Assembly (NCBI RefSeq): GCF_003544815.1
Contig: NZ_CP032100.1
Location: forward strand, 1,240,001-1,304,000
Length of the DNA: 64,000 nt
Source: Arcobacter suis CECT 7833
Lineage (GTDB): Bacteria > Campylobacterota > Campylobacteria > Campylobacterales > Arcobacteraceae
Reading direction: 5' to 3'
Of the stretch, positions 1 through 64,000 are shown piece by piece. Made by a program: the position numbers and the translations under genes. Each line of letters opens with the position of its first letter. Within the stretch, counting starts at the first letter, position 1. The notes beneath the pieces were generated by a model. The model made no database searches, was not told where the DNA came from, and saw nothing but the letters and a program-made list of their open reading frames with translations.

Positions 1-464
1 TTTGCATTATCTAATGTAATTTTTGAAACTAAAAACTCAATATTTGAAGAACTCTTTTCTTCTTCTTGAGTTTCTTCATTTAATGAAGGGTTTAGAAGAT
101 TTGATAGATTTAGATTTCCATCTTTATCTTGAATTACATTTACAAAAGCATCTTTTAGTGTAATATCTTTAAATCTAATATTTTGTTGTTTAATAGATCT
201 TAAAAGTGAAAAATCAACTGAAAATTCTTTAAATGAAATAGTTGTTAGGTCATTTGAATCAAATATCTTAAAATCATGAATTATTATTTTTAAAGTTAGT
301 GGGTTAAATTCTATTTTACCGATATCTGTCTTTTGTGTGAGATTTTCATCTAAGTTTTTTATCAATTGGTCTTTTAAAACAATCGGTACAACTTTAAATC
401 CAAAAGCAATATAAACAATGATTAAAAAACAAAGCACATAAAATAGTTTTCCAAGTTTAGTCAT
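1..464 (-). CDS. DUF748/AsmA-like envelope protein, N-terminal part (runs off the window)
   Basis: Reading the minus strand from the ATG at 464 gives an open frame to the window edge (about 154 codons). It starts MTKLGKLFYVLCFLIIVYIAFGF, one N-terminal membrane anchor, followed by a periplasmic beta-rich region with phrases such as LKDQLIKNLDENLTQK, IGKIEFNPLTLKI and DLTTISFKEFSVDFSL. This 'x-N-P-L-T-L' layout is typical of DUF748 proteins, which belong to the AsmA-like group of inner-membrane-anchored proteins linked to envelope lipid homeostasis. The C-terminus lies outside the window. The family call is inferred from the pattern and the exact role is unknown. It is divergent from dapE. Confidence 0.7.
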   Translation of the reverse strand, partial: MTKLGKLFYVLCFLIIVYIAFGFKVVPIVLKDQLIKNLDENLTQKTDIGKIEFNPLTLKIIIHDFKIFDSNDLTTISFKEFSVDFSLLRSIKQQNIRFKDITLKDAFVNVIQDKDGNLNLSNLLNPSLNEETQEEEKSSSNIEFLVSKITLDNA

Positions 465-578
465 TCAAAATCCCCAATATAATTAAATAATAAAAAAAAA
501 TTCTTTTTAGTAGAATCAATTATATAACAAAATAAAGTTAAGTTAGCTAAAATTCCCCATAATTAAAAGGATATATAA

Positions 579-1679
579 ATGACTATTATAGAATTATTTC
601 AAAAATTATTAAGATTCAAATCAATAACTCCAAACGATGATGGAGCATTTGATTTTATAGAAGAGTATTTAGGAAATACGTGGACTTGTATAAAAGTTGA
701 TATGGAAAATACAAAAAATAGATTTTACTACAAAAAATTCAACGAAAACCCACAACATCTTTGTTTTGCAGGTCATATAGATGTAGTTCCAACTGGTGAA
801 GGATGGGCAGTTGAACCATTTGCTGCTGATGTGATTGATGGAGTAATAACAGCACGAGGTGCACAAGATATGAAAAGTGGTGATGCTGCTTTTTTATATG
901 CTTGTAAAAATGCCAAAAATTTTGATGGTACTTTATCAATTCTTCTTACATCAGACGAAGAAGGTGAGGGAACTTACGGAACTATCAAAATGCTTGAACA
1001 CTTAAAAGAGATAGATATGATTCCAAACTACGCAGTTGTGGCAGAACCAACTTGTGAAGAGGTATTTGGTGATGCCATAAAAGTAGGGCGAAGAGGAAGC
1101 ATAAATGGATATTTAACAATCCAAGGAAAACAAGGGCACGCAGCATATCCAGAAAAAGGAATAAATCCAGTTCATCAAATTGCACCTCTTTTAGAAAAAA
1201 TAGCAGGTTACGACCTAGACAATGGAGATGAATATTTCGCTCCAAGTAAACTTGTAATCACAGATATAAGAGCTGGAATGCAAGTAACAAATGTAACACC
1301 AAATAAACTTGATTTGATGTTTAATGTAAGAAATTCAACAAACACAAAAAAAGAAGATGTAGAAGCCTACATAGAAAAAATCTTCGGACATCTAAACTAT
1401 ACTTTACGAACAACTCAAGGCTCGTATCCATTTGTAACAAACAAAGAATCAAAGGTTGTTAAAGCCATGGAAACTTCAATTAAAGAAGTTTTAGGAGTAA
1501 CAACAAAACACAGCACAGCAGGTGGAACAAGTGACGCTAGATATTTTGGAGCATTTGGAATAGAAGCTATCGAGTTTGGAGTTATAAATGATACTATTCA
1601 TAGTATTGGAGAGAGAACAACTGTAAAAGAGGTTGAGGGATTAGGAAAAGTGTTTGAGGATTTGATAGAGAAGTTTTAG
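579..1679 (+). CDS. dapE: Succinyl-diaminopimelate desuccinylase
   Basis: Hydrolyses N-succinyl-LL-2,6-diaminopimelate to LL-diaminopimelate and succinate, in the cytoplasmic lysine and peptidoglycan precursor pathway. At 366 residues the length is normal for DapE. The M20 di-zinc motifs are visible: H66-I-D68 in GHIDVVPTG, D97 in ARGAQDMKSG, E127/E128 in TSDEEGEG, a later AEPT segment and the C-terminal histidine in DTIHSIGE. The middle part (GSINGYLTIQGKQGHAAYP) matches the lid/dimerisation domain. The ATG at 579 follows an AAAAGGA ribosome binding site. It appears monocistronic, with a hairpin just downstream. Confidence 0.95.
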   Translation: MTIIELFQKLLRFKSITPNDDGAFDFIEEYLGNTWTCIKVDMENTKNRFYYKKFNENPQHLCFAGHIDVVPTGEGWAVEPFAADVIDGVITARGAQDMKSGDAAFLYACKNAKNFDGTLSILLTSDEEGEGTYGTIKMLEHLKEIDMIPNYAVVAEPTCEEVFGDAIKVGRRGSINGYLTIQGKQGHAAYPEKGINPVHQIAPLLEKIAGYDLDNGDEYFAPSKLVITDIRAGMQVTNVTPNKLDLMFNVRNSTNTKKEDVEAYIEKIFGHLNYTLRTTQGSYPFVTNKESKVVKAMETSIKEVLGVTTKHSTAGGTSDARYFGAFGIEAIEFGVINDTIHSIGERTTVKEVEGLGKVFEDLIEKF

Positions 1680-1704
1680 AAATAAACTTTTTAAAAAAAT
1701 TATT

Positions 1705-1740
1705 AAAATAATATCGAATTAATTTTTTTGATATTATTTT
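1705..1740 (+). terminator. Terminator-like hairpin after dapE
   Basis: A perfect 11-bp inverted repeat (AAAATAATATC at 1705-1715, GATATTATTTT at 1730-1740) with a 14-nt loop lies 26 bases after the dapE stop. It is very AT-rich, so its strength is uncertain. Confidence 0.45.
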
Positions 1741-1779
1741 ATCAGCTAAAGATAAAATTTAAACAATAACACTTTATAA

Positions 1780-1995
1780 TCACACTAAACATTCTGGATA
1801 ATTCTCTTTTATATATTCAATAGGTATTTTAGTTAATTTATCTTGAATATATTTTATATTAATGTGAACACTATTCTCATCATTTATCTTTTTTATACTG
1901 GTATATGTTTTATTATAAAATATTTCATATTTTTCATTGTTGTAACAAACATAATCTCCTATTTTTAATAATTGACCATTTTTATCTTTGAACAT
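1780..1995 (-). CDS. Small hypothetical protein (71 aa)
   Basis: No family recognised. The protein begins MFKDKNGQLLKIGDYVCYNN and is followed by beta-strand-like stretches (YEIFYNKTYTSIKKI), so a small KOW- or SH3-like barrel is conceivable but not shown. Support for a real gene: on the minus strand AGAAGGA precedes the ATG by about nine bases, and a TATAAT hexamer lies about 50 bases upstream of the start. It sits alone between dapE and the hip module and is transcribed against dapE. Confidence 0.5.
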   Translation of the reverse strand: MFKDKNGQLLKIGDYVCYNNEKYEIFYNKTYTSIKKINDENSVHINIKYIQDKLTKIPIEYIKENYPECLV

Positions 1996-2115
1996 TATAA
2001 TTTGTCCTTCTATAGGTAAAATTTATTTGGAATTAACATTATACTTTAAGTATGTAAATTTAAGAAATATTTTGAATATAAAAATATAGTTAAATTAATA
2101 AATATCTCATTATTT

Positions 2116-2175
2116 ATGATAAATTTACTTTACATTTATAAATAAAAATCATATAATGATAAGTAAATTTATCAT
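2116..2175 (+). promoter_or_regulatory. hip promoter flanked by a 15-bp inverted repeat (likely HipB operators)
   Basis: TTTACA (2129-2134) and TATAAT (2152-2157) are spaced exactly 17 bp, a strong sigma-70-type promoter. The 15-mer ATGATAAATTTACTT (2116-2130) overlaps the -35, and its exact reverse complement AAGTAAATTTATCAT (2161-2175) lies just past the -10. The right copy also sits in a local partial palindrome, ATGATAA...TTATCAT, at 2156-2175. Two symmetric sites about 45 bp apart bracketing the promoter fit autorepression by the downstream HTH protein. The operator role is inferred. Confidence 0.7.
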
Positions 2176-2187
2176 TTAGAGCAAAAT

Positions 2188-3402
2188 ATGAAAGATATAA
2201 AAGTAAATATAAACAATCAAGAAGTTGGGAATCTTTTTTTTGAAAAAGAAAAAAATCAGTATGGATTTAACTATACAAGTGATTATAAACCCATTTCATT
2301 AATTATGCCTTATAAATCATCTACATATATTTGGCACTACAAACTTCATCCAATTTTTGATATGAATATGCCTGAGGGATATTTATTTGAGATATTTAAA
2401 AAATATTTGACCAAAGAGTATGGTTATATTGATGATTTTTTGGTTTTTTCTCATATTTGTTCAAATATCCAAAGTAGATTATCATACAAAAGTTTTGTAA
2501 ATCAAAAAGAGTTTTTATCTTTGGACATAGATGAAGTTTTACAAAATGATTCACAAGATACCTTTACTAAAATAGTTACTGCTTTTTTAGATAAAAATGC
2601 AATTTCAGGTGTTCAGCCAAAATCATTGGCTCTGTTAAAAGATAAAGAGAGTTTATCTACAAAAGAGTACATTATAAAAACTTGGGGAGAAGAATATCCA
2701 CAACTTGCACTTAATGAATATTTTTGTTTAAAAGCTATAGAGAAAACAGGTGTAAAAATTCCAAATATACAACTTTCAAAAAACAATAAGTTTTTGTTAG
2801 TTGAGCGATTTAATTATGATAAAGAAAATGATACATTTTTAGGTTTTGAAGAGATTTTAACTTTACTTGGAAAAAATAAAGATGAAAAATATAGTGGAAG
2901 TTATGAACAAGTTGCAAAGGTGATTTATAGTGTTACAACAAATAAATTAGAAGATATAAAAAGCTTTTATAAAGTAGTAATTATGAATTATTTACTTAAA
3001 AATGGTGATGCGCACCTTAAAAACTTTGGAATACTTTATAATGATGATTTTTCAAAAATATGGTTTTCACCAGCTTACGATGTGGTAAATACAGTAGTTT
3101 ATTTTCATAAAGATAAACCAGCTCTTACAATGCAAGGTAAAAAATTATGGTTAGGTAAAAAAGAGCTTGTAAAATTTGGAATACAAAATTGTTATTTAAA
3201 TGAAAATGATGCAAATAATATTTATGAAAATTGTATAGAAGTTTTAAAAAATAGTATAGAAGAATTAGAAAAATATATAACTACAAATGAAGAGTTTGAA
3301 GAAATAGGGCAAAAAATGATTGATTCTTGGAAGTTATCATTAAGTCAAAAATCACAAAAGGAGATTTCAGTTGAAACTATACGAAATTGGACAGCAAATT
3401 AA
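2188..3402 (+). CDS. hipA: HipA-family serine/threonine kinase toxin
   Basis: Type II toxin kinase; HipA-family members phosphorylate proteins such as aminoacyl-tRNA synthetases and cause growth arrest. At 404 residues it is a full-length HipA with an N-terminal subdomain (about 1-100) and a kinase domain. Visible motifs are the glycine-rich ISGVQPKS loop near residue 140, the catalytic segment N272-G-D274-A-H-L-K-N, and the metal-binding AYD298VVNT. The ATG at 2188 lies about 24 bases after the predicted transcription start. The gene precedes the antitoxin and overlaps it by 32 bases, the reverse of the classical hipBA order. A run of eight T near 2234 could slip. The specific target is unknown. 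Confidence 0.88.
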   Translation: MKDIKVNINNQEVGNLFFEKEKNQYGFNYTSDYKPISLIMPYKSSTYIWHYKLHPIFDMNMPEGYLFEIFKKYLTKEYGYIDDFLVFSHICSNIQSRLSYKSFVNQKEFLSLDIDEVLQNDSQDTFTKIVTAFLDKNAISGVQPKSLALLKDKESLSTKEYIIKTWGEEYPQLALNEYFCLKAIEKTGVKIPNIQLSKNNKFLLVERFNYDKENDTFLGFEEILTLLGKNKDEKYSGSYEQVAKVIYSVTTNKLEDIKSFYKVVIMNYLLKNGDAHLKNFGILYNDDFSKIWFSPAYDVVNTVVYFHKDKPALTMQGKKLWLGKKELVKFGIQNCYLNENDANNIYENCIEVLKNSIEELEKYITTNEEFEEIGQKMIDSWKLSLSQKSQKEISVETIRNWTAN

Positions 3403-3610
3403 AACTTTACGAGAAGCAAAAAAAATAACTCAAGAACAACTAGCTTCTAAATGTGGAATTAGTAGAGTTACTCTTGGAAAAGTAGAACGTGGAGAGTTGG
3501 GAAATACTTCTGTTAAAACTTTGGATATTATACTTTTTAGTTTGGGTTTGGAAATAGAGTTTAAAACAATAAATAATTTTGGATTATCTAGCTTAGATGA
3601 GTTAATATAA
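3371..3610 (+). CDS. hipB: HipB-like XRE-family antitoxin
   Basis: A 79-residue helix-turn-helix protein (IGQQIKTLREAKKITQEQLA, then SKCGISRVTLGKVERGE) typical of HipB antitoxins, which bind HipA and repress the operon. The start is a TTG at 3371, preceded by AAAGGAG at a good distance and lying inside the end of hipA, so the two genes are translationally coupled. The C-terminal tail LGLEIEFKTINNFGLSSLDELI could contact the toxin. The likely operator is the inverted repeat around the promoter at 2116-2175. Confidence 0.85.
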   Translation: MKLYEIGQQIKTLREAKKITQEQLASKCGISRVTLGKVERGELGNTSVKTLDIILFSLGLEIEFKTINNFGLSSLDELI

Positions 3611-3621
3611 AAATAAATATT

Positions 3622-3963
3622 TTAAATAACTTTACTTTCAAGAATATCACCATTTAAATTAATAGAAATATTAAGTTTTTTATCTTTTAAATTATTTTCA
3701 CTATTTTTAAAAATAACAATCCACTTTGAATCTAAATTATCTTTTTCAACTGAAATAATAGAAGCATTAATCCAACTATTTTCTATTTCATGTTGTGCGA
3801 TTTTTTTTAAAATTTCTTGTGAAGCTATTTGTTTTACTTGTAGTTGTTCTATCTTTATGTCATTGTTTTTATTATGAATTTCTTCTTTTCCAAAACTTGA
3901 TAAAGAAGAGTATAACAATACAAATGATATTAGAGGGATAAGTTTAAATAATTTATTTTTCAT
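3622..3963 (-). CDS. Exported small protein, DUF6488-like
   Basis: A 113-residue protein with an N-terminal signal sequence (MKNKLFKLIPLISFVLLYSSLSSFG), so probably periplasmic. The mature part has the pattern AxHEIENSW...SKWIVIFKN...KKLNISINLNGDI, which resembles the small exported DUF6488 family seen near metal and stress genes in Campylobacterota. The match is by eye and the function is unknown. It is convergent with hipB (11-base gap) and lies 44 bases downstream of hspR on the same strand, so it may be co-transcribed with cbpA-hspR. Confidence 0.6.
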   Translation of the reverse strand: MKNKLFKLIPLISFVLLYSSLSSFGKEEIHNKNNDIKIEQLQVKQIASQEILKKIAQHEIENSWINASIISVEKDNLDSKWIVIFKNSENNLKDKKLNISINLNGDILESKVI

Positions 3964-4007
3964 ATTGAACTTTTGTAGATAAATTTTAACATAGATGAAA
4001 TTGTATC

Positions 4008-4397
4008 CTATTTTTTTCTTTTTTCAATAATAACCATATCAAAAGATGTTTTTTGTACAACTAAAGCCTTTGTATCTGGAACAACAGATAGATTATTGAT
4101 ACTTTTAATTTTTGTTTTATAAATATGAATATCATTTTCTAAAATCTCAATTTTTTGATTTAGCTGTAAAATAATATCAACACCAGCTAAATTAACCCCT
4201 AAATCTCTTGTAAGTGTTAAAACATATTTTATATGGTCAATATCTTTTTGAGAATAAAGCCTAATCTTTCCGTTTGTTCTCGAGGGCTTTATTAAGCCTT
4301 CTCTTTCATATTGTCTTAATGTTTGTGGATGAATACTCAAAATCTCAGCAACAGCTGAAATTAGATAAACAGGTTCTATATAGCTATTTGTTTCCAT
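4008..4397 (-). CDS. hspR: Heat-shock repressor HspR (MerR family)
   Basis: A MerR-type DNA-binding protein of 129 residues. The winged helix is clear: YLISAVAEILSIHPQTLRQYEREGLIKPSR, with RLYSQKDIDHI as the wing, followed by a short coiled region. In Helicobacter and Campylobacter, HspR represses chaperone operons by binding HAIR elements. Here the gene is directly downstream of cbpA (12-base gap) in the order cbpA-hspR, as in Helicobacter pylori. A HAIR-like site lies in the cbpA promoter, consistent with autoregulation. Confidence 0.88.
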   Translation of the reverse strand: METNSYIEPVYLISAVAEILSIHPQTLRQYEREGLIKPSRTNGKIRLYSQKDIDHIKYVLTLTRDLGVNLAGVDIILQLNQKIEILENDIHIYKTKIKSINNLSVVPDTKALVVQKTSFDMVIIEKRKK

Positions 4398-4409
4398 AAT
4401 TCGAACCTT

Positions 4410-5270
4410 TTAATTTGAAGGAAGTTTTTCTTCTAGAATTTTTACAAATTCTTCATCTAAATCTTCGATTTTAGGTAAAACAATATTTGCTTTTAAATAC
4501 AAATCTCCTCTAACTCCTGCTTTTCTATTTAAAACTCCAAGTTCTTTTACTCTAAATCTTTGATTTTGTTTTGTATTTTGTGGAACTTTTAGTGTAATAT
4601 CTTTATGTATAGTTTTTATTTCTACTTTACCACCAAATAAAGCTGTTTTTAATGGTAAATCAAAAGATTTGATTAAAGTATCACCATTTCTTTCATAATC
4701 AGGATTTGAGGCTACATTTATTTTTAGGATTAAATCACCTTTTTGTCCTTGATATGATTTTCCTTTTCCTTTTGCTCTTATTTTTTGTCCATCTTCAATT
4801 CCTTCAGGAATTTTTACATCAAAAGAGTCACTATTTAAATTGATAAATTGTTTTCCACCAAGAACAGCAACATCAAAAGGAATAGTAATTTGTGCATTTG
4901 TATCTAAGTCAGGTTCACTAAACCCTCCAAATCCACCTTGTGAAAAGCCAGATCTACCAAATCCACCGCCTCCACCAAACATTTGTCGTAAAATTTCATC
5001 TAAATCTACGTTTGAGCCTTGACCACGTGCAAAATCATGAAAATTTTGTCCACCGAACATTGAATCACCATGTTGATCATATTGTTGTTTTTTTTCTGGA
5101 TTACTTAAAACTTCGTATGCTGCGTTGATTTCTTTGAATTTTTCTTCAGCTTGAGGGTCTTTATTAACATCAGGATGATATTTTCTTGCTAATTTTCTAT
5201 AAGCTTTTTTTATCTCATCTGCTGATGCTTTTTCATTAATTTCTAGTGTTTCATATAAACTTTTTGCCAT
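4410..5270 (-). CDS. cbpA: DnaJ-type co-chaperone CbpA
   Basis: Co-chaperone for DnaK. An N-terminal J domain (1-70) carries the HPD motif at 32-34. A Gly/Phe-rich linker follows ([20 protein letters not shown], about 99-118), then two DnaJ C-terminal substrate-binding domains (about 125-285). There is no CxxCxGxG zinc finger, so it is CbpA-type rather than DnaJ. Length (286) is normal. It is the first gene of the cbpA-hspR operon, with its promoter and HAIR-like operator in the 76-base gap upstream. Confidence 0.92.
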
Positions 5271-5316
5271 TTTCGATCCTATTATTTGAATAATATATTT
5301 TAATATTTAAAAACAT

Positions 5317-5351
5317 ATTGTATCACAAAGGTTGAGTGAATGTCAATCAAG
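5317..5351 (-). promoter_or_regulatory. cbpA promoter overlapped by a HAIR-like HspR operator
   Basis: On the minus strand TTGACA (5341-5346) and TACAAT (5317-5322) are 18 bp apart. On the plus strand GTTGAGT (5331-5337), seven bases, then AATCAAG (5345-5351) match the HAIR consensus CTTGAGT-N7-ACTCAAG at 12 of 14 positions. The operator covers the -35 hexamer, so HspR binding would block polymerase. The right half also reaches the 3' end of the upstream kinase gene. Confidence 0.75.
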
Positions 5352-6828
5352 TATTGTTTTTTAAAGTTATTCTAAAAAGAGCACCTTGATACTCTTGATC
5401 TTCAAAAATAAATTTATCATTACAAACAAATATTTTACCTTTCATGCTTGTTTGAATTATTTTATGAGTCATATATAATCCCAATCCAGTCCCTTGATAT
5501 TTATGTTTTGTTGTAAAATATGGTTCAAAGATTTTATTTATAATTTCTTTATCTATTCCACCTGCATTATCAATTATTTCAATAATTACTTCATCATTTA
5601 TCTGTTTAGTTGTAATTTTTATAATTCTTAAATCGCTTTCTTTTAGTTTTGAATCAATAGCATCACTTGCGTTGTGTAATATATTTATCAAAGCTTGACT
5701 AAACTCATTTGCAAAATTATAAATATAAATATCGTTATCTAAATTTAAGTCCAATCGTATATGATTTTCATTTAAAATAGTTTCTATTAATGAGATATTA
5801 TTATTGATATTTTGAGTTAAGTTAAATAAATATTTTTCTTTATCTTCTTTTAAAAAGTCTTTAAAAACATCAATTGTATTTGATAAATGCTCAGTGGTTT
5901 CTGATATTAACTTCAAAGCATCAATTAACATTTTATCAGTTAATAAACCTATTTCTTTTTTCAATTTTGTACTTGATGATGTAATCGAAATTATATTTAA
6001 AGGTTGTCTCCATTGATGGGCAATATTTCCCAACATTTCACCCATAGCAGCAAGTTTTGTTTGTTCTGATAAAAGGTTCTCTTTTCTTTTTATATCTGTA
6101 ATATCAATGATTGTAAGTATTCTTAAACTTTGAGATTTAATAGTTGCATTTTTTATGTTTACAAGGGCTTTAAATGAACTTTTATCTTCTCTTACTATAG
6201 TTGTTTCAATTGGTTTTGTATGATTTTTTTCTAAAATATCTAAATTTAAATCATGAATATCTTTTTTTAAAAGAGATTCTTTTGATGTAAAATTCAATAA
6301 ATCTAATGCTATTTGATTACAATCTTTGATTTTATTATCTTTAAAAACAATAATTGCTTCCATAGTTGTATCAAATAAAAGTTTTAATTCTTCATTTTTT
6401 TCTTCTACTTCTTCTTTTATTTCTTTTAGTTTATAGTTTATTTCAGACAAAATAGTTGTGTCATAAATATACACAATAGCTAACTCATTTTCAATATCAT
6501 AAGGTGTAATTGTAATGCTTTGTTGCATTTCATTAAAAACTTTATCAGCAACTTTTGATAGTTCGATATTTAACAAAAATTTACTAATTTGAGGTGTGTA
6601 AAAAGTAGAAGAATTTAATTTTAAAGCTGTAGTTATTTTTCTAGTCAATTTTTTATCATCGATTTGTGGAAAAAAATCTTTTAAATTTTTATTAATTATA
6701 TTTTTTGAGTTAATACCTGTTCTGATTTCAAGCCAACGATTCCAGAATTTTACTTCTAAATTTTTATTGATAAGAATTATTCCATTATCAACAGTGTTAC
6801 AAATTACATCAAATTTATTTGTTTTCAC
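5347..6828 (-). CDS. PAS-domain sensor histidine kinase
   Basis: A 493-residue cytoplasmic kinase with no obvious transmembrane segment. Two PAS-like regions (about 10-120 and 145-250, separated by a coiled coil rich in E and K) precede a phosphoacceptor helix with H271 in AHQWRQPLNI. The HATPase domain has NILHNASDAI (N box), DNAGGIDKEI (G1), PYFTTKHKYQGTGLGLYMTH (F and G2). HQWRQPL kinases are common in Campylobacterota. It is the third gene of an operon behind a CheY-like regulator and a CheC-like phosphatase (2-base gap), suggesting these proteins act together. The signal is unknown. Confidence 0.85.
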   Translation of the reverse strand: MKTNKFDVICNTVDNGIILINKNLEVKFWNRWLEIRTGINSKNIINKNLKDFFPQIDDKKLTRKITTALKLNSSTFYTPQISKFLLNIELSKVADKVFNEMQQSITITPYDIENELAIVYIYDTTILSEINYKLKEIKEEVEEKNEELKLLFDTTMEAIIVFKDNKIKDCNQIALDLLNFTSKESLLKKDIHDLNLDILEKNHTKPIETTIVREDKSSFKALVNIKNATIKSQSLRILTIIDITDIKRKENLLSEQTKLAAMGEMLGNIAHQWRQPLNIISITSSSTKLKKEIGLLTDKMLIDALKLISETTEHLSNTIDVFKDFLKEDKEKYLFNLTQNINNNISLIETILNENHIRLDLNLDNDIYIYNFANEFSQALINILHNASDAIDSKLKESDLRIIKITTKQINDEVIIEIIDNAGGIDKEIINKIFEPYFTTKHKYQGTGLGLYMTHKIIQTSMKGKIFVCNDKFIFEDQEYQGALFRITLKNNT

Positions 6829-6830
6829 GA

Positions 6831-7448
6831 TTAAAACTCATCTAATATTTTTTTTAGTTTTTCTTTTATATATAAAATAGAATTATCTGTTGTAAAAATA
6901 AATAATTCGGCATTTATATCTAAATCTTCAAATTTTAACTGAGTTGATATAATAATAACTTTTTTATATTTAGAAATAAATATATTTTTTAATTGATCTA
7001 TTGAAGTTAAAGTTTTAATTGTTGGTGCTGAAAAAGATACATTAGTATCTATATCTTCAGCTAATTTACTTATAGTTGATGATGATAAAATATTTGTTAT
7101 TTCTAAAACAACATCTGCAATTTCTTCATCATTTACTTCATCTTCTTCAAGACCAAATTTGTAAGCTATATTTTTTGCAGATTGTTTGTCAATAACAAAC
7201 ATATTTTCACCACAAAGAGTTCCATTAATTTGTTGTAAAGATACTAAATGTTCAACTTCCAAATTTAATTCATTTGATAAATAAGTTTTTAATTCACTTG
7301 CATTTATAATTTGAATTTTTGGAATAGATAGTTTTGCAAAAGCATCAAGAATTTCAGTAATTGCAGCAGTTGCACTTCCGTAAGCAACATTCATAAGTTC
7401 TTGTAAACAATCTTTTTCATCTTCACTTAAAGTTATATCAGATTTCAT
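6831..7448 (-). CDS. CheC-family phosphatase/chemotaxis-like protein
   Basis: A 205-residue protein with both copies of the CheC/CheX/FliY phosphatase motif E-x2-N-x22-P: E17, N20, P43 and E116, N119, P142, each with exactly 22 residues between N and P. The family dephosphorylates CheY-P. It starts in the TAATG overlap with the upstream CheY-like gene and is followed two bases later by a histidine kinase. The arrangement suggests a dedicated phosphatase for the neighbouring receiver rather than for flagellar CheY, which is inference. Confidence 0.8.
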   Translation of the reverse strand: MKSDITLSEDEKDCLQELMNVAYGSATAAITEILDAFAKLSIPKIQIINASELKTYLSNELNLEVEHLVSLQQINGTLCGENMFVIDKQSAKNIAYKFGLEEDEVNDEEIADVVLEITNILSSSTISKLAEDIDTNVSFSAPTIKTLTSIDQLKNIFISKYKKVIIISTQLKFEDLDINAELFIFTTDNSILYIKEKLKKILDEF

Positions 7449-7819
7449 TATTTATCCAATTCTGCGATTTTATTAAGTATTTGTTCCATTTTAGCTAGAT
7501 CAATAGGCTTTTTTATAAAATTAAATGCTCCTAATTGTGATGCTTTTTCCATAGATAATTTTTGAATATCTGCTGAAATAATTACAACTTTTGCATTTTC
7601 ATCAAATTCTTTTATATTTTGAAGGGCTTCAAACCCATCCATAATAGGCATTGTCAAGTCCATAAAAACTAATTTTGGTAATAATTGTTTATATAAATCC
7701 AAGGCTTCTTGCCCATTTTCAGCTTCGTGTATTTCAACTTCTTCTTTAATAACATCTTTTAAAGTTTTTATAACCATCTTTCTTGCCATTTTAGAATCAT
7801 CTGTAACTAAAATCTTCAT
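7448..7819 (-). CDS. Stand-alone CheY-like response regulator
   Basis: A single receiver domain of 123 residues with no output domain. Conserved residues are D7 and D8 (acid pocket), D54 as phosphoacceptor in VFMDLTMP, S82 in IISAD and K104 in FIKKP. It is first in the operon with a CheC-like phosphatase and a PAS kinase. It probably signals through protein contact. It need not be the chemotaxis CheY, since there are no flagellar or cheA genes nearby. Confidence 0.88.
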   Translation of the reverse strand: MKILVTDDSKMARKMVIKTLKDVIKEEVEIHEAENGQEALDLYKQLLPKLVFMDLTMPIMDGFEALQNIKEFDENAKVVIISADIQKLSMEKASQLGAFNFIKKPIDLAKMEQILNKIAELDK

Positions 7820-7933
7820 AAATTATCCCCATTATTCAATTAACAATAATTTTATCCAAAATCTTATAAGAATTACTTTTTTTTAATAGGGAATATACTA
7901 ATATTAGCATTTAATGAAAAGGAAATTATTATT

Positions 7934-8260
7934 ATGTTTTCTAAAGATGAATGGACTCAGCAAGAGTTTCTAAAAAATAAGAAAGAGTTGGAAAAAGAAG
8001 GTATCAAAGTTGTTTTAATTGATACAATTTTAAAACCTATTGAAAACATGCAAACTATGATTTATAATCCTCCTTTGATGGAGCAATTCCCCTTGAATTC
8101 AGTTTTTGTTTTTTATTGTGATACAGGAAAAACTACTAAAGAAAGACTTGAATATTATAAAAAGAAATTTCCAAAACATAAATGTATTAGTTTAAAAGGT
8201 GGACGTGGATATTTTAGACCAAATCTTCAACTTTTTGAAAAATCGGATAAAAATGAATAA
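7934..8260 (+). CDS. Rhodanese-like small protein (tentative)
   Basis: A 108-residue cytoplasmic protein. The segment VFVFYCDTGKTTKERLEYYKKKF resembles a rhodanese active-site loop (C-x-x-G-K-T-T after a beta strand), and the later SLKGGRGYFRP resembles the conserved GG turn of that fold. The N-terminal half is not recognised. Its stop overlaps the MnmC2-like gene by eight bases, so the two are likely co-translated. A sulfur-transfer role in tRNA modification is an attractive but unproven reading. Confidence 0.5.
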   Translation: MFSKDEWTQQEFLKNKKELEKEGIKVVLIDTILKPIENMQTMIYNPPLMEQFPLNSVFVFYCDTGKTTKERLEYYKKKFPKHKCISLKGGRGYFRPNLQLFEKSDKNE

Positions 8261-9407
8261 ACAAGAATTTGATTATGTAATTGTTGGAGCTGGAATTGCT
8301 GGTTGTTCATTGGCTCATTTTTTATCAAAATATTCTCAATCAGTTTTATTAATAGATAAAAATGAAGATGTAGCTTTTGGTGCAAGTGGAGCAGCAGGAG
8401 CATTTTTGTCTCCACTTTTAGGAAAACCAAATAAGTTTAAAGATTTAATAACTAAATCATTAAACTTTTCAATAAATTATTATAAAGAGTATTTTTCTAC
8501 AGATTTGATAAACTGTGGAACATGTCGAATTCCAAAAAATAATGAAGATGAAGAAAAATTTCAAAGTTATATTCCCCATATGGATTTTGAATTTGAGAAG
8601 TATGAAGAGGGCTATTTATTTAAAATAGGAAGTTTAGTAAAACCTTATGAACTCTGTAAAAAGCTTTCGAATAATACACAAAAACTTTTTGATTATGAAG
8701 TAAAAACCATAAAAAAAGAAGAGAATATTTGGAATATAAATAATGAAATAAAAGCTAAAAATCTTTTTTTAGCAACAGGTGCGGATATTTCATTAATAGA
8801 GGAAAAGTATTTAGATATTAGAGCAGTTTGGGGACAAAAGATAGATATAAATACTACAACTCGTATAGATATTAATTATCATAAAGAGTGTTCATTATCA
8901 CTTTCAAATAATGAACAAGTAGTTTCAATAGGAGCTACTCATAATAGATTTGATGATAATAAAATAGATAGTAGTTACAATTTAAAGTTAAAAAATATCA
9001 ATAAAATCAAACATAATGATTATACAAATAATATTATACAAAATGATATAGCTGAACTTTTGAAAAAAGCTAATGATATAAAAGTCTTAAATGATATAAA
9101 AGTCTTAGATGTAAAGATTGGTGCAAGGGCTTCAAGTGTGGACTATTTTCCTATGGTTGGAAAGTTGGTTGATGCAGAAAAAAGTTTTGAAAAGTATCCC
9201 CACTTAAAAAATGGATTTCAAATAAAAAATGAAAATTTAGAGATGATTGAGAATCTTTATATTTTAAATGGAGTTGGTGGAAGAGGTTTTGTTTTATCTC
9301 CATATTTAGCTTATATTTTAGTGGAAAATATTTTTAATAATAAAGAACTAGAAGAAGAAATAACAAATTTTAGATTATTTAAAAGATGGGCTAAAAAACA
9401 AAAATAA
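8253..9407 (+). CDS. mnmC: FAD-dependent oxidoreductase, MnmC2-like (tRNA wobble uridine modification)
   Basis: A 384-residue flavoprotein. The N-terminal Rossmann motif is VIVGAGIAGCSLAHFL with LLIDKNE at strand end, followed by FGASGAAGAFLSPLLGKPN, which resembles the FAD domain of MnmC that converts cmnm5(s2)U34 to nm5(s2)U34. The C-terminus has GARASSVDYFPMVG and NGVGGRGFVLSP, the last FAD-contacting loop. The ATG at 8253 is preferred to an upstream in-frame start because the dinucleotide motif begins only 8-9 residues in. The methyltransferase half of MnmC is absent, as in other split forms. Other DAO-family oxidoreductases cannot be fully excluded. Confidence 0.72.
   Translation: MNKQEFDYVIVGAGIAGCSLAHFLSKYSQSVLLIDKNEDVAFGASGAAGAFLSPLLGKPNKFKDLITKSLNFSINYYKEYFSTDLINCGTCRIPKNNEDEEKFQSYIPHMDFEFEKYEEGYLFKIGSLVKPYELCKKLSNNTQKLFDYEVKTIKKEENIWNINNEIKAKNLFLATGADISLIEEKYLDIRAVWGQKIDINTTTRIDINYHKECSLSLSNNEQVVSIGATHNRFDDNKIDSSYNLKLKNINKIKHNDYTNNIIQNDIAELLKKANDIKVLNDIKVLDVKIGARASSVDYFPMVGKLVDAEKSFEKYPHLKNGFQIKNENLEMIENLYILNGVGGRGFVLSPYLAYILVENIFNNKELEEEITNFRLFKRWAKKQK
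9072..9107 (+). repeat. 18-bp tandem duplication inside the MnmC2-like gene
   Basis: AATGATATAAAAGTCTTA occurs twice back to back (9072-9089 and 9090-9107), adding an in-frame repeat NDIKVL-NDIKVL. The frame stays open, so it is probably a tolerated replication-slippage event. Confidence 0.85.
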
Positions 9408-9437
9408 GATATAAAAATAATAAAATTTAGGAATAAA

Positions 9438-10022
9438 ATGATAAAAAGTAGTTTTAAAATAGTCATCTTAGCAATTATAGGATTTGCACTTTTGATATAT
9501 TTAACAGCACCAGAAAATCCAAATAAAAATCAATTAAATCAAAATAATAAAAATGTTTTAAACATAGATTTTATTCCAAGATATTTTGAAATTGTTGGAA
9601 GTAATCCACATTCAAAATTTGAAACTATTTTTCAAAAAGGAGTTGAAAAATATTTGATAGTATTAAATCATGATAGTTTGGCTTTATTTAAAGATTTATA
9701 CAAGTATACAGATAAAAATATAGTTTTAATAGCAAATATTTCAAATACTCCTTGGCTTATAAAACAACTTGCAGTAAATGGGAAATTAGAAGAGATGTAT
9801 AAAGATTCAAAGATTCCTTTAATAAATGATTCAAATGGTTTATTTATCAATAATTTGGCTTTAAATGACAGCACACAAAATAAGTATTTTATTTATAAAC
9901 TAAATATTGATGGAACAATTGTAAAAATAAATGAAGGTTTAGTTGAATTAAATATTCTAGAAAAAGGAATTTTGGAAGAAAATTCTAAAAATAGTTTAGA
10001 ACAAATAGTTAAATCATTTTAA
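9438..10022 (+). CDS. Membrane-anchored periplasmic hypothetical protein
   Basis: 194 residues. A single N-terminal anchor (FKIVILAIIGFALLIYLTAP) precedes a periplasmic domain. The alternation YLIVLNHDSLALFKDLYKYTDKNIVLIANISNTPWLIKQLA...KIPLINDSNGLF looks like a thioredoxin-type fold without any CxxC pair. No family is recognised and no redox chemistry is implied. It sits between the MnmC2-like gene (30-base gap) and an L,D-transpeptidase gene (7-base gap), so it may be co-transcribed with either. Confidence 0.6.
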   Translation: MIKSSFKIVILAIIGFALLIYLTAPENPNKNQLNQNNKNVLNIDFIPRYFEIVGSNPHSKFETIFQKGVEKYLIVLNHDSLALFKDLYKYTDKNIVLIANISNTPWLIKQLAVNGKLEEMYKDSKIPLINDSNGLFINNLALNDSTQNKYFIYKLNIDGTIVKINEGLVELNILEKGILEENSKNSLEQIVKSF

Positions 10023-10029
10023 TTTATAG

Positions 10030-10998
10030 ATGAAAAGAGTCATTTTTTTTGTATTATTTTTTCAATTAGCACTTAATTGTGCAAATATAAAAACATATAC
10101 AATTGCTGTTTGTACAACTTTGGATTTTGATGGAGCAATGAATTGCAAACGAAAAATTGTAAAAGATAATAAGTTAGAAGTTTTTATTGTAAAAGATAAA
10201 GATAAAAAATTTAAAACTTATTATGGTTCATTCAAAAATATTGATGAAGCTAATAATGCAATTAAAACTATTTCTGATTTTATGAAAATACAAAAATCTT
10301 TTATAAAAGAACTTTCTTACGATTTAGAACAAAATAATGATAAAAATCCTCTTTTTTTAGATTTAAATTCAATGGATGAAAAATCAAATATTTCAAATGA
10401 AAGTATTTTAGGAATGAAATATTTTGATGAAATAAAAAAATATAAATTTGAAAAAAACAATGAACCAAAACATAAAGCAGTAAATAATAGTATTCTAAAA
10501 AGTGATCCAACTCTTAATATAACTTTATATGAACAATTAGTAATTGAAGTTGATTCTTCAAAAAATCTAATGGTTTTAAAAGGGAAACTTAACAATAAAA
10601 CTAGAAATATTCAGACTTATCTGGTTTCAACAGCTAAAGATGAAATAAAAAAACCAACAGGTGAGGGTAATGTTACTTCAATCACTTTAAAACCTTTTTG
10701 GTATCCAACCCAAGATACTATTGATACTTTTAAAAAAAGAGGAATAGATTTACCTAAAATTGTTCCACCTGGACATAGATTTAATTATATGGGTTCTGCA
10801 AAAATTAATCTTACACATATTGTAGATGGTAAAAATACTTTTAGAATACATGGCACTTTAGATGAAACAACCATTGGAACAAATGAATCAAGTGGTTGTA
10901 TTAGAATGAAAAATAACGAAGTAATTCAATTAGCTTCATTGTTGAATAAATTTGCTGATACAAGAGATATTGATAATATTAAAGTATTTTTAAAATAA
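10030..10998 (+). CDS. L,D-transpeptidase (YkuD family) with SPOR-like N-terminus
   Basis: Periplasmic peptidoglycan enzyme of 322 residues. A signal peptide (MKRVIFFVLFFQLALNCA) is followed by a SPOR-like region (about 20-95: KTYTIAVCTT...EVFIVKD...TYYGSFKNIDEANNAI), a linker, and the YkuD domain (about 175-320). The catalytic signature is complete: RIHGTLDETTIGTNESSGCIRM, with the active cysteine in SSGC. L,D-transpeptidases form 3-3 crosslinks, trim tetrapeptides or attach proteins to the wall. The SPOR-like part would target septal glycan. The exact activity is not decidable here. Confidence 0.85.
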   Translation: MKRVIFFVLFFQLALNCANIKTYTIAVCTTLDFDGAMNCKRKIVKDNKLEVFIVKDKDKKFKTYYGSFKNIDEANNAIKTISDFMKIQKSFIKELSYDLEQNNDKNPLFLDLNSMDEKSNISNESILGMKYFDEIKKYKFEKNNEPKHKAVNNSILKSDPTLNITLYEQLVIEVDSSKNLMVLKGKLNNKTRNIQTYLVSTAKDEIKKPTGEGNVTSITLKPFWYPTQDTIDTFKKRGIDLPKIVPPGHRFNYMGSAKINLTHIVDGKNTFRIHGTLDETTIGTNESSGCIRMKNNEVIQLASLLNKFADTRDIDNIKVFLK

Positions 10999-11140
10999 TT
11001 GCTCTTTTCTAACAAAAAAATCTTTTTATTTATTTAAATTTCGTTTTTATTTATAAGTAGTTATAATCATAATACACGTTTATTGTAATTTCTGAAAAAT
11101 CAAAATTTACAAGAAAACTATTTAAAATCTGGGAGCGTAT

Positions 11141-12289
11141 ATGCCTATTACTTTAACTGACGACATTTATCAAACTAATCTTATAGTTATTGCTATTTTG
11201 ATAGCAGTAGTTCTTTTTACTTTTAAAAGAGCAAAACATACAGATTTATTTCCTGTTTCTGTTACTCAAGAGCTAAAAGGGTTAGGAATTTTAACAGTTG
11301 TTTTTGCACATTTTGCTTACATGTTAGTAACAAATGCTGATTTTCTTTTTCCTCTTTCAATTATTGCAGGAGTAGGGGTTGATTTATTTCTTTTCATGTC
11401 AGGATATGGTTTAACTGTTGGAATGTTGAAAAAACCACTTCCGATTTTAGAATTTTATAAAAGAAGAGTAATAAAAATATTTATTCCATTTTGGGTAGCA
11501 ATTATTCTTATATTTGCTGCAAATGCAATATTTTTAGATATTCATTATTCTGTTCCTTATATGATTCAATCTTTACTTGGATGGTTTCCTACAGCAGAAG
11601 GATTTGCTGATGTTAATTCACCATTTTGGTACATAACTTGGATGATGATGTTTTATGTACTTTTTCCTTTAGTTTTTAGTACAAAAAGACCATGGTTAAG
11701 TGCAATAATTTTAGCTGTAATTACCACATTGATTGGAGTTTATAATCCTTTAGATATGGGTGATAATTGGCTTCATAGATTACATACAGTTGCTTTTTCT
11801 TTAGGTATTGTATTTGCTTGGCTTTTATTTGAAACAAAAGATAAAGAAAATAAATTGGTTGTATATTTAAAAGAATTTAGAAATAAAGCTAAATTTACCC
11901 CTTATATTGTTATTGCTTTAATGCTTGGTGTTGTAGTTTATATGTCTTTACATACAACTGCTAATCATTGGCCTACATTAACAGCAATTTTAGGAAAAGG
12001 ATATTTTGTTGACCAACTTACTTCTATTGTTATAATGTTCGCATTTATTGTTATCTTTTCTCTTAAGAAATTTGATAATAAATTTTTATCAATATATGGA
12101 CTTTATTCATTTGAAGTATATTTAATTCACTGGCCATTAATTGGTCGTTATGATATATTCTTTGATATATTTCCTGCATGGGCAGCTGTAATTGCTTGGT
12201 TAATTACATTTATTGTAGTTAGTTGGTTATTACAAAAAATCACTACACCACTTGGTGCATGGATAGATAGTCGTTTAGCTAAGCATTAA
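11141..12289 (+). CDS. Acyltransferase 3 family integral membrane protein
   Basis: 382 residues with about ten hydrophobic helices. The family signature is QELKGLGILTVVFAHFAYML (His in the first core helix), GVGVDLFLFMSGYGLTVGM and EFYKRRVIKIFIPFWVAI, which match the acyltransferase 3 family of O-acyl transferases acting on envelope sugars. The substrate is unknown and no glycan cluster surrounds it. It appears monocistronic, with a terminator-like hairpin just downstream. Confidence 0.85.
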   Translation: MPITLTDDIYQTNLIVIAILIAVVLFTFKRAKHTDLFPVSVTQELKGLGILTVVFAHFAYMLVTNADFLFPLSIIAGVGVDLFLFMSGYGLTVGMLKKPLPILEFYKRRVIKIFIPFWVAIILIFAANAIFLDIHYSVPYMIQSLLGWFPTAEGFADVNSPFWYITWMMMFYVLFPLVFSTKRPWLSAIILAVITTLIGVYNPLDMGDNWLHRLHTVAFSLGIVFAWLLFETKDKENKLVVYLKEFRNKAKFTPYIVIALMLGVVVYMSLHTTANHWPTLTAILGKGYFVDQLTSIVIMFAFIVIFSLKKFDNKFLSIYGLYSFEVYLIHWPLIGRYDIFFDIFPAWAAVIAWLITFIVVSWLLQKITTPLGAWIDSRLAKH

Positions 12290-12299
12290 ATAAACTAAA

Positions 12300-12332
12300 T
12301 TTAAGTGTGAGAATTATGTTTTCACACTTAAA
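12300..12332 (+). terminator. Terminator-like hairpin after the acyltransferase gene
   Basis: Perfect 11-bp stem TTTAAGTGTGA (12300-12310) with TCACACTTAAA (12322-12332) and an 11-nt loop. A T-rich stretch begins five bases later. Confidence 0.6.
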
Positions 12333-12504
12333 GAGGTTTTTATATAAATATATCACTCTTCTCTTTACTACTAAATATTTCAATACCACAAAAAATACCG
12401 TAATAAATTTGTTCATAACTAACAATAGTAAAAAATATATATAAAGAAAAAAGCGAAGAAAATCTTGATTTTATATGGTCTTGAGAGTAAAATAAATCTA
12501 TTAG

Positions 12505-12589
12505 TGGTGCCCGTGGTCGGACTCGAACCGACAAGCCGTTAAGCGGTTGATTTTGAATCAACTGAGTTTACCAATTTCTCCACACGGGC
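12505..12589 (-). tRNA. tRNA-Leu (anticodon CAA)
   Basis: On the minus strand an 85-nt cloverleaf begins GCCCGTG and ends CACGGGC-A-CCA, so CCA is encoded. The anticodon arm is GTTGA-TTCAAAA-TCAAC, placing CAA in the loop (reads UUG, leucine). A long variable arm (CGCTTAACGGCTTG region) and the TPsiC arm GTCGG-TTCGAGT-CCGAC fit a class II leucine tRNA. It lies downstream of hup, behind a terminator. Confidence 0.95.
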
Positions 12590-12596
12590 TTGAAGC

Positions 12597-12622
12597 TATA
12601 AAAGGCTAGAAAGCCTTTTATA
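12597..12622 (-). terminator. Terminator between hup and tRNA-Leu
   Basis: Perfect 11-bp stem TATAAAAGGCT (12597-12607) with AGCCTTTTATA (12612-12622) and a 4-nt loop. On the minus strand the right arm carries the U-rich end, so it probably ends hup transcription. Confidence 0.7.
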
Positions 12623-12627
12623 AAAAA

Positions 12628-12906
12628 TTATTTAGCTGCTACAGCTTCTTTTAAAGCTTTTCCAACTTTAAATTTAGCAACAGTTGTAGCTGCAACATTA
12701 ACAGTTTTATCAGTTCCTGGAACTTTAGCTGTTCTTGCTGCTCTATCAGCAGTTGCGAATGTTCCAAATCCAATAAAGCTTACAGACTCTTTTTTTACTA
12801 ATGTTTCTGTAATAGTATCTAATACAGCGTCAACTGCACCTTTTGCATCTTTTTTTGATAAACCAGCTTTTGCAGCAACTGCGTCGATAAATTCTGCTTT
12901 GTTCAT
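12628..12906 (-). CDS. hup: DNA-binding protein HU
   Basis: A 92-residue nucleoid protein that bends DNA as a dimer. The sequence is a standard HU: MNKAEFIDAVAAKAGLSKKDAK, then SFIGFGTFATADRAARTAKVPGT with the beta-arm region, and VAKFKVGKALKEAV at the end. The ATG at 12906 is preceded by a strong AAGGAG site. It uses GC-richer codons than its neighbours, as expected for a highly expressed gene. Monocistronic. Confidence 0.95.
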   Translation of the reverse strand: MNKAEFIDAVAAKAGLSKKDAKGAVDAVLDTITETLVKKESVSFIGFGTFATADRAARTAKVPGTDKTVNVAATTVAKFKVGKALKEAVAAK

Positions 12907-13027
12907 GGATGAACTCCTTGTATAAAATTAAATTGTGAAAACTTTATAGTATTTAAGCTTTAAAATAGCTAAAATTAGGGCATTTCGTAAATATTTATAG
13001 TTAAAAATAACCAAAAAGGGAGTTTTC

Positions 13028-13606
13028 CTATTCAAAAGAGCTTTTAATACTTAAAAGTCGACAAGAATTTTCTAAAATAGCAATCTTTTTTACAAGCTCA
13101 TGAACATCTCGATCATAGACATAAGTACCAATTCCTTTTATTATCATTATGTTATTTTGAGACTCTTTTAAGTATTTTGTAATTTCTAAAGCATTTCTTT
13201 TATACCAAGTCTCAAAATCACCTGGATTGTAAATTGAAATTTCTCCAAACGTAGTTTTTCCAAAGAAATCTTCAAAAATGATTTTGTCATGTTCAAAAGT
13301 ATAAGCGGTTGTATAAATAGGCATTCCAAAAGCTATATATTTTGCTTCATGTATATTTGCGTAGATTGTAGCGTGAATATGAGATTCTATACTTGCTATA
13401 TTCCATCTATAATCTTGTTTATTTATGTTTAGAGTACAAAGTGATTTTTCATCCATTTTGTCAAAAATAGCATCACTTGTATTTATTGTAAAATTGTATT
13501 GATCTAATTTTGCAGAAATTGCACCATGATAAATACCAAAAAAGTTTTTACTAAACATTGTTAATGACAAATCTGAAAGTAACTTTACTGTATCTTTATC
13601 AATCAT
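13028..13606 (-). CDS. Class II aldolase/adducin-like protein
   Basis: 192 residues if started at the ATG at 13606 (MIDKDTVKLLSDLSLTMFSKNFF). A longer frame upstream would run antisense into rsmH and is rejected. The segments GIYHGAISAKLDQYNFTINTSDAIFDKM, SHIHATIYANI and NNIMIIKGIGTYVYD match the class II aldolase/adducin N-terminal fold, and the histidines in SHIH are a likely part of a metal site. The family includes fuculose- and ribulose-phosphate aldolases. The substrate cannot be told. It is divergent from rsmH. Confidence 0.7.
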   Translation of the reverse strand: MIDKDTVKLLSDLSLTMFSKNFFGIYHGAISAKLDQYNFTINTSDAIFDKMDEKSLCTLNINKQDYRWNIASIESHIHATIYANIHEAKYIAFGMPIYTTAYTFEHDKIIFEDFFGKTTFGEISIYNPGDFETWYKRNALEITKYLKESQNNIMIIKGIGTYVYDRDVHELVKKIAILENSCRLLSIKSSFE

Positions 13607-13665
13607 TTTAAAAGCCTTAAATATATTTTGGATATTATATACTAATTTAAATAAGGACCGTTTTA

Positions 13666-14568
13666 ATGAATATTCCCCATATCCCTGTTTTATATAAAGA
13701 GACATTAGGAGCTTTTGATAATATAGATGATGGATATATAATAGATTGTACAACAGGATTTGCAGGTCATAGTAGTGGATTATTAGCTTCAAATAAGAAT
13801 ATTAAACTAATTTGTAATGATCAAGATGATGAAGCTTTAGAGTTCAGTAAAAATAGGTTAGAACCATATAAACAAAGAGTAATTTTTAATAAAGGTAATT
13901 TTGAACATGTTATTGATAGTTTTAAAGATTATGAGATAAGAGGTGTTTTAGCAGATATTGGGGTTTCTTCTTTACAACTTGATAAACTTGAACGTGGTTT
14001 TGGTTTTGAAAGTGATACTTTAGATATGAGAATGAATCAAAATCAAAGTTTAGATGCAGCAACGGTTGTAAATACTTATTCTCAAGCAGAATTAGAAAGA
14101 GTTTTCAAAGATTGTGGAGAAGTCAGAGAATATAAAAAAGTTGCATCATTAATTGTAAATAATAGACCTTTTGCTAGTGCCAAACAAATTTCAGAACTTT
14201 TATCAAAAAAGATGTCAAAGGGTAAAATTCATCCAGCAACTCTTCCTTTTCAAGGAATTAGAATAGAAGTAAATGACGAATTAGGTGTATTAGAAAGACT
14301 TTTTGATTCTTTAGAAAAAGCAAAATTAAAAAATTGTATAGTGGCAATTATTTCTTTTCACTCTTTAGAAGATAGGATTGTAAAGAATTATTTTAAAAAA
14401 TGGACAAAATCTTGTATTTGCCCTGAGGGTATTTTTAGATGCGAATGTGGAAATAATCACGCTTTAGGAAAAATTATAACAAAAAAACCTATAATTCCAA
14501 CGGCACTTGAAATAAAACAAAATCCAAGAAGCAGAAGTTCAAAATTAAGGATTTTTAAATTTGACTAA
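13666..14568 (+). CDS. rsmH: 16S rRNA (cytosine1402-N4)-methyltransferase
   Basis: Methylates N4 of C1402 in 16S rRNA using SAM. At 300 residues the length is typical. Family hallmarks are the N-terminal HIPVLYKETLGAF, IIDCTTGFAGHSSGLL as the SAM-binding motif, ADIGVSSLQLD, GFGFESDTLDMRMNQ, the PFQGIRIEVNDELG core and IISFHSLEDRIVKNYF near the end. It heads the classical mraW-ftsL order, since a small FtsL-like gene overlaps its stop. Confidence 0.95.
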   Translation: MNIPHIPVLYKETLGAFDNIDDGYIIDCTTGFAGHSSGLLASNKNIKLICNDQDDEALEFSKNRLEPYKQRVIFNKGNFEHVIDSFKDYEIRGVLADIGVSSLQLDKLERGFGFESDTLDMRMNQNQSLDAATVVNTYSQAELERVFKDCGEVREYKKVASLIVNNRPFASAKQISELLSKKMSKGKIHPATLPFQGIRIEVNDELGVLERLFDSLEKAKLKNCIVAIISFHSLEDRIVKNYFKKWTKSCICPEGIFRCECGNNHALGKIITKKPIIPTALEIKQNPRSRSSKLRIFKFD

Positions 14569-14818
14569 GTTAAATGCTAGTAATTCATTATTTATGGTTT
14601 TCGTATTGTTGATTATTGCGCTATTTTTGTATTTTCCTAAAATATATTTAAGAAGTAATATTTATTATACAAGTAAAGATATAAATAGATTATATGCCCA
14701 CTATATTTCATTACAAGAAGAGAATATCTTTTTATCTCAACAGCTTGAGGATATGAAGTTTAAAAATCAAATTATTGATTCTTTGTTATTTAATCCATTG
14801 GAACAAAATAAGAGATAA
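14561..14818 (+). CDS. FtsL-like small bitopic membrane protein
   Basis: 85 residues starting at a TTG (14561) that overlaps the rsmH stop by eight bases, with AAGGA nine bases upstream. One transmembrane helix (SLFMVFVLLIIALFLYFPKIYL) is followed by a short coiled coil (NRLYAHYISLQEENIFLSQQLEDM). Size, topology and position directly after rsmH are those of the divisome protein FtsL. Sequence identity in FtsL is always low, so the call rests on context. Confidence 0.6.
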   Translation: MTKLNASNSLFMVFVLLIIALFLYFPKIYLRSNIYYTSKDINRLYAHYISLQEENIFLSQQLEDMKFKNQIIDSLLFNPLEQNKR

Positions 14819-14823
14819 AATTT

Positions 14824-14855
14824 ATTTTATAAGCTTTAAAAAAAGCTTATAAAAT
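14824..14855. terminator. Bidirectional terminator
   Basis: Perfect 14-bp inverted repeat ATTTTATAAGCTTT (14824-14837) and AAAGCTTATAAAAT (14842-14855) with a 4-nt A loop. It lies between two convergent genes and overlaps the stop of the minus-strand gene, so it can serve both. Confidence 0.8.
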
Positions 14856-16121
14856 AACGATTCCTTGAATTCTATTTAATATATTTGTATCTTCATCAAA
14901 ATCTTTTATATCTTTTCCTGGCTCTAATGTAGTTATTGTAGCTTTTCCAATAATATGTCTATATTTTTTTCCATCATTATCTTTTAATCTTACACTCCAA
15001 ATATTGTGAAAAACTAGAGGTTCATTTTCTTTAACTCCAATATAAAGCATTATATGACCCTTTAAATATACTAAAGTTGAAAAAGGAACACCATTTTTTT
15101 TCATGAATTCTTTTTTTTCATCGTTCGATAAGTTCGACATATCAAGATATTTTCCATTTGAAAGTTGAGCTTTCGAGTTTCTATGTAAGAATTTTCCAAA
15201 AGTTGCAAAATAATCTTGCGTAAAACTAGAACAATCTCTATTATTTAATAATCCACCCCAACCATAAGGTTCATCTATTAATTGTTTGGCTATTTTGATT
15301 CTATTTTCAGAATTAAATACAAGGGGCATAGCTTCAACTTCATCATTATTTAGAGTAATATATGAAATAAGAGCATTTTGATTATCATCTTTTTTTGCAA
15401 TTATAAATTTATTGTTTTTTTTAGGAAAAATTGTAGCTACTTTTATGTATTCTCTAAAAATTGGGTCATAAATTGGAAATTTTTCTTTTACTGAAATAAA
15501 ATAGTTTGAAGTTTTAAATTCTTGAATAAAATTATCATCTACAAAAGCAATAGTTCCTATTTCAATCCAACCTCCAACAGTACTTGATTCTATGTAAGCC
15601 CAAGCTCTATCTTTTGATAAATGAGAAACTATTATTGGAGTATTGATTTTGATTGAAGAGTTTTGATTGTAATCAAATGGAAAACCTTCTCCTGGTTGTG
15701 TTGGGTCATAAAACATAGGTGAATTTGTTGGAATAACTCTGATATTTACATTTTTTAAAGTAATTGCTTTTTTTGCCAAAGTATTATAATTATCAAAATT
15801 TGAATTTTCTATTTGTTTATCAAACCAAGAAGTAGTAGCTAATTGATGATTTTCCAGATAAACTTTTTTATTTTTATAAGATTGTCCCCACATAGCTTCT
15901 ATTTTAGGAAAAGATACTTTTGTTGAGTTCCAAGGTTTGAAATATTTATCAAAAAAATCTTTTGTAATTAATAAAGAATTAAAAGAGTCATCATTTGCTG
16001 TTTTTGCTAAAATTTCTATATCACTATTTTTTGTTTGAACAATTGGCTCTTTTATAGAACATGCTGTAAATAGTAAAGTTGAAATACAAAGAAATAAAAA
16101 TTGTTTGTAATTTATAATCAT
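14847..16121 (-). CDS. SH3/NlpC-P60 cell-wall peptidase lipoprotein
   Basis: 424 residues. The signal peptide ends in a lipobox (LLFTAC), so it is probably a lipoprotein. The middle part has two SH3-like regions (around VIPTNSPMFYDP and AWAYIESSTVGGWIEIG). The C-terminal NlpC/P60 domain has the catalytic cysteine in YGWGGLLNNRDCSSFTQDYF and a histidine in LKGHIMLYIGV. These enzymes cleave stem peptides of peptidoglycan, commonly at gamma-D-Glu-diaminopimelate. Monocistronic as far as can be seen. Confidence 0.85.
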   Translation of the reverse strand: MIINYKQFLFLCISTLLFTACSIKEPIVQTKNSDIEILAKTANDDSFNSLLITKDFFDKYFKPWNSTKVSFPKIEAMWGQSYKNKKVYLENHQLATTSWFDKQIENSNFDNYNTLAKKAITLKNVNIRVIPTNSPMFYDPTQPGEGFPFDYNQNSSIKINTPIIVSHLSKDRAWAYIESSTVGGWIEIGTIAFVDDNFIQEFKTSNYFISVKEKFPIYDPIFREYIKVATIFPKKNNKFIIAKKDDNQNALISYITLNNDEVEAMPLVFNSENRIKIAKQLIDEPYGWGGLLNNRDCSSFTQDYFATFGKFLHRNSKAQLSNGKYLDMSNLSNDEKKEFMKKNGVPFSTLVYLKGHIMLYIGVKENEPLVFHNIWSVRLKDNDGKKYRHIIGKATITTLEPGKDIKDFDEDTNILNRIQGIVIL

Positions 16122-16248
16122 TTTTATCCTATAAAATAAATTTTTTATGATTGTATCATTTTATGGGTAAAGAATTTATTCTTAAAATTTTAGAATGTTT
16201 TTTTTAGCAATTAATAGTTATAGTAAATAAATTATTTTGAGGAAAATC

Positions 16249-16644
16249 ATGTATAAGTTCTCTATTAGTAAAGATTTATTTGATGATATTTTATTGAAAA
16301 AAATTAAAATTTTAGAAAAAGAAAATACAAATTATTGGAAAAAAGAGTTACTTGAACCTATAATTATTGATAATAAATTAACATATAAAATCAAACAATT
16401 TGAAAGAATAATTTTGACAAATGGCTTAGGAGAAGATAAACCTCAAATGACTCTTGAATGTTTAAAGGTTGATTATTCTATTAAAAATGCTTGCTTTGAA
16501 TTTTATTTAGGAAAGATATTAGAACAAAAAAATACAACTATCAATGAAAATCAAAAAGATATTTTAATTGAACAATTATTAAAAGAGAAAGAAGAATTGG
16601 AAAATATATTAGTTGAAATTAGAAATAGCAAGATTTTTCAATAA
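16249..16644 (+). CDS. Hypothetical protein (131 aa)
   Basis: No family recognised. The ATG at 16249 follows TGAGGA closely and is preferred over an in-frame TTG at 16237. The protein starts MYKFSISKDLFDDILLKKI, contains an ERIILTNGLGEDKPQMTLEC stretch, and ends in a helix rich in E, K and L (about 105-130) that could form a coiled coil. No signal peptide. A terminator overlaps its stop. Confidence 0.55.
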   Translation: MYKFSISKDLFDDILLKKIKILEKENTNYWKKELLEPIIIDNKLTYKIKQFERIILTNGLGEDKPQMTLECLKVDYSIKNACFEFYLGKILEQKNTTINENQKDILIEQLLKEKEELENILVEIRNSKIFQ

Positions 16645-16664
16645 CTAGATTTTATTCTAGTTAT
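16641..16664 (+). terminator. Terminator between convergent genes
   Basis: Perfect 9-bp stem ATAACTAGA (16641-16649) with TCTAGTTAT (16656-16664) and a 6-nt loop. It overlaps the stop of the plus-strand gene and precedes the 3' end of the cytochrome gene. Confidence 0.6.
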
Positions 16665-16676
16665 CGAAGTTTTAAA

Positions 16677-16952
16677 TTATTTTATGATTAAGTCCGCAAT
16701 TTCATTCATAGTAGCTTCGTTCATATCTTTAACTTGACCTACCATTAATCCTTTTTGAGCTCCACCATAAGTTCCATTTTGATAACCTTTAAGTGCAGCA
16801 ACAAAGTCAGCTTTAGACATATCTTTGATAACTTTTGATTTTCCTAATGCAGCTTTTTCACCATTTGCACCATGACAAACAACACATTTATCATAAGACC
16901 CAGCAAAAGCAACACATGCAGTTAATAACGAAGCAATAACAATTTTTTTCAT
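16677..16952 (-). CDS. Monohaem cytochrome c (c553-type)
   Basis: 91 residues from the ATG at 16952, which has AAGGA six bases upstream; a TTG six bases earlier is less likely. A signal peptide (MKKIVIASLLTACVAFAG) precedes a single CVVCH haem-binding motif. The distal methionine is probably in GLMVGQVKDM. Small soluble periplasmic cytochromes of this type shuttle electrons between the bc1 complex and terminal oxidases or reductases. The upstream region carries a CRP/FNR-type site. Confidence 0.88.
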   Translation of the reverse strand: MKKIVIASLLTACVAFAGSYDKCVVCHGANGEKAALGKSKVIKDMSKADFVAALKGYQNGTYGGAQKGLMVGQVKDMNEATMNEIADLIIK

Positions 16953-16980
16953 AGACAATCCTTTTTATTTTGTTATTTTA

Positions 16981-17022
16981 ATTATAATGAAAAATTAATT
17001 AGAATCTATTGACTTCAATCAA
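16981..17022 (-). promoter_or_regulatory. Cytochrome c promoter with CRP/FNR-type site near -41.5
   Basis: On the minus strand TTGAT-TGAA-GTCAA (plus 17009-17022) differs by one base from the FNR/CRP-type palindrome TTGAT-N4-ATCAA. A TATAAT -10 lies at 16981-16986. If transcription starts about seven bases after it, the palindrome is centred near -41.5, the standard class II activator position. The binding protein is not identified. Confidence 0.5.
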
Positions 17023-17045
17023 TATATCTAATATTTTAAAGAAAA

Positions 17046-17059
17046 TAACCTTTTGGTTA
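17046..17059 (-). terminator. Terminator of the glutamate mutase operon
   Basis: On the minus strand TAACC-AAAA-GGTTA is followed by TTTTCTTT, a short stem with a U-rich tail about 18 bases after the ligase stop codon. Confidence 0.55.
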
Positions 17060-17076
17060 CTCTCTTTTGATTTATT

Positions 17077-18642
17077 TTACTTAGAAGTAAGCTCTTTTTT
17101 TAACTCTTCTTTATTTATTTTATTTTTATCAGAAGGAATTAAAGGCAAAGATTTTTTATAAATAATTTTTGAAGGGATCATATATGAAGCTAAATGATTT
17201 TTTAATTCAAATAAAATTTCACTAGCGCTTAACTCTGATTTTGCACTATAAACTAAAACTATCTCTTCTTCAATTTCTTCATTTTGAATTGAAAAAACAG
17301 CACATTTTTCAATATCTTTTATTTCTCTTTCCACAACTGATTCGATTTCATAAGGATTTACCCTAAATCCTCTTGTTTTAATCATATCATCGTGTCTTGA
17401 AACAAAATAAAAATATCCTTCTTCATCTTTATAAACATAATCACCTGTTTTTACAACAATTTCATCGCTTAATTGACCTTCAAGGTTAATCACATTTTCT
17501 AAGATTTTGATTGATTTAAACCTTTGTTCAGTTACTTGAGGAGCATTCCAAAAACCTTTATAAATATATCCACCTCTATGGATTAATTCTCCTACAACTC
17601 GAGGAGGACATTCACTTCCATTTTCATCAATTACATAAAGTTCAACATCAGGAATTGCTTTTCCAATAGATTCAGGTCTTATTTTAAGCTGAGCTGGGTC
17701 AAGATAAGTTGATCTAAACGCTTCTGTTAATCCATGCATTGAGAAAAATTTTGCATTAGTAAAATATTTTTCAATATCAGCTATCATTTTTGCAGTTACA
17801 TTTCCACCAGAAGAAGTGATAATTCTCACATTTTTTAACAACTCTGCACTTGGAAGTCTATCTTCATCAAACATTTCTGTTATGTTTATTGGCATTATTG
17901 GCAGAACCGTAATTTTGTCGTTTATAATATGATTAAAAAAATCATTTGGTAATACAAATCTGTGAAGTGCTATTGTTGCTCTTTTATAAAGTGAACAAAA
18001 GATTTGATTTAATCCATAATCAAGATTAAATACTAAAAGTCCTGAAATAACATCATCTTGTTCTAATTTTAAGTATTGAGAAACAACACGTGCTGAATCT
18101 ATTAAATTTCTATGAGAAATTACAATACCATTTGGTTTTCCACTTAAACCAAAAGAATAAGTAATAACAGCATTATCATGTCCATTTACATCACAAAAAT
18201 ATGGTTTGTTATAGTATTTATAAATTTCCTCAAAAGATGGTAAATCTTTATGGCTCGTTTCATAAGAGATAATATGACCGTTGAATTTAATTTCTTCGAT
18301 TGATTCAAGTTTAATTTTATCAGTAATGATACATTTTATATCACAATCACTTATTATATATTCAACCTGTTCTGGTTTTAATAGTTTTGTTAGTGGAACT
18401 AAAACATAATTTGTTGAAAGAATTGCCAAAATTGCTATAACTTGGTCTATTCCTTTATTTGAATAAACACCAATTCTGCTACCTTTTGGTAAATCAAGTT
18501 CACTTAAATAATAAGCGATTTGATTTACTTTAGCAAAAAGTTCACTGTAAGTTAGTTTTTCATTTCCAAAAACTAATGCTAATTTTTGTGGGTTTGAGAT
18601 ATTTGCATCTTCTATTAATGTTCTAATACAATTTATTGACAT
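17077..18642 (-). CDS. Adenylate-forming ligase (AMP-dependent synthetase family)
   Basis: 521 residues, the usual size of acyl-CoA synthetases and stand-alone adenylation enzymes. Visible motifs: the ATP loop near residue 160 as SFGLSGKPNGIVISH, LTEAFRSTYL, VKTGDYVYKDEEGYFYFVSRHDDMIKTRGFRVNPYEIE, and the C-terminal PSDKNKINKEEL with the likely catalytic lysine. The ATP loop is atypical because the usual KPKG lysine is asparagine. It is the last gene of the glutamate mutase operon (10-base gap), so it may activate a carboxylate from that pathway, such as methylaspartate or mesaconate. That substrate idea is inference. Confidence 0.75.
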   Translation of the reverse strand: MSINCIRTLIEDANISNPQKLALVFGNEKLTYSELFAKVNQIAYYLSELDLPKGSRIGVYSNKGIDQVIAILAILSTNYVLVPLTKLLKPEQVEYIISDCDIKCIITDKIKLESIEEIKFNGHIISYETSHKDLPSFEEIYKYYNKPYFCDVNGHDNAVITYSFGLSGKPNGIVISHRNLIDSARVVSQYLKLEQDDVISGLLVFNLDYGLNQIFCSLYKRATIALHRFVLPNDFFNHIINDKITVLPIMPINITEMFDEDRLPSAELLKNVRIITSSGGNVTAKMIADIEKYFTNAKFFSMHGLTEAFRSTYLDPAQLKIRPESIGKAIPDVELYVIDENGSECPPRVVGELIHRGGYIYKGFWNAPQVTEQRFKSIKILENVINLEGQLSDEIVVKTGDYVYKDEEGYFYFVSRHDDMIKTRGFRVNPYEIESVVEREIKDIEKCAVFSIQNEEIEEEIVLVYSAKSELSASEILFELKNHLASYMIPSKIIYKKSLPLIPSDKNKINKEELKKELTSK

Positions 18643-18652
18643 TGTTTTCCCC

Positions 18653-19837
18653 TTATTGTTGTGTAATACCTAGTGTCCAAATATCGTAATTTGAATCCAT
18701 GATAATTGATGGATGAATATCTGAATTTAAAATTTTTTTATAAAAAAATGAAATAATATCAACAGACTCATCAAAACTAAGCACTTTTGTAATTCCACCT
18801 GTTAATACAATAGATTTTAGTAGATTTAACTTTAATTTTATATATAAAGGATGAGCTTCACTAACTTTGTATAAAACTAAAAAAATTGCTAATTGCATTA
18901 AAATTCTTAATGATTTTGGTGAATCTTCATTAAAAATATTTTCTGTAACTTTTAAGTGAGCTAATAATTCATAAACAAATTCATTGTTTTTAGCTGCAAA
19001 TATTAAAGACTCTTTTGATTTAAAAACACCAAGTTTTTTGAAAACTAATCTATCATATTCATTTTCAGTTACCATATTATCATCAGATAAATCTTTAGAG
19101 TAGTGAATATCAGTTGTCGCTCCACCAATATCTATTAAAATAAATGGATTTACAACTGCAAATTTACTATCTATAAAAGGTAAAGTTTTATTTACGATAT
19201 ATGGAGTTGAGAATATTTGATTTGAAGTTAAATCATATAGATGTTTAATATCTTCTTTTCCTTCAATATCAGCTTGATAAAGGTTTGTCAAATAGTTTTT
19301 TAAAGGCTCTTCAACAACATGAAGTTTGTTGTTTATGATATTTTCAACAACTACTAAATTTTGAATATTATCTTTTAAAAATTCAGCATCTTGACAAGAT
19401 CCAGCAAATACGATATTTGAAAATCTTAAATTTCCTAAATAGTTAAATAATTTTTCATCAAATACATTATTTACACTATTAATTCCACCAACAACAATTA
19501 CCACATCAATTAAATCACTTGGAATTGATGTAGTTTCAATATCTTGATATAAAACTGTATTAATAATATTTATTCCAGAATTATATGCAATATTTGTAGC
19601 AAATTTTAGTGAAAAAGAGTTAGTAATTCCAATAATTAAAGTTGTTAATCCACCATTTGCAGATGAACAAATAAATACTTCATCTTTTTTAAATTTTGAG
19701 ATAGTATCAGAACATTTTGATAATAAATCATCATAAATATCTTTATTAAAATCCCTAAAATGTTGCTCAACTTGGTTGTTAGCACAAACTTTAAAATATG
19801 TACTTCCAACATCTATTAATAATTTATTTTGGCTCAT
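18653..19837 (-). CDS. glmL: Glutamate mutase accessory protein GlmL/MutL (ASKHA fold)
   Basis: 394 residues. It has the two ASKHA-type phosphate loops: LLIDVGSTYFKVCANN at the N-terminus and ILIDIGGATTDIHYS in the middle, plus SANGGLTTLIIG. GlmL/MutL proteins are thought to reactivate or assemble the cobalamin-dependent glutamate mutase at the cost of ATP. It is somewhat shorter than the clostridial form. Its start overlaps the end of glmE by four bases, so the subunit genes are translationally coupled. Confidence 0.82.
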   Translation of the reverse strand: MSQNKLLIDVGSTYFKVCANNQVEQHFRDFNKDIYDDLLSKCSDTISKFKKDEVFICSSANGGLTTLIIGITNSFSLKFATNIAYNSGINIINTVLYQDIETTSIPSDLIDVVIVVGGINSVNNVFDEKLFNYLGNLRFSNIVFAGSCQDAEFLKDNIQNLVVVENIINNKLHVVEEPLKNYLTNLYQADIEGKEDIKHLYDLTSNQIFSTPYIVNKTLPFIDSKFAVVNPFILIDIGGATTDIHYSKDLSDDNMVTENEYDRLVFKKLGVFKSKESLIFAAKNNEFVYELLAHLKVTENIFNEDSPKSLRILMQLAIFLVLYKVSEAHPLYIKLKLNLLKSIVLTGGITKVLSFDESVDIISFFYKKILNSDIHPSIIMDSNYDIWTLGITQQ

Positions 19838-21198
19838 TGCATAATTCCTATATCATGGATAATATCATTTACTATTGATGAAGCATCTTTGTTTAAGTCA
19901 CATTGAGCTTTTTCATATTCAAAACATCTATCACTAATTGGAAGATTTCCTTTTTTGATGATTCTAATGTTTTTATTTTTATCTCTTACAGTTACAACTT
20001 CATTATGGTTAATAATATGTGGAGAGTATGGAACATCGATAATTCCTGATTTAATAGAGTTAAATACTTTTCTCCATAAAGTGTCAGCTTTGTCATTAAA
20101 TACAGCTTCCATAATTGACATTACTTCACTAGTTACTATCTCTTCTTCTTGTTCATCTGAAATATTTGGAATACCTTGTAACATTCTTAATGTATATTGT
20201 GTATTTGCAACAGTTTTTGCATTTGATTCACGTGTAGGAATACCAAAAGCTTCATCTCTTGTTTTTGTGATGATTTTATCTGCTCGCACCATTGAAGCAA
20301 TTACAGTTGAAGTGTTGATTAGTGATTCTGAAAAATCTTTATTTGATGGAAATGCTCCCATCCATTGATGATATACAAGATTTATCATTGCATCACCACA
20401 ACCAATTTGTTCTGCATAGTGTTTTGCCATTTTTCTTAAAACATTTGCAGTTACAATATCTTGAATCATAGAACCTGTTTGTGAAAATGAAACAGAGAAT
20501 GATTTAACTCCCTCTTCAAGTGATAAAAGCATTTCACAAATTTGAATAACAATAGTAATACAAGGTGGCACTAATGTTGCTGTTAATGGACCAAAAGATT
20601 CTCTATTTATTGGTTCATTTAATTTTGAGTAGTTTGCACAAATTCTTTCTACATATTTCCAATACATAAACGCTTTATCTAATGGAAAGTTTTTAGAGTA
20701 GGGTAAAAGGTAAGTAATTGGACCACCTTCAATTTCAAAAATTCCAGAAGCCAATGCTGTCTCAATTAAAAGCCTAGCATCTGGAGTTCCATGTCTCAAT
20801 GAAATTGGTTTATCAAAGTGAGTCATCATTTTTCTAGATGTTCTATATCCATGATTTACAAGTGGGTAACCATTTAACATATCAACTTCATTTTCTTCTG
20901 AAAGTTTTAGCATTTTTGCACTTGTTGCGTAGTCATTTAATCTTGTATTTGAATCAATTGTACAAGGCAATACATCTACATTTGCATCAACAAAAAACTC
21001 ATAAAGTGAAAACATTTTTTTATAAGTAGGAAATCCACCACGTGGCTGAACTAACATCTTTTTTTTGTTTTTAAAATGGTGTGAAATAAATAGGTTTTTA
21101 GAAGCGCCTTTTATAAACTCTTCAATCTCTGCAAAATCAAAATTATCTGCGTATTTATTTTGAACAATGATATTTCTTTCTTCTTGAAGTAAACTCAT
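19834..21198 (-). CDS. glmE: Glutamate mutase epsilon subunit (methylaspartate mutase)
   Basis: Catalytic TIM-barrel subunit of the adenosylcobalamin-dependent isomerisation of L-glutamate to (2S,3S)-3-methylaspartate. 454 residues against about 480 in Clostridium. The glutamate-binding residues known from C. cochlearium (Arg66, Arg100, Arg149, Glu171, Tyr177, Tyr181) fit R53 (QPRGG), R86 (NTRLND), R135 (LRHGTPD), E157, Y163 and Y167 (EGGPITYLLPY) with a constant offset of 13-14, so glutamate is the probable substrate. It overlaps glmS and glmL by four bases each. The order glmS-glmE-glmL differs from the clostridial glmS-glmL-glmE. Confidence 0.9.
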   Translation of the reverse strand: MSLLQEERNIIVQNKYADNFDFAEIEEFIKGASKNLFISHHFKNKKKMLVQPRGGFPTYKKMFSLYEFFVDANVDVLPCTIDSNTRLNDYATSAKMLKLSEENEVDMLNGYPLVNHGYRTSRKMMTHFDKPISLRHGTPDARLLIETALASGIFEIEGGPITYLLPYSKNFPLDKAFMYWKYVERICANYSKLNEPINRESFGPLTATLVPPCITIVIQICEMLLSLEEGVKSFSVSFSQTGSMIQDIVTANVLRKMAKHYAEQIGCGDAMINLVYHQWMGAFPSNKDFSESLINTSTVIASMVRADKIITKTRDEAFGIPTRESNAKTVANTQYTLRMLQGIPNISDEQEEEIVTSEVMSIMEAVFNDKADTLWRKVFNSIKSGIIDVPYSPHIINHNEVVTVRDKNKNIRIIKKGNLPISDRCFEYEKAQCDLNKDASSIVNDIIHDIGIMQ

Positions 21199-21602
21199 TT
21201 TTTCTCCTTCAAGTATTTTTCTAATTCATCAAGTCCTGTATTTAAATCAACTTGGTGGAAAACTAAATCAAATCCGTAGTTTTTGAACTTTGGTACAATA
21301 ACGCTAGCATCACCTTCACCAACAGCTAAGTTTCCACCTAACATAAATACAACATCTTTTAAATTTTTGTATTTTGATTTTAATATTGGTAAATCTCTAC
21401 ACCATCCTTCAGCTTCACCATTTAGTGAAGAAATAAGTAAAACGTCAGCATTTGTTTCAATAACTGCATCAATAAACTCTTCTAGGTATGTATTAACACC
21501 TAAATTAAATACTTCAAATCCTCTTGCTTGTAGTGATATATCAATAAGTCTATTTGCAACCACATGTATATCGTTACCAACTACGCCTGTAACTACTTTC
21601 AT
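21195..21602 (-). CDS. glmS: Glutamate mutase sigma subunit (cobalamin-binding)
   Basis: 135-residue B12-binding flavodoxin-like domain. It carries the base-off motif as GNDIHVVANRL (D-x-H with the cobalt-ligating histidine; the usual glycine two residues later is alanine), then LISSLNGEAEG and FMLGGNLAVGEGD, which match the S-x-L and GG elements of the family. It pairs with GlmE to bind the cofactor between them. First gene of the operon, with its ATG behind TTTAGG. No cobalamin riboswitch is visible in the 91-base gap upstream. Confidence 0.9.
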   Translation of the reverse strand: MKVVTGVVGNDIHVVANRLIDISLQARGFEVFNLGVNTYLEEFIDAVIETNADVLLISSLNGEAEGWCRDLPILKSKYKNLKDVVFMLGGNLAVGEGDASVIVPKFKNYGFDLVFHQVDLNTGLDELEKYLKEKK

Positions 21603-21693
21603 ATTTTCAACCTAAATTTTTATTAGTTTTTTGTCCGTAAAGGGCGCAATTCTATCTAAAATTTAGTAAAAAATAAATTAGTAATATTATTTA

Positions 21694-21972
21694 TTAGCTA
21701 TTCATTTTTCCAATAGCACAAGAAACAAAACTTTTTGCTGTTGTTGTTGCTTTTTGTAAACCACTTAATTCATCAGTTGAAAGGGGATAACCTAAACTTC
21801 TTAGTTTTAGTTTTAATGCTTCTTTTTGCTCATCTTTTACGTCAAGTGTAATTTGTCTAGGCATTACATCAAGATTTACTTCAACTTCTCCAAACTCTTC
21901 TTTTAGTGATTTTGTAAGTGTACTTGCACAACCACCACATTTTACATTTAGAACTTCAAATATTTGTTTCAT
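21694..21972 (-). CDS. Heavy-metal-associated (HMA) domain protein
   Basis: 92 residues. An HMA fold begins IFEVLNVKCGGCASTLTKSL, with the metal-binding CGGC pair, and continues VEVNLDVMPRQITLDV and LKLRSLGYPLS. Such small proteins carry copper(I) or other soft metals. The last 20 residues (KATTTAKSFVSCAIGKMNS) extend beyond the domain and hold a third cysteine. AAAAAGGAAAA gives a good ribosome binding site. It lies between icd and the glutamate mutase operon on the same strand. No linked transporter is in view. Confidence 0.82.
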   Translation of the reverse strand: MKQIFEVLNVKCGGCASTLTKSLKEEFGEVEVNLDVMPRQITLDVKDEQKEALKLKLRSLGYPLSTDELSGLQKATTTAKSFVSCAIGKMNS

Positions 21973-22085
21973 GATTTTTCCTTTTTTATAATTTAATATA
22001 TTTTTATTAGAGATTATAACAGTTTAGCTCTTAGCTTTTATTTTTAATTGGGGAAAGTTTTATATTTGAGAGGAAAGTTAAGAAA

Positions 22086-22108
22086 AAGAGAAGAAAAAAT
22101 CTTCCCTT
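22086..22108 (-). terminator. Terminator after icd
   Basis: On the minus strand AAAGGGAAGA and TCTTCTCTTT form a stem with one mismatch, and T-rich sequence at the 3' side. It lies just after the icd stop codon. Confidence 0.5.
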
Positions 22109-22123
22109 TTTAAGTAGATAAAA

Positions 22124-24379
<2,256 letters not shown>

Positions 24380-24403
24380 TTGAAAGTTCCATATATTTGG
24401 AAT

Positions 24404-24432
24404 GTGAAAATTTGATTGTTTCAAATTTTCAC
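24404..24432 (-). terminator. Terminator-like hairpin after mltG
   Basis: Perfect 12-bp stem GTGAAAATTTGA (24404-24415) with TCAAATTTTCAC (24421-24432) and a 5-nt loop, between the mltG stop and the icd promoter. Confidence 0.6.
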
Positions 24433-24437
24433 AAGTT

Positions 24438-25559
24438 TTAGTTTATATTATTAAATAAGTCTTTAATAGATACGGGTTTTTGTTTTGTAATATCAGTTTT
24501 CATAATATTTTCAGCTTCAGCATCAATTTGTGTTTCATCCACTTTTTCTTTTGTATAAGTTTTTTCAACACCAATATTTGCTCTTATATTTGCTTGATGT
24601 GTTTCAAAAGTTACTGCAAATTTATGAAGTCCAGTTTTATTTTCTCTTACAAAATACAAATAATCACTTTTTACAGGAAAAATTGCTGCTTTAATAGCTT
24701 CTAAACTTACTGCACAAACTGGATCTTTTGGAAGACCAACTATTTTGTAAGTGTTGTAAGTAGTATTATCATCTCTAATTCTTTCTGCTGTAACTACTTC
24801 ATTTGAATATATACCATAGTTTAAAGTTCCATCCATTTGAAGTTTCATACCTTTTTTAAGTCTATTATGTACAACACTTGAAACAATAGGCATTTCATTT
24901 GTTGTTGCTGCTTCTTTTTGTATAACAGAAGCCAAACTTAAATAATTGAACCATTTTCTTTTATCATAATATCCAAATATTTTTTTAGAGAATTCTTCAT
25001 ATTTTTTATTTGTTTGAGAAAATAGATAAAAAATCATATAATCTTCTCTCATTCCAAGTGGTAAAGAATAAGTCTCTGCCAATATATTTCCATCAGCTTT
25101 ATAAGCATATTGATTATATAACTCAGTTAATTTTTCTTCTGATAAATTAAATTCTAATGCCAACCTTTTTAGGAAAACATAATAAGTTTCTCCAGGAATT
25201 AAAGTAATATTTTTAAGTGCAGCCTTTGACGTAATTAATTTATAAATAAAATCCATTCTGGTTAATCTATTTTGATTAATATCTATCCAACCACTTTGAA
25301 CATAACCTAATGATTTTATTACTAATTCGTCAACAATGCCCATCTCAAAGCCATTTTTATTTAAGTATGATATAATATGACTAGTACTGCCTTTAGGAAT
25401 GAATAATATTTTCGTTGAATTAATCGGCATCGTTACATAAAATAATACAGCAATCAAACAAACAAGGACAAAATCAATAATGTTGAAGATGATTAAACCT
25501 ATTTTTCTCTTTTTCTTTTTAATAATAATTTCACTTTTTTCATTTTTGTATTCAGGCAT
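24438..25559 (-). CDS. mltG: Endolytic transglycosylase MltG (YceG family)
   Basis: Cleaves nascent peptidoglycan strands at the inner membrane and so sets glycan length. 373 residues. A lysine-rich cytoplasmic tail (IIIKKKKRK) precedes one transmembrane helix (GLIIFNIIDFVLVCLIAVLFYV) and the YceG domain, with the catalytic glutamate in LASVIQKEAAT and GMKLQMDGTLNYGIY, NTYKIVGLPKDPVCAVSLEAIKAA and DYLYFV. The ATG at 25559 is required, since later in-frame starts would remove the membrane anchor. Its first 80 bases lie antisense to the start of the AsmA-like gene. Confidence 0.9.
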   Translation of the reverse strand: MPEYKNEKSEIIIKKKKRKIGLIIFNIIDFVLVCLIAVLFYVTMPINSTKILFIPKGSTSHIISYLNKNGFEMGIVDELVIKSLGYVQSGWIDINQNRLTRMDFIYKLITSKAALKNITLIPGETYYVFLKRLALEFNLSEEKLTELYNQYAYKADGNILAETYSLPLGMREDYMIFYLFSQTNKKYEEFSKKIFGYYDKRKWFNYLSLASVIQKEAATTNEMPIVSSVVHNRLKKGMKLQMDGTLNYGIYSNEVVTAERIRDDNTTYNTYKIVGLPKDPVCAVSLEAIKAAIFPVKSDYLYFVRENKTGLHKFAVTFETHQANIRANIGVEKTYTKEKVDETQIDAEAENIMKTDITKQKPVSIKDLFNNIN

Positions 25560-28428
25560 AAAAATAGACTCTTTTTCTTTTTCAAATATTTTTGTTTCGC
25601 AATTCTATATTAAAATTGATAAAAAACTTATTTTAGATATTGATTATATCGAATATAAATCAGAAAAAGCAAAGACAAGCAACTCTTTTGAAGAGTTAAA
25701 AAACAGTATTGAATTGCTTCCGAAAGTTTTAAATTTTTTCCAAAAAATAAAAATAAATAAATTAAAAATAGATGATAATGAGTTTGAAATAATTTTAAAT
25801 GATGAGATTTTATATTTAGATAATAAATATATAAACATTGCTTCAAAAATTGACAAAATATCGAATCAAGTGGTATTCGAACTCTATTCTTTGTATCTAA
25901 AAGACCTAGATTTTTTATTTGATGGAAAAGTTAAAATTGATTATTTTAATGAAAAATTAAATTATTATGGAAATTTTTATTATGAAAATTTACAAAGTAA
26001 TATCAATGTAGAAATGAATAAAAAAATAGCTAAATTTTATTTGGTAAGTCAGCCTTTTAAAAGTTTGAAATTTCTTAAAAATTTTTTACATTTAGATCCT
26101 ATTGCTGAATCATGGATGTATGATAATGTACAAGGTGATATAAAAATTGAAGGATTATATGCAGAATATGATTTAGAAAATAATCATATAATTGAAGATT
26201 CAATTAGTGGTAGAGCACAAATAAAAGATGCAAAAATTAGATTTCATAATAATGTTGATGTTGTAAATACAAAAAGTTTAGATATATCTTTTTATAAAGA
26301 TAGATTACATTTTGATTTAATAGAACCAATGTTTAAAGAAAAAAGTTTAGATGGAAGTTTTGTAACAATTCATAATTTAACTAGCGAAAAAAATGGACAA
26401 GTTGATGTTTTTTTAAAAACTAATAGCAAATTAGATAAAGATATTTTAGACATATTAAAAGCTTATGATATAACTCTTCCAATTACCCAAAAAAGTGGGA
26501 ATACCCAAGCTTCATTACTTATGAAATTTCCTTACGAAGAGTCAAAAAAGATGTCAACATATGGTGAATTTTTCTTAAATGATGCTCAAATGCGTATAAA
26601 TGATTTTGAATTTGAGAGCAAAAATGCAGAAGTTATTTTAGATGATTCCCTTATAAAAATAAAAAATAGTGATTTTAAATATAAAGATATGATTAATGCA
26701 ACACTAAATCTTGTTCTTGATACAAAAACTTTAAAATCTCAAGGTGATGCTACAATAAAATCTTTTTTAATAAAAGATGAAAATGAAAGTTTTGTTGAAA
26801 TAAAAGATAAAAAAACAGCAATTGATTTGGATTTTAATAATGAAGTTAATATTTCATTAAAAGATTTAGGAACACATATAAAGGTTTCTGATTTAATATA
26901 TGTTAATATCAATGATTTATCAAAAATTTATCCATATTCAAAACTTTTAAAAGATAATTCAATTAAAGAAGGACATATTGCTTTACAAATAAAAGATGAA
27001 AAAAATATCAGTTTTGAAGCTTTAATAAAAGGTATGAATTTGCCAATTCAAAAAGATGAAAGAAATATTGATTCTTTAGAAATTAACGGAAAAATAGAAA
27101 ATGGAAAAACAAATATTTCTTCAAAAGATGGAAATATTAAAATTGAAATTGATGATAAATTAAATATATATTTACAAAATTTAGATGTTATTTTAGATAA
27201 TAAAAAAATAGAAAAAGGTAATTTAAAACAAGAAATAATTATAAACTTATTTAACACTAAATTAAAAATGGATGCAGATATTTATTATTTAGAAAATGCA
27301 AAAATTTCTATAAAAAATAGTGGCATTGATTTTGAAGCTGATGTTAAAGATCTTACTTTACCAATTAAAAAAAATAACGATAAAATTGAAAAATTAACTC
27401 TAATTGGAAGTATAAAAGATGACATAACTTCTATTAAAACAAAAAATCAAGATTTAGTTTTAGAATTAAAGAATGATTCAGTTTCTTTGTATGTAGATGG
27501 TTATAATTTACATTATACAAGTGCTGATAGTGAAAAAATTGAAAAAATTAAATATAAAAAAGTTGATATAAAAGGTAAAAATTCAATCATCCTTTATAAT
27601 GAAACAAATAAACTTTTAGCAGATGATTTTGTAGTTAGAATTAGAGAAGATAGTAAGTTTATTAGTTTGGATTATAAAGAAACGAGCATTACATTTAAAG
27701 AATCAAAAGATAAAAAAATAGATATTTTTTCAAATAATGTTAGTGATGAATTTGTAAATGCAATTTTAGGTAAACATATTTTTAATGGCGGAAATTTGAT
27801 GTTTTATGCAAGCGGTTATAAAAATAATCTAAATGGAAAGTTTATAATTGAAAATAGTAATGTTGAGGGTTTAACCATACTGAATAATCTTTTATTATTT
27901 ATTCAAACTTCACCTGCGCTTATAAATCCTTTATTAGCTATTCCAGCTGTTGTTGGAATGGCTACAAACTCAGGGTTTAATCTTTTGGCATATAATATTA
28001 TTGATGGTACGATAGATTTTAATTATGATAAAGATGCAGAGTTATTATATATTAAAAAATTAATTACAGTTGGAAATGGTATCGATTTTGATGGAAGTGG
28101 AATAGTTGATTTAAAAAATTTTACTATTGATTCAAATATTAAACTTATATTTTTTAAAGATTATTCAAAAATAGTTGGAATGATTCCTGTGGTAAATTAT
28201 GTTTTATTGGGAAACAATAATAGAGTTGAAACAGAAGTTAATTTAAAAGGTAGTTTAGACAATCCTGAAATATCAACAAATCTTACTAAAGATACGATAA
28301 ATATACCTATGAATATAGGTAAAAGAATATTCAATTCACCATCTATGATTTTTGATTTTATAAGAGGAATAGATACATTAGAGGATGAAGAAATCAAAAA
28401 AAACCAAATAAATAAGCCCTTAAGATAA
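25480..28428 (+). CDS. Large AsmA-like envelope protein
   Basis: 982 residues. An N-terminal anchor (MLKMIKPIFLFFFLIIISLFSFLY) is followed by a long periplasmic beta-rich repeat region (VDIKGKN, LPIKKNNDKIEKLTLIG and similar units recur), and a C-terminal domain with FINGGNLMFYASG-like NGGNLMFYASGY, LTILNNLL, FDGSGIVDLKNFTID and VNLKGSLDNPEIS, the AsmA-like/DUF3971 tail. Such proteins bridge the periplasm and are thought to move phospholipids to the outer membrane. A second ATG at 25489 is also possible. It overlaps mltG head to head by 80 bases. Confidence 0.8.
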   Translation: MLKMIKPIFLFFFLIIISLFSFLYSGIKIDSFSFSNIFVSQFYIKIDKKLILDIDYIEYKSEKAKTSNSFEELKNSIELLPKVLNFFQKIKINKLKIDDNEFEIILNDEILYLDNKYINIASKIDKISNQVVFELYSLYLKDLDFLFDGKVKIDYFNEKLNYYGNFYYENLQSNINVEMNKKIAKFYLVSQPFKSLKFLKNFLHLDPIAESWMYDNVQGDIKIEGLYAEYDLENNHIIEDSISGRAQIKDAKIRFHNNVDVVNTKSLDISFYKDRLHFDLIEPMFKEKSLDGSFVTIHNLTSEKNGQVDVFLKTNSKLDKDILDILKAYDITLPITQKSGNTQASLLMKFPYEESKKMSTYGEFFLNDAQMRINDFEFESKNAEVILDDSLIKIKNSDFKYKDMINATLNLVLDTKTLKSQGDATIKSFLIKDENESFVEIKDKKTAIDLDFNNEVNISLKDLGTHIKVSDLIYVNINDLSKIYPYSKLLKDNSIKEGHIALQIKDEKNISFEALIKGMNLPIQKDERNIDSLEINGKIENGKTNISSKDGNIKIEIDDKLNIYLQNLDVILDNKKIEKGNLKQEIIINLFNTKLKMDADIYYLENAKISIKNSGIDFEADVKDLTLPIKKNNDKIEKLTLIGSIKDDITSIKTKNQDLVLELKNDSVSLYVDGYNLHYTSADSEKIEKIKYKKVDIKGKNSIILYNETNKLLADDFVVRIREDSKFISLDYKETSITFKESKDKKIDIFSNNVSDEFVNAILGKHIFNGGNLMFYASGYKNNLNGKFIIENSNVEGLTILNNLLLFIQTSPALINPLLAIPAVVGMATNSGFNLLAYNIIDGTIDFNYDKDAELLYIKKLITVGNGIDFDGSGIVDLKNFTIDSNIKLIFFKDYSKIVGMIPVVNYVLLGNNNRVETEVNLKGSLDNPEISTNLTKDTINIPMNIGKRIFNSPSMIFDFIRGIDTLEDEEIKKNQINKPLR

Positions 28429-28439
28429 AAGGCTTATTT
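28410..28439. terminator. Bidirectional terminator
   Basis: 9-bp stem AAATAAGCC (28410-28418) with GGCTTATTT (28431-28439). It covers the stop codon of the AsmA-like gene and reaches the stop of the convergent permease gene. Confidence 0.65.
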
Positions 28440-29644
28440 TATTCATTTCTTAAAACATCAATTACATCAATATTAGTAGCTTTAGAAGCTGGATAATAAG
28501 AAGAGATAAGTACAATAATAACTGCACCAATAATAATAGAAACAAAATCACTCATTGCTAAATCAAGTGGTAATTTAGCACTTCCATAAACATCTGCAGG
28601 AAGAGTTACAATATCAAAGTTATCCAATAACCAATATCCAAAAAATCCTAAAACAATTCCTGTTATAATTCCTGAAAATCCTATAATTGTTCCAACTCTT
28701 AGGAATATTGATTTGATTTCTTTACTTGTTGCTCCCATTGATAAAAGTAGGGCAATCTCTTTTCTTCTACTCATTACAGTCATTAATAAAGATGAAATAA
28801 TATTCAACGAAGCAACAAGTATAATAAGCATTAATACAATAAATAAAGCAGTTTTTTCCATTTTCATTGCAGCAAAGAAATTACCATTTTGTTGCCACCA
28901 TCCCACAACAGAGGCTTTGTTTCCTAGATAAGTTCTTAATTTTTCTATATCAGTAAATGCATCATCTGAATGAACATGAATTCCATCAAATGTACCTTCT
29001 TCTTTTTTTAATAGAGTTTGTAAAGACTCTAAAGAAGTATACATATAAGCTTTATCATAGGCATTAAGTCCAGATGTAAAAGAGTTTGCAAAGGTAAATC
29101 TTTTCATTTTTGGCATCATAGAAAAACCAGTTGGGTTTAATTCTGTAAAATATAAAGTAGTTTTAGCCCCAGGATTTAAAAACAGTTTGTCAGATATTCC
29201 AGAACCTGTGATAATATCAAATTTATCAAGATTTAAATTTCCTAAAGCTTCTTTATAAACAGGATTAATTAAAGCTTCTTTTTCAGGAATTACTCCAAAA
29301 ATCATACCTCCACTCATTGTATCTCCACTTTGAATAATTGCTTGAGATGAAATAAATGGAGAAAATTTTAAATGTGGGAACTCTTTTTGAAGTTTATTTA
29401 ACAATTCTTGATCCAAAGAAATAGTACTAAGTTTTGGATGAATTGTTAAAGGATAATTCATAGTAAAAAGTTTTTTCTCAAACTCTTTTGCTGTACCATT
29501 CATAATAGCCATAGAAAGTATTAAAACCATAACACCAATAGAAACACCTATAAATGCTAAAATAGCACTTATAGAAATAAATGGATTTTTTTTATCAAAT
29601 CTTAAATATTTTTTTACAATAAAATTTACTAATTCTTTATTCAA
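28439..29644 (-). CDS. Lipoprotein-releasing ABC permease, LolC/LolE-like
   Basis: 401 residues in the FtsX/MacB permease layout. One N-terminal helix (ISAILAFIGVSIGVMVLILSMAIMNG) is followed by a large periplasmic domain and three C-terminal helices (FIVLMLIILVASLNIISSLLMTV, IGFSGIITGIVLGFFGYWLLD, FVSIIIGAVIIVLISSYYP). The phrase SRRKEIALLLSMGATSKEI is the coupling segment of this family. It moves lipoproteins from the inner membrane to LolA, and lolA itself lies just across secA. It follows secA with a 2-base gap. Confidence 0.85.
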   Translation of the reverse strand: MNKELVNFIVKKYLRFDKKNPFISISAILAFIGVSIGVMVLILSMAIMNGTAKEFEKKLFTMNYPLTIHPKLSTISLDQELLNKLQKEFPHLKFSPFISSQAIIQSGDTMSGGMIFGVIPEKEALINPVYKEALGNLNLDKFDIITGSGISDKLFLNPGAKTTLYFTELNPTGFSMMPKMKRFTFANSFTSGLNAYDKAYMYTSLESLQTLLKKEEGTFDGIHVHSDDAFTDIEKLRTYLGNKASVVGWWQQNGNFFAAMKMEKTALFIVLMLIILVASLNIISSLLMTVMSRRKEIALLLSMGATSKEIKSIFLRVGTIIGFSGIITGIVLGFFGYWLLDNFDIVTLPADVYGSAKLPLDLAMSDFVSIIIGAVIIVLISSYYPASKATNIDVIDVLRNE

Positions 29645-29646
29645 AT

Positions 29647-32265
29647 TTAGATTCCTGCCGCTAAACCTTTTTTAGGTCCGCTTTTTCCACAACATTGTTT
29701 AAATTTCAAGCCACTTCCACAAGGACAAGTTTCATTTCTTGCAATTTTTTTATCACTATTTCTTACTGCTTCTTGTGCAATATTTGTAGTAATATGTTCA
29801 GTTGCTTCTTCCATTTGTTCTTTCATTCTTGCAATTGCTTCTTGCTCTTTTTGTTTATCTTCATGACTTTGAAGTTGAATTGTAAATAATATTTTGATAA
29901 TTTCATTTTTAATATTTGCAATTAATTCAATAAACATATTATAAGATTCTTTTTTATATTCAACCAATGGATCTTTTTGATTATATCCTCTTAGACCGAT
30001 TCCAGTTTTTAATGTATCCATTGAATATAAATGTTCTCTCCATGCATTATCTAAAATCTGTAAATAAAGAATTCTTTCAATTTCACTTTTTTGTTCAGTT
30101 GCAGCCATTGACATTTTTCTATTATAAACTTCTTCTAAAAATGAATTTAAATTTGTTTCTAAATCTTCGTAAGAATCACTTTTCATATCTTCAATATCTA
30201 CAAGTAATCTTAGTTCTTCTTCAAATTTTATTTTTATAAATTCATAATCAAAATCTTCGCTAGGCATCCCTTTTATGATATTTGCATTTGATAATAGATT
30301 CTGTACATATTCAAGTCTATTTTCAGTAAGTTTTGATTCAATATCAAAATCAGGTTTTAATAAATCATTTCTAAATGAATAAATTACTTTTCTTTGCTCA
30401 TTTGCAACATCATCATATTCAAGTAGGTGTTTTCTTGATTCAAAATGCATTGATTCTACTTTTTTCTGAGCATTTTCAACTGCACGAGTAACCATTCTAG
30501 ATTCGATATGTTCACCTTCTTCAATACCTAGTCTTTCCATAATTCCTTTGATTTTATCACTTCCAAAAATTCTTAAAAGATTGTCTTCTAAAGATAAATA
30601 AAATTGAGATTCACCAACATCTCCTTGTCGTCCAGCACGTCCCCTTAATTGGTTATCAATTCTTCTAGATTCATGTCTTTCGGTTCCAATTATTGCTAAT
30701 CCACCAAGATCTAAAATTTCTTGAGAAAGTTTAATATCAACCCCACGTCCTGCCATATTTGTAGCAATCGTAACAGCACCTTTTTGTCCAGCATCTGCTA
30801 TGATTTTTCCTTCTTTTTCATGTTGCTTTGCATTTAAAACTGTATGAGGAATCTTTTTACTAACTAAAATTGCATGTAGTTTTTCTGATTTTTCAATAGA
30901 TGCAGTTCCTACTAAAACAGGCTGACCTTTTTCGTGTAGTTGTTTGATTCTGTTACAAACAGCTTCAAATTTTTCTTTTTCACTTTTATAAATTAAATCA
31001 TTTTTATCAATTCTTTGAACAGGAACATTTGTAGGAATTGATACAACATCTAGTCTATAAATTTCTGCAAATTCTGTAGCTTCTGTTTGAGCAGTTCCTG
31101 TCATACCAGCTAACTTTTTATACATTCTAAAATAATTTTGGAACGTAATATCTGCTAAAGTTTGTGATTCATCTTGAATTGCAACACCTTCTTTTGCTTC
31201 TAAAGCTTGGTGTAATCCTTCACTAAATCTTCTTCCTTCACTTAATCTTCCTGTAAATTCATCAACAATAATTACTGTATTATCTTTTACAACATAATCA
31301 ACATCTTTTTCAAAAATAAAGTTTGCTTTTAAAGCTTGATCTAAACTATGAGAAAGCATTGCATTTTCAATAGAATAAAGATTATCTACACCAAATAAAT
31401 TTTCGGCATTTTCATGACCTTGCTCTGTCAATAATACTGATTTATTTTTTTCATCAACAATAAAATCACCAGTAGTTGTTGGTTTATCACTAGCGTTTTT
31501 AGGTTCTATTAATTGACCTCTTTCTAATTTTAGAGCAATTTCATTAGCTCTTACATAGTTTGAATTTTTGTGATTTGTTGGTCCTGAAATAATTAAAGGA
31601 GTTCTTGCTTCATCAATTAAAATTGAGTCAACTTCATCTACAATTACAAAGTTGTGTCCTCTTTGAACTTTTTCACTAATATCATAATTCATATTATCTC
31701 TTAAATAATCAAATCCAAATTCATTGTTTGTTCCATAAGTAATATCACAAGTATATTGTTCTCGTCTTTCTTGATCATTTCTTAATCCACCAACAACTGC
31801 ACCAACACTAAATCCTAAAAAATTATATAAGGGCTTTAATTCATTTGAATCTCTGCTAGCAAGATAATCATTAACTGTAACAACATGTACACCATTTCCA
31901 CTTAAGGCATTTAAAGCAACTGCAAGTGATCCAACAAGTGTTTTCCCTTCACCTGTTTTCATTTCAGCAATTCTTCCTTCATGTAAAACCATTGCACCAA
32001 TAAGTTGAACATCATAAGGTCTCATATTTAAAACTCTTTTACTAGCTTCTCTAGTAATTGCAAAAGACTGCATTAATATATCATTTAATGATTTTTCTTC
32101 TTTTTGTACAAGTTCTTTTAATTTATTAAATTCACCTTGTAACTCTTCATCACTTAAGTTTTCATACTTACTTTCAAGAGCAGTTATCTCTTGAGCTTTC
32201 TTTTTGTATAGTTTTACTTCTCTATCGTTTCTTGTACCAAAAATTTTTGAAAAAACATTTAACAT
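29647..32265 (-). CDS. secA: Protein translocase ATPase SecA
   Basis: Motor of Sec-dependent protein export. 872 residues. Walker A is MKTGEGKTL, Walker [20 protein letters not shown], and other motifs include [26 protein letters not shown], and [23 protein letters not shown]. The C-terminal zinc motif [14 protein letters not shown] is intact and would bind SecB-type partners or lipids. It is co-transcribed with the LolC/E-like permease, an association reported for other Campylobacterota, and is divergent from lolA. Confidence 0.97.
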
Positions 32266-32322
32266 AAAATTAGTTCCTTTTCGTTATAATCGCCAAGATT
32301 ATATAAAAAAAAAGGTTAAAAT

Positions 32323-32856
32323 ATGTTTTATAAATTGATAATTGCTACAACACTGTTTTGTTTATCTTGTATAGCTTCAAATGATATTAGAGATTTAGAC
32401 AGTTTTAAAGCAAGTTTTTCCCAATTAATCACATCTAGTTCGCAAAATATAATTGAATATAAGGGTGAAGTTTTTATTAAAAAAAGTGGAAAAATTTTAT
32501 GGAAATACAAAACACCAGTTGTGAAAAATGTATATATTAACAATGATTTTGCAATTGTTGATGAACCAGAGTTAGAACAAGCAATTTTTACTCAATTAGA
32601 AAGTGAGATAAATATCATCAAACTTCTAAATAGTTCAAAAAAAATGAATGATAATAGTTATATTACAAATATTGAAGATGTTGATTATTTAATTAAAACT
32701 TCAAAAAGTGATGATAAAATCAGTTATATTAAATACAAAGATAAACTTGAAAATGATGTTGAAATTAAATTTTCTAATGTAGTTCAAAATGGTGAAATTT
32801 CAGATGAAATTTTTAAGTTCACTGTGCCAGAACACTATGATGTTATAAGAAAATAG
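32323..32856 (+). CDS. lolA: Outer-membrane lipoprotein carrier LolA
   Basis: Periplasmic chaperone that takes lipoproteins from LolCDE to the outer membrane. 177 residues. The signal peptide MFYKLIIATTLFCLSCIAS is followed by the LolA pattern DLDSFKASFSQLITSSSQNIIEYKGEVFIKKSGKILWKYKTP and INNDFAIVDEPELEQAI. It ends in VPEHYDVIRK. Divergent from secA and followed within about 20 bases by the rnpB promoter. Confidence 0.82.
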   Translation: MFYKLIIATTLFCLSCIASNDIRDLDSFKASFSQLITSSSQNIIEYKGEVFIKKSGKILWKYKTPVVKNVYINNDFAIVDEPELEQAIFTQLESEINIIKLLNSSKKMNDNSYITNIEDVDYLIKTSKSDDKISYIKYKDKLENDVEIKFSNVVQNGEISDEIFKFTVPEHYDVIRK

Positions 32857-32874
32857 ATTTTAAGAAATTATAGC

Positions 32875-32880
32875 TATAAT
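32875..32880 (+). promoter_or_regulatory. rnpB promoter -10 element
   Basis: TATAAT ends seven bases before the 5' end of the RNase P RNA at 32887, the expected spacing. No convincing -35 is present. Confidence 0.55.
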
Positions 32881-32886
32881 ACGCAC

Positions 32887-33206
32887 AGGTAAACCAGACA
32901 ATAGCTTGAATAAAATCAAGAGGAAAGTCCGGGCTGCTGTGAAGTGTGGTTCCATTTAAACAATGGCTAGGGTAACCTAAGGGATAGTGCAACAGAGAAT
33001 AGACAGCCGATTTTTCGGTGATGGTGAAACGGTGGGGTAAGAGCCTACCAGACTTTTGAGCAATCTTAAGTGCTTTGTAAACCCAACCTGCAGCAAGAAG
33101 ACTAGGTATTTACTTCACAACTTTGGTCTTCGCAAGACTACTAAAGCAATTTAGTAGCTAGATAAATTATTGTCTTAAAAACAAAACGCGGCTTATTGGT
33201 TTACCT
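32887..33206 (+). ncRNA. rnpB: RNase P RNA
   Basis: Catalytic RNA that trims 5' leaders from pre-tRNAs. The P1 helix pairs AGGTAAACC (32887-32895) with GGTTTACCT (33198-33206). Conserved core segments are visible: GAGGAAAGTCCGGGCT near 32921, AGTGCAACAGAGAATAGACAGCCG near 32986, GGTAAGAGCCTACCAG near 33037 and the 3' core ACAAAACGCGGCTTAT. A class A bacterial RNase P RNA of about 320 nt. Mature ends are estimates. Confidence 0.93.
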
Positions 33207-33327
33207 ACTAATTACGCAAATACTTACAAATAACCCCAAAAAAGCATTTGTTAACTAAATTAATTATATAATTATTTATTAAAAAAATGTAAACACCTTT
33301 GTATAAAATATAATTAGAAGGAATAAA

Positions 33328-33945
33328 ATGATTGAAATAAAAGACTTATTGAAATATTTTTGGTATTTTTCTATTATTTTAATTTTTTTAGGACTAATTA
33401 AAATATTTATATATAAATTGGGAAAGAAATTAAAAGAAAAAAATGAAGACAAAAAACAGCATATGATAAAAAAAGAATCTTTTGCAGATGAATTTGAAAA
33501 GGAACAACTCAAAAAAGAAAATGAAAATCTAAAGAATAAGATAAATCAATTATAAAAAGAATTAAAGAATTTTATTAATAAAAAAAAAGGTTTAGATTAT
33601 GAAGTTTTTGTTGCAAAAAAATATATTTAAAAAGGTTATGAAGTAATCTTACATGGTGTATTAGAGGGTAGAATTGACTATGGAATAGATTTAATTGCAA
33701 AGAAAGAAAATGAAACAATATTAATTCAATGTAAAAACTGGCAAATTGAGCAAAGTATTAATCAAGAAAAAGTATTGTCTTATTATGGAAGATTTAAGAG
33801 ATATGTAGATGAAAATGCATTGGATATAGAAAATACAAAATTAAGATTTATAGCTCCTGATAGTAAAATATTTAAAATTTCAGCAATAAAAATATTTCAG
33901 GATGAAAATTATCTAAATTACAGATATGAAATAATTAAAATGTAA
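33328..33945 (+). pseudogene. Membrane-anchored Mrr-like restriction endonuclease, two in-frame stops
   Basis: One frame runs 206 codons from the ATG at 33328 with only two interruptions, both TAA (codon 76 at 33553-33555 and codon 101 at 33628-33630). The first segment has a transmembrane helix (LLKYFWYFSIILIFLGLIKIF) and a charged coiled coil. The remainder reads LDYEVFVAKKYI, then KGYEVILHGVLEGRIDYGID and LIAKKENETILIQCKNW, with the Mrr-type D...QCK nuclease motif. The remaining frame is intact, pointing to recent decay or to recoding. An isolated 75-residue peptide is what would be made now. Confidence 0.75.
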
Positions 33946-33987
33946 AGCTCTTTTAGATGATATTTTAAGTTTACTTATTAAAAAAAA

Positions 33988-34473
33988 CTATCCATGTAAT
34001 ACTTTTTCTTTTTTCAATTCTTTGTAAACAATCATAAATCTTCTTAAATATTCATCACTATGACTAGATTTTTCAAATCCTGAGTTATAATTCATAATCA
34101 TCTTTTTAATATTGTTTCTAGTGTACTTTTTCCAATAAATCAACTCATTTAGTGCAAAAATTGAACTAAGATTTTTATTTGTATTTAATTCATTACATAA
34201 TTTGCTTTTATCACCATTACTTCCAATTCTTTTCATGGCTATATTTGTATTAATTTGATGTATTCCACAAATAGAATTATTATTTGATTCATATTTTCCT
34301 AATCTAGTTTCAACTATTCCAATTGCAGCTAGTTCTAGCCCTAAACCATGTGGTTCACCTATTTTTATAAGTTTATCTGTTAATTTTGTTTCATTTTCTG
34401 TAAGTTCATTGTAGTTGAAGTCCCAACTAAATAAACTTATACAAATTGTACTTATTAATATTATTGTTTTCAT
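33988..34473 (-). CDS. Lysozyme-like transglycosylase-fold protein
   Basis: 161 residues. Signal peptide MKTIILISTICISLFSWDF. The segment LELAAIGIVETRLGKYES resembles the catalytic helix of SLT-type transglycosylases, with glutamate in IVET, followed by SICGIHQINTNIAMKRIG and NYNSGF, the latter similar to the YN-G substrate-binding motif. It is probably a periplasmic peptidoglycan lyase. The short length is close to single-domain SLT proteins. It is downstream of the glutathionylspermidine-synthase-like gene. Confidence 0.68.
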   Translation of the reverse strand: MKTIILISTICISLFSWDFNYNELTENETKLTDKLIKIGEPHGLGLELAAIGIVETRLGKYESNNNSICGIHQINTNIAMKRIGSNGDKSKLCNELNTNKNLSSIFALNELIYWKKYTRNNIKKMIMNYNSGFEKSSHSDEYLRRFMIVYKELKKEKVLHG

Positions 34474-34547
34474 TTTCCTACTTTTAATTTTTTATATTAT
34501 TTCAATAAATTGTATTTTTTTTGTGTAATGATTTTTTTTATAGTTAT

Positions 34548-34577
34548 AAGGGCTTATTGATATTACAATAAGCCCTT
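34548..34577 (-). terminator. Terminator after the UPF0323-linked operon
   Basis: Perfect 12-bp stem AAGGGCTTATTG (34548-34559) with CAATAAGCCCTT (34566-34577), followed on the minus strand by AT-rich sequence with a T run. It lies directly after the stop of the minus-strand gene. Confidence 0.75.
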
Positions 34578-34580
34578 TGA

Positions 34581-35759
34581 TTATTTTATAATATGACCTA
34601 CAAATTTTGACATATTATTTAAGATTTTTCCACCTCTTCTGAATCCTAATCCACAAGCTTCATAGGCATAAAATACTCCAGCTTGATAAGAGTTTCCATT
34701 TGAATCTTTTGGAAATTCTACATATTCTTGATAAATTGCTTTATGTCCTTCATAAATGCCATCTGTTTGTTCATCAATTGAACCATCTGCATTTATGATT
34801 TTTGTATTAGCTCCTTCTCTTCCAAAACATCTTTTTTCCACATGTTTTTTTCCTACAAGAGGTTCAAATGAAGTTTCAAGTAATAAAGGGTGATTTGGGT
34901 ATAAATCCCATAAAACTTTCATAAATCCTTTTGATTGGAATAATAAACTATAAGCTGGATTAAAAATGATAGCTTTTTTATCTTTTATGATTTGTGTTAA
35001 AACTAGGGCTAATTCATTTTCTTCAATAGCCATATTTTCCCAAGGAATCAGTTTAAACCAAAATTCAAAAAGTTCGTCATCTTTAAAAATACCATCATCA
35101 CTAAATTGTACATTTTCTATAAATTCAAAATCAGTATTGAAACCAGCTTCATTTGCTATATGTTCTAAAAGTTTTGTTGTATTTATATCTTCTGTTGAAC
35201 TTGAAATTGAAGAAAAAAGTATTTTCCAGCCTAAATTTTGATAATGTTCTTCAAATTTTTCAATATCAGAATCAAGGGTTATAATTCTTTTAAAATTATC
35301 TTTTAAAGCTTCATAAAGATTATTAAATTGACTAGCTTCGTTTAAACCATTAGCTTTTAACATCGCCCATTGGATAATTGCAGTTTCAAAAAGTGAAGTT
35401 GGCGTATCTGCATTGAATTCTATAAGTTTTATAGGTTTTCCATCAATTCCACCTGCTAAATCAAATCTTGAATATAAATGCCAGTGAACATCATTTTCCC
35501 AAGATTCTTTTATAACTTCAACTAAATTAAAAGGAATATTTAAATCATGAAATAAGTCATTATCTATTACATACTGCCCAGCTTGTGCAAACATATCATA
35601 TAATTCATTTGCAGCGTCATAATAAGCATTTGCTTCATCTTCATTTATTACAACTATTTCATCACTCACATAAGAAGAATTGTCACTATCTGTATGCCAA
35701 ACAAAGCCAATTGATTCTAAATATTCATCACTTAGAGGTTTTAGTTTTTCTAATTGCAT
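34581..35759 (-). CDS. Glutathionylspermidine synthase-like ATP-grasp protein
   Basis: 392 residues from the ATG at 35759, which has a GGGAG ribosome binding site overlapping the end of the previous gene. An in-frame extension upstream runs antiparallel to nothing functional and overlaps that gene in another frame, so it is rejected. The segments HLYSRFDLAGGIDGKPIKLIEFNADTPTSLFETA, FKLIPWENMA and EPLVGKKHVEKRCFGREGANTKI match the glutathionylspermidine synthase C-terminal ATP-grasp family. In bacteria without trypanothione chemistry the substrate is unknown. The pairing with a UPF0323 lipoprotein gene recalls Cj0371-Cj0372 of Campylobacter. Confidence 0.78.
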   Translation of the reverse strand: MQLEKLKPLSDEYLESIGFVWHTDSDNSSYVSDEIVVINEDEANAYYDAANELYDMFAQAGQYVIDNDLFHDLNIPFNLVEVIKESWENDVHWHLYSRFDLAGGIDGKPIKLIEFNADTPTSLFETAIIQWAMLKANGLNEASQFNNLYEALKDNFKRIITLDSDIEKFEEHYQNLGWKILFSSISSSTEDINTTKLLEHIANEAGFNTDFEFIENVQFSDDGIFKDDELFEFWFKLIPWENMAIEENELALVLTQIIKDKKAIIFNPAYSLLFQSKGFMKVLWDLYPNHPLLLETSFEPLVGKKHVEKRCFGREGANTKIINADGSIDEQTDGIYEGHKAIYQEYVEFPKDSNGNSYQAGVFYAYEACGLGFRRGGKILNNMSKFVGHIIK

Positions 35760-35760
35760 A

Positions 35761-36417
35761 TTAACTCCCAAAGCTTGATGAAGTTGATTTTGCTGGATTT
35801 GAGTTATTATTTCCCCCAAAGAATCCACTTTTTTTATTAGCTGAACTATTTGTTCCTGATGTTCCAGCTGTTTTTGAAAATGAACTTTGTGATCTATTAT
35901 ACGTTTGCGGTGATTTGTATTGAGTTTGTCTTTGATTTTGGAAATTCTGATTATTAAATAGTTTATTCCCGAGCCAAGAACCAATCATTGCACCTGCTAT
36001 TGAAGATAATAAAACTCCACCAAGTCCCATTCCTCCACTACTTACTTCAGCATTTGGATTTGTAAGAGGTGAAGTTCCTGAATCTATTTTTACTTCTTCT
36101 TCTTTTACTAATTTATCAATTTCTTCTTGAGTTAATATTTTTTCACTACCATCAGGTTTTCTTAAAACAATAGTAGTTTTAGAAGCTGGAAATTCATCTG
36201 CAATTTTATATTTACCATCTGCTGATTCTTCTACAACGACAAATGCACCTTGTTTTTGACTAGCATTTGTAAAGGCATCATTTTGACCTTGGTTTTGTTG
36301 TTGATTTTTATCATTTGAACTATCACCACATCCAACAAGTCCTACAACAAGAAGAGAACCTAATCCACCAACCATTGCATAATTTGATATTTTTTTAATA
36401 TGATTTCTTTTTTTCAA
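35761..36417 (-). CDS. UPF0323 family lipoprotein
   Basis: 218 residues. The N-terminus MKKRNHIKKISNYAMVGGLGSLLVVGLVGCGDSS carries a lipobox (VGLVGC). The middle has FVVVEESADGKYKIADEFPASKTTIVLRKPDG, LTQEEIDKLVKEE, and a Gly-rich GMGLGGVLLSSIAGAMIGSWLGNKLF segment. The tail is low complexity in Ser, Asn and Gly. It matches the UPF0323 lipoproteins of Campylobacterota, known from Campylobacter next to a glutathionylspermidine synthase-like gene, as here. Function unknown. Confidence 0.8.
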   Translation of the reverse strand: MKKRNHIKKISNYAMVGGLGSLLVVGLVGCGDSSNDKNQQQNQGQNDAFTNASQKQGAFVVVEESADGKYKIADEFPASKTTIVLRKPDGSEKILTQEEIDKLVKEEEVKIDSGTSPLTNPNAEVSSGGMGLGGVLLSSIAGAMIGSWLGNKLFNNQNFQNQRQTQYKSPQTYNRSQSSFSKTAGTSGTNSSANKKSGFFGGNNNSNPAKSTSSSFGS

Positions 36418-36738
36418 AATTAATAATCCTTCCTTTTAATATATTTAAATAAAATCTATTTTTTAAGTACATATATTATAGCAAATAGATTAACAATAAT
36501 CAAAAAATCTATTTTTTTTCTTTTTTTTAGACTATTTATAAGAAAATATTTCTGGAATTATTAGTGATTAATGCCTTTATTTTAAAGTAAATAATTATAA
36601 AAAATAACAATAAAAATCTATTTATCACGTTGAATAAGTCTATTTTATATGCTTTTACTCTTAAAATATTCTTAAAAATAATAAACAAACTATTAGAATT
36701 ACTTTGTTATAATCGTACATTAATTTTTTGGAGTGTGT
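36418..36738. promoter_or_regulatory. 320-bp intergenic region with MCP promoter
   Basis: No gene is supported here. It is very AT-rich. On the plus strand TATAAT at 36708-36713 is a probable -10 for the chemoreceptor gene. On the minus side it must hold the promoter of the UPF0323 operon, but no clear hexamers stand out. Confidence 0.4.
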
Positions 36739-38622
36739 ATGTTATTGTCTGTAAAACAAAAAATATTTGTTTCTCTTTTATTTGTTGCATTTTTTGCGAG
36801 TATCTTTTTTGGATTTTTTATTTATATTAGCCAAAAACAAACTTTTTTTGATTCTATTGAATATCGATTAAATAGTGGTATAAATGGAGCTGATTTATAT
36901 TTAGGTGAAGATTTTATTGATAAATATACTTCTGAAACTCCAATGGATTCAAATGAATATGAAATTCATTTAAATAATTTAAGTAAATTTGCTAAAAATA
37001 TTGGATTGCAATATGTTTATTTGATGACTAAAAAAGAAGATAAAATATATACTGTAATTTCAAGTGCAACAGATGAAGAACTCAAAAACAAAGAATATGA
37101 TGTATTTATGACAGAATATGATGCTAGTGAAGCAATTGTAAATGGTTTTAAAGCTAATCATCAATTTGTAGAAGAAACTGTTGATAAATATGGACATTTT
37201 TATACATTGGTGTCTTCTCGAGTTTCAAAAAATGGTGAAATATATCTTATTGGTGCAGATATTGATATTAGTTTTATTAACTCTGCTTTAAATAGTTTAC
37301 TTGTAAAAACTATTTCAATTACAATATTAATTTTGATTATTGCCGTGTTATTTGCTTATTTTGTAAGTAATACTATTGGAAATAAAATTAGCAGTACTCA
37401 AAAAGGAATTTTAAACTTTTTTGATTTCTTATCACAAAAAACAAATACGGTTAATCATCTTGAAATAAAAGAGATGGATGAATTTGGAATAATGGCAAAA
37501 ATTGTAAATGAAAACATTGATAAAATTCAATTAGATCTTATTGCTGATAGTAATACTGTATCTCAATTTGTAACTATTTCTAATCAAATAAAAGCAGGAA
37601 ATCTCAATGGTAAAATAGATTCAAATCCAAATAATCCACAATTATTAGAATTAAGAAATGTATTTAATGACATGTTATTAATACTTAATTCAAATGTTAA
37701 TTCGGTTTTAATAACACTTGATAGTTACGCTAAATATGATTTTACAAAAACAACAAATAGTAGTAATTTACAAGGAGAATTAGGCTTTTTAGTAGAAAAT
37801 GTTAATAAATTAGGTAAAGAAATTACAAGTATGTTAATTGAAAATATGAAAAATGGACTTACCCTTGAAAATAGCTCAAATGTATTATTGAAAAATGTTA
37901 ATATTCTTAATACTTCATCAAATGAAGCTGCTACAAGTTTAGAAGAAACGGCTGCTGCTTTAGAAGAAGTAACAAGTAATATTCGAGCAACAACTCAAAA
38001 TATATCAGAAATGGCAAATTTAGCAAATGATGTAACTTTATCTGCAAAAAATGGAGAAAAATTAGCATATCAAACAACAGGAGCGATGGAAGATATAAAT
38101 AATCAAGTTAATGCAATCAATGAAGCAATTTCAATAATTGATCAAATAGCATTTCAAACAAATATTCTTTCTTTAAATGCAGCCGTAGAAGCTGCAACTG
38201 CTGGTGAAGCAGGAAAAGGATTTGCAGTTGTTGCAGCAGAAGTGCGGAATCTAGCAAATCGTTCAGCTCAAGCTGCACAAGAGATTAAAAAATTAGTAGA
38301 AAATGCAAAAGAAAAGGCTAATCAAGGTAAAGATATAGCAACTGTAATGATTACAGGTTACGAAAAATTAAATGAAAATATTATTCAAACTATTAATCTA
38401 ATTTCTGATGTTAGAAATGGAAGTAAAGAGCAATTAACAGGGATTGAACAAATCAATGATGCTGTTAATCTTTTGGATAGACAAACTCAACAAAATGCAA
38501 CCATAGCTACACAAACAAAAGATATTGCAATTTTGACTGATAAAATAGCAAAAATAGTTGTTAAAGATGCCAATTCAAAAGAATTTATCGGTAAAAATGA
38601 AGTTAAAGCTATCGCTATTTAA
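36739..38622 (+). CDS. Methyl-accepting chemotaxis protein
   Basis: 627 residues from the ATG at 36739 with GGAG six bases upstream. Two transmembrane helices ([21 protein letters not shown] and [18 protein letters not shown]) enclose a periplasmic sensing domain of about 170 residues that looks like a single Cache fold ([35 protein letters not shown]). The signalling hairpin is clear: [46 protein letters not shown]. No C-terminal CheR/CheB pentapeptide. Ligand unknown. Confidence 0.92.
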
Positions 38623-38637
38623 AAAGAAAAAATCTTT

Positions 38638-38808
38638 TTATTTAGGACTTTTTTCATCTTTGATTTTTGGATGACATAAAAGAATTTTTTCTTTAGTTTC
38701 TCTTTTGCAATTATTGCAAAAATAGATTAAAGAAGATTCTAGTTTTTCATCTTCTGGTAAGATAATATAGCTTTTTTTAGTCCCACAAAGTTTTGTTATT
38801 TTATACAT
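38638..38808 (-). CDS. Cys-rich microprotein (56 aa), possible zinc ribbon
   Basis: Short frame from the ATG at 38808 to the TAA at 38638. It reads MYKITKLCGTKKSYIILPED, then EKLESSLIYFCNNCKRETKE and KILLCHPKIKDEKSPK. C8, C31-x2-C34 and C45-H46 could form a metal site. It lies 54 bases after aroE on the same strand and is convergent with the chemoreceptor gene. The ribosome binding site is weak, so support comes from the cysteine pattern and codon use. Confidence 0.5.
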   Translation of the reverse strand: MYKITKLCGTKKSYIILPEDEKLESSLIYFCNNCKRETKEKILLCHPKIKDEKSPK

Positions 38809-38862
38809 TTTTATACTTTTAATTCTAGTTTTTTAATATGAATTATATAAAAAAAGGAAAAA

Positions 38863-39657
38863 TTACTCTCCTTTTAAACCTTTTCTCATTGTTTTCACCA
38901 AACTTTCATTGGCTTTTGTATCAGTAAAATACTCAAATGCTAAAACGCCTTGATATAAAAGCATATCTTCACCATCTTTTATTTCAAGTCCATTTTCTTT
39001 AGCTAATGCTAAAAAAGGTGTGATTTTGCCATAAACACAATCAAAGGCAAAAGAAGCATCTTTTAAAACTGTTTTTAAAATCTTTTTATCACAAGGTAAA
39101 TATTCATCTTTTAATCCAGCACTTGTTGAGTTTACTATTAGGTCATATTTTGTAGGCTCAAAATTTCCCCATGAAAAGCATGGAATTTGATGTTCTTTGA
39201 AAAATTCCAGTTTTCCCTCACTTCTATTTAACACAGTTACATTTATATTTTTCGATTTTAAGGCTAGGGCGATTGCTTTTGCTGTTCCTCCTGCTCCTAA
39301 AAGTAAAACATTTTTAATAGTTCCAAAACTCTCAATTGCTTTTAAAAATCCTGGTGCATCTGTATTATAAGCTATTACTTTGCCATCTTCTAAAATGTAA
39401 GTATTTACGGCTTTTATCTCTTTTGCTAGACCTCTTACAACATCTGCATTTTCATAAGCAAATTCTTTGTGGGGAACTGTAATATTTGCACCTTTGTAGT
39501 TGTTTTTTAGAAAAACTTCTTTTATTTCATTTCCATTTTCTAAGTGATATTTTTCATAATTTCCATCGAAATTTATATGATTTAATCCTGCATTTTGCAT
39601 TTGTGGTGATTTTGAGTGAGCAACTGGATTTCCAAATATCGCAAATTTTTCTTTCAT
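38863..39657 (-). CDS. aroE: Shikimate dehydrogenase
   Basis: NADPH-dependent reduction of 3-dehydroshikimate, aromatic amino acid pathway. 264 residues, standard. Conserved stretches: FGNPVAHSKSPQMQNAGL (shikimate binding), NITVPHKEFAY with the catalytic lysine and later YNTDAPGF, LLGAGGTAKAIALAL as the nucleotide-binding loop, NRSEGK, and DCVYGKITPFL. The methyltransferase gene precedes it by 10 bases on the same strand, so they share a transcript. Confidence 0.95.
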   Translation of the reverse strand: MKEKFAIFGNPVAHSKSPQMQNAGLNHINFDGNYEKYHLENGNEIKEVFLKNNYKGANITVPHKEFAYENADVVRGLAKEIKAVNTYILEDGKVIAYNTDAPGFLKAIESFGTIKNVLLLGAGGTAKAIALALKSKNINVTVLNRSEGKLEFFKEHQIPCFSWGNFEPTKYDLIVNSTSAGLKDEYLPCDKKILKTVLKDASFAFDCVYGKITPFLALAKENGLEIKDGEDMLLYQGVLAFEYFTDTKANESLVKTMRKGLKGE

Positions 39658-39667
39658 TTTTTACCTT

Positions 39668-40276
39668 TTATTTTTGTGCTATTAGATTGAAAATAGGAAA
39701 TTCTCTATCTTCTCTTTTTTCAGTATGAACGATTTTATAATCGGTTATTTTAAAGCCTACATCTTTTACTATAGTTATTAATTCATTTTTATCAAAACCA
39801 AAATGAAAAATACCGTCATTATTGTGTTTTTTATGAAAAGTTCCATCTTCTTTGTCTAAATCATTTATACATAAAAAACCATTTTCTCTTAATGATTCAA
39901 AAGATTTTTTTACAAACATTTTTATGTTTTCTATATGGTGTAAAGTCATACTAATAGCTATTAAATCAAACTCATTTTTAGGTAAATCTTCTTGATTTAT
40001 ATTGTGTTTAATTGCTTTTATATTTGAGTAGTTTAGTTCATTTGCTTTTTTATTGAACTCTTCAACCATTCCGTTTGAGTTGTCCATTCCTATAACTTCA
40101 TTTGTTTCAGTACTTAAACTAAATGCCACAAGTCCAGTTCCACAACCATAATCAAGTATTTTTGCATCATTTTTTAGGTTTATTTCTTCTTTTATATTAT
40201 TTACACAAGCTTTTGCAATATTTAAACTTGAAGGTTTTGTATCCCAAGTTTTTGCTGATTCATCAAATCTATTCAA
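39668..40276 (-). CDS. Class I SAM-dependent methyltransferase
   Basis: 202 residues, Methyltransf_11-type. Motif I is AKILDYGCGTGLVAFSL, the acidic residue after strand 2 is in VIGMDNSNGM, and the post-motif LIAISMTLHHIENIKMFVKKSFESLRENG is typical of small-molecule or lipid methyltransferases. The substrate is not clear. It is co-transcribed with aroE (10-base gap) and divergent from pgeF. Confidence 0.82.
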   Translation of the reverse strand: MNRFDESAKTWDTKPSSLNIAKACVNNIKEEINLKNDAKILDYGCGTGLVAFSLSTETNEVIGMDNSNGMVEEFNKKANELNYSNIKAIKHNINQEDLPKNEFDLIAISMTLHHIENIKMFVKKSFESLRENGFLCINDLDKEDGTFHKKHNNDGIFHFGFDKNELITIVKDVGFKITDYKIVHTEKREDREFPIFNLIAQK

Positions 40277-40345
40277 CTTTTATCCTTAAACAAAAAATCA
40301 TTAATATTTTGCTAAATTATAGCAAAACCTAATAAAGATGAAATT

Positions 40346-41023
40346 ATGAATCAAATTAAATACTATTTTACAACTTCTCACGATGGAAATTTAGCTTATC
40401 ATGTGCCTGATATAAAAGAAAATGTGGATAAAAACAGAGAAGCAGTTGCTTTATTAATGGAGTATAAAAATGAAGATTTAGTTTATATGAACCAAGTTCA
40501 TGGAAACAATGTTCAAATAGTAGACATTAATTCACCAAAACTTATTGAAAATTGTGATGGATTAATCACTAAAGAGAAAGAATTACCACTTATGGTTATG
40601 GTGGCTGATTGTATTCCTATTTTGTTTTTTGATGAGATACAAGGTGTAATTGCGGCTGTTCATGCTGGAAGAAACTCAACTTTTTTGAAAATCGCACAAA
40701 TAACTGCAAATAAAATGATAAATGAGTTAGGTTGTAATGCAAATAATATAAAAGTAATTATGGGTCCAAGTATTCATACGTGTTGTTATGAAGTAAGTGA
40801 TGAATTAGTAAATATTGTTAAAACATCATTTGGAGAGAAATTTTGTAAAGGAAACAACATAGATTTACATGGAATTAACGTAAAACTTTTAGAAGAAGTT
40901 GGAATCAGACATATAAGAATTTCAGAAATTTGTACAAAATGTTCAGATGAACCATTTTTCTCTTTTAGAAAAAATCCCCAAACAGGCAGATTTGCTGGGA
41001 TAATAAAATTATCTATTAATTAA
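40346..41023 (+). CDS. pgeF: Peptidoglycan editing factor/multicopper oxidase-like (PgeF, YfiH)
   Basis: 225 residues of the DUF152/YfiH family, which removes misincorporated Ser/Gly-containing muropeptide precursors. The metal/active site residues are visible: MNQVHGNNVQ (His), MVADCIPILFFDEIQGVIAAVHAGRNST (Cys and His), and later MGPSIHTCCYEV. Length is normal. Probably transcribed with purU and trmL downstream, although the gap of 57 bases leaves room for a separate promoter. Confidence 0.9.
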   Translation: MNQIKYYFTTSHDGNLAYHVPDIKENVDKNREAVALLMEYKNEDLVYMNQVHGNNVQIVDINSPKLIENCDGLITKEKELPLMVMVADCIPILFFDEIQGVIAAVHAGRNSTFLKIAQITANKMINELGCNANNIKVIMGPSIHTCCYEVSDELVNIVKTSFGEKFCKGNNIDLHGINVKLLEEVGIRHIRISEICTKCSDEPFFSFRKNPQTGRFAGIIKLSIN

Positions 41024-41080
41024 TAAAATGTTATTATTGGGGCTTTAAAAATTTAAGTTTTAATAATAAATAGGATAAAA

Positions 41081-41914
41081 ATGGAAGAGTATATACTTTT
41101 AATTGACACAGAAGATTCAAAAGGACTTGTTTATAACATCTCAAAAGTTCTTTTTGCAAACAACTTAAACATCGAGCAAAATGCTGAATATGTTGATCCA
41201 GATACAAAAAAGTTTTTTATGAGAAGTATAGTTTCTGGAAAAGTTTCTAAAAATATATTATTAAAAGAGTTAACAGAAGTTTTACCCGATGGCGCTTCAA
41301 TCAAACTAAACAAAAAAGAGAAAAAAGATGTTGTTATTTTAGCAACTAAAGAGTTTCATGTTTTAGGTGATTTATTAATTAGATATATTGCAGGTGAATT
41401 AAATGCAAATATCAAAGCAGTTATTGCAAACCATGACCACTTAAAAGATTTAGTTGAGAAGTTCAATATTCCTTTTACATGTATTAGTGCAGATGGAATG
41501 AGCCGAGAAGAACATGAAGATAAAATGATTGCTAAAATCAATGAATATGAGCCTGAATTAATTGTTCTTGCAAAATATATGAGAATTTTAACTCCAAAAT
41601 TTGTAGATGCTTTCCCTAAAAAAGTTTTAAATATTCATCACTCATTTTTACCAGCATTCATAGGAGCAAATCCATATAAACAAGCACACGAAAGAGGTGT
41701 TAAGATTATTGGAGCAACTGCCCATTATGTTACAAGTGATTTAGATGAAGGTCCGATTATATTCCAAGATGTGGTAAGAGTTGATCATAGTTATTCTTGG
41801 GAAGATATGCGAAATGCAGGAAGAAATGTAGAAAAAATCGTACTTTCAAATGCTTTTGAAATGTTATTACATGATAGAGTTTTTGTTCATGGAAATAAAA
41901 CGGTAATTTTATAA
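41081..41914 (+). CDS. purU: Formyltetrahydrofolate deformylase
   Basis: Hydrolyses 10-formyl-THF to formate and THF, feeding formate to purine synthesis and balancing one-carbon pools. 277 residues: an N-terminal ACT domain (about 1-85, YILLIDTEDSKGLVYNISKVLF) followed by the formyltransferase domain with LAKYMRILTPKFVDAFPKKVLNIHHSFLPAFIGANPY, GVKIIGATAHYVTSDLDEGPII and the catalytic His/Asp. Its stop shares a base with the start of trmL. Confidence 0.93.
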   Translation: MEEYILLIDTEDSKGLVYNISKVLFANNLNIEQNAEYVDPDTKKFFMRSIVSGKVSKNILLKELTEVLPDGASIKLNKKEKKDVVILATKEFHVLGDLLIRYIAGELNANIKAVIANHDHLKDLVEKFNIPFTCISADGMSREEHEDKMIAKINEYEPELIVLAKYMRILTPKFVDAFPKKVLNIHHSFLPAFIGANPYKQAHERGVKIIGATAHYVTSDLDEGPIIFQDVVRVDHSYSWEDMRNAGRNVEKIVLSNAFEMLLHDRVFVHGNKTVIL

Positions 41915-42378
41915 TGTTTAATATAGTTTTATTAGAACCAAGAATCCCTGGAAATGTTGGAACTATCGGAAGGTTGGCCTTTGCACTTAACTGTACACTT
42001 CATCTAATCAAACCTTATGGTTTTGGTGAAATTACAGAAAAAGAAGTGCGAAGAGCAGGGCTTGATTATTGGTTTGAATTAGATGTTCGAGAATATGAAA
42101 ATATCGAAGATTTTTGGGCAAAAAATCCATTTAATGATAGACATTTTTTAGCAACTACAAAAACAAAACAAGTTTATTTTGAAGCAAGTTATGAAGTAGG
42201 GGATTATTTTTATTTTGGAAGAGAAGATGCTGGACTTCCACAATCTATCTTAGATAAAAGCCCAAAAACTTGTATTACTATTCCTATGACAAATGAAGCT
42301 AGAAGCTTAAATATCGCAAACTCTGTTTCGATTGTAGCTTATGAAGCTTTACGACAAAACTTTAAAGATTTTAAATAA
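41914..42378 (+). CDS. trmL: tRNA (cytidine/uridine-2'-O-)-methyltransferase TrmL
   Basis: 154-residue SPOUT methyltransferase that methylates the ribose of tRNA-Leu wobble position 34. Trefoil-knot motifs: VLLEPRIPGNVGTIGRLAFALNC, LHLIKPYGF, YFGREDAGLPQSIL and ITIPMTNEARSLNIANSVSIVAYEALRQ. A tRNA-Leu(CAA), a known substrate type, is in this window. It overlaps purU and ends in a terminator. Confidence 0.93.
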   Translation: MFNIVLLEPRIPGNVGTIGRLAFALNCTLHLIKPYGFGEITEKEVRRAGLDYWFELDVREYENIEDFWAKNPFNDRHFLATTKTKQVYFEASYEVGDYFYFGREDAGLPQSILDKSPKTCITIPMTNEARSLNIANSVSIVAYEALRQNFKDFK

Positions 42379-42409
42379 GAGTTAATTTAACAAAAAATTA
42401 ACTCTTATT
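42374..42409 (+). terminator. Strong terminator after trmL
   Basis: Perfect 15-bp stem AATAAGAGTTAATTT (42374-42388) with AAATTAACTCTTATT (42395-42409), 6-nt loop, followed by TTATAT. It includes the trmL stop codon. Confidence 0.8.
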
Positions 42410-42436
42410 TTATATACTCAACCCAAAAGGCTATCT

Positions 42437-43096
42437 TTGTACAAAATTTTAGTTTTAGAAGATGATGAACTTTTTGCTTCAACTGTTGAAGACTTTTTAT
42501 GTGATGAAGGGTTTGAAGTTGATATTGCCTTTGATGGGGAAGAATGTTTAGATTTTAATTTTAAAAAAAACTATGATTTATATATTTTTGATATAAATGT
42601 TCCTAAAATAAATGGTTTAGAACTACTCGAGCAATTACGAACTTCAGGAGATAATACTCCTTCTATTTTTTTAACTTCATACAAAGATAAAGATACTTTA
42701 CAAACTGCTTTTTTAAATGGTTGTGATGATTATTTAAAAAAACCAGCTGATTTGGATGAATTACTTTTACGAATTAAAGCACTTCTTAAAAGAAATAAAA
42801 AACAATTTGATATTATAAAACTCTCAAATACACTTTCTTTTAACCCTGCTAATAAAAGAGTTTATGAAAATGAAATTGATTTAAATCTTCCTGTAAAAGT
42901 TTTAGAACTTATGGATCTTTTTGTTGAAAACAGGGGAGAAATTGTGACTAAAGAGATGATTATTTCTAAACTTTGGTCAACAAATCAAGAATATAGTGAA
43001 GGTTCAATTCGAGTTTATATTAATCAAATAAAAAAATTATTTGATAAAGATATGATTTTGAATATCAAAGGTGTAGGATATAAAATTGAATTCTAA
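42437..43096 (+). CDS. OmpR-family response regulator
   Basis: 219 residues from a TTG at 42437 (no ATG in the N-terminal region; AAAGG lies just upstream). Receiver domain with E8/D9/D10 and phosphoacceptor D52 in YIFDINVPKING, then SYKDKDTL and the conserved lysine in DDYLKKPADL. Winged-helix output domain about 125-219 (FNPANKRVYENE, KEMIISKLWSTNQEYSEGSIRVYINQIKKLFDKDMILNIKGVGYKIEF). First gene of an operon with a kinase, an S24 peptidase and rlmF. Confidence 0.9.
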   Translation: MYKILVLEDDELFASTVEDFLCDEGFEVDIAFDGEECLDFNFKKNYDLYIFDINVPKINGLELLEQLRTSGDNTPSIFLTSYKDKDTLQTAFLNGCDDYLKKPADLDELLLRIKALLKRNKKQFDIIKLSNTLSFNPANKRVYENEIDLNLPVKVLELMDLFVENRGEIVTKEMIISKLWSTNQEYSEGSIRVYINQIKKLFDKDMILNIKGVGYKIEF

Positions 43097-43937
43097 AAAA
43101 AGAGATTTTTTAATTTCAATTTCAATAATTTTTACTTTTTCTTTGATAATTATTTTATATTTAAATTACTTTTTTATCTCTTTATTTGGTTTAAATCAGG
43201 AAAATTTTGTATATATTATTATGCCTTTGGTGATCGTTGGATTAGGTATTTTTTTGAGTTTTTCAATGTCAGTTTTAAAGCCTTTATTTAAAAGTGATGA
43301 AAAATTGGAACAAAGTATAAAAGAGACAATCCACGAGTTGAATATTCCAGTTTCAACTATCAAAATGAATACTCAACTTTTACAAAAAACAATAACAGAT
43401 GAAAAAAGTATAAAACGATTAGAAAGAATAAATCAAGCGAGTAATAATCTTTTAAAACTATATGAAAATATGGAATATAATCTTAAAAAAGAGATAGATA
43501 AAATAGACAAACAAGAGTTTTATTTGGATGAAATAATCTTTAAATCTTGTGATAAATTTGATGATATAAAAAAAGATACAAAAATTGTGGTAAATATTCC
43601 AAATGTTCTTGTTTTATCTGATATAAATGGCTTTGAAAAAACAATGGATAATCTAATATCAAATGCAATAAAATACAATGTAAAAGATAATCCCTTTGTA
43701 GAAATAAGTTATAAAAACTCTATTTTAAGCATTTTTAACACAGGCGAACAAATAGATACAAAAAATCTTTTTATAGTTTTTGATAAATATTTTCAAGAAG
43801 ACTCAACAAAAGATGGTTTTGGTTTAGGACTAGCCATGGTAAAAGAGTTTTGTGATAAAAACAAAATTGCTATAAATATTGATACTTTAGAAAAAGGAAA
43901 TAGATTTAATTTAAATCTTAAAAATATAATCAAATGA
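43086..43937 (+). CDS. Sensor histidine kinase (short, membrane-bound)
   Basis: 283 residues from a TTG at 43086 that overlaps the regulator gene by 11 bases. Two helices (ISIIFTFSLIIILYLNYFFISLF and FVYIIMPLVIVGLGIFLSFSM) are separated by only a few residues, so there is almost no periplasmic sensor. H-box around IHELNIPVSTI, N box NLISNAIKYN, and FDKYFQEDSTKDGFGLGLAMVKEFC as the ATP lid and G2 box. Likely senses a membrane or intracellular signal. Cognate partner of the preceding regulator. Confidence 0.85.
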   Translation: MNSKKRDFLISISIIFTFSLIIILYLNYFFISLFGLNQENFVYIIMPLVIVGLGIFLSFSMSVLKPLFKSDEKLEQSIKETIHELNIPVSTIKMNTQLLQKTITDEKSIKRLERINQASNNLLKLYENMEYNLKKEIDKIDKQEFYLDEIIFKSCDKFDDIKKDTKIVVNIPNVLVLSDINGFEKTMDNLISNAIKYNVKDNPFVEISYKNSILSIFNTGEQIDTKNLFIVFDKYFQEDSTKDGFGLGLAMVKEFCDKNKIAINIDTLEKGNRFNLNLKNIIK

Positions 43938-44308
43938 ATACAATAAAACTAGAATATCACCAAGAAATAGCTGGAAAAATTCAAAAAAAAGAGTTGGAAT
44001 TCTCAAAAGAATTATTACAAACTTCTTATAATCTAACTTCTCTTTTTGTTACGCAAGTAGATGGAAAATCAATGCAACCATTAATTAGTCATAAAGCTTT
44101 GGTTGTGGCTGATTTATCACAAAAAGAGTTTGAAGATGAAGCTATTTTTTTAGTTTATAAAGATGAAAAAATGTGGATTAAAAAAGCAAAAATAATAGAT
44201 AAAGAAGAGTATTTTGTATCTATAAATCCAGATTTTTCTCATTTAGTTTATAAAAAAGAAGAAACAAGAATTATTGCAAAAGCACTGCTTACTTTTACAA
44301 ATCTATAA
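43934..44308 (+). CDS. Stand-alone S24 (LexA/UmuD-like) peptidase domain
   Basis: 124 residues without a helix-turn-helix. The catalytic pair is S46 in DGKSMQPLI and K83 in MWIKKAK, 37 residues apart, exactly as in LexA (Ser119/Lys156) and UmuD (Ser60/Lys97). An Ala-Gly pair at 13-14 sits 32 residues before the serine, near the position of the self-cleavage site in LexA and UmuD (34-35). It overlaps the kinase gene by four bases (ATGA). The role within this operon is unknown. Confidence 0.75.
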   Translation: MNTIKLEYHQEIAGKIQKKELEFSKELLQTSYNLTSLFVTQVDGKSMQPLISHKALVVADLSQKEFEDEAIFLVYKDEKMWIKKAKIIDKEEYFVSINPDFSHLVYKKEETRIIAKALLTFTNL

Positions 44309-44320
44309 AAAAGAAAAATT

Positions 44321-45262
44321 ATGTCAAAAACACTTCACTCGCGAAATTTTCATAATGATAGATATGATTTTAAAGCACTTATAAAAACTAATCCTGATTT
44401 ACAAGAGTTTGTAAAACCAAATAAATATGGAGATTTATCTATTGATTTTGCAAATCCCCAAGCTGTAATTTCACTAAATAAAGCTTTATTAGCTCACTTT
44501 TATGGAATAAAAAATTATGCTATTCCAAATGGATATTTATGTCCACCAATTCCTGGTCGTGCTGATTATATTCATCATATTGCTGATTTACTTGCAAGTT
44601 GTAATAATGGTGTTATTCCCAAAGGAAAAGCGGTAATTGGTTTGGATGTTGGAATTGGAGCAAATGGTATTTATGCAATTATTGGTGCAAGTGTTTATGA
44701 TTGGAATTTTCTAGGAAGTGATATTGAAATAGAGTCTATAAAATCTGTTGAAAATATAGTAAATTCAAATGAAATTTTAAAAGAAAAAATAGAATGCAAA
44801 CTGCAAACAAATCCTGAAAATATCTTTACTGGAATCATAAAGGCAGATGATTTTTATGATTTTACACTTTGTAATCCACCTTTTCATAAATCTTTAAAAG
44901 ATGCAATGGATGGAAATAAAAGAAAAGTTCAGAACCTAACAAAACAAAAAACTACAAAAAGTGCTTTAAATTTTGGTGGAAAAAACAATGAACTTTGGTG
45001 CAAAGGTGGCGAAATAGCTTTTATAACAAATATGATAAAAGAGAGTTTAGAGTTTAAAAACAATGTTCTTTGGTTTACAACATTGGTTTCAAAAAAAGAG
45101 AATTTACCTTTGATTTATAAAAAATTAGAAGAGATAAATGTTAAAGAGATAAAAACTATAGATATGTCTTGCGGACAAAAAATAACAAGAGTTGTAGCTT
45201 GGAGTTTTTTTAGTGTTGAAGAACAAAAAAATGCTTTAAACCATAAAATAAAGATTAATTAA
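44321..45262 (+). CDS. rlmF: 23S rRNA (adenine1618-N6)-methyltransferase
   Basis: 313 residues of the METTL16/RlmF family, which methylates A1618 of 23S rRNA. Signature stretches: SRNFHNDRYDFKALIKTNPDL, NGYLCPPIPGRADYIHHIADLL, IGLDVGIGANGIYAIIGASVYDW as the SAM site and FTLCNPPFHKSL, the catalytic NPPF. Last gene of the two-component/S24 operon, with a 12-base gap. Not functionally related to it by any known link. Confidence 0.92.
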   Translation: MSKTLHSRNFHNDRYDFKALIKTNPDLQEFVKPNKYGDLSIDFANPQAVISLNKALLAHFYGIKNYAIPNGYLCPPIPGRADYIHHIADLLASCNNGVIPKGKAVIGLDVGIGANGIYAIIGASVYDWNFLGSDIEIESIKSVENIVNSNEILKEKIECKLQTNPENIFTGIIKADDFYDFTLCNPPFHKSLKDAMDGNKRKVQNLTKQKTTKSALNFGGKNNELWCKGGEIAFITNMIKESLEFKNNVLWFTTLVSKKENLPLIYKKLEEINVKEIKTIDMSCGQKITRVVAWSFFSVEEQKNALNHKIKIN

Positions 45263-45316
45263 TAGAAAATTAACAGATACATTCTATTATTCCATAAATT
45301 GATTTTAAGGAATAGA

Positions 45317-47359
45317 ATGAAAAATAAAATTATCCTATGTATTACCCTTTGCACATCTCTTTTAGCTCAAGATTCAATAGTTGAGTTAAATCAAATAAGT
45401 GTAACTGAAACTAAACAAGAAGAACAAAATCTCACCCTTGCAAATAGTATTTCAAAAAAAGATAAAAATGAAATAGACTTAGACCAAGTTATTTATCAAA
45501 AAGATTTATTAAATTCTCTTTCAGGTGTTAGAATTGAACAAACAAGTTCAGGTATTGGACATACAACAGCAATTCGTATGCCAAATGGTACAAGTGGATA
45601 TTATTTATTTATGCAAGATGGAATTGCAGTTCAATCTTCTGGATTTTTTAATCACAATGGTTTAGCTTATACAAGTTACGAAACAGCAGATAATGTTGAA
45701 GTTCTAAAAGGGGCAGGAAGTGCTTTATATGGTTCTGATGCTGTTGCTGCAACTATTAATGTAAATTCATTAGAAAAGCCTTCAAAAACTCTTGAAAGGG
45801 AAATAAAATCAAATGTTGGAAGTTTTGGTCACTATTCTGTAAAAACAGAAGTTAGTGATACAATAGATGAAAATTCTGCATATAGAGCAAATGCTAGTTA
45901 CACTTCAGAAGAAGGATATCGAGAACATACTTCTTATGATAGAATAGAAACAAATCTTAGACATGATTATAAATATAATGATGAAAATATTCTAAAAACT
46001 ATATTCAACTTTAGTAAAACAGATGCTGAACAAGCGGATGGTTTTAGTGATTATTCATATATTACAACTGCTTCAAAAGAGTCTAGTGATAAGGCTTCTT
46101 ATTACACAGCTTTAAGAAATACTGATATTAGAAGACAATTTGATTTTGCAAGACTTAGTGTTGATTGGGCGAATTATTCAAATGATAATTTAGAAGTAGT
46201 TTTAACTCCATATATTCGATATAACGAAAATAGATATGTCGCAACTTGGGAAAAAAATCTTCCTTCAAATGATAATAAAATATATACACTTGGATTACTT
46301 CAAAGAAATACTTTAGATACGAGTTATGGAGAAGTTATTTTTGGTTTTGATACAGAATATACAGATTCATCTTTAGTTTATAATCAAGATTTTAATACAA
46401 CAGCTAGTGGAAAAACTTATACTAAAGGTTCAATTTATGATTATGATGTAACATATTCAGCAATTGCTCCATATATAAATAACAAATGGGAAATAACTGA
46501 TAAGTTAGATTTTGTTGTAGGTGCTAGATATGATTATAATAAATTTGATTATACTAATAATCTTTCAACAGGAAATGATTCATCTGGGGTATATTATAGA
46601 CCAGGTGATAAAAAAGATAGTTTTACACACTTTAGTCCAAAAGCTTCATTAACTTATAAATTAGATGAATCAACAACTTTATATACAAGATATGCAAATG
46701 GATTTACAATTCCTTCTGCAACTAGATTATATTCTATGAAAGCAGGATTTAAAGAAGTTGAATTAAATCCTGAAACTACAAATACTTATGAAGTAGGAGT
46801 AAAAAAAGAGTACGAAAAAGCTTATATTGAATCTAATGTATATTTTATGAATATCAAAGACACAATCGCTAGTAAAAAAGATTCTTTTGGGGATAGTTAT
46901 TACTTAAATGCTGGAAAATCAGAACACAAAGGAGTTGAATTAACTCTATTTTCAAACTTAACGGATGATATTTCTTCAAAAGTTGCATATAGTTATAGTA
47001 AACATAATTTTGTAAATGATGATACTTTTAATGACAATGAAATGGCAGAAGCTCCAAATCATACTGGGAATTTTAGATTATTTTACAATCCATATTTTAT
47101 GAAAAAATTAACATTAATGGGTGAAATCCAATATGTTGGAGATTATTATATGAATGATGAAAATACAAAAAAATATACAGGTTATGAAATAGGAAATTTT
47201 AAAGCAACATATAACATTTCAAAAAATTTATCTTTCTTTGGGAAAATTACAAATATTGCAGATAAAGAATACGCAATAAGCGCTTCTAGCGGTTGGTCTG
47301 ATAGTTATACTCCTGGAAGTCCAAGAGCATATTATTCAGGTCTTAATTATAAATTTTAG
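45317..47359 (+). CDS. TonB-dependent outer-membrane receptor
   Basis: 680 residues from the ATG at 45317 (AAGGA upstream). Signal peptide MKNKIILCITLCTSLLAQ, then a TonB-box-like stretch near VELNQISVTETK, the plug (SLSGVRIEQTSSGIGHTTAIRMPNGTSGYYLFMQDGI, DNVEVLKGAGSALYGSDAVAATINV) and a beta-barrel ending in YYSGLNYKF with terminal phenylalanine. The architecture is that of siderophore, haem or vitamin receptors. It is first in an operon with a PepSY protein and exbB-exbD-tonB, so iron or haem is likely. No clear Fur box is seen. Confidence 0.9.
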   Translation: MKNKIILCITLCTSLLAQDSIVELNQISVTETKQEEQNLTLANSISKKDKNEIDLDQVIYQKDLLNSLSGVRIEQTSSGIGHTTAIRMPNGTSGYYLFMQDGIAVQSSGFFNHNGLAYTSYETADNVEVLKGAGSALYGSDAVAATINVNSLEKPSKTLEREIKSNVGSFGHYSVKTEVSDTIDENSAYRANASYTSEEGYREHTSYDRIETNLRHDYKYNDENILKTIFNFSKTDAEQADGFSDYSYITTASKESSDKASYYTALRNTDIRRQFDFARLSVDWANYSNDNLEVVLTPYIRYNENRYVATWEKNLPSNDNKIYTLGLLQRNTLDTSYGEVIFGFDTEYTDSSLVYNQDFNTTASGKTYTKGSIYDYDVTYSAIAPYINNKWEITDKLDFVVGARYDYNKFDYTNNLSTGNDSSGVYYRPGDKKDSFTHFSPKASLTYKLDESTTLYTRYANGFTIPSATRLYSMKAGFKEVELNPETTNTYEVGVKKEYEKAYIESNVYFMNIKDTIASKKDSFGDSYYLNAGKSEHKGVELTLFSNLTDDISSKVAYSYSKHNFVNDDTFNDNEMAEAPNHTGNFRLFYNPYFMKKLTLMGEIQYVGDYYMNDENTKKYTGYEIGNFKATYNISKNLSFFGKITNIADKEYAISASSGWSDSYTPGSPRAYYSGLNYKF

Positions 47360-47368
47360 TAGAAAATA

Positions 47369-48721
47369 ATGACAAATAGAAAACTACATAAAATTTCAGG
47401 TTTAACAGCAGGAGTTATTATTTTGATTCTTTCAATTACGGGTTTATTTTTAAACCATGATAATTGGAAGTTTTTACATAATATAACTTTACAAAATGTT
47501 CCTTTGGAGTTATATAAGTCAAATAATAAGAATTTTACTTCTTATTTGATAAATCAAAATGATGAAAATCATATAATTACAGGAGGAACAAGGGGAGTTT
47601 ATGAAAGTTTTGATCAAGGAAAAACTTTTGTAGAAACTCTTGATGAAGTTGTTTATTCTATAAAAAATGATGATACTTTTTTGTATGTTGCAACGGGCAA
47701 TGGACTTTACAAAAAAGAGTTTAAAAGTACGATTTGGAATAAATATTTATTAGATGGAAAAATTATTACATCTTTAAACATATACAAAGATAGATTATTA
47801 GCTGTCGAAGATAAAACAAAAGTAATTTTAGTTGATTTAAACAATGATTCAATTTTAGTAAATAGTGGAATAAATATTCCTAAAGAGTTATTAAATAGTG
47901 ATATTACACTTTCAAGATTTGTAAGGGATTTACACTATGGAAGAGGTCTTTTTGATGGAGATATTTCACTTTTTATAAATGATTTTGCAACTATTGTTTT
48001 GATTATTTTAGGATTTAGTGGTTTTATTTTGTGGTGGTTAATTGCAAATATCAAAAAGAGTCATAAATATAAAAACAGTATTAAATATTTTGTGAAAATA
48101 CATTCAAATATTTTTTCTATTTTAGCAATTATTCCTATAATTATTTTATTAATTACTGGAATATTTCTTGACCATGGAAAAGATTTAAATAAATTTATGA
48201 AAGAAACAATCATTTCAAAGGATTATTTACCTCCTGTTTATAGAACATTAAAAAGTGATATTTGGGGAGCTGATTTTGATGGCAAAAATTTTTATCTTGG
48301 AAATAGATATGGAGTTTTTAAAAGTGCTGATTTAACAAATTTTGAGTTAGTTTCAGAAGGTTTTGCCTATAAAATGATAAGAAAAAATGAAATCTTATAT
48401 GTTAGTGGTATGGGTTCATCAAATAGAACTTTAATAAATAATACATGGAATATTTTAGAAAATTCTCCACATATGTTTACGGATATTTATTTTGAAAATA
48501 CAAATATAAAATATCTTTCATCTCATAATAAAAATTTAATTTTGCCAATATTTGATAATATAACTTTATACACTTTTTTATATTCACTACATGACGGAAG
48601 TTTTTTTGCGCCTTGGTGGGTTTGGGTAAATGATTTTGCTTCGGTATTATTATTGATACTTTTAATAACAGGTTTGATAAGATGGTATTTAAGAAGCAAT
48701 TTAAGAAAAAGGATTAAATAA
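47369..48721 (+). CDS. PepSY-associated membrane protein with propeller-like loops
   Basis: 450 residues. Four helices (ISGLTAGVIILILSITGLFL, TIVLIILGFSGFILWWLIANI, FSILAIIPIIILLITGIFL and a C-terminal WVWVNDFASVLLLILLITGLIRW) match the PepSY_TM family often found next to TonB receptors, where members reduce iron or haem. Between them the periplasmic loops read like beta-propeller blades (ITGGTRGVYESFDQGKTFVETLDEVVY, GNGLYKKE, NRYGVFKSADLTNFELVSEG), similar to YCF48-type repeats. It ends one base before exbB. Confidence 0.72.
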   Translation: MTNRKLHKISGLTAGVIILILSITGLFLNHDNWKFLHNITLQNVPLELYKSNNKNFTSYLINQNDENHIITGGTRGVYESFDQGKTFVETLDEVVYSIKNDDTFLYVATGNGLYKKEFKSTIWNKYLLDGKIITSLNIYKDRLLAVEDKTKVILVDLNNDSILVNSGINIPKELLNSDITLSRFVRDLHYGRGLFDGDISLFINDFATIVLIILGFSGFILWWLIANIKKSHKYKNSIKYFVKIHSNIFSILAIIPIIILLITGIFLDHGKDLNKFMKETIISKDYLPPVYRTLKSDIWGADFDGKNFYLGNRYGVFKSADLTNFELVSEGFAYKMIRKNEILYVSGMGSSNRTLINNTWNILENSPHMFTDIYFENTNIKYLSSHNKNLILPIFDNITLYTFLYSLHDGSFFAPWWVWVNDFASVLLLILLITGLIRWYLRSNLRKRIK

Positions 48722-49147
48722 ATGAATATAGAGTTTTTAAAAAATCTTGTAGATTATGGAGTAATCGCTCTTTTAGTATTTATGAGTTTTATTGCATTTT
48801 GGTTTTTTATAGAAAGAATAATTTTTTATAAGAATTTAGATGTTACAAGTTTTAAAAATAAAAAATCTTTGGATATTGCTTTAACAAAACATTTAACAAT
48901 TATTGGAACTATTGCTTCAAACTCTCCATATATTGGATTATTAGGAACGGTAATAGCTATTATGCTGACTTTTATGACTATGAGTAATGGTGATATTGAT
49001 GCAGCTAAAATCATGAGTTCTTTGGCACTTGCTTTAAAAGCAACAGCTGTTGGACTTGTAGTTGCTATTGCATCTCAAATTTTTTATAATATTTTAGGCA
49101 GATACGCAGAAGTTTTAGAGAGTAAATATGAAACTGAAGAAGTATGA
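48722..49147 (+). CDS. exbB: ExbB-like proton channel subunit
   Basis: 141 residues with three membrane helices (VIALLVFMSFIAFWFFIERIIF, TIGTIASNSPYIGLLGTVIAIMLTF and ALALKATAVGLVVAIASQIFY). The core A-x-P-x-x-G-L-x-G-T-V and LALKATAVGL segments are those of the TolQ/ExbB/MotA family. Short, as in Campylobacterota ExbB2. Its ATG follows the TAA of the PepSY gene directly, and it overlaps exbD by 20 bases. Confidence 0.9.
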   Translation: MNIEFLKNLVDYGVIALLVFMSFIAFWFFIERIIFYKNLDVTSFKNKKSLDIALTKHLTIIGTIASNSPYIGLLGTVIAIMLTFMTMSNGDIDAAKIMSSLALALKATAVGLVVAIASQIFYNILGRYAEVLESKYETEEV

Positions 49148-49505
49148 TTCAATAAATGTAATACCATTTATTGATGTATTACTTGTACTTTTGGCAATTG
49201 TTTTAATGACATCAACTTTTATATCAAAAGGGATAATTCCAATAGCACTTCCACAAGCTTCAAATGCGGATACTTTAAAAGCAAATAAAGAGATAATAAT
49301 CGTAATTAAAGAAGATGGAACTTTTTATTGTAATAATCTTATAGAGGGTTTAGATAATATAAAAGAACATATTTTACAATTTCCAAAAGATACACCAATT
49401 CATGTAAATAGTGATAAAAATGCAAAATTTGAGACTTTTGTATCTGTTTTAGATATGTTAAAACAATACGAATACTCAAATATCTCAATAGTGACCAAAA
49501 AATGA
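49128..49505 (+). CDS. exbD: ExbD-like proton-motive force transducer
   Basis: 125 residues with one N-terminal helix (NVIPFIDVLLVLLAIVLMTSTFI). The critical aspartate is in FIDVLLVLLAI, the proton-conducting residue of the family. A periplasmic ExbD domain follows (KEIIIVIKEDGTFYCNNLIEG...PIHVNSDKNAKFETFVSVLDML). It works with ExbB to energise TonB. Overlaps exbB and tonB. Confidence 0.92.
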   Translation: MKLKKYDSINVIPFIDVLLVLLAIVLMTSTFISKGIIPIALPQASNADTLKANKEIIIVIKEDGTFYCNNLIEGLDNIKEHILQFPKDTPIHVNSDKNAKFETFVSVLDMLKQYEYSNISIVTKK

Positions 49506-50194
49506 GAAGATATTTTAGTTCTTTTTTTATTGCAATTTCATTTTATGCTTTTTTTGCTGTTTGCCTTTTTTATTTAATGGCAAATGATAAAGTTTTTATA
49601 AAAAAAGCAGAAGAAACAAAACTAATATCTTTAAATCATATAGAGTTAAAACCAGAAATAAAAGAAGAAAAAAAAGAGCCAGAACCTCAAACAAAAGAGA
49701 TTGTAAAAGAAGAAAAAATAGTAGAAACTCCAAAACCTATAACTCCCAAAAAAGTTGAAAAAAAAGAGATTGAAAAGAAAATCACAGAAAAAAAAGTAGT
49801 AGAAAAACAAGAGTCTGAACCTACTAAAAAAATCCAAGAACAAGTTTCCAATAAAATAGAAGAAAAAGCACCAGTAAGTGAAAATAAACTTCCACCAAAG
49901 CCTCTTCTTGATGAAAAAAAGGAGTATTTAGATAAGCATTTAGCACAAATTAGAAGCCTAATAAATAAAAATGTAAAATATCCTTTAAAAGCTAAAAAGT
50001 TATCTATTGAAGGAATTGTAACTGTTAGATTCAAAATCAATGAAGATGGAACTATAGAAAATATTACAATTATTGATGGACATAAGTTTTTACAAAGTGC
50101 AACAATAGAAGCTATCGAAGAAGCTTCTAAAGATTTTCCTAAAACAAATCAAAGTATCGAAATTCAAATACCAATAGAATATAAATTGATTTAA
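49502..50194 (+). CDS. tonB: TonB energy-transducing protein
   Basis: 230 residues. One N-terminal helix (SFFIAISFYAFFAVCLFYLMA) with the conserved serine/histidine region reduced, then a long Lys/Glu/Pro-rich spacer (about 45-140) that crosses the periplasm, and a C-terminal TonB domain (NVKYPLKAKKLSIEGIVTVRFKINEDGTIENITIIDG). The spacer is rich in EKK repeats rather than in the Pro-Glu/Pro-Lys repeats of E. coli. ATGA overlap with exbD. Last gene of the operon. Confidence 0.92.
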   Translation: MRRYFSSFFIAISFYAFFAVCLFYLMANDKVFIKKAEETKLISLNHIELKPEIKEEKKEPEPQTKEIVKEEKIVETPKPITPKKVEKKEIEKKITEKKVVEKQESEPTKKIQEQVSNKIEEKAPVSENKLPPKPLLDEKKEYLDKHLAQIRSLINKNVKYPLKAKKLSIEGIVTVRFKINEDGTIENITIIDGHKFLQSATIEAIEEASKDFPKTNQSIEIQIPIEYKLI

Positions 50195-50263
50195 TAAAAA
50201 AGTTATTTTTGCCTTATTTGTTTGTTATAATATTTTATAAAAATAAAACAAAAAGATTAAACT

Positions 50264-51382
50264 TTGAAAATTCTACATTTTAGCGATACTCATCTAGGTT
50301 TTAATGACCTAGATATAATAAACAGTGAAAACATAAATCAAAGAGAAGCAGACTTTTATGATGCTTTTTCCCAAATAGTTGAACAAATCAAAATAATCAA
50401 ACCAGATTATATAATCCATACTGGCGATTTATTTCATAGAAGTAGTCCAAGTAATAGGGCAATCACTTTTGCTTTAGAGAAGTTTTTAGAAATTGACTCT
50501 TTGGATATTCCATGTATTTTAATAGCTGGAAATCACTCAACTCCTCGAACAAACCTCAGCTCACCAATTTTGCGTATTTTTGAGAATTTTAAAAATATCT
50601 TTGTTTCGTATAATCAAGAGTATAAAAAAATAGAGTTTGATGATGTAATCTTTCATACTTTACCTCATCTAAATGATGATACAAAAGCTTTGACTCAAAT
50701 AGAACTTTGTGAAGCAAATATAAATGAATCTAAAAAAAATATTATGATGATGCATTGTAGCGTTGGAGCTTGGTATTTGATGCAAGAGTTTGGAGAATGG
50801 GTATATCCATCTAATAAAGAGTATATCTTTTCTAAAATGAATTATGTAGCACTTGGGCATTGGCATGGATTTAGCTCTGTTGGTAAATATGAAAATGTTT
50901 ATTACAGTGGAAGTTTAGAGCGAACAAGTCTAAATGATAAACGAAATTCAAAGGGTTTTATTGTAGCAACTATAAATGAGAGTTTAACAATAGAGTATAA
51001 AGAGATAAACATAAGAGCTATACGACAAAAAGAGATAGATTGTGAGGATTACGAAACTTCTATTGAGAGTTTGGATATTAGTGATTGTATAAATGCCATT
51101 GTAGAAGTGAAACTAAAAAATCTTACGCCACTTGGTTCAATAGATATTTCAAATAAACAAATCAAAGATTTATTTCCAAACTCTATGAGTGTGAGTGTAA
51201 AAAGAGAGTTCAAAAAAAGTGATATTAACCAAAACTTACAAAACCTAGAAGCCATATCACTAGAAGAGGGGTTTTTAGAACACATAAAAGAAGAAAGTAA
51301 AGAGTTGGAGTATGAAAGACTAAAACCAAAAATTCAAGAACTATTTTCTAAGTATGAGGAGTTAAGTTATGATACTAACTAA
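50264..51382 (+). CDS. sbcD: Exonuclease subunit SbcD/Mre11-like
   Basis: Metallophosphoesterase that, with SbcC, cleaves hairpins and DNA ends. 372 residues from a TTG at 50264; the first phosphoesterase motif begins at residue 6-11 (FSDTHLGF), which rules out a later start. Further motifs: IHTGDLFHRSSP, IAGNHSTPR, MMHCSVGAW and ALGHWHGFSSV. The frame is intact. It overlaps sbcC by 14 bases, but sbcC is broken, so SbcD probably lacks its ATPase partner. Confidence 0.85.
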   Translation: MKILHFSDTHLGFNDLDIINSENINQREADFYDAFSQIVEQIKIIKPDYIIHTGDLFHRSSPSNRAITFALEKFLEIDSLDIPCILIAGNHSTPRTNLSSPILRIFENFKNIFVSYNQEYKKIEFDDVIFHTLPHLNDDTKALTQIELCEANINESKKNIMMMHCSVGAWYLMQEFGEWVYPSNKEYIFSKMNYVALGHWHGFSSVGKYENVYYSGSLERTSLNDKRNSKGFIVATINESLTIEYKEINIRAIRQKEIDCEDYETSIESLDISDCINAIVEVKLKNLTPLGSIDISNKQIKDLFPNSMSVSVKREFKKSDINQNLQNLEAISLEEGFLEHIKEESKELEYERLKPKIQELFSKYEELSYDTN

Positions 51383-53395
51383 TCTAAAACTAGAAAACTT
51401 CAAAAAATACACAAATTTTGAAATAGCCTTTGAATCAGGACTTATAGGAATCATAGGAAAAAACGGCGCTGGAAAATCAACTATTTTTGAAGCTATTTTA
51501 TTTGCCCTATATGGAGAACTAAAAAGCAAAGGTGATAAAGAAGTAGTAAGAAACTCAAATGCCTCTTCAAAAGATGCAGTTATTGTAGAACTTGATTTTG
51601 AGTTTGACACAACAGAGTATAAAATAATAAGAGAGTTTAGAGGAAAAACACTAACTGCTAATGCCAAACTATATAAAAACTTTGAGCTTATAACAACAGG
51701 AGCAAAAGAAGTAACTACAAGTATAGTAAACCTAACTAAGATGAGTAAAGATGCTTTTGTACATACACTATTTGCCAGTCAAAAGGAACTAACAAGTTTA
51801 AGTAATAGTAAACCAGAAGAGCGAAAGAAGATGATAAGAAAACTTCTAGGACTTGAAAAGATTGATTTTGTAGAAAAAGAGCTAATAGAAAAAAGCCGTG
51901 AACTAAAACGAGAAATAAGTGCTTTTGCAGAAGTATTATTAAGTGCTGAAGATATAAGTATTAAAAAAGAGCATATAGTAGAATACACAAATCAAAGTGA
52001 ACTTTTACAAAAAGATATAAGCACAAGAACAACACTTTTAGATAATACAAAAACACAAGAACAAACTATAAAACAAGAGTTAGAACTATATACAAAAACA
52101 AAAGAGCAAAAACAAAACCTACACGCAAGATGTGAACTTCTAAAAAATAGTATTAAATCTCACCAAATAAATCAAGATAAGCTCTCAAATGAACTAAATA
52201 ATCTAAAAGTTAAACAAGAAGAGCTTAGAGGATTACAAAGTGTAAAACAAGAGTATATAAGCTTACATGAGAGTATAAAAGAGCAAGAGAAACTAAAAGA
52301 GTTTCATATAAGAAAAGAGGGATTACTCCTAGAGCAAAATGAACTGAGAGATCAATACAAAAAAGTAAAAGATACAATAATCCTTTTAGAGTTTGAAACA
52401 AAAGAGCATAAAGAGCTAGTAGAAAAAGAAAAAGCCCTTGAAGTAAGAGTATAAAACAAACCCTTATACAAATACAAACAAAAGAAAAAGCATTACTTCA
52501 AGAAATAGCAGGGGAACAAAAGCTAATAAGTGATATTTCAAAAAAGATAGAAAATATAACAAATCTAGGAAGAGAGTCAAACTGTCCAACTTGTACAAGA
52601 CCTCTTTTAGATGAGTATGATAATGTAATACTATCTTTAGAACATATAGTAAAAACAACACAAAAAGAGAAAATTGATAAAGCCACTATAAACATAGAAG
52701 AGATACAAAAAAACAAAGAGCAAATAGAAGAGTCTCAAAAAGCATATATAAAAGAACACTTCGAACTATCAAAAGCTATAAATCTAATAGAGAGTAAAAA
52801 CAGAGACTTAACAATCCAAAAAGAGCATTTTGAAAAAGTGACACAAAAAGGTGTTAAAAATAAAGCAGAACTAGCAAAACTAGAAATCTACTCATACGAT
52901 AACACTATACATGAACAACTACTTTTAAAACAAAAAGAGCTAAAAACAAAATACGAATATGTACTTAGTCTTGAGACTATGCTAAAAAGAGTAGATAGTA
53001 TAAAAGAAGAACTACAAACTTCAATTCAAAACCAAGACAAATACAACCTAGAACTTCTACAAAAAGACCTAGAATTTCAAGCCATAAACTACGATGAGGT
53101 AAAACACCAAGAAAAAATAAAACAATACGATGAGGTACAAGCCAAAAAAGATAGCCTAACAGCAGTTATAAATGAACTAAAAGTAAAAATAGCCACAATC
53201 CAAGGTCAAATCAAAACAATCCAAGAGAGCCTAAATAACAACGAAATACAACTATCAAAAGTACAAACAAAAAAAGATGACCTAAACGACTACGAAAAAA
53301 TCAAAATAAGCCTAGCAGAGTTCAAAACAAAACTAAACTCAAAAGTAGCTCCAAGAATCTCAGATATAGCCTCAAATATGTACGCCCAAATCTGA
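51369..53395 (+). pseudogene. sbcC: SbcC/Rad50-like ATPase: frameshifted and truncated by the IS
   Basis: Starts normally with Walker A (GIIGKNGAGKSTIFEAILFALYG) and a coiled-coil arm. The frame ends at TAA 52452-52454. The next frame opens after TGA 52439-52441 and continues without interruption to 53395, so a single-base indel lies within about 52442-52451. The second part carries the zinc hook NCPTCTRPL and the returning coiled coil, and reaches ISDIASNMYAQI. The IS begins right there and its TGA end supplies the stop codon. The C-terminal ABC half (signature and Walker B) is missing altogether. Confidence 0.88.
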
Positions 53396-53432
53396 TCTGT
53401 CAACCCTAAAACATACTCAGAAATTATAATCC

Positions 53433-54711
53433 CTAAGCAGCAATTTCTTTTTGTAACAATTTTTGTTTTTCTTCAAACTCTACTGGTGATAAATTGTTAT
53501 TTGCACTATGACTTCTTTCTCTATTATAAAACACTTCTATATATTCAAATATTGATCTTTTTGCTTGTTCTTTTGTATGATAAATTTCATGATGGATTAA
53601 TTCTGTTTTTAATGTATGGAAAAAACTTTCTGCAACTGCATTATCATGACAATTCCCTTTTCGACTCATACTTTGAATTATTCCATGTCTTTTGAGTAAA
53701 TCTTTATGTTCATAAGAAGCATATTGACTTCCTCTATCTGTATGCCAAATTAGTCCTTTTTCTGGATTTCTTGAAATAAGAGCCATCTTTAAAGCATCAT
53801 TTACAAGTGAAACTTTCATTGTTTCATCCATACTCCAACCAACTATTTTTCTTGAATATAAATCAATAACTGTTGCAAGATACAACCATCCTTCACTTGT
53901 TGGAATATAACGCGTATTAATAAAAAGATATATTTAATATCTTTTTATTAATACTTCTATCGCCTACATATTTTTCATCAACTTTTGAAGCATAGAAATC
54001 TCTATTTAAAATATTGGGAGCTATTGGTAAATTATGATTTGAATCTGTTGTCATAACTTTAAATCTTCGTTTCATTTTTACAAACAATCCTAATTGTTTT
54101 AGAATATTTCTAATTCGTCTTCTTGAAACTATTACACCATATCTTTCAAGAAGTTTATCTTTTATCCTTCTTGTACCATATGTTTGTCTTGATTGAAGAA
54201 ATATTATTTCAATTAGTTCATTAAGTTTCTCATCAACTTTTTGAATTACACAACCATTTTTAACCCAATTGTAATAGCTACTTTTATCAACTTTAAAAAC
54301 TTTACACATAAGTTTTATATTGAAACTCTTTCTATGCTCTTTTATCCAAGCATACTTTGATAGAGTTTCAAATGCTGCGTATGCTGTTGCCTTTTTTAGA
54401 ATATCTCTTTCTTGTTTGAGTAATTTATTCTCTGCTCGTAGCTGTTTTAGTTCAGCCACTAATTCTTGTTGTGAGGATTTAGATTGATTTTTAGTTTCAT
54501 CAATAGGAGTTGTTATATTATTCTCTTTTTTATAAACTTTAATCCAATTATAAATTGTTTTATCATTTATTCCAAGATCTTTTCTTGCTAACGCTACGTT
54601 CTATGCTGCAATTTGCATTGCTGACTTTTTACTATTCAAAATTAAGTGAACAGTCTCATCTCTAAACTCTTTAGTATATTTACTATTTCTCATTTTTTCT
54701 ACTTCTTTCAT
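53433..54711 (-). pseudogene. IS3-family transposase (OrfA-OrfB fusion), broken
   Basis: OrfA (from the ATG at 54711) and OrfB share one frame, without the usual -1 frameshift site. OrfA has the HTH region (IYNWIKVYK, LKQLRAENKLLKQERDILKK) and is interrupted by TAG at 54601-54603. OrfB has the HTH_21 segment (RQTYGTRRIKDKLLERYGV) and the DDE core split by a 43-bp insertion at 53916-53958: VGD before it, [23 protein letters not shown] after it. Later residues include [10 protein letters not shown] and [17 protein letters not shown], the second D and E. Autonomous transposition should be abolished. Confidence 0.88.
53914..53954. repeat. Perfect 18-bp palindrome inserted in the transposase
   Basis: GTATTAATAAAAAGATAT (53914-53931), loop ATTTA, then the exact reverse complement (53937-53954). 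It belongs to a 43-bp insertion (about 53916-53958) between the codons for VGD and TRYIPT. Removing 43 bases restores the frame. Confidence 0.85.
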
Positions 54712-54771
54712 ACTTATTATTTTAACTTAGAAGTTTTTAAATTCTAAGTATGATTTAGTGTAGCCGGATCA

Positions 54772-55008
54772 CTTCTTTGTGGAAACCTAAACATAAACGA
54801 TGGTTTTATTGTAGTTTATAAAAACGACAGTTTTCAAGGTGCAAAGGCTTTGGCATTTTTAAATAGTGCTGTTGATAAAACTACTCTTTTAGGAAAACTT
54901 CATTTTTTCTTTCGCTATGACAATCTTTTTTCAAATCTTCTTTATAAATTTATTTTCATTTGGCGAAAAATTATACTTTTTATTTTAGGCAAAAATAGCA
55001 AGATTTGA
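54772..55008 (+). pseudogene. DCC-family (DUF393) thiol-disulfide oxidoreductase, C-terminal remnant
   Basis: Directly at the right end of the IS an open frame of 78 codons runs to TGA at 55006-55008. It reads GFIVVYKNDSFQGAKALAFL, then GKLHFFFRYDNLFSNLLYKF and RKIILFILGKNSKI, which resembles the C-terminal half of DCC-family proteins, including the helix with RYDNL. The N-terminal half with the DxxCxxC motif is absent. It is not the missing end of sbcC, so DNA was lost on the IS's left, right or both sides. Confidence 0.6.
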
Positions 55009-55040
55009 TATTATCTAATATCTAAAAATCAAGAAGTAAT

Positions 55041-55679
55041 ATGAATATATATGCTTACATAGTTCCAGTTGATGATGGTGCTGCACCAAATCCTTATGGT
55101 GGAGTTTGTTCTTTGGCTATTTGTAAACCAAACCTTAGGAAGATTGCAAAAATAGGTGATTGGATTGTTGGATTAAGCCCTGAATTTAAACTAATCTACA
55201 CTATGAAAATCACAACTGTTAAAACTATGAAAGAATATGATATTTATACAAAAGAGAATTTAAGTACAAAAATCCCAGATAAAACTAGCAAAAATATAAA
55301 AAAACAAATGGGCGATAGTGTTTATGATTTTTCACAAGATAATGTGATACTTCGTCCAAGTGTTTATAGTCGTTGTACAAAAGAGATGGATTTAGCTGGG
55401 AAAAATGTTTTACTTTCAACTCATTTTTATTATTTTGGAAATAAACCAAAAGTTTTGCCAAAGGAGTTTGAAAATATTGTAACTCTTGAAGTTGATTTTT
55501 TAGAACTGAATCTTGATTTACAAACTATATTTTTTGATTGGTTAGAAAAACAAAAATTTGAAAAAAACAAAATATATTCAAATCCGCATATTATAGGAAT
55601 TATAAGTCCAAATAACAAAGAAAAACAGATGAGTTGTTGTATAAGAAAAAAAATAGAAAAAACTTTTTACAAAGCTTAG
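55041..55679 (+). CDS. Nmad2-like domain protein (nucleotide modification-associated)
   Basis: 212 residues. The sequence AYIVPVDDGAAPNPYGGVCSLAICKPNLRKIAKIGDWIVGLSP is close to the N-terminal pattern of the Nmad2 family, with later MKITTVKTMKEYDIYT, GDSVYDF and VLLSTHFYYFGNKPKVLPKEF. Nmad domains were predicted by comparative genomics to act in DNA or nucleotide modification systems, often near phage or restriction genes. No partner gene is visible here and no catalytic role is established. No signal peptide. It lies beside the IS scar. Confidence 0.65.
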   Translation: MNIYAYIVPVDDGAAPNPYGGVCSLAICKPNLRKIAKIGDWIVGLSPEFKLIYTMKITTVKTMKEYDIYTKENLSTKIPDKTSKNIKKQMGDSVYDFSQDNVILRPSVYSRCTKEMDLAGKNVLLSTHFYYFGNKPKVLPKEFENIVTLEVDFLELNLDLQTIFFDWLEKQKFEKNKIYSNPHIIGIISPNNKEKQMSCCIRKKIEKTFYKA

Positions 55680-55755
55680 AGCAATTTAAATTTTGTAATT
55701 ATAAATTAACCATTATTTGATTACAATGCGAAAAAAATACTTTATTTAGGTGTCT

Positions 55756-57597
55756 ATGAAATTATTCATTTTATTATTTATTATCTTTTATACCTCGCTT
55801 TTTTCAAGTAATTTAGATTATTTATTAGAAGAATATGACTCAACTAGTGAAAAATCATTACAAACTGTAGATGAAAAACTTGGACATGTTTATATCTATT
55901 CTCAAAAAGATATAAAATTAATGCAATATAATAAATTAAATGATATTTTAAAAGAACTTCCACTATTAAATCTAAATAAAAACCGATATGGTTTATCTTC
56001 TCTTTCTTTATCTGGAACAAAAACTACTGTTAGTGGATTTTTTAGAGTTTTTATTAATGACCATGAAGTAAGTTCACTTTATAACCAAAGTGCAGCTGTA
56101 TCTTGGGGCGATTTGCCTTTAGATTTTATTGATTATGTTGAAATTTATTATGGAGAAAGTTCTTTTTCTTTTGGAAGTGAAACAGGAATTTATTTTATTA
56201 GACTTTATACTAAAAAAGGTGTAAAAGAAAATGGAAGTGAAATAAATCTAAAAGGTTCTTCAAAAGGTTCTTCAAGTGAAAGTTTTACAAATTCAAGAAC
56301 TTTTGAAAATGGTTGGACATATCTATTTTATGGAAGCAATCAAAAAGAAAAAGAGACAAGAAAATATAAAGATGATAAATTATTAAATGATGGAACAAGA
56401 AGATATTTATATTTAGATATTAGCAATGAAAATACAGATATAAATATGGCTTACACAGATTTGAAAAAAGATACTTATATGGGAATGTCTTATGATGCAG
56501 TTCCTGATGATGGAGAGATAATAACAAAAGATTTTTTTGTTGATGTTACAAAATATTTTTTAGATGATAAATCATTAAAAACAAATGTTTCATTTGATGT
56601 TAATAATCTTGATAATGTTGAAACAAATCAAGAAGGAATGTCATTTTTGCCAGTTCGTGGAGTTAAACATTTTGATAAAGATTTAAAATTTACAAAAGTA
56701 AAAGCTAGTGTAACAAAATCTTTTGAACATAAAAATAATAACTTTTTAGCAGGATTTAGTACATCTGAAAAAAAATATACCCAAGGAAATAAAATATCTA
56801 ATGATTTTGACAAAGAAACCATTACTTCTTTGATGTTTCAAGATGATTATAAATTAACAGATGATTTAGTATTAATTGCAAATACAAAATTTGATAAATA
56901 CAAAAGAGCTGGATTTTTAGAAGATATTTCAGAAGAACTTTATCGAGTAGGGGCTATTTATACTCCTTTTGAGAGTTTTGGAATAAAAAGTTTTTATACA
57001 AAAACGTACTTACCACCATCTTTTTTTGATGTTGATTATGCTTTTTTAGATAAAAATTTAGATGTACAAAAATATAAAATTTATACTATTGAAGCAGTTT
57101 ACACAACTGAAAAATCAAAAACAAGCGTTACTCACCATGATGTTGATATAGAAGATTTTATATATTTAGAACCAAATATTGGTTTTATGAATATTGCTCA
57201 TACGATAAAAACATCAGGATACGTATATAGTTATGAATATCTTTTAAAAGAATCAAATAAAATCCAAATAAATTACTACACAACAACTTTAAGTGAAACT
57301 TTGAATAACTCAAGTAAAGGTGGTTATATCAAATATATGGGAGCGTATGATAAATTCGAGTATTTTACTTCGGTTTTATATAGAAATTCTTACAGTTATT
57401 ATGATTTACATGTGGATAATTCTTTTGATTTATCATTGGGTGCTTCGTATAATATAAATAAAAATTTAAAAGTTAGCCTAAAAGGTGAGAATCTTCTTAA
57501 TAATTCTACTGAATCTTTATATGCTGATTCAGGAAAAGCTTTTGCTTTTGCTGATTATGAAAGAAGTGCTACTCTTTCATTGAAATGGATGTTTTAA
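55756..57597 (+). CDS. TonB-dependent receptor-like outer-membrane protein
   Basis: 613 residues from the ATG at 55756 with TTAGG upstream. Signal peptide MKLFILLFIIFYTSLFSS, then a plug-like region (VYIYSQKDIKLMQYNKLNDILKELPLL, LPLDFIDYVEIYYGESSFSFGSETGIYFIRLYTKKG) and a barrel ending in SATLSLKWMF with terminal phenylalanine. The plug resembles that of TonB receptors but lacks an obvious TonB box. It is the first gene of a three-gene unit with a small periplasmic protein and a GGDEF/EAL protein, so it may act as a signalling receptor. Confidence 0.78.
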   Translation: MKLFILLFIIFYTSLFSSNLDYLLEEYDSTSEKSLQTVDEKLGHVYIYSQKDIKLMQYNKLNDILKELPLLNLNKNRYGLSSLSLSGTKTTVSGFFRVFINDHEVSSLYNQSAAVSWGDLPLDFIDYVEIYYGESSFSFGSETGIYFIRLYTKKGVKENGSEINLKGSSKGSSSESFTNSRTFENGWTYLFYGSNQKEKETRKYKDDKLLNDGTRRYLYLDISNENTDINMAYTDLKKDTYMGMSYDAVPDDGEIITKDFFVDVTKYFLDDKSLKTNVSFDVNNLDNVETNQEGMSFLPVRGVKHFDKDLKFTKVKASVTKSFEHKNNNFLAGFSTSEKKYTQGNKISNDFDKETITSLMFQDDYKLTDDLVLIANTKFDKYKRAGFLEDISEELYRVGAIYTPFESFGIKSFYTKTYLPPSFFDVDYAFLDKNLDVQKYKIYTIEAVYTTEKSKTSVTHHDVDIEDFIYLEPNIGFMNIAHTIKTSGYVYSYEYLLKESNKIQINYYTTTLSETLNNSSKGGYIKYMGAYDKFEYFTSVLYRNSYSYYDLHVDNSFDLSLGASYNINKNLKVSLKGENLLNNSTESLYADSGKAFAFADYERSATLSLKWMF

Positions 57598-58055
57598 TGA
57601 AATCTATAATATTTTTAATAACACTTATTTCATTTTTAAATGCAGAACAATATACTTTTTTAGTTAATAAATATGATAAAGAATTAGAACTTGAAGCAAA
57701 AATAATCTCAAATATTGCAACAGCATCAATAAAAAGTGAAATAAAACTTTATATTCCTGAAATTTCAAATACGGAAAAAGAGGTTTATTCAAAATTTTTT
57801 ACATTAGTCGATAATTGTGAAAACGCAAATTTTGTTTTTATAAAAAAGAGTATAGATACAAATTCTTTATGTAAAAATAATACAGATAAAATCTTTTTTA
57901 CTAATAATTATGAAAAATTATTAAATGACAAAAGATATTTAGGTGCATTTTTTTGGAATAAAAGTAGACCAAATATTACTTTTATAAAAGCTAGATTAGA
58001 AAAACAAAAAATAGAATTACCAGATGATTATGATAAATTCGTGGAAGATTTTTAA
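57597..58055 (+). CDS. Small periplasmic protein, possibly YfiR-like
   Basis: 152 residues from the ATG at 57597, which shares a base with the upstream stop. Signal peptide MKSIIFLITLISFLNAEQ. The mature part has CENANFVFIKK and KIFFTNNYEKLLNDKRYLGAFFWNKSRPNITFIKARLEKQKIEL, which by layout recalls YfiR (DUF4154) periplasmic regulators that restrain the YfiN diguanylate cyclase. C74 and C92 could form a disulfide. The similarity is faint and by eye; position between a receptor and a membrane GGDEF/EAL protein is the stronger argument. Confidence 0.5.
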   Translation: MKSIIFLITLISFLNAEQYTFLVNKYDKELELEAKIISNIATASIKSEIKLYIPEISNTEKEVYSKFFTLVDNCENANFVFIKKSIDTNSLCKNNTDKIFFTNNYEKLLNDKRYLGAFFWNKSRPNITFIKARLEKQKIELPDDYDKFVEDF

Positions 58056-59956
58056 TGAGAAAAATTTTATTTATTAAAAATCCTATTTATTTGATTTTTT
58101 TGGCTCTTTTTATATCTTTTGTTTTTTCATTATTACTTTATGGAACAATTAAATTAGAAAAAAACACAACTGAAAAAATGATTGAAATATCAACTTTTGA
58201 TGTTATCTCAATATCAAATAATAATGCTTCTTACATAGAAAAATCTTTACAATCAAGCTTAAAAAGTTATCCAAAAGAGTTAGAAACAAATTCTACTTTA
58301 CGAACTCAAATTGAAGAAAATTTGAGTTTATTATTAACTTCTAATATAAAATACGCTTATTTAATTTACAAAGACCAACGAGGAATTTTTAGATTTTTAG
58401 CAGATGGTGCAAAAGAGAATGAAAAGGCTTTTTTTAATCAAAAATTTGACATAGATAATTCAAGATGGTTAGAAATTTTTGAAACAAAAAAACCACTTAT
58501 TATTGAACATGGTTTTTCACAACAATTATCTATTACATATTTAGTTCCAATTTTGAAAAACAATGAAGTTGAACTTATTTTGGCAGTGGATTTTTCAATT
58601 AAAAAAATTGAAGATATAAATAAAATACTCAATTGGATGCAATATTCAATTATTGCTATCATTTTTATCGTTGTAGTTTTTTTGATTCTTTTATTGATTC
58701 AAACTTTTAAATATATTGCTATTAAAAAAAGCGCTTTTACTGATAAATTAACAGGAGTTTATAATCGAAATTATTTACAAGAATCAGAAAATTTTATAAA
58801 TTTAAATGATTATATATTAGCAACTTTAGATATTGATCATTTTAAAGTTGTAAATGATACTTATGGACATTATGTTGGAGATAAAATCCTAAGTCAGACT
58901 GCTCAAATAATTACTTCAACGGTTAGAATAAAAGAAGATATTGTTATTAGATATGGTGGAGAAGAGTTTGTAATTTTGGCAAAAATTAATCGAAATGACA
59001 ATATAAGTGCTTTAAATGTAATAGAAAGAATTTTTAGAAATATCCAAAATACTGAGTTTTATATCAATAATCAAGAGTTTATAAATGTAACTGTATCTAT
59101 TGGTGTAAATCTTGTACCTTATAAATCAAGAAGTTTTTCTGATGCTTTTAGATTAGCTGATCTTGCTTTATATAATGCAAAAAATAAAGGTAGAAATAAT
59201 ATTGAAATTTATGATGAACGAGAAAACAAATACAATGATTTATCTATTTCAATAAATGAAATAAAAGATGCAATAGAAAAAAAACAGGTTATTTGCTATT
59301 ATCAAGAAATTATAGATACTGAAACTTTAGAAATTTCTCATTATGAAGCATTACTTAGAATTATAGATAAAAATGGAAACATAATTTTGCCAGAAAAAAT
59401 TTTACCAATTATAAAAGGTACTTTTATTCTACGAAATATCACAAAAACTATTTTAAAAATTTGTTATAAAAAATTACAAGAACAAAAAGATATAAAAATC
59501 AATATAAATTTAAATCCAAAAGATATTATTGATAGTTCAATTCTTCTAATTTTAAAGAATTTTGCTTTAGAAGAAAATATTTCAAATAGATTAGGTTTAG
59601 AAATTGTTGAAAGCGAAGATTTAATAAATTCTAAAGATGCAAAAGATAATTTATTGATGTTAAAAAAGTTAGGTTATAAAATATTTATTGATGATTTTGG
59701 AAGTGGATATTCAAATTTTATTTATTTAACAGAAATAAAAACCGACTATATAAAAATTGATGGAAGCATTATAAGTAAAATTCTAGATGATAAAATATCT
59801 TTTCTTTTAGTAAAAAGTATTGTTGAATTTGCAAAAGAGGCTGATATAAAAGTTATAGCTGAATATGTAAGTAGCAAAGAGATTTTTGAAATTGTAAAAA
59901 TACTTGGGATTGATTATGCTCAAGGATATTATTTTTCTATTCCTGAAGAAATTTAA
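58055..59956 (+). CDS. Membrane-bound GGDEF-EAL c-di-GMP protein
   Basis: 633 residues. Two helices (PIYLIFLALFISFVFSLLLYG and YSIIAIIFIVVVFLILLLIQTF) enclose a periplasmic sensor of about 165 residues. The GGDEF domain carries R299-Y-G-G-E-E-F305, so synthesis may be possible. The RxxD inhibition site is not canonical (IKED). The EAL domain has E431-A-L, IDDFGSGYSNF, DYIKIDGS, IKVIAEYV and AQGYYFS, so hydrolysis is likely. Its start overlaps the stop of the periplasmic protein gene by one base. The balance of the two activities is not predictable. Confidence 0.9.
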   Translation: MRKILFIKNPIYLIFLALFISFVFSLLLYGTIKLEKNTTEKMIEISTFDVISISNNNASYIEKSLQSSLKSYPKELETNSTLRTQIEENLSLLLTSNIKYAYLIYKDQRGIFRFLADGAKENEKAFFNQKFDIDNSRWLEIFETKKPLIIEHGFSQQLSITYLVPILKNNEVELILAVDFSIKKIEDINKILNWMQYSIIAIIFIVVVFLILLLIQTFKYIAIKKSAFTDKLTGVYNRNYLQESENFINLNDYILATLDIDHFKVVNDTYGHYVGDKILSQTAQIITSTVRIKEDIVIRYGGEEFVILAKINRNDNISALNVIERIFRNIQNTEFYINNQEFINVTVSIGVNLVPYKSRSFSDAFRLADLALYNAKNKGRNNIEIYDERENKYNDLSISINEIKDAIEKKQVICYYQEIIDTETLEISHYEALLRIIDKNGNIILPEKILPIIKGTFILRNITKTILKICYKKLQEQKDIKININLNPKDIIDSSILLILKNFALEENISNRLGLEIVESEDLINSKDAKDNLLMLKKLGYKIFIDDFGSGYSNFIYLTEIKTDYIKIDGSIISKILDDKISFLLVKSIVEFAKEADIKVIAEYVSSKEIFEIVKILGIDYAQGYYFSIPEEI

Positions 59957-60037
59957 AATTAATTAAATCATCAAACCGTAATTTAATCATTGTTTTAGTA
60001 AAATAAAGACTTATTTTTAGAAAAACGGAGAATTATT

Positions 60038-61735
60038 ATGAGAATGACTGGCGCAAAAATGGTTGTAGAATCATTACATCAAGAAGGGGTTGAAGTAGTA
60101 TTTGGATACCCTGGAGGCGCTATTATGAACGTCTATGATGAAATATATAAACAAAACTATTTTCAACACATTCTAAATAGACATGAACAAGCTTCAATAA
60201 TTGCAGCAGAAGGATATGCAAGAGCTACTGGAAAAGTTGGAGTTTCAATTGTAACTAGCGGACCTGGATTTACAAACGCAGTAACTGGATTAGCAGATGC
60301 TTATATGGATTCTATTCCATTGGTTGTAATTTCAGGACAAGTTCCAACAACAATTATTGGTTCTGATGGTTTTCAAGAAATTGATGCTGTTGGGATTTCA
60401 AGACCTTGTACAAAACATAATTATTTAGTTAATAGAATTGAAGATTTACCAAGAATTATTAAAGAGGCGTTTCATATAGCAAGCACTGGAAGACCAGGAC
60501 CTGTACATGTGGATATTCCAAAAGATATTACAGCTCAAGTTGCAGAATTTATTTATCCAAAAGAGATAAATTTACCAACATACAAACCAACTGTTAATTA
60601 CAATAAAAAACAGTTAAAAAGAGCAATGGAAGCAATTGCAAATGCTAAAAAACCTTTACTTTATGTTGGTGGTGGAGCTGTTTTATCAAACTGTGCATTT
60701 GAAATTAGAGAATTAGCAAAAAAACTAAATATTCCAGCAGTTGAAACATTAATGGCAAGAGGTGTAATGGGCGATGAAAATCCATTATTTTTTGGAATGT
60801 TAGGAATGCATGGAGAGTTTTCAGCAAATATGGCTGCTCATGAAACAGATTTATTAATCTCTTTAGGTGCTAGATTTGATGATAGGGTAACAGGAAGACT
60901 TGATGAGTTTGCTTCAAAAGCAAAAATTATTCATGTTGATATTGATCCAACTTCTATTGCAAAACTTGTAGTTCCTGATTATCCAATAGTTGGGGATTTA
61001 AAAATCACAGTTAAAGCTATGATTGAATCTATTGAAGAAAATGAATTTAATGATTATTCAAATTGGGTTGAATTATTAAGAGATTATAGAGAAAAAGAGC
61101 CTTTAAGATATATTGATTCAAATGAAGTTATTAAACCTCAATGGCCAATTCAAAGAGTAGGGCATTTATTAGGTGCAAAAGCTATTATTTCTACAGATGT
61201 TGGACAACATCAAATGTGGACAGCTCAGTTTTATCCATTTTCATATCCAAGACAATGGATTACATCTGGTGGTTTAGGAACTATGGGATTTGGATTACCA
61301 GCTGCTATGGGAGTTGCTCGAGCTTTAAAAGGAACTGATAAAGTTTCTATTAACTTTACAGGTGATGGTTCGATTTTGATGAATATTCAAGAACTTATGA
61401 CTTGTGTTGAATATGAATTGCCAGTTATTAATATAATTCTAAATAACAACTATTTAGGAATGGTTAGACAATGGCAAACAATGTTCTATGAAAACAGATT
61501 ATCACAAACTGACTTATCAGCTCAACCAAACTTTAAAATGCTTGTTGAAGCTTTTGGAGGACTAGGTTACAGAGTTACAACAAAAGAAGAGTTTGATGCT
61601 GCTTTAAAAGACGCTGTTGAGAAAAAAAGACCAGCAATGATAGAAGTTGTTGTTGCTAGAAATGAAGAGGTATTACCAATGGTTCCAAATGGTCATGCAT
61701 TAAATGAAATGACATTAATTGAAGGAGGAAAATAA
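60038..61735 (+). CDS. ilvB: Acetolactate synthase, large subunit
   Basis: Condenses two pyruvates (or pyruvate and 2-oxobutyrate) in branched-chain amino acid synthesis. 565 residues. ThDP-enzyme features: FGYPGGAIMNVYDEIY, the catalytic glutamate in LNRHEQASIIAAEGYARATGKVG, GARFDDRVTG, and the ThDP-binding FTGDGSILMNIQELMTCVEYELPVINIILNN. The C-terminus overlaps ilvN by one base. ATG at 60038 with CGGAGAA upstream. No attenuator-like leader peptide is seen. Confidence 0.97.
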   Translation: MRMTGAKMVVESLHQEGVEVVFGYPGGAIMNVYDEIYKQNYFQHILNRHEQASIIAAEGYARATGKVGVSIVTSGPGFTNAVTGLADAYMDSIPLVVISGQVPTTIIGSDGFQEIDAVGISRPCTKHNYLVNRIEDLPRIIKEAFHIASTGRPGPVHVDIPKDITAQVAEFIYPKEINLPTYKPTVNYNKKQLKRAMEAIANAKKPLLYVGGGAVLSNCAFEIRELAKKLNIPAVETLMARGVMGDENPLFFGMLGMHGEFSANMAAHETDLLISLGARFDDRVTGRLDEFASKAKIIHVDIDPTSIAKLVVPDYPIVGDLKITVKAMIESIEENEFNDYSNWVELLRDYREKEPLRYIDSNEVIKPQWPIQRVGHLLGAKAIISTDVGQHQMWTAQFYPFSYPRQWITSGGLGTMGFGLPAAMGVARALKGTDKVSINFTGDGSILMNIQELMTCVEYELPVINIILNNNYLGMVRQWQTMFYENRLSQTDLSAQPNFKMLVEAFGGLGYRVTTKEEFDAALKDAVEKKRPAMIEVVVARNEEVLPMVPNGHALNEMTLIEGGK

Positions 61736-62232
61736 TGAACAATTTTAATCACTACTACGACTCAGAAATATCAAGACAGGTAATATCTGTAATTGTATTA
61801 AATGAGCATAATGTATTATCAAGAATTGTTGGATTATTTTCAGCGCGAGGTTACAATATTGACTCATTAACTGTCGCTCCAATTACAGATAGTCAATATT
61901 CAAGAATGACGATTGTAACAACTGGTGATAAAAGAGTGATAGATCAAATTGTTAAACAATTAAATAAATTAATTCCAGTATTAAGAGTAAATGAACATAA
62001 AAATGTTATTGAAAAAGATACAGTTTTAATGAAATTTTCAATTGATAATAATTTATCAGATATTGATGTTATTGCACGAGCATATCATGGTTCGATTCAA
62101 AATGTTACAGATGAAGCAATTATCGTTTCAGCAACTGATTCAAGTGCAAGAATTATGAATTTTATAAAAGTTATGCAAAAATTTAATCCACTTGAAGTTG
62201 TAAGAAGTGGAATTGTTGCAATGGAAAGATAA
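61735..62232 (+). CDS. ilvN: Acetolactate synthase, small regulatory subunit
   Basis: 165-residue regulatory subunit; its ACT domains bind valine for feedback control and stimulate IlvB. N-terminal ACT: QVISVIVLNEHNVLSRIVGLFSARGYNIDSLTVAPI. The C-terminal domain includes ARAYHGSIQNVTDEAIIVSATDSSARIMNF. Length is typical. Same operon as ilvB, followed by a terminator that overlaps its stop. Confidence 0.95.
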   Translation: MNNFNHYYDSEISRQVISVIVLNEHNVLSRIVGLFSARGYNIDSLTVAPITDSQYSRMTIVTTGDKRVIDQIVKQLNKLIPVLRVNEHKNVIEKDTVLMKFSIDNNLSDIDVIARAYHGSIQNVTDEAIIVSATDSSARIMNFIKVMQKFNPLEVVRSGIVAMER

Positions 62233-62251
62233 GAGTTTTTACTCTTATCTT
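62226..62251 (+). terminator. Terminator after ilvN
   Basis: Perfect 11-bp stem AAGATAAGAGT (62226-62236), loop TTTT, ACTCTTATCTT (62241-62251), then ATTCTT. It includes the ilvN stop codon and separates the ilv genes from lpxD. Confidence 0.65.
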
Positions 62252-62274
62252 ATTCTTAATAATAAGGATAAAAA

Positions 62275-63228
62275 ATGACTCTTAAAGAGATTACAGATTT
62301 TATTGGTATAAATTGCCAAGAAGAAAAAAAAGAGATTACAGGTTTAAATACTTTACTAGATTCAAATGAAAATCAACTTACTTTTTTAGAAAATAAAAAA
62401 TATATCAACGATTTAAAAAAAACAAAAGCAGCAGCTGTTTTAGTGACACCTGAAAATGCTAGTGAAGTTCCTTCTGGAACTATTGCTTTAGTTTGTGATG
62501 AACCATATTTGAATTTAGCAAAAATAAGTAAACTTTTTGCTCCAAATGTTGTAGAAACAAATGGTTCTGAACCTTTAATTGGTGACAAAACAACTGTTAT
62601 GCCAAATGTTTATATAGGAAAAGATTCAGTTATTGGAAGTGATTGCACAATTATGGCAGGAGCTTTTATAGGTGATAATGTAAAAATAGGAAATAACACT
62701 ATTATTTATCCAAATGTTACGATTTATAGGGATTGTACAGTAGGAAATGATTGTATTATTCATGCAGGAACTGTTATTGGAAGTGATGGTTTTGGTTTTG
62801 CAAATACAAAAGATGGAAAATATATTAAAATTTATCAAAATGGAAATGTAATTATTGGAAATGATGTTGAAATTGGTTCAAATTCTTCAATAGACAGAGC
62901 AGTTTTTAATTCAACAATAATTGAAGATGGTGTAAGAATTGATAATCTTGTACATATAGGGCACAATTGTAAAATAAGTAGAGGATCAATTTTAGTTGCT
63001 CAAGTTGGTCTTTCAGGCTCAACTATTTTAAATCCTTATGTAATAATGGGTGGACAAAGTGGAACAGCTGGACATTTAGAAATTGCAGCATTTACAACAA
63101 TTGCAGCTCGTGGTGGAGTTACAAAAAGTATAACTGAACCTAAAAAATCGTGGGCAGGTTTTCCTTTATTTGAGCATAGAGAATGGCTTAAATTACAAGG
63201 AAAAATATCAAATTTATTAAAAAAGTAA
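62275..63228 (+). CDS. lpxD: UDP-3-O-(3-hydroxyacyl)glucosamine N-acyltransferase
   Basis: Third step of lipid A synthesis. 317 residues: an N-terminal uridine-binding domain (about 1-100), then a left-handed beta-helix of hexapeptide repeats (VIGSDCTIMAGAFIGDNVKIGNNTIIYP and on), with catalytic-histidine region HIGHNCKISRG, and the C-terminal helices VTKSITEPKKSWAGFPLFEHREWLKLQGKIS. ATG at 62275 behind AAGGA. It is followed within about 10 bases by the ftsK-like gene. Confidence 0.95.
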   Translation: MTLKEITDFIGINCQEEKKEITGLNTLLDSNENQLTFLENKKYINDLKKTKAAAVLVTPENASEVPSGTIALVCDEPYLNLAKISKLFAPNVVETNGSEPLIGDKTTVMPNVYIGKDSVIGSDCTIMAGAFIGDNVKIGNNTIIYPNVTIYRDCTVGNDCIIHAGTVIGSDGFGFANTKDGKYIKIYQNGNVIIGNDVEIGSNSSIDRAVFNSTIIEDGVRIDNLVHIGHNCKISRGSILVAQVGLSGSTILNPYVIMGGQSGTAGHLEIAAFTTIAARGGVTKSITEPKKSWAGFPLFEHREWLKLQGKISNLLKK

Positions 63229-63238
63229 AGGCTTTATC

Positions 63239-64000
63239 ATAGCAAAAAAAATCATATCATTAATCTTTTTATTTATCATTATTTATTTCCAATTTTCCAC
63301 TTTTGAAAGTGGTCAAGATGTAGTTGGAAATGTTGGATATGTTTTTTCAGATTATTCACATAAATATTTTGGATATTTATCGTATGTAAGTTTATTTTTA
63401 TTTATCTATATTTTATATATTATAAATTTTAAAAATATAAAACAAAGAGATTTAGTTTTAAATATATTAGTTGTATTTTTATTACTTTTTGTATCTTTGA
63501 TTTTACAAGCATTACTTATTGAAAATCCTTATTTAAGGGGAGAAATAGGTAATATTTTAGTTGATAGTTTAAGTCCAATAATTGGACGAGCTGGACTTTA
63601 CTTTTTTGTTTTAGTAGGATTTATAATTTCTACTTTAGTTTTATTCGAAAATTCTGAGTTTGATTTATCTGATTTAAAAAAATTTAAAAACAAAATAAAA
63701 CTAAGAAATAGTTTGGATATTAAAAAAATAGAAAACAAAAAAAGAGAAAGAAGAAATGAAGAGATTAACCAAACTATCTATAAAAATATAGAGAAAAAAT
63801 TAGATAAAAATATTTCAGAAATAAAAGCAATTGAATCTAATGCTAAAAAAATTGTTCCTCAAGTTTTAGAAAAAAAAGAAGAAGCAAAAGAAGAAGAATT
63901 TTTTGAAGATTCATTATTTGATGAAAAATATGTAGAAAAAACAAGTGGTGAATCACACAATTTGATAGTTGAAGAATTAGAAGAAAATAAAAAATTATTA
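63239..64000 (+). CDS. ftsK: FtsK-like DNA translocase, N-terminal part (runs off the window)
   Basis: An open frame of at least 254 codons continues past the window. It has helices (IISLIFLFIIIYFQF, YLSYVSLFLFIYILYII, LNILVVFLLLFVSLILQALL and GRAGLYFFVLVGFIISTLVLF) and then a charged linker rich in K and E, the layout of the FtsK N-terminal membrane domain. SPIIGRAGLY fits that family. No ATG, GTG or TTG occurs in the frame between the last stop (63218-63220) and the first helix. ATA at 63239, with AAAGG seven bases upstream, is the best start. The call on family is moderate because the motor domain is outside. Confidence 0.65.
   Translation, partial: MAKKIISLIFLFIIIYFQFSTFESGQDVVGNVGYVFSDYSHKYFGYLSYVSLFLFIYILYIINFKNIKQRDLVLNILVVFLLLFVSLILQALLIENPYLRGEIGNILVDSLSPIIGRAGLYFFVLVGFIISTLVLFENSEFDLSDLKKFKNKIKLRNSLDIKKIENKKRERRNEEINQTIYKNIEKKLDKNISEIKAIESNAKKIVPQVLEKKEEAKEEEFFEDSLFDEKYVEKTSGESHNLIVEELEENKKLL

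Follow-up and report, generated by a model that had tools for sequence, protein, structure and literature searches.

A conserved gene trio of TonB-type receptor, YfiR-like protein and membrane sensor in Arcobacter suis and other Campylobacterota: a candidate trans-envelope relay

The genome of Arcobacter suis CECT 7833 carries a three-gene unit that encodes a TonB-type receptor, a small exported YfiR-like protein, and an inner-membrane sensor that bears both a GGDEF and an EAL domain, and this trio is a conserved unit that recurs across Campylobacterota. The unit lies in a stretch of 64,000 nucleotides (NZ_CP032100.1, positions 1,240,001 to 1,304,000), hereafter called the window. We read it as a probable relay of the YfiBNR kind in which a TonB-type receptor would take the place of YfiB and the signal would cross both membranes, and we put the probability of this reading at roughly 0.6.

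The genes and their parts are listed in Table 1. A first-pass annotation of the sequence had described three genes overlapping or abutting by one base as a single unit. Its coordinates are right, and both gene junctions read TAATG, which gives a one-base overlap at each. An alternative in-frame ATG of the small gene at position 57585 would yield a protein of 156 aa and a 13-base overlap with the receptor ORF. The MxxLM encoded from this extended start is conserved, and it was left out of the choice of start because the receptor gene, whose end is itself conserved, runs through the same codons. The gene ilvB lies downstream of the third gene.

Table 1. Features of the three-gene unit (window positions; aa, amino acids)
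Feature	Position	Strand	Remarks
TonB-dependent-receptor-like outer-membrane protein	55756..57597	+	613 aa; plug at about aa 42-142, then putative barrel; start ATG 55756, stop TAA 57597
Receptor pre-plug N-terminal segment, aa 19-41	55810..55878	+	family motif LLxxY...S..T..E
Small exported YfiR-like protein	57597..58055	+	152 aa; assigned from AlphaFold model, structure match, profile ranking and cysteines; start ATG 57597, stop TAA 58055
Inner-membrane sensor, GGDEF + EAL	58055..59956	+	633 aa; PF00990 at aa 227-382, PF00563 at aa 401-629; start ATG 58055, stop ending at 59956
Sensor N-terminal part, aa 1-223	58055..58723	+	TM helix, Cache-like periplasmic domain, TM helix

The small gene is present in 42 of 104 Arcobacteraceae genomes and in 55 of 298 Campylobacterota genomes. 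It alone was used to retrieve 82 loci, so the genes that flank it are free of selection bias. The module idea had been tied to adjacency of the three genes in other genomes, and adjacency was found there: a receptor adjoins the small gene in 80/82 neighborhoods, and a sensor or kinase gene lies downstream of it in 79/82. This adjacency is beyond chance. Two loci (L056 and L068) contain the small gene and the sensor with the receptor absent, and two (L046 and L125) contain the receptor and the small gene with no adjacent sensor. The genes around the trio differ between loci. Among the 104 Arcobacteraceae genomes, the sensor domain occurs in 38, every one of which has the small gene, and the 62 genomes without this gene all lack the domain as well; the receptor subfamily co-occurs in the same way, fragments aside. 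Pairwise distance matrices of the three proteins were correlated with an r of 0.92 to 0.94, a level that is expected for any co-inherited operon. The small protein was not found on plasmids in PLSDB.

The first-pass annotation had pointed to a small secreted protein with two cysteines and a faint YfiR-like layout. The protein does begin with a hydrophobic stretch, and C74 and C92, each at least 90% conserved, are the only conserved cysteines in the family alignment. The relation to YfiR was supported by the predicted fold and by profile ranking, but not by the DUF4154 model: PF13689 matched nothing in the whole genome, the window's small protein included, and none of 41 family members. Pfam and NCBIfam gave matches at chance level alone for this protein and 41 relatives (for example, Recombinase at 0.053), and phmmer and profile searches of PDB sequences found no relative of it. 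The AlphaFold model (pLDDT 88.7) superimposes on YfiR structures 4xjy and 4yn7 with a Z score of about 10 and an rmsd of 3.2 over 124 to 125 of 147 to 148 residues, while Foldseek E values for the model against YfiR were weak (0.1 to 0.3). Reciprocal profile ranking of the small protein and DUF4154/YfiR against ORFs of the same size or from the neighborhood gave AUC values of 0.88 and 0.90. The hhalign score against YfiR was 25, compared with at most 18 in 150 column shuffles, and with the signal peptide cut off the alignment had an E value of 0.0012 and a probability of 19%. An hhalign result obtained with signal peptides kept (94%, E value of 1e-7) was set aside as inflated by those peptides. 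The strongest conservation falls on F118, K122, R124, P125, and I127 of a C-terminal hairpin, which, within the limits of the alignment, is the counterpart of the YfiR region that binds partners. Judged by profiles and predicted structure, the small protein is very probably a diverged relative of YfiR. Single-domain and two-domain solute-binding proteins match the model with equal Z scores, and because they share this fold, a ligand-carrying role for the small protein is possible.

The receptor was recognized by its Plug domain (PF07715, 37 bits against a cutoff of 23.9), by a partial NCBIfam match to the BtuB-type receptor TIGR01779, and by alignment of the colicin I receptor structure 2hdf with aa 38 to 161. 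For the 22-strand beta barrel expected of such a receptor, there was no Pfam barrel match, and there were partial NCBIfam matches, one of them C-terminal. The Pfam scan reported the plug alone, and an STN domain was not found. Within the receptor family, the segment before the plug is conserved more strongly than the putative barrel (L24, 99%; S34, 96%; T37, 99%; G43, 100%), and its LLxxY...S..T motif sits at the site expected for a TonB box. The lack of a clear TonB box, claimed for the single receptor, holds across the family: no TonB-box-like pentapeptide was found in the segment ahead of the plug in 62 module receptors, with a loose pattern that also missed some other receptors. Several other receptors of the same genome have such a pentapeptide, for example ISVTE or ITVTS, and the family motif was not found in the 11 other receptors of this genome.

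The third protein was confirmed as a membrane protein whose periplasmic sensor is accompanied by both predicted domains (Pfam, GGDEF at 3e-36 and EAL at 2e-57), and its catalytic motifs RYGGEEF, YEALLR (EALLR), DDFGSGYS, and DYIKID are intact. GGEEF or GGDEF is found in 67 of 71 family members. Pfam detected neither HAMP nor a YfiN-type sensor in this protein, and E. coli DgcN matched the sensor profile with an E value of 0.87. The AlphaFold model of the N-terminal part (pLDDT 90.3) has its best structural matches in the sensor domains of WalK, KinD, DctB, and Tlp3 (Z scores of 12 to 14), and dCache_1 matches were weak and confined to 11 of 65 family members. The periplasmic sensor is thus modeled with a Cache-like fold. 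In the 82 loci, the output is GGDEF-EAL in 52, GGDEF alone in 18, and a histidine kinase in 8. When mapped on a quick receptor tree, the output changed about 11 times, and at least 9 to 10 of these changes are forced by well-supported branches. The Cache-like sensor is usually retained while the output is exchanged. The proposed c-di-GMP output is kept for the window but does not extend to every relative, given the kinases.

The arrangement extends beyond the small-protein family of the window. Canonical DUF4154 genes in other Campylobacterota also have TonB-type receptors and genes for GGDEF/EAL proteins or kinases as neighbors, and the same is true of canonical YfiR genes in Pseudoalteromonas and Sphingobium. 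One locus (L171) combines a DUF4154 gene, a receptor, and a kinase that carries the sensor family of the window (3e-21). Receptors of the Campylobacterota DUF4154 loci have a weak match or none to the module receptor family. In Pseudoalteromonas sp. Bsw20308 and Sphingobium indicum B90A (receptor, "YfiR family protein," and EAL or ATP-binding protein), gene order and component types are as in the window, and a c-di-GMP enzyme is exchanged for a kinase-like protein as in the module; their small protein carries a YfiR family annotation, whereas that of the window falls outside the DUF4154 model. The first-pass reading is supported, with two refinements: the output can be a kinase in place of a c-di-GMP enzyme, and canonical YfiR genes elsewhere sit in similar loci. 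In open-licence papers, preprints aside, we found no account of the receptor, YfiR-like protein, and sensor arrangement, nor one of loci like those of Bsw20308 and B90A. The Arcobacter butzleri genome paper describes 25 GGDEF/EAL proteins, and TonB-dependent proteins are unmentioned in the part of its text that was searched.

The closest known layout is that of YfiBNR in Pseudomonas aeruginosa and YfiR-DgcN-YfiB in E. coli, in which an outer-membrane part, a small periplasmic protein of the YfiR fold, and an inner-membrane c-di-GMP enzyme are likewise encoded together. In YfiBNR, the cyclase is held in check by the small protein, and outer-membrane capture of that protein is part of the system. 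The window unit has a TonB-type receptor instead of the OmpA-like lipoprotein YfiB, and it contains no ORF for an OmpA-like peptidoglycan-binding lipoprotein. P. aeruginosa YfiR has two conserved cysteine pairs (Cys71-Cys110 and Cys145-Cys152), while the small protein of the window has one pair and lies outside the DUF4154 model. YfiN-type cyclases consist of a periplasmic PAS/CHASE domain, HAMP, and GGDEF; the window enzyme differs in its Cache-like sensor, its lack of HAMP, and the added EAL domain. In systems of the FecA-FecR-FecI type, a TonB-type receptor passes a signal through the outer membrane to a partner in the inner membrane. The window receptor lacks their STN signaling domain and the unit has no FecR or sigma factor, and a transducer of this type was rejected for want of the STN domain and FecR. 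A simple transport operon was also rejected, as the unit has no transport gene. In Vibrio cholerae, the binding-protein-like periplasmic partner NspS regulates the membrane GGDEF-EAL protein MbaA, to which it is thought to present a ligand; that operon has no outer-membrane receptor and NspS is two-lobed, in contrast to the receptor and single lobe of the module. Rhodothermus marinus has a single-domain substrate-binding protein (6k1x, 8wgl) with the same fold of one alpha/beta domain (Z score of about 10). It is reported near chemoreceptor genes (PMC10805632) and, unlike the small protein of the window, is not in a receptor/c-di-GMP operon.

Like the first-pass annotation, we infer an outer-membrane-to-c-di-GMP relay. 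A surface ligand would be bound by the TonB-type receptor, whose periplasm-facing tail and plug would then alter the amount of free YfiR-like protein in the periplasm. By analogy, the free protein would bind the Cache-like domain and control the cytoplasmic output, most likely by repression, in the manner of YfiR and YfiN. Binding of YfiR to both outer-membrane YfiB and inner-membrane YfiN has been reported (PMC4655355). The readout in the window would be c-di-GMP because the output protein combines GGDEF and EAL domains whose motifs are intact; relatives have GGDEF alone or a histidine kinase in that position.

The small protein might instead be a single-lobe solute-binding protein that accepts a compound brought in through the receptor and delivers it to the Cache domain, so that signaling follows transport rather than receptor conformation. 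Import is the normal job of TonB-type receptors, pairs of a periplasmic binding protein and a GGDEF-EAL protein such as NspS-MbaA are known, and the equal-scoring matches include the Rhodothermus protein and the C-terminal lobe of tryptophan- and phenylalanine-type binding proteins. Such a carrier nevertheless seems unlikely to us, given a single lobe without the usual cleft between lobes, a receptor with no recognizable TonB box, and conservation that peaks on the hairpin matching the YfiR partner-binding region, as far as it could be aligned. Slightly less probable still is a version that keeps the three-part contact but has the small protein activate the sensor, with the receptor supplying or withholding it. 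Sequence cannot give the sign of regulation, and the behavior of YfiN need not transfer because the sensor family differs and lacks HAMP; every YfiR protein studied, however, has been described as repressing its cyclase (PMC4655355).

We consider it very improbable that receptor and c-di-GMP enzyme are functionally unrelated and simply share an operon. Unrelated genes are sometimes grouped in bacterial operons, but the obligate co-occurrence over many families despite differing flanks, the repeated swapping of outputs with receptor and small protein retained, and the shared gene order of canonical YfiR loci in other phyla argue against it. A relay resembling YfiBNR, but with a TonB-type receptor in the place of YfiB, remains our preferred reading. 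More tentatively, and with the odds somewhat against it, the window may be one branch of a broad, unnamed class of trans-envelope modules. In these, a receptor tail replacing the TonB box would directly capture or release a YfiR-like protein that drives interchangeable outputs (c-di-GMP synthesis, turnover, or a kinase), and the receptor would signal, perhaps independently of TonB.

To our knowledge, few routes turn a surface event of a Gram-negative cell into a change in c-di-GMP. If the relay is real, a receptor family that is normally classed with nutrient uptake would also serve as the sensing part of a modular relay across Campylobacterota, with a parallel version in other Proteobacteria built on canonical YfiR, and YfiBNR would be a single case of a wider scheme. 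Small periplasmic genes without a family model would gain a concrete function, and it would become testable whether TonB-type receptors can signal through the transfer of a periplasmic protein rather than via TonB or FecR.

The receptor-like gene, the small gene, and the sensor gene lie head to tail, and at both junctions the stop codon of one gene and the start codon of the next overlap by one base in the sequence TAATG, which bears out the first-pass annotation of three genes overlapping or abutting by one base. The small protein has a hydrophobic export signal at its N terminus and two conserved cysteines. The third protein had been described as a membrane sensor with GGDEF and EAL domains; both domains were found, following a sensor that lies between predicted membrane helices, and the motifs GGEEF, EALLR, and DDFGSGYS are legible. 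The upstream neighbor, an Nmad2-domain gene, is unrelated to the module, and an ilvB-ilvN pair appears, from the sequence, to begin downstream.

Features of the module and of the region upstream of it (window positions)
Feature	Position	Strand	Remarks
Conventional TonB system	45299-50194	+	Receptor with TonB-box-like ISVTE, membrane protein, then consecutive ExbB-, ExbD-, and TonB-like genes
sbcC-like gene, in pieces	51369-52454, 52838-53395		
IS3-type transposase, in two parts	53433-54459	-	Integrase core, HTH_21
Nmad2 (nucleotide modification associated domain 2) protein	55041-55679	+	PF18753, 149 bits; between transposase and module
TonB-dependent receptor-like gene	55756-57597	+	613 aa; plug above curated cut-off, partial receptor-family matches
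Small exported-protein gene	57597-58055	+	152 aa; 156 aa from upstream in-frame ATG
Sensor, GGDEF, and EAL gene	58055-59956	+	633 aa

The transposase directly follows an sbcD-like gene and the sbcC-like pieces, and sbcC may have been interrupted by this insertion. An association with phage or DNA modification islands is common for Nmad genes.

The three genes form a real unit. The small gene was found in 42 of 104 Arcobacteraceae genomes and, by a profile search, in 55 of 298 genomes sampled across the Campylobacterota (19 of 58 genera). Neighborhoods (L-numbers below) were retrieved for 82 small genes with the small gene alone as bait. The receptor directly adjoins it in 80/82 loci and a sensor or kinase gene lies immediately downstream in 79/82; the homologs are adjacent in other genomes as well. 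Overlap at the first junction is usually 13 or 4 bases and at the second 4 or 1, and flanking genes vary. L147 begins with the sensor, followed by the receptor and then the small gene; the set is therefore retained even where order changes. Of the 104 Arcobacteraceae genomes, 38 contain the sensor domain and all 38 also have the small gene, whereas the 62 genomes lacking that gene have no such domain; the receptor subfamily is similarly confined, except for fragments in three genomes. Between the three components, protein distances show correlations of 0.92 to 0.94. The L112-L114 and L116 sequences, from f10, nest within the Arcobacteraceae clade of the receptor tree, which suggests transfer of the unit between families as a block.

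Single in-frame stops interrupt the small gene in L060 and L061 and the receptor in L042 and L073, in modules otherwise intact, which would fit decay, errors in the sequence, or on/off switching. In L118 a pair of tandem receptor genes (628 and 620 aa) precedes a single small gene and a single sensor, a possible source of two inputs.

The output of the module is interchangeable. Among the 82 loci it is GGDEF-EAL in 52, GGDEF only in 18, and a histidine kinase in 8. Five of the eight kinases carry a sensor domain of the window's family (E value down to 6e-54), while those of L044, L045, and L048 have other sensors. On a quick receptor tree, the output labels require about 11 changes, 9 to 10 of them forced by well-supported branches. 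Since the sensor is usually retained through these changes, the constant core is the receptor, the small protein, and usually the sensor, and the readout is swapped. In L137, L142, L143, L145, and L146 the kinase gene is followed by an EAL-domain gene (640 to 674 aa), so even in kinase-type modules a phosphorelay may ultimately lead to c-di-GMP breakdown.

The small protein matched no Pfam or NCBIfam family, and DUF4154 (PF13689), the curated YfiR model, was not found anywhere in the Arcobacter suis genome. Its AlphaFold model (pLDDT 88.7) superposes on YfiR structures along its whole length, with a Z of about 10 and an rmsd of 3.2 across 124 to 125 residues. Single-domain and two-domain solute-binding proteins tie with YfiR in this match, and the main rival reading is a ligand shuttle acting through a single-lobe binding protein; YfiR's own likeness to solute-binding proteins has been noted (PMC4655355). 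A first hhalign score against YfiR was inflated by signal peptides and was discarded. In the profile check proposed in the first-pass annotation, the family model stayed unmatched and, without signal peptides, hhalign gave a probability of only 19% (E value 0.0012), but the score of 25.3 exceeded all 150 column shuffles (mean 11.3, maximum 18.3). Reciprocal ranking among 120- to 220-aa ORFs is the most informative test. The small-protein profile places DUF4154 proteins above neighbor ORFs (AUC 0.90, P = 3e-10) and the YfiR profile does the same for small proteins (AUC 0.88, P = 8e-25); the AUC should be relied on, as the P values ignore kinship between sequences. We conclude that the small protein, in which the first-pass annotation saw a faint YfiR-like layout, is very probably (roughly 0.85) a diverged YfiR relative that falls outside the formal DUF4154 model.

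The sensor model (pLDDT 90.3) matches the extracytoplasmic Cache/PAS-like domains of WalK, KinD, DctB, and Tlp3 (Z of 12 to 14). In the receptor, the segment before the plug is more conserved than the barrel (L24, 99%; S34, 96%; T37, 99%; G43, 100%). The lack of a clear TonB box held across the family: where this segment strictly matches the LLxxY motif, in 62 module receptors, it never contains a box-like pentapeptide, and in the remaining 16 receptors the motif can be recognized by eye. The genome encodes 12 receptors with a plug domain, along with 3 TonB proteins; among the 11 other receptors, 5 have a box-like pentapeptide (loose pattern) and none has LLxxY. The conventional TonB system about 5.5 kb upstream provides an internal contrast. 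The module receptor may act independently of TonB.

YfiR is reported to bind both outer-membrane YfiB and inner-membrane YfiN (PMC4655355). By analogy, the receptor would set the amount of small protein available to the Cache domain, with its conserved tail as the likely contact. Architecture, conservation, folds, and output swapping are borne out by the analysis; such contacts, repression, ligand sensing, and independence from TonB are inferred. In layout the module works like YfiBNR. It is not a member, because it has no DUF4154 match, no YfiB lipoprotein, and no YfiN-type sensor with HAMP: by sequence comparison its sensor is not that of YfiN, and Pfam detected no HAMP domain in the third protein. 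In the openly licensed journal papers searched, no account treats a TonB-type receptor, a YfiR-like protein, and a c-di-GMP enzyme as one system, which is weak evidence that this variant of the YfiBNR kind is undescribed.

Locus L162 encodes a 514-aa fusion of an N-terminal DUF4154 domain and a C-terminal GGDEF domain. Campylobacterota DUF4154 genes above the cut-off have a receptor on one side and a GGDEF or GGDEF-EAL gene on the other (L170, L176, L179, L183, and L187) or, at further loci, lie beside such genes, some of the receptors being recognized from sequence and not by profile. L171 combines a DUF4154 gene with a receptor and a kinase at one locus, and the kinase sensor is of the window's family (3e-21). 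Plasmid records show a TonB-dependent receptor, a YfiR family protein, and an EAL protein in Pseudoalteromonas Bsw20308, a receptor, a YfiR family protein, and an ATP-binding protein in Sphingobium indicum, and a partly similar arrangement in Sphingobium TomTYG65 and Pseudoalteromonas CuT4-3. Canonical YfiR thus occupies the same slot elsewhere; the arrangement is therefore broader than the small-protein family, and the window holds a divergent branch of it.
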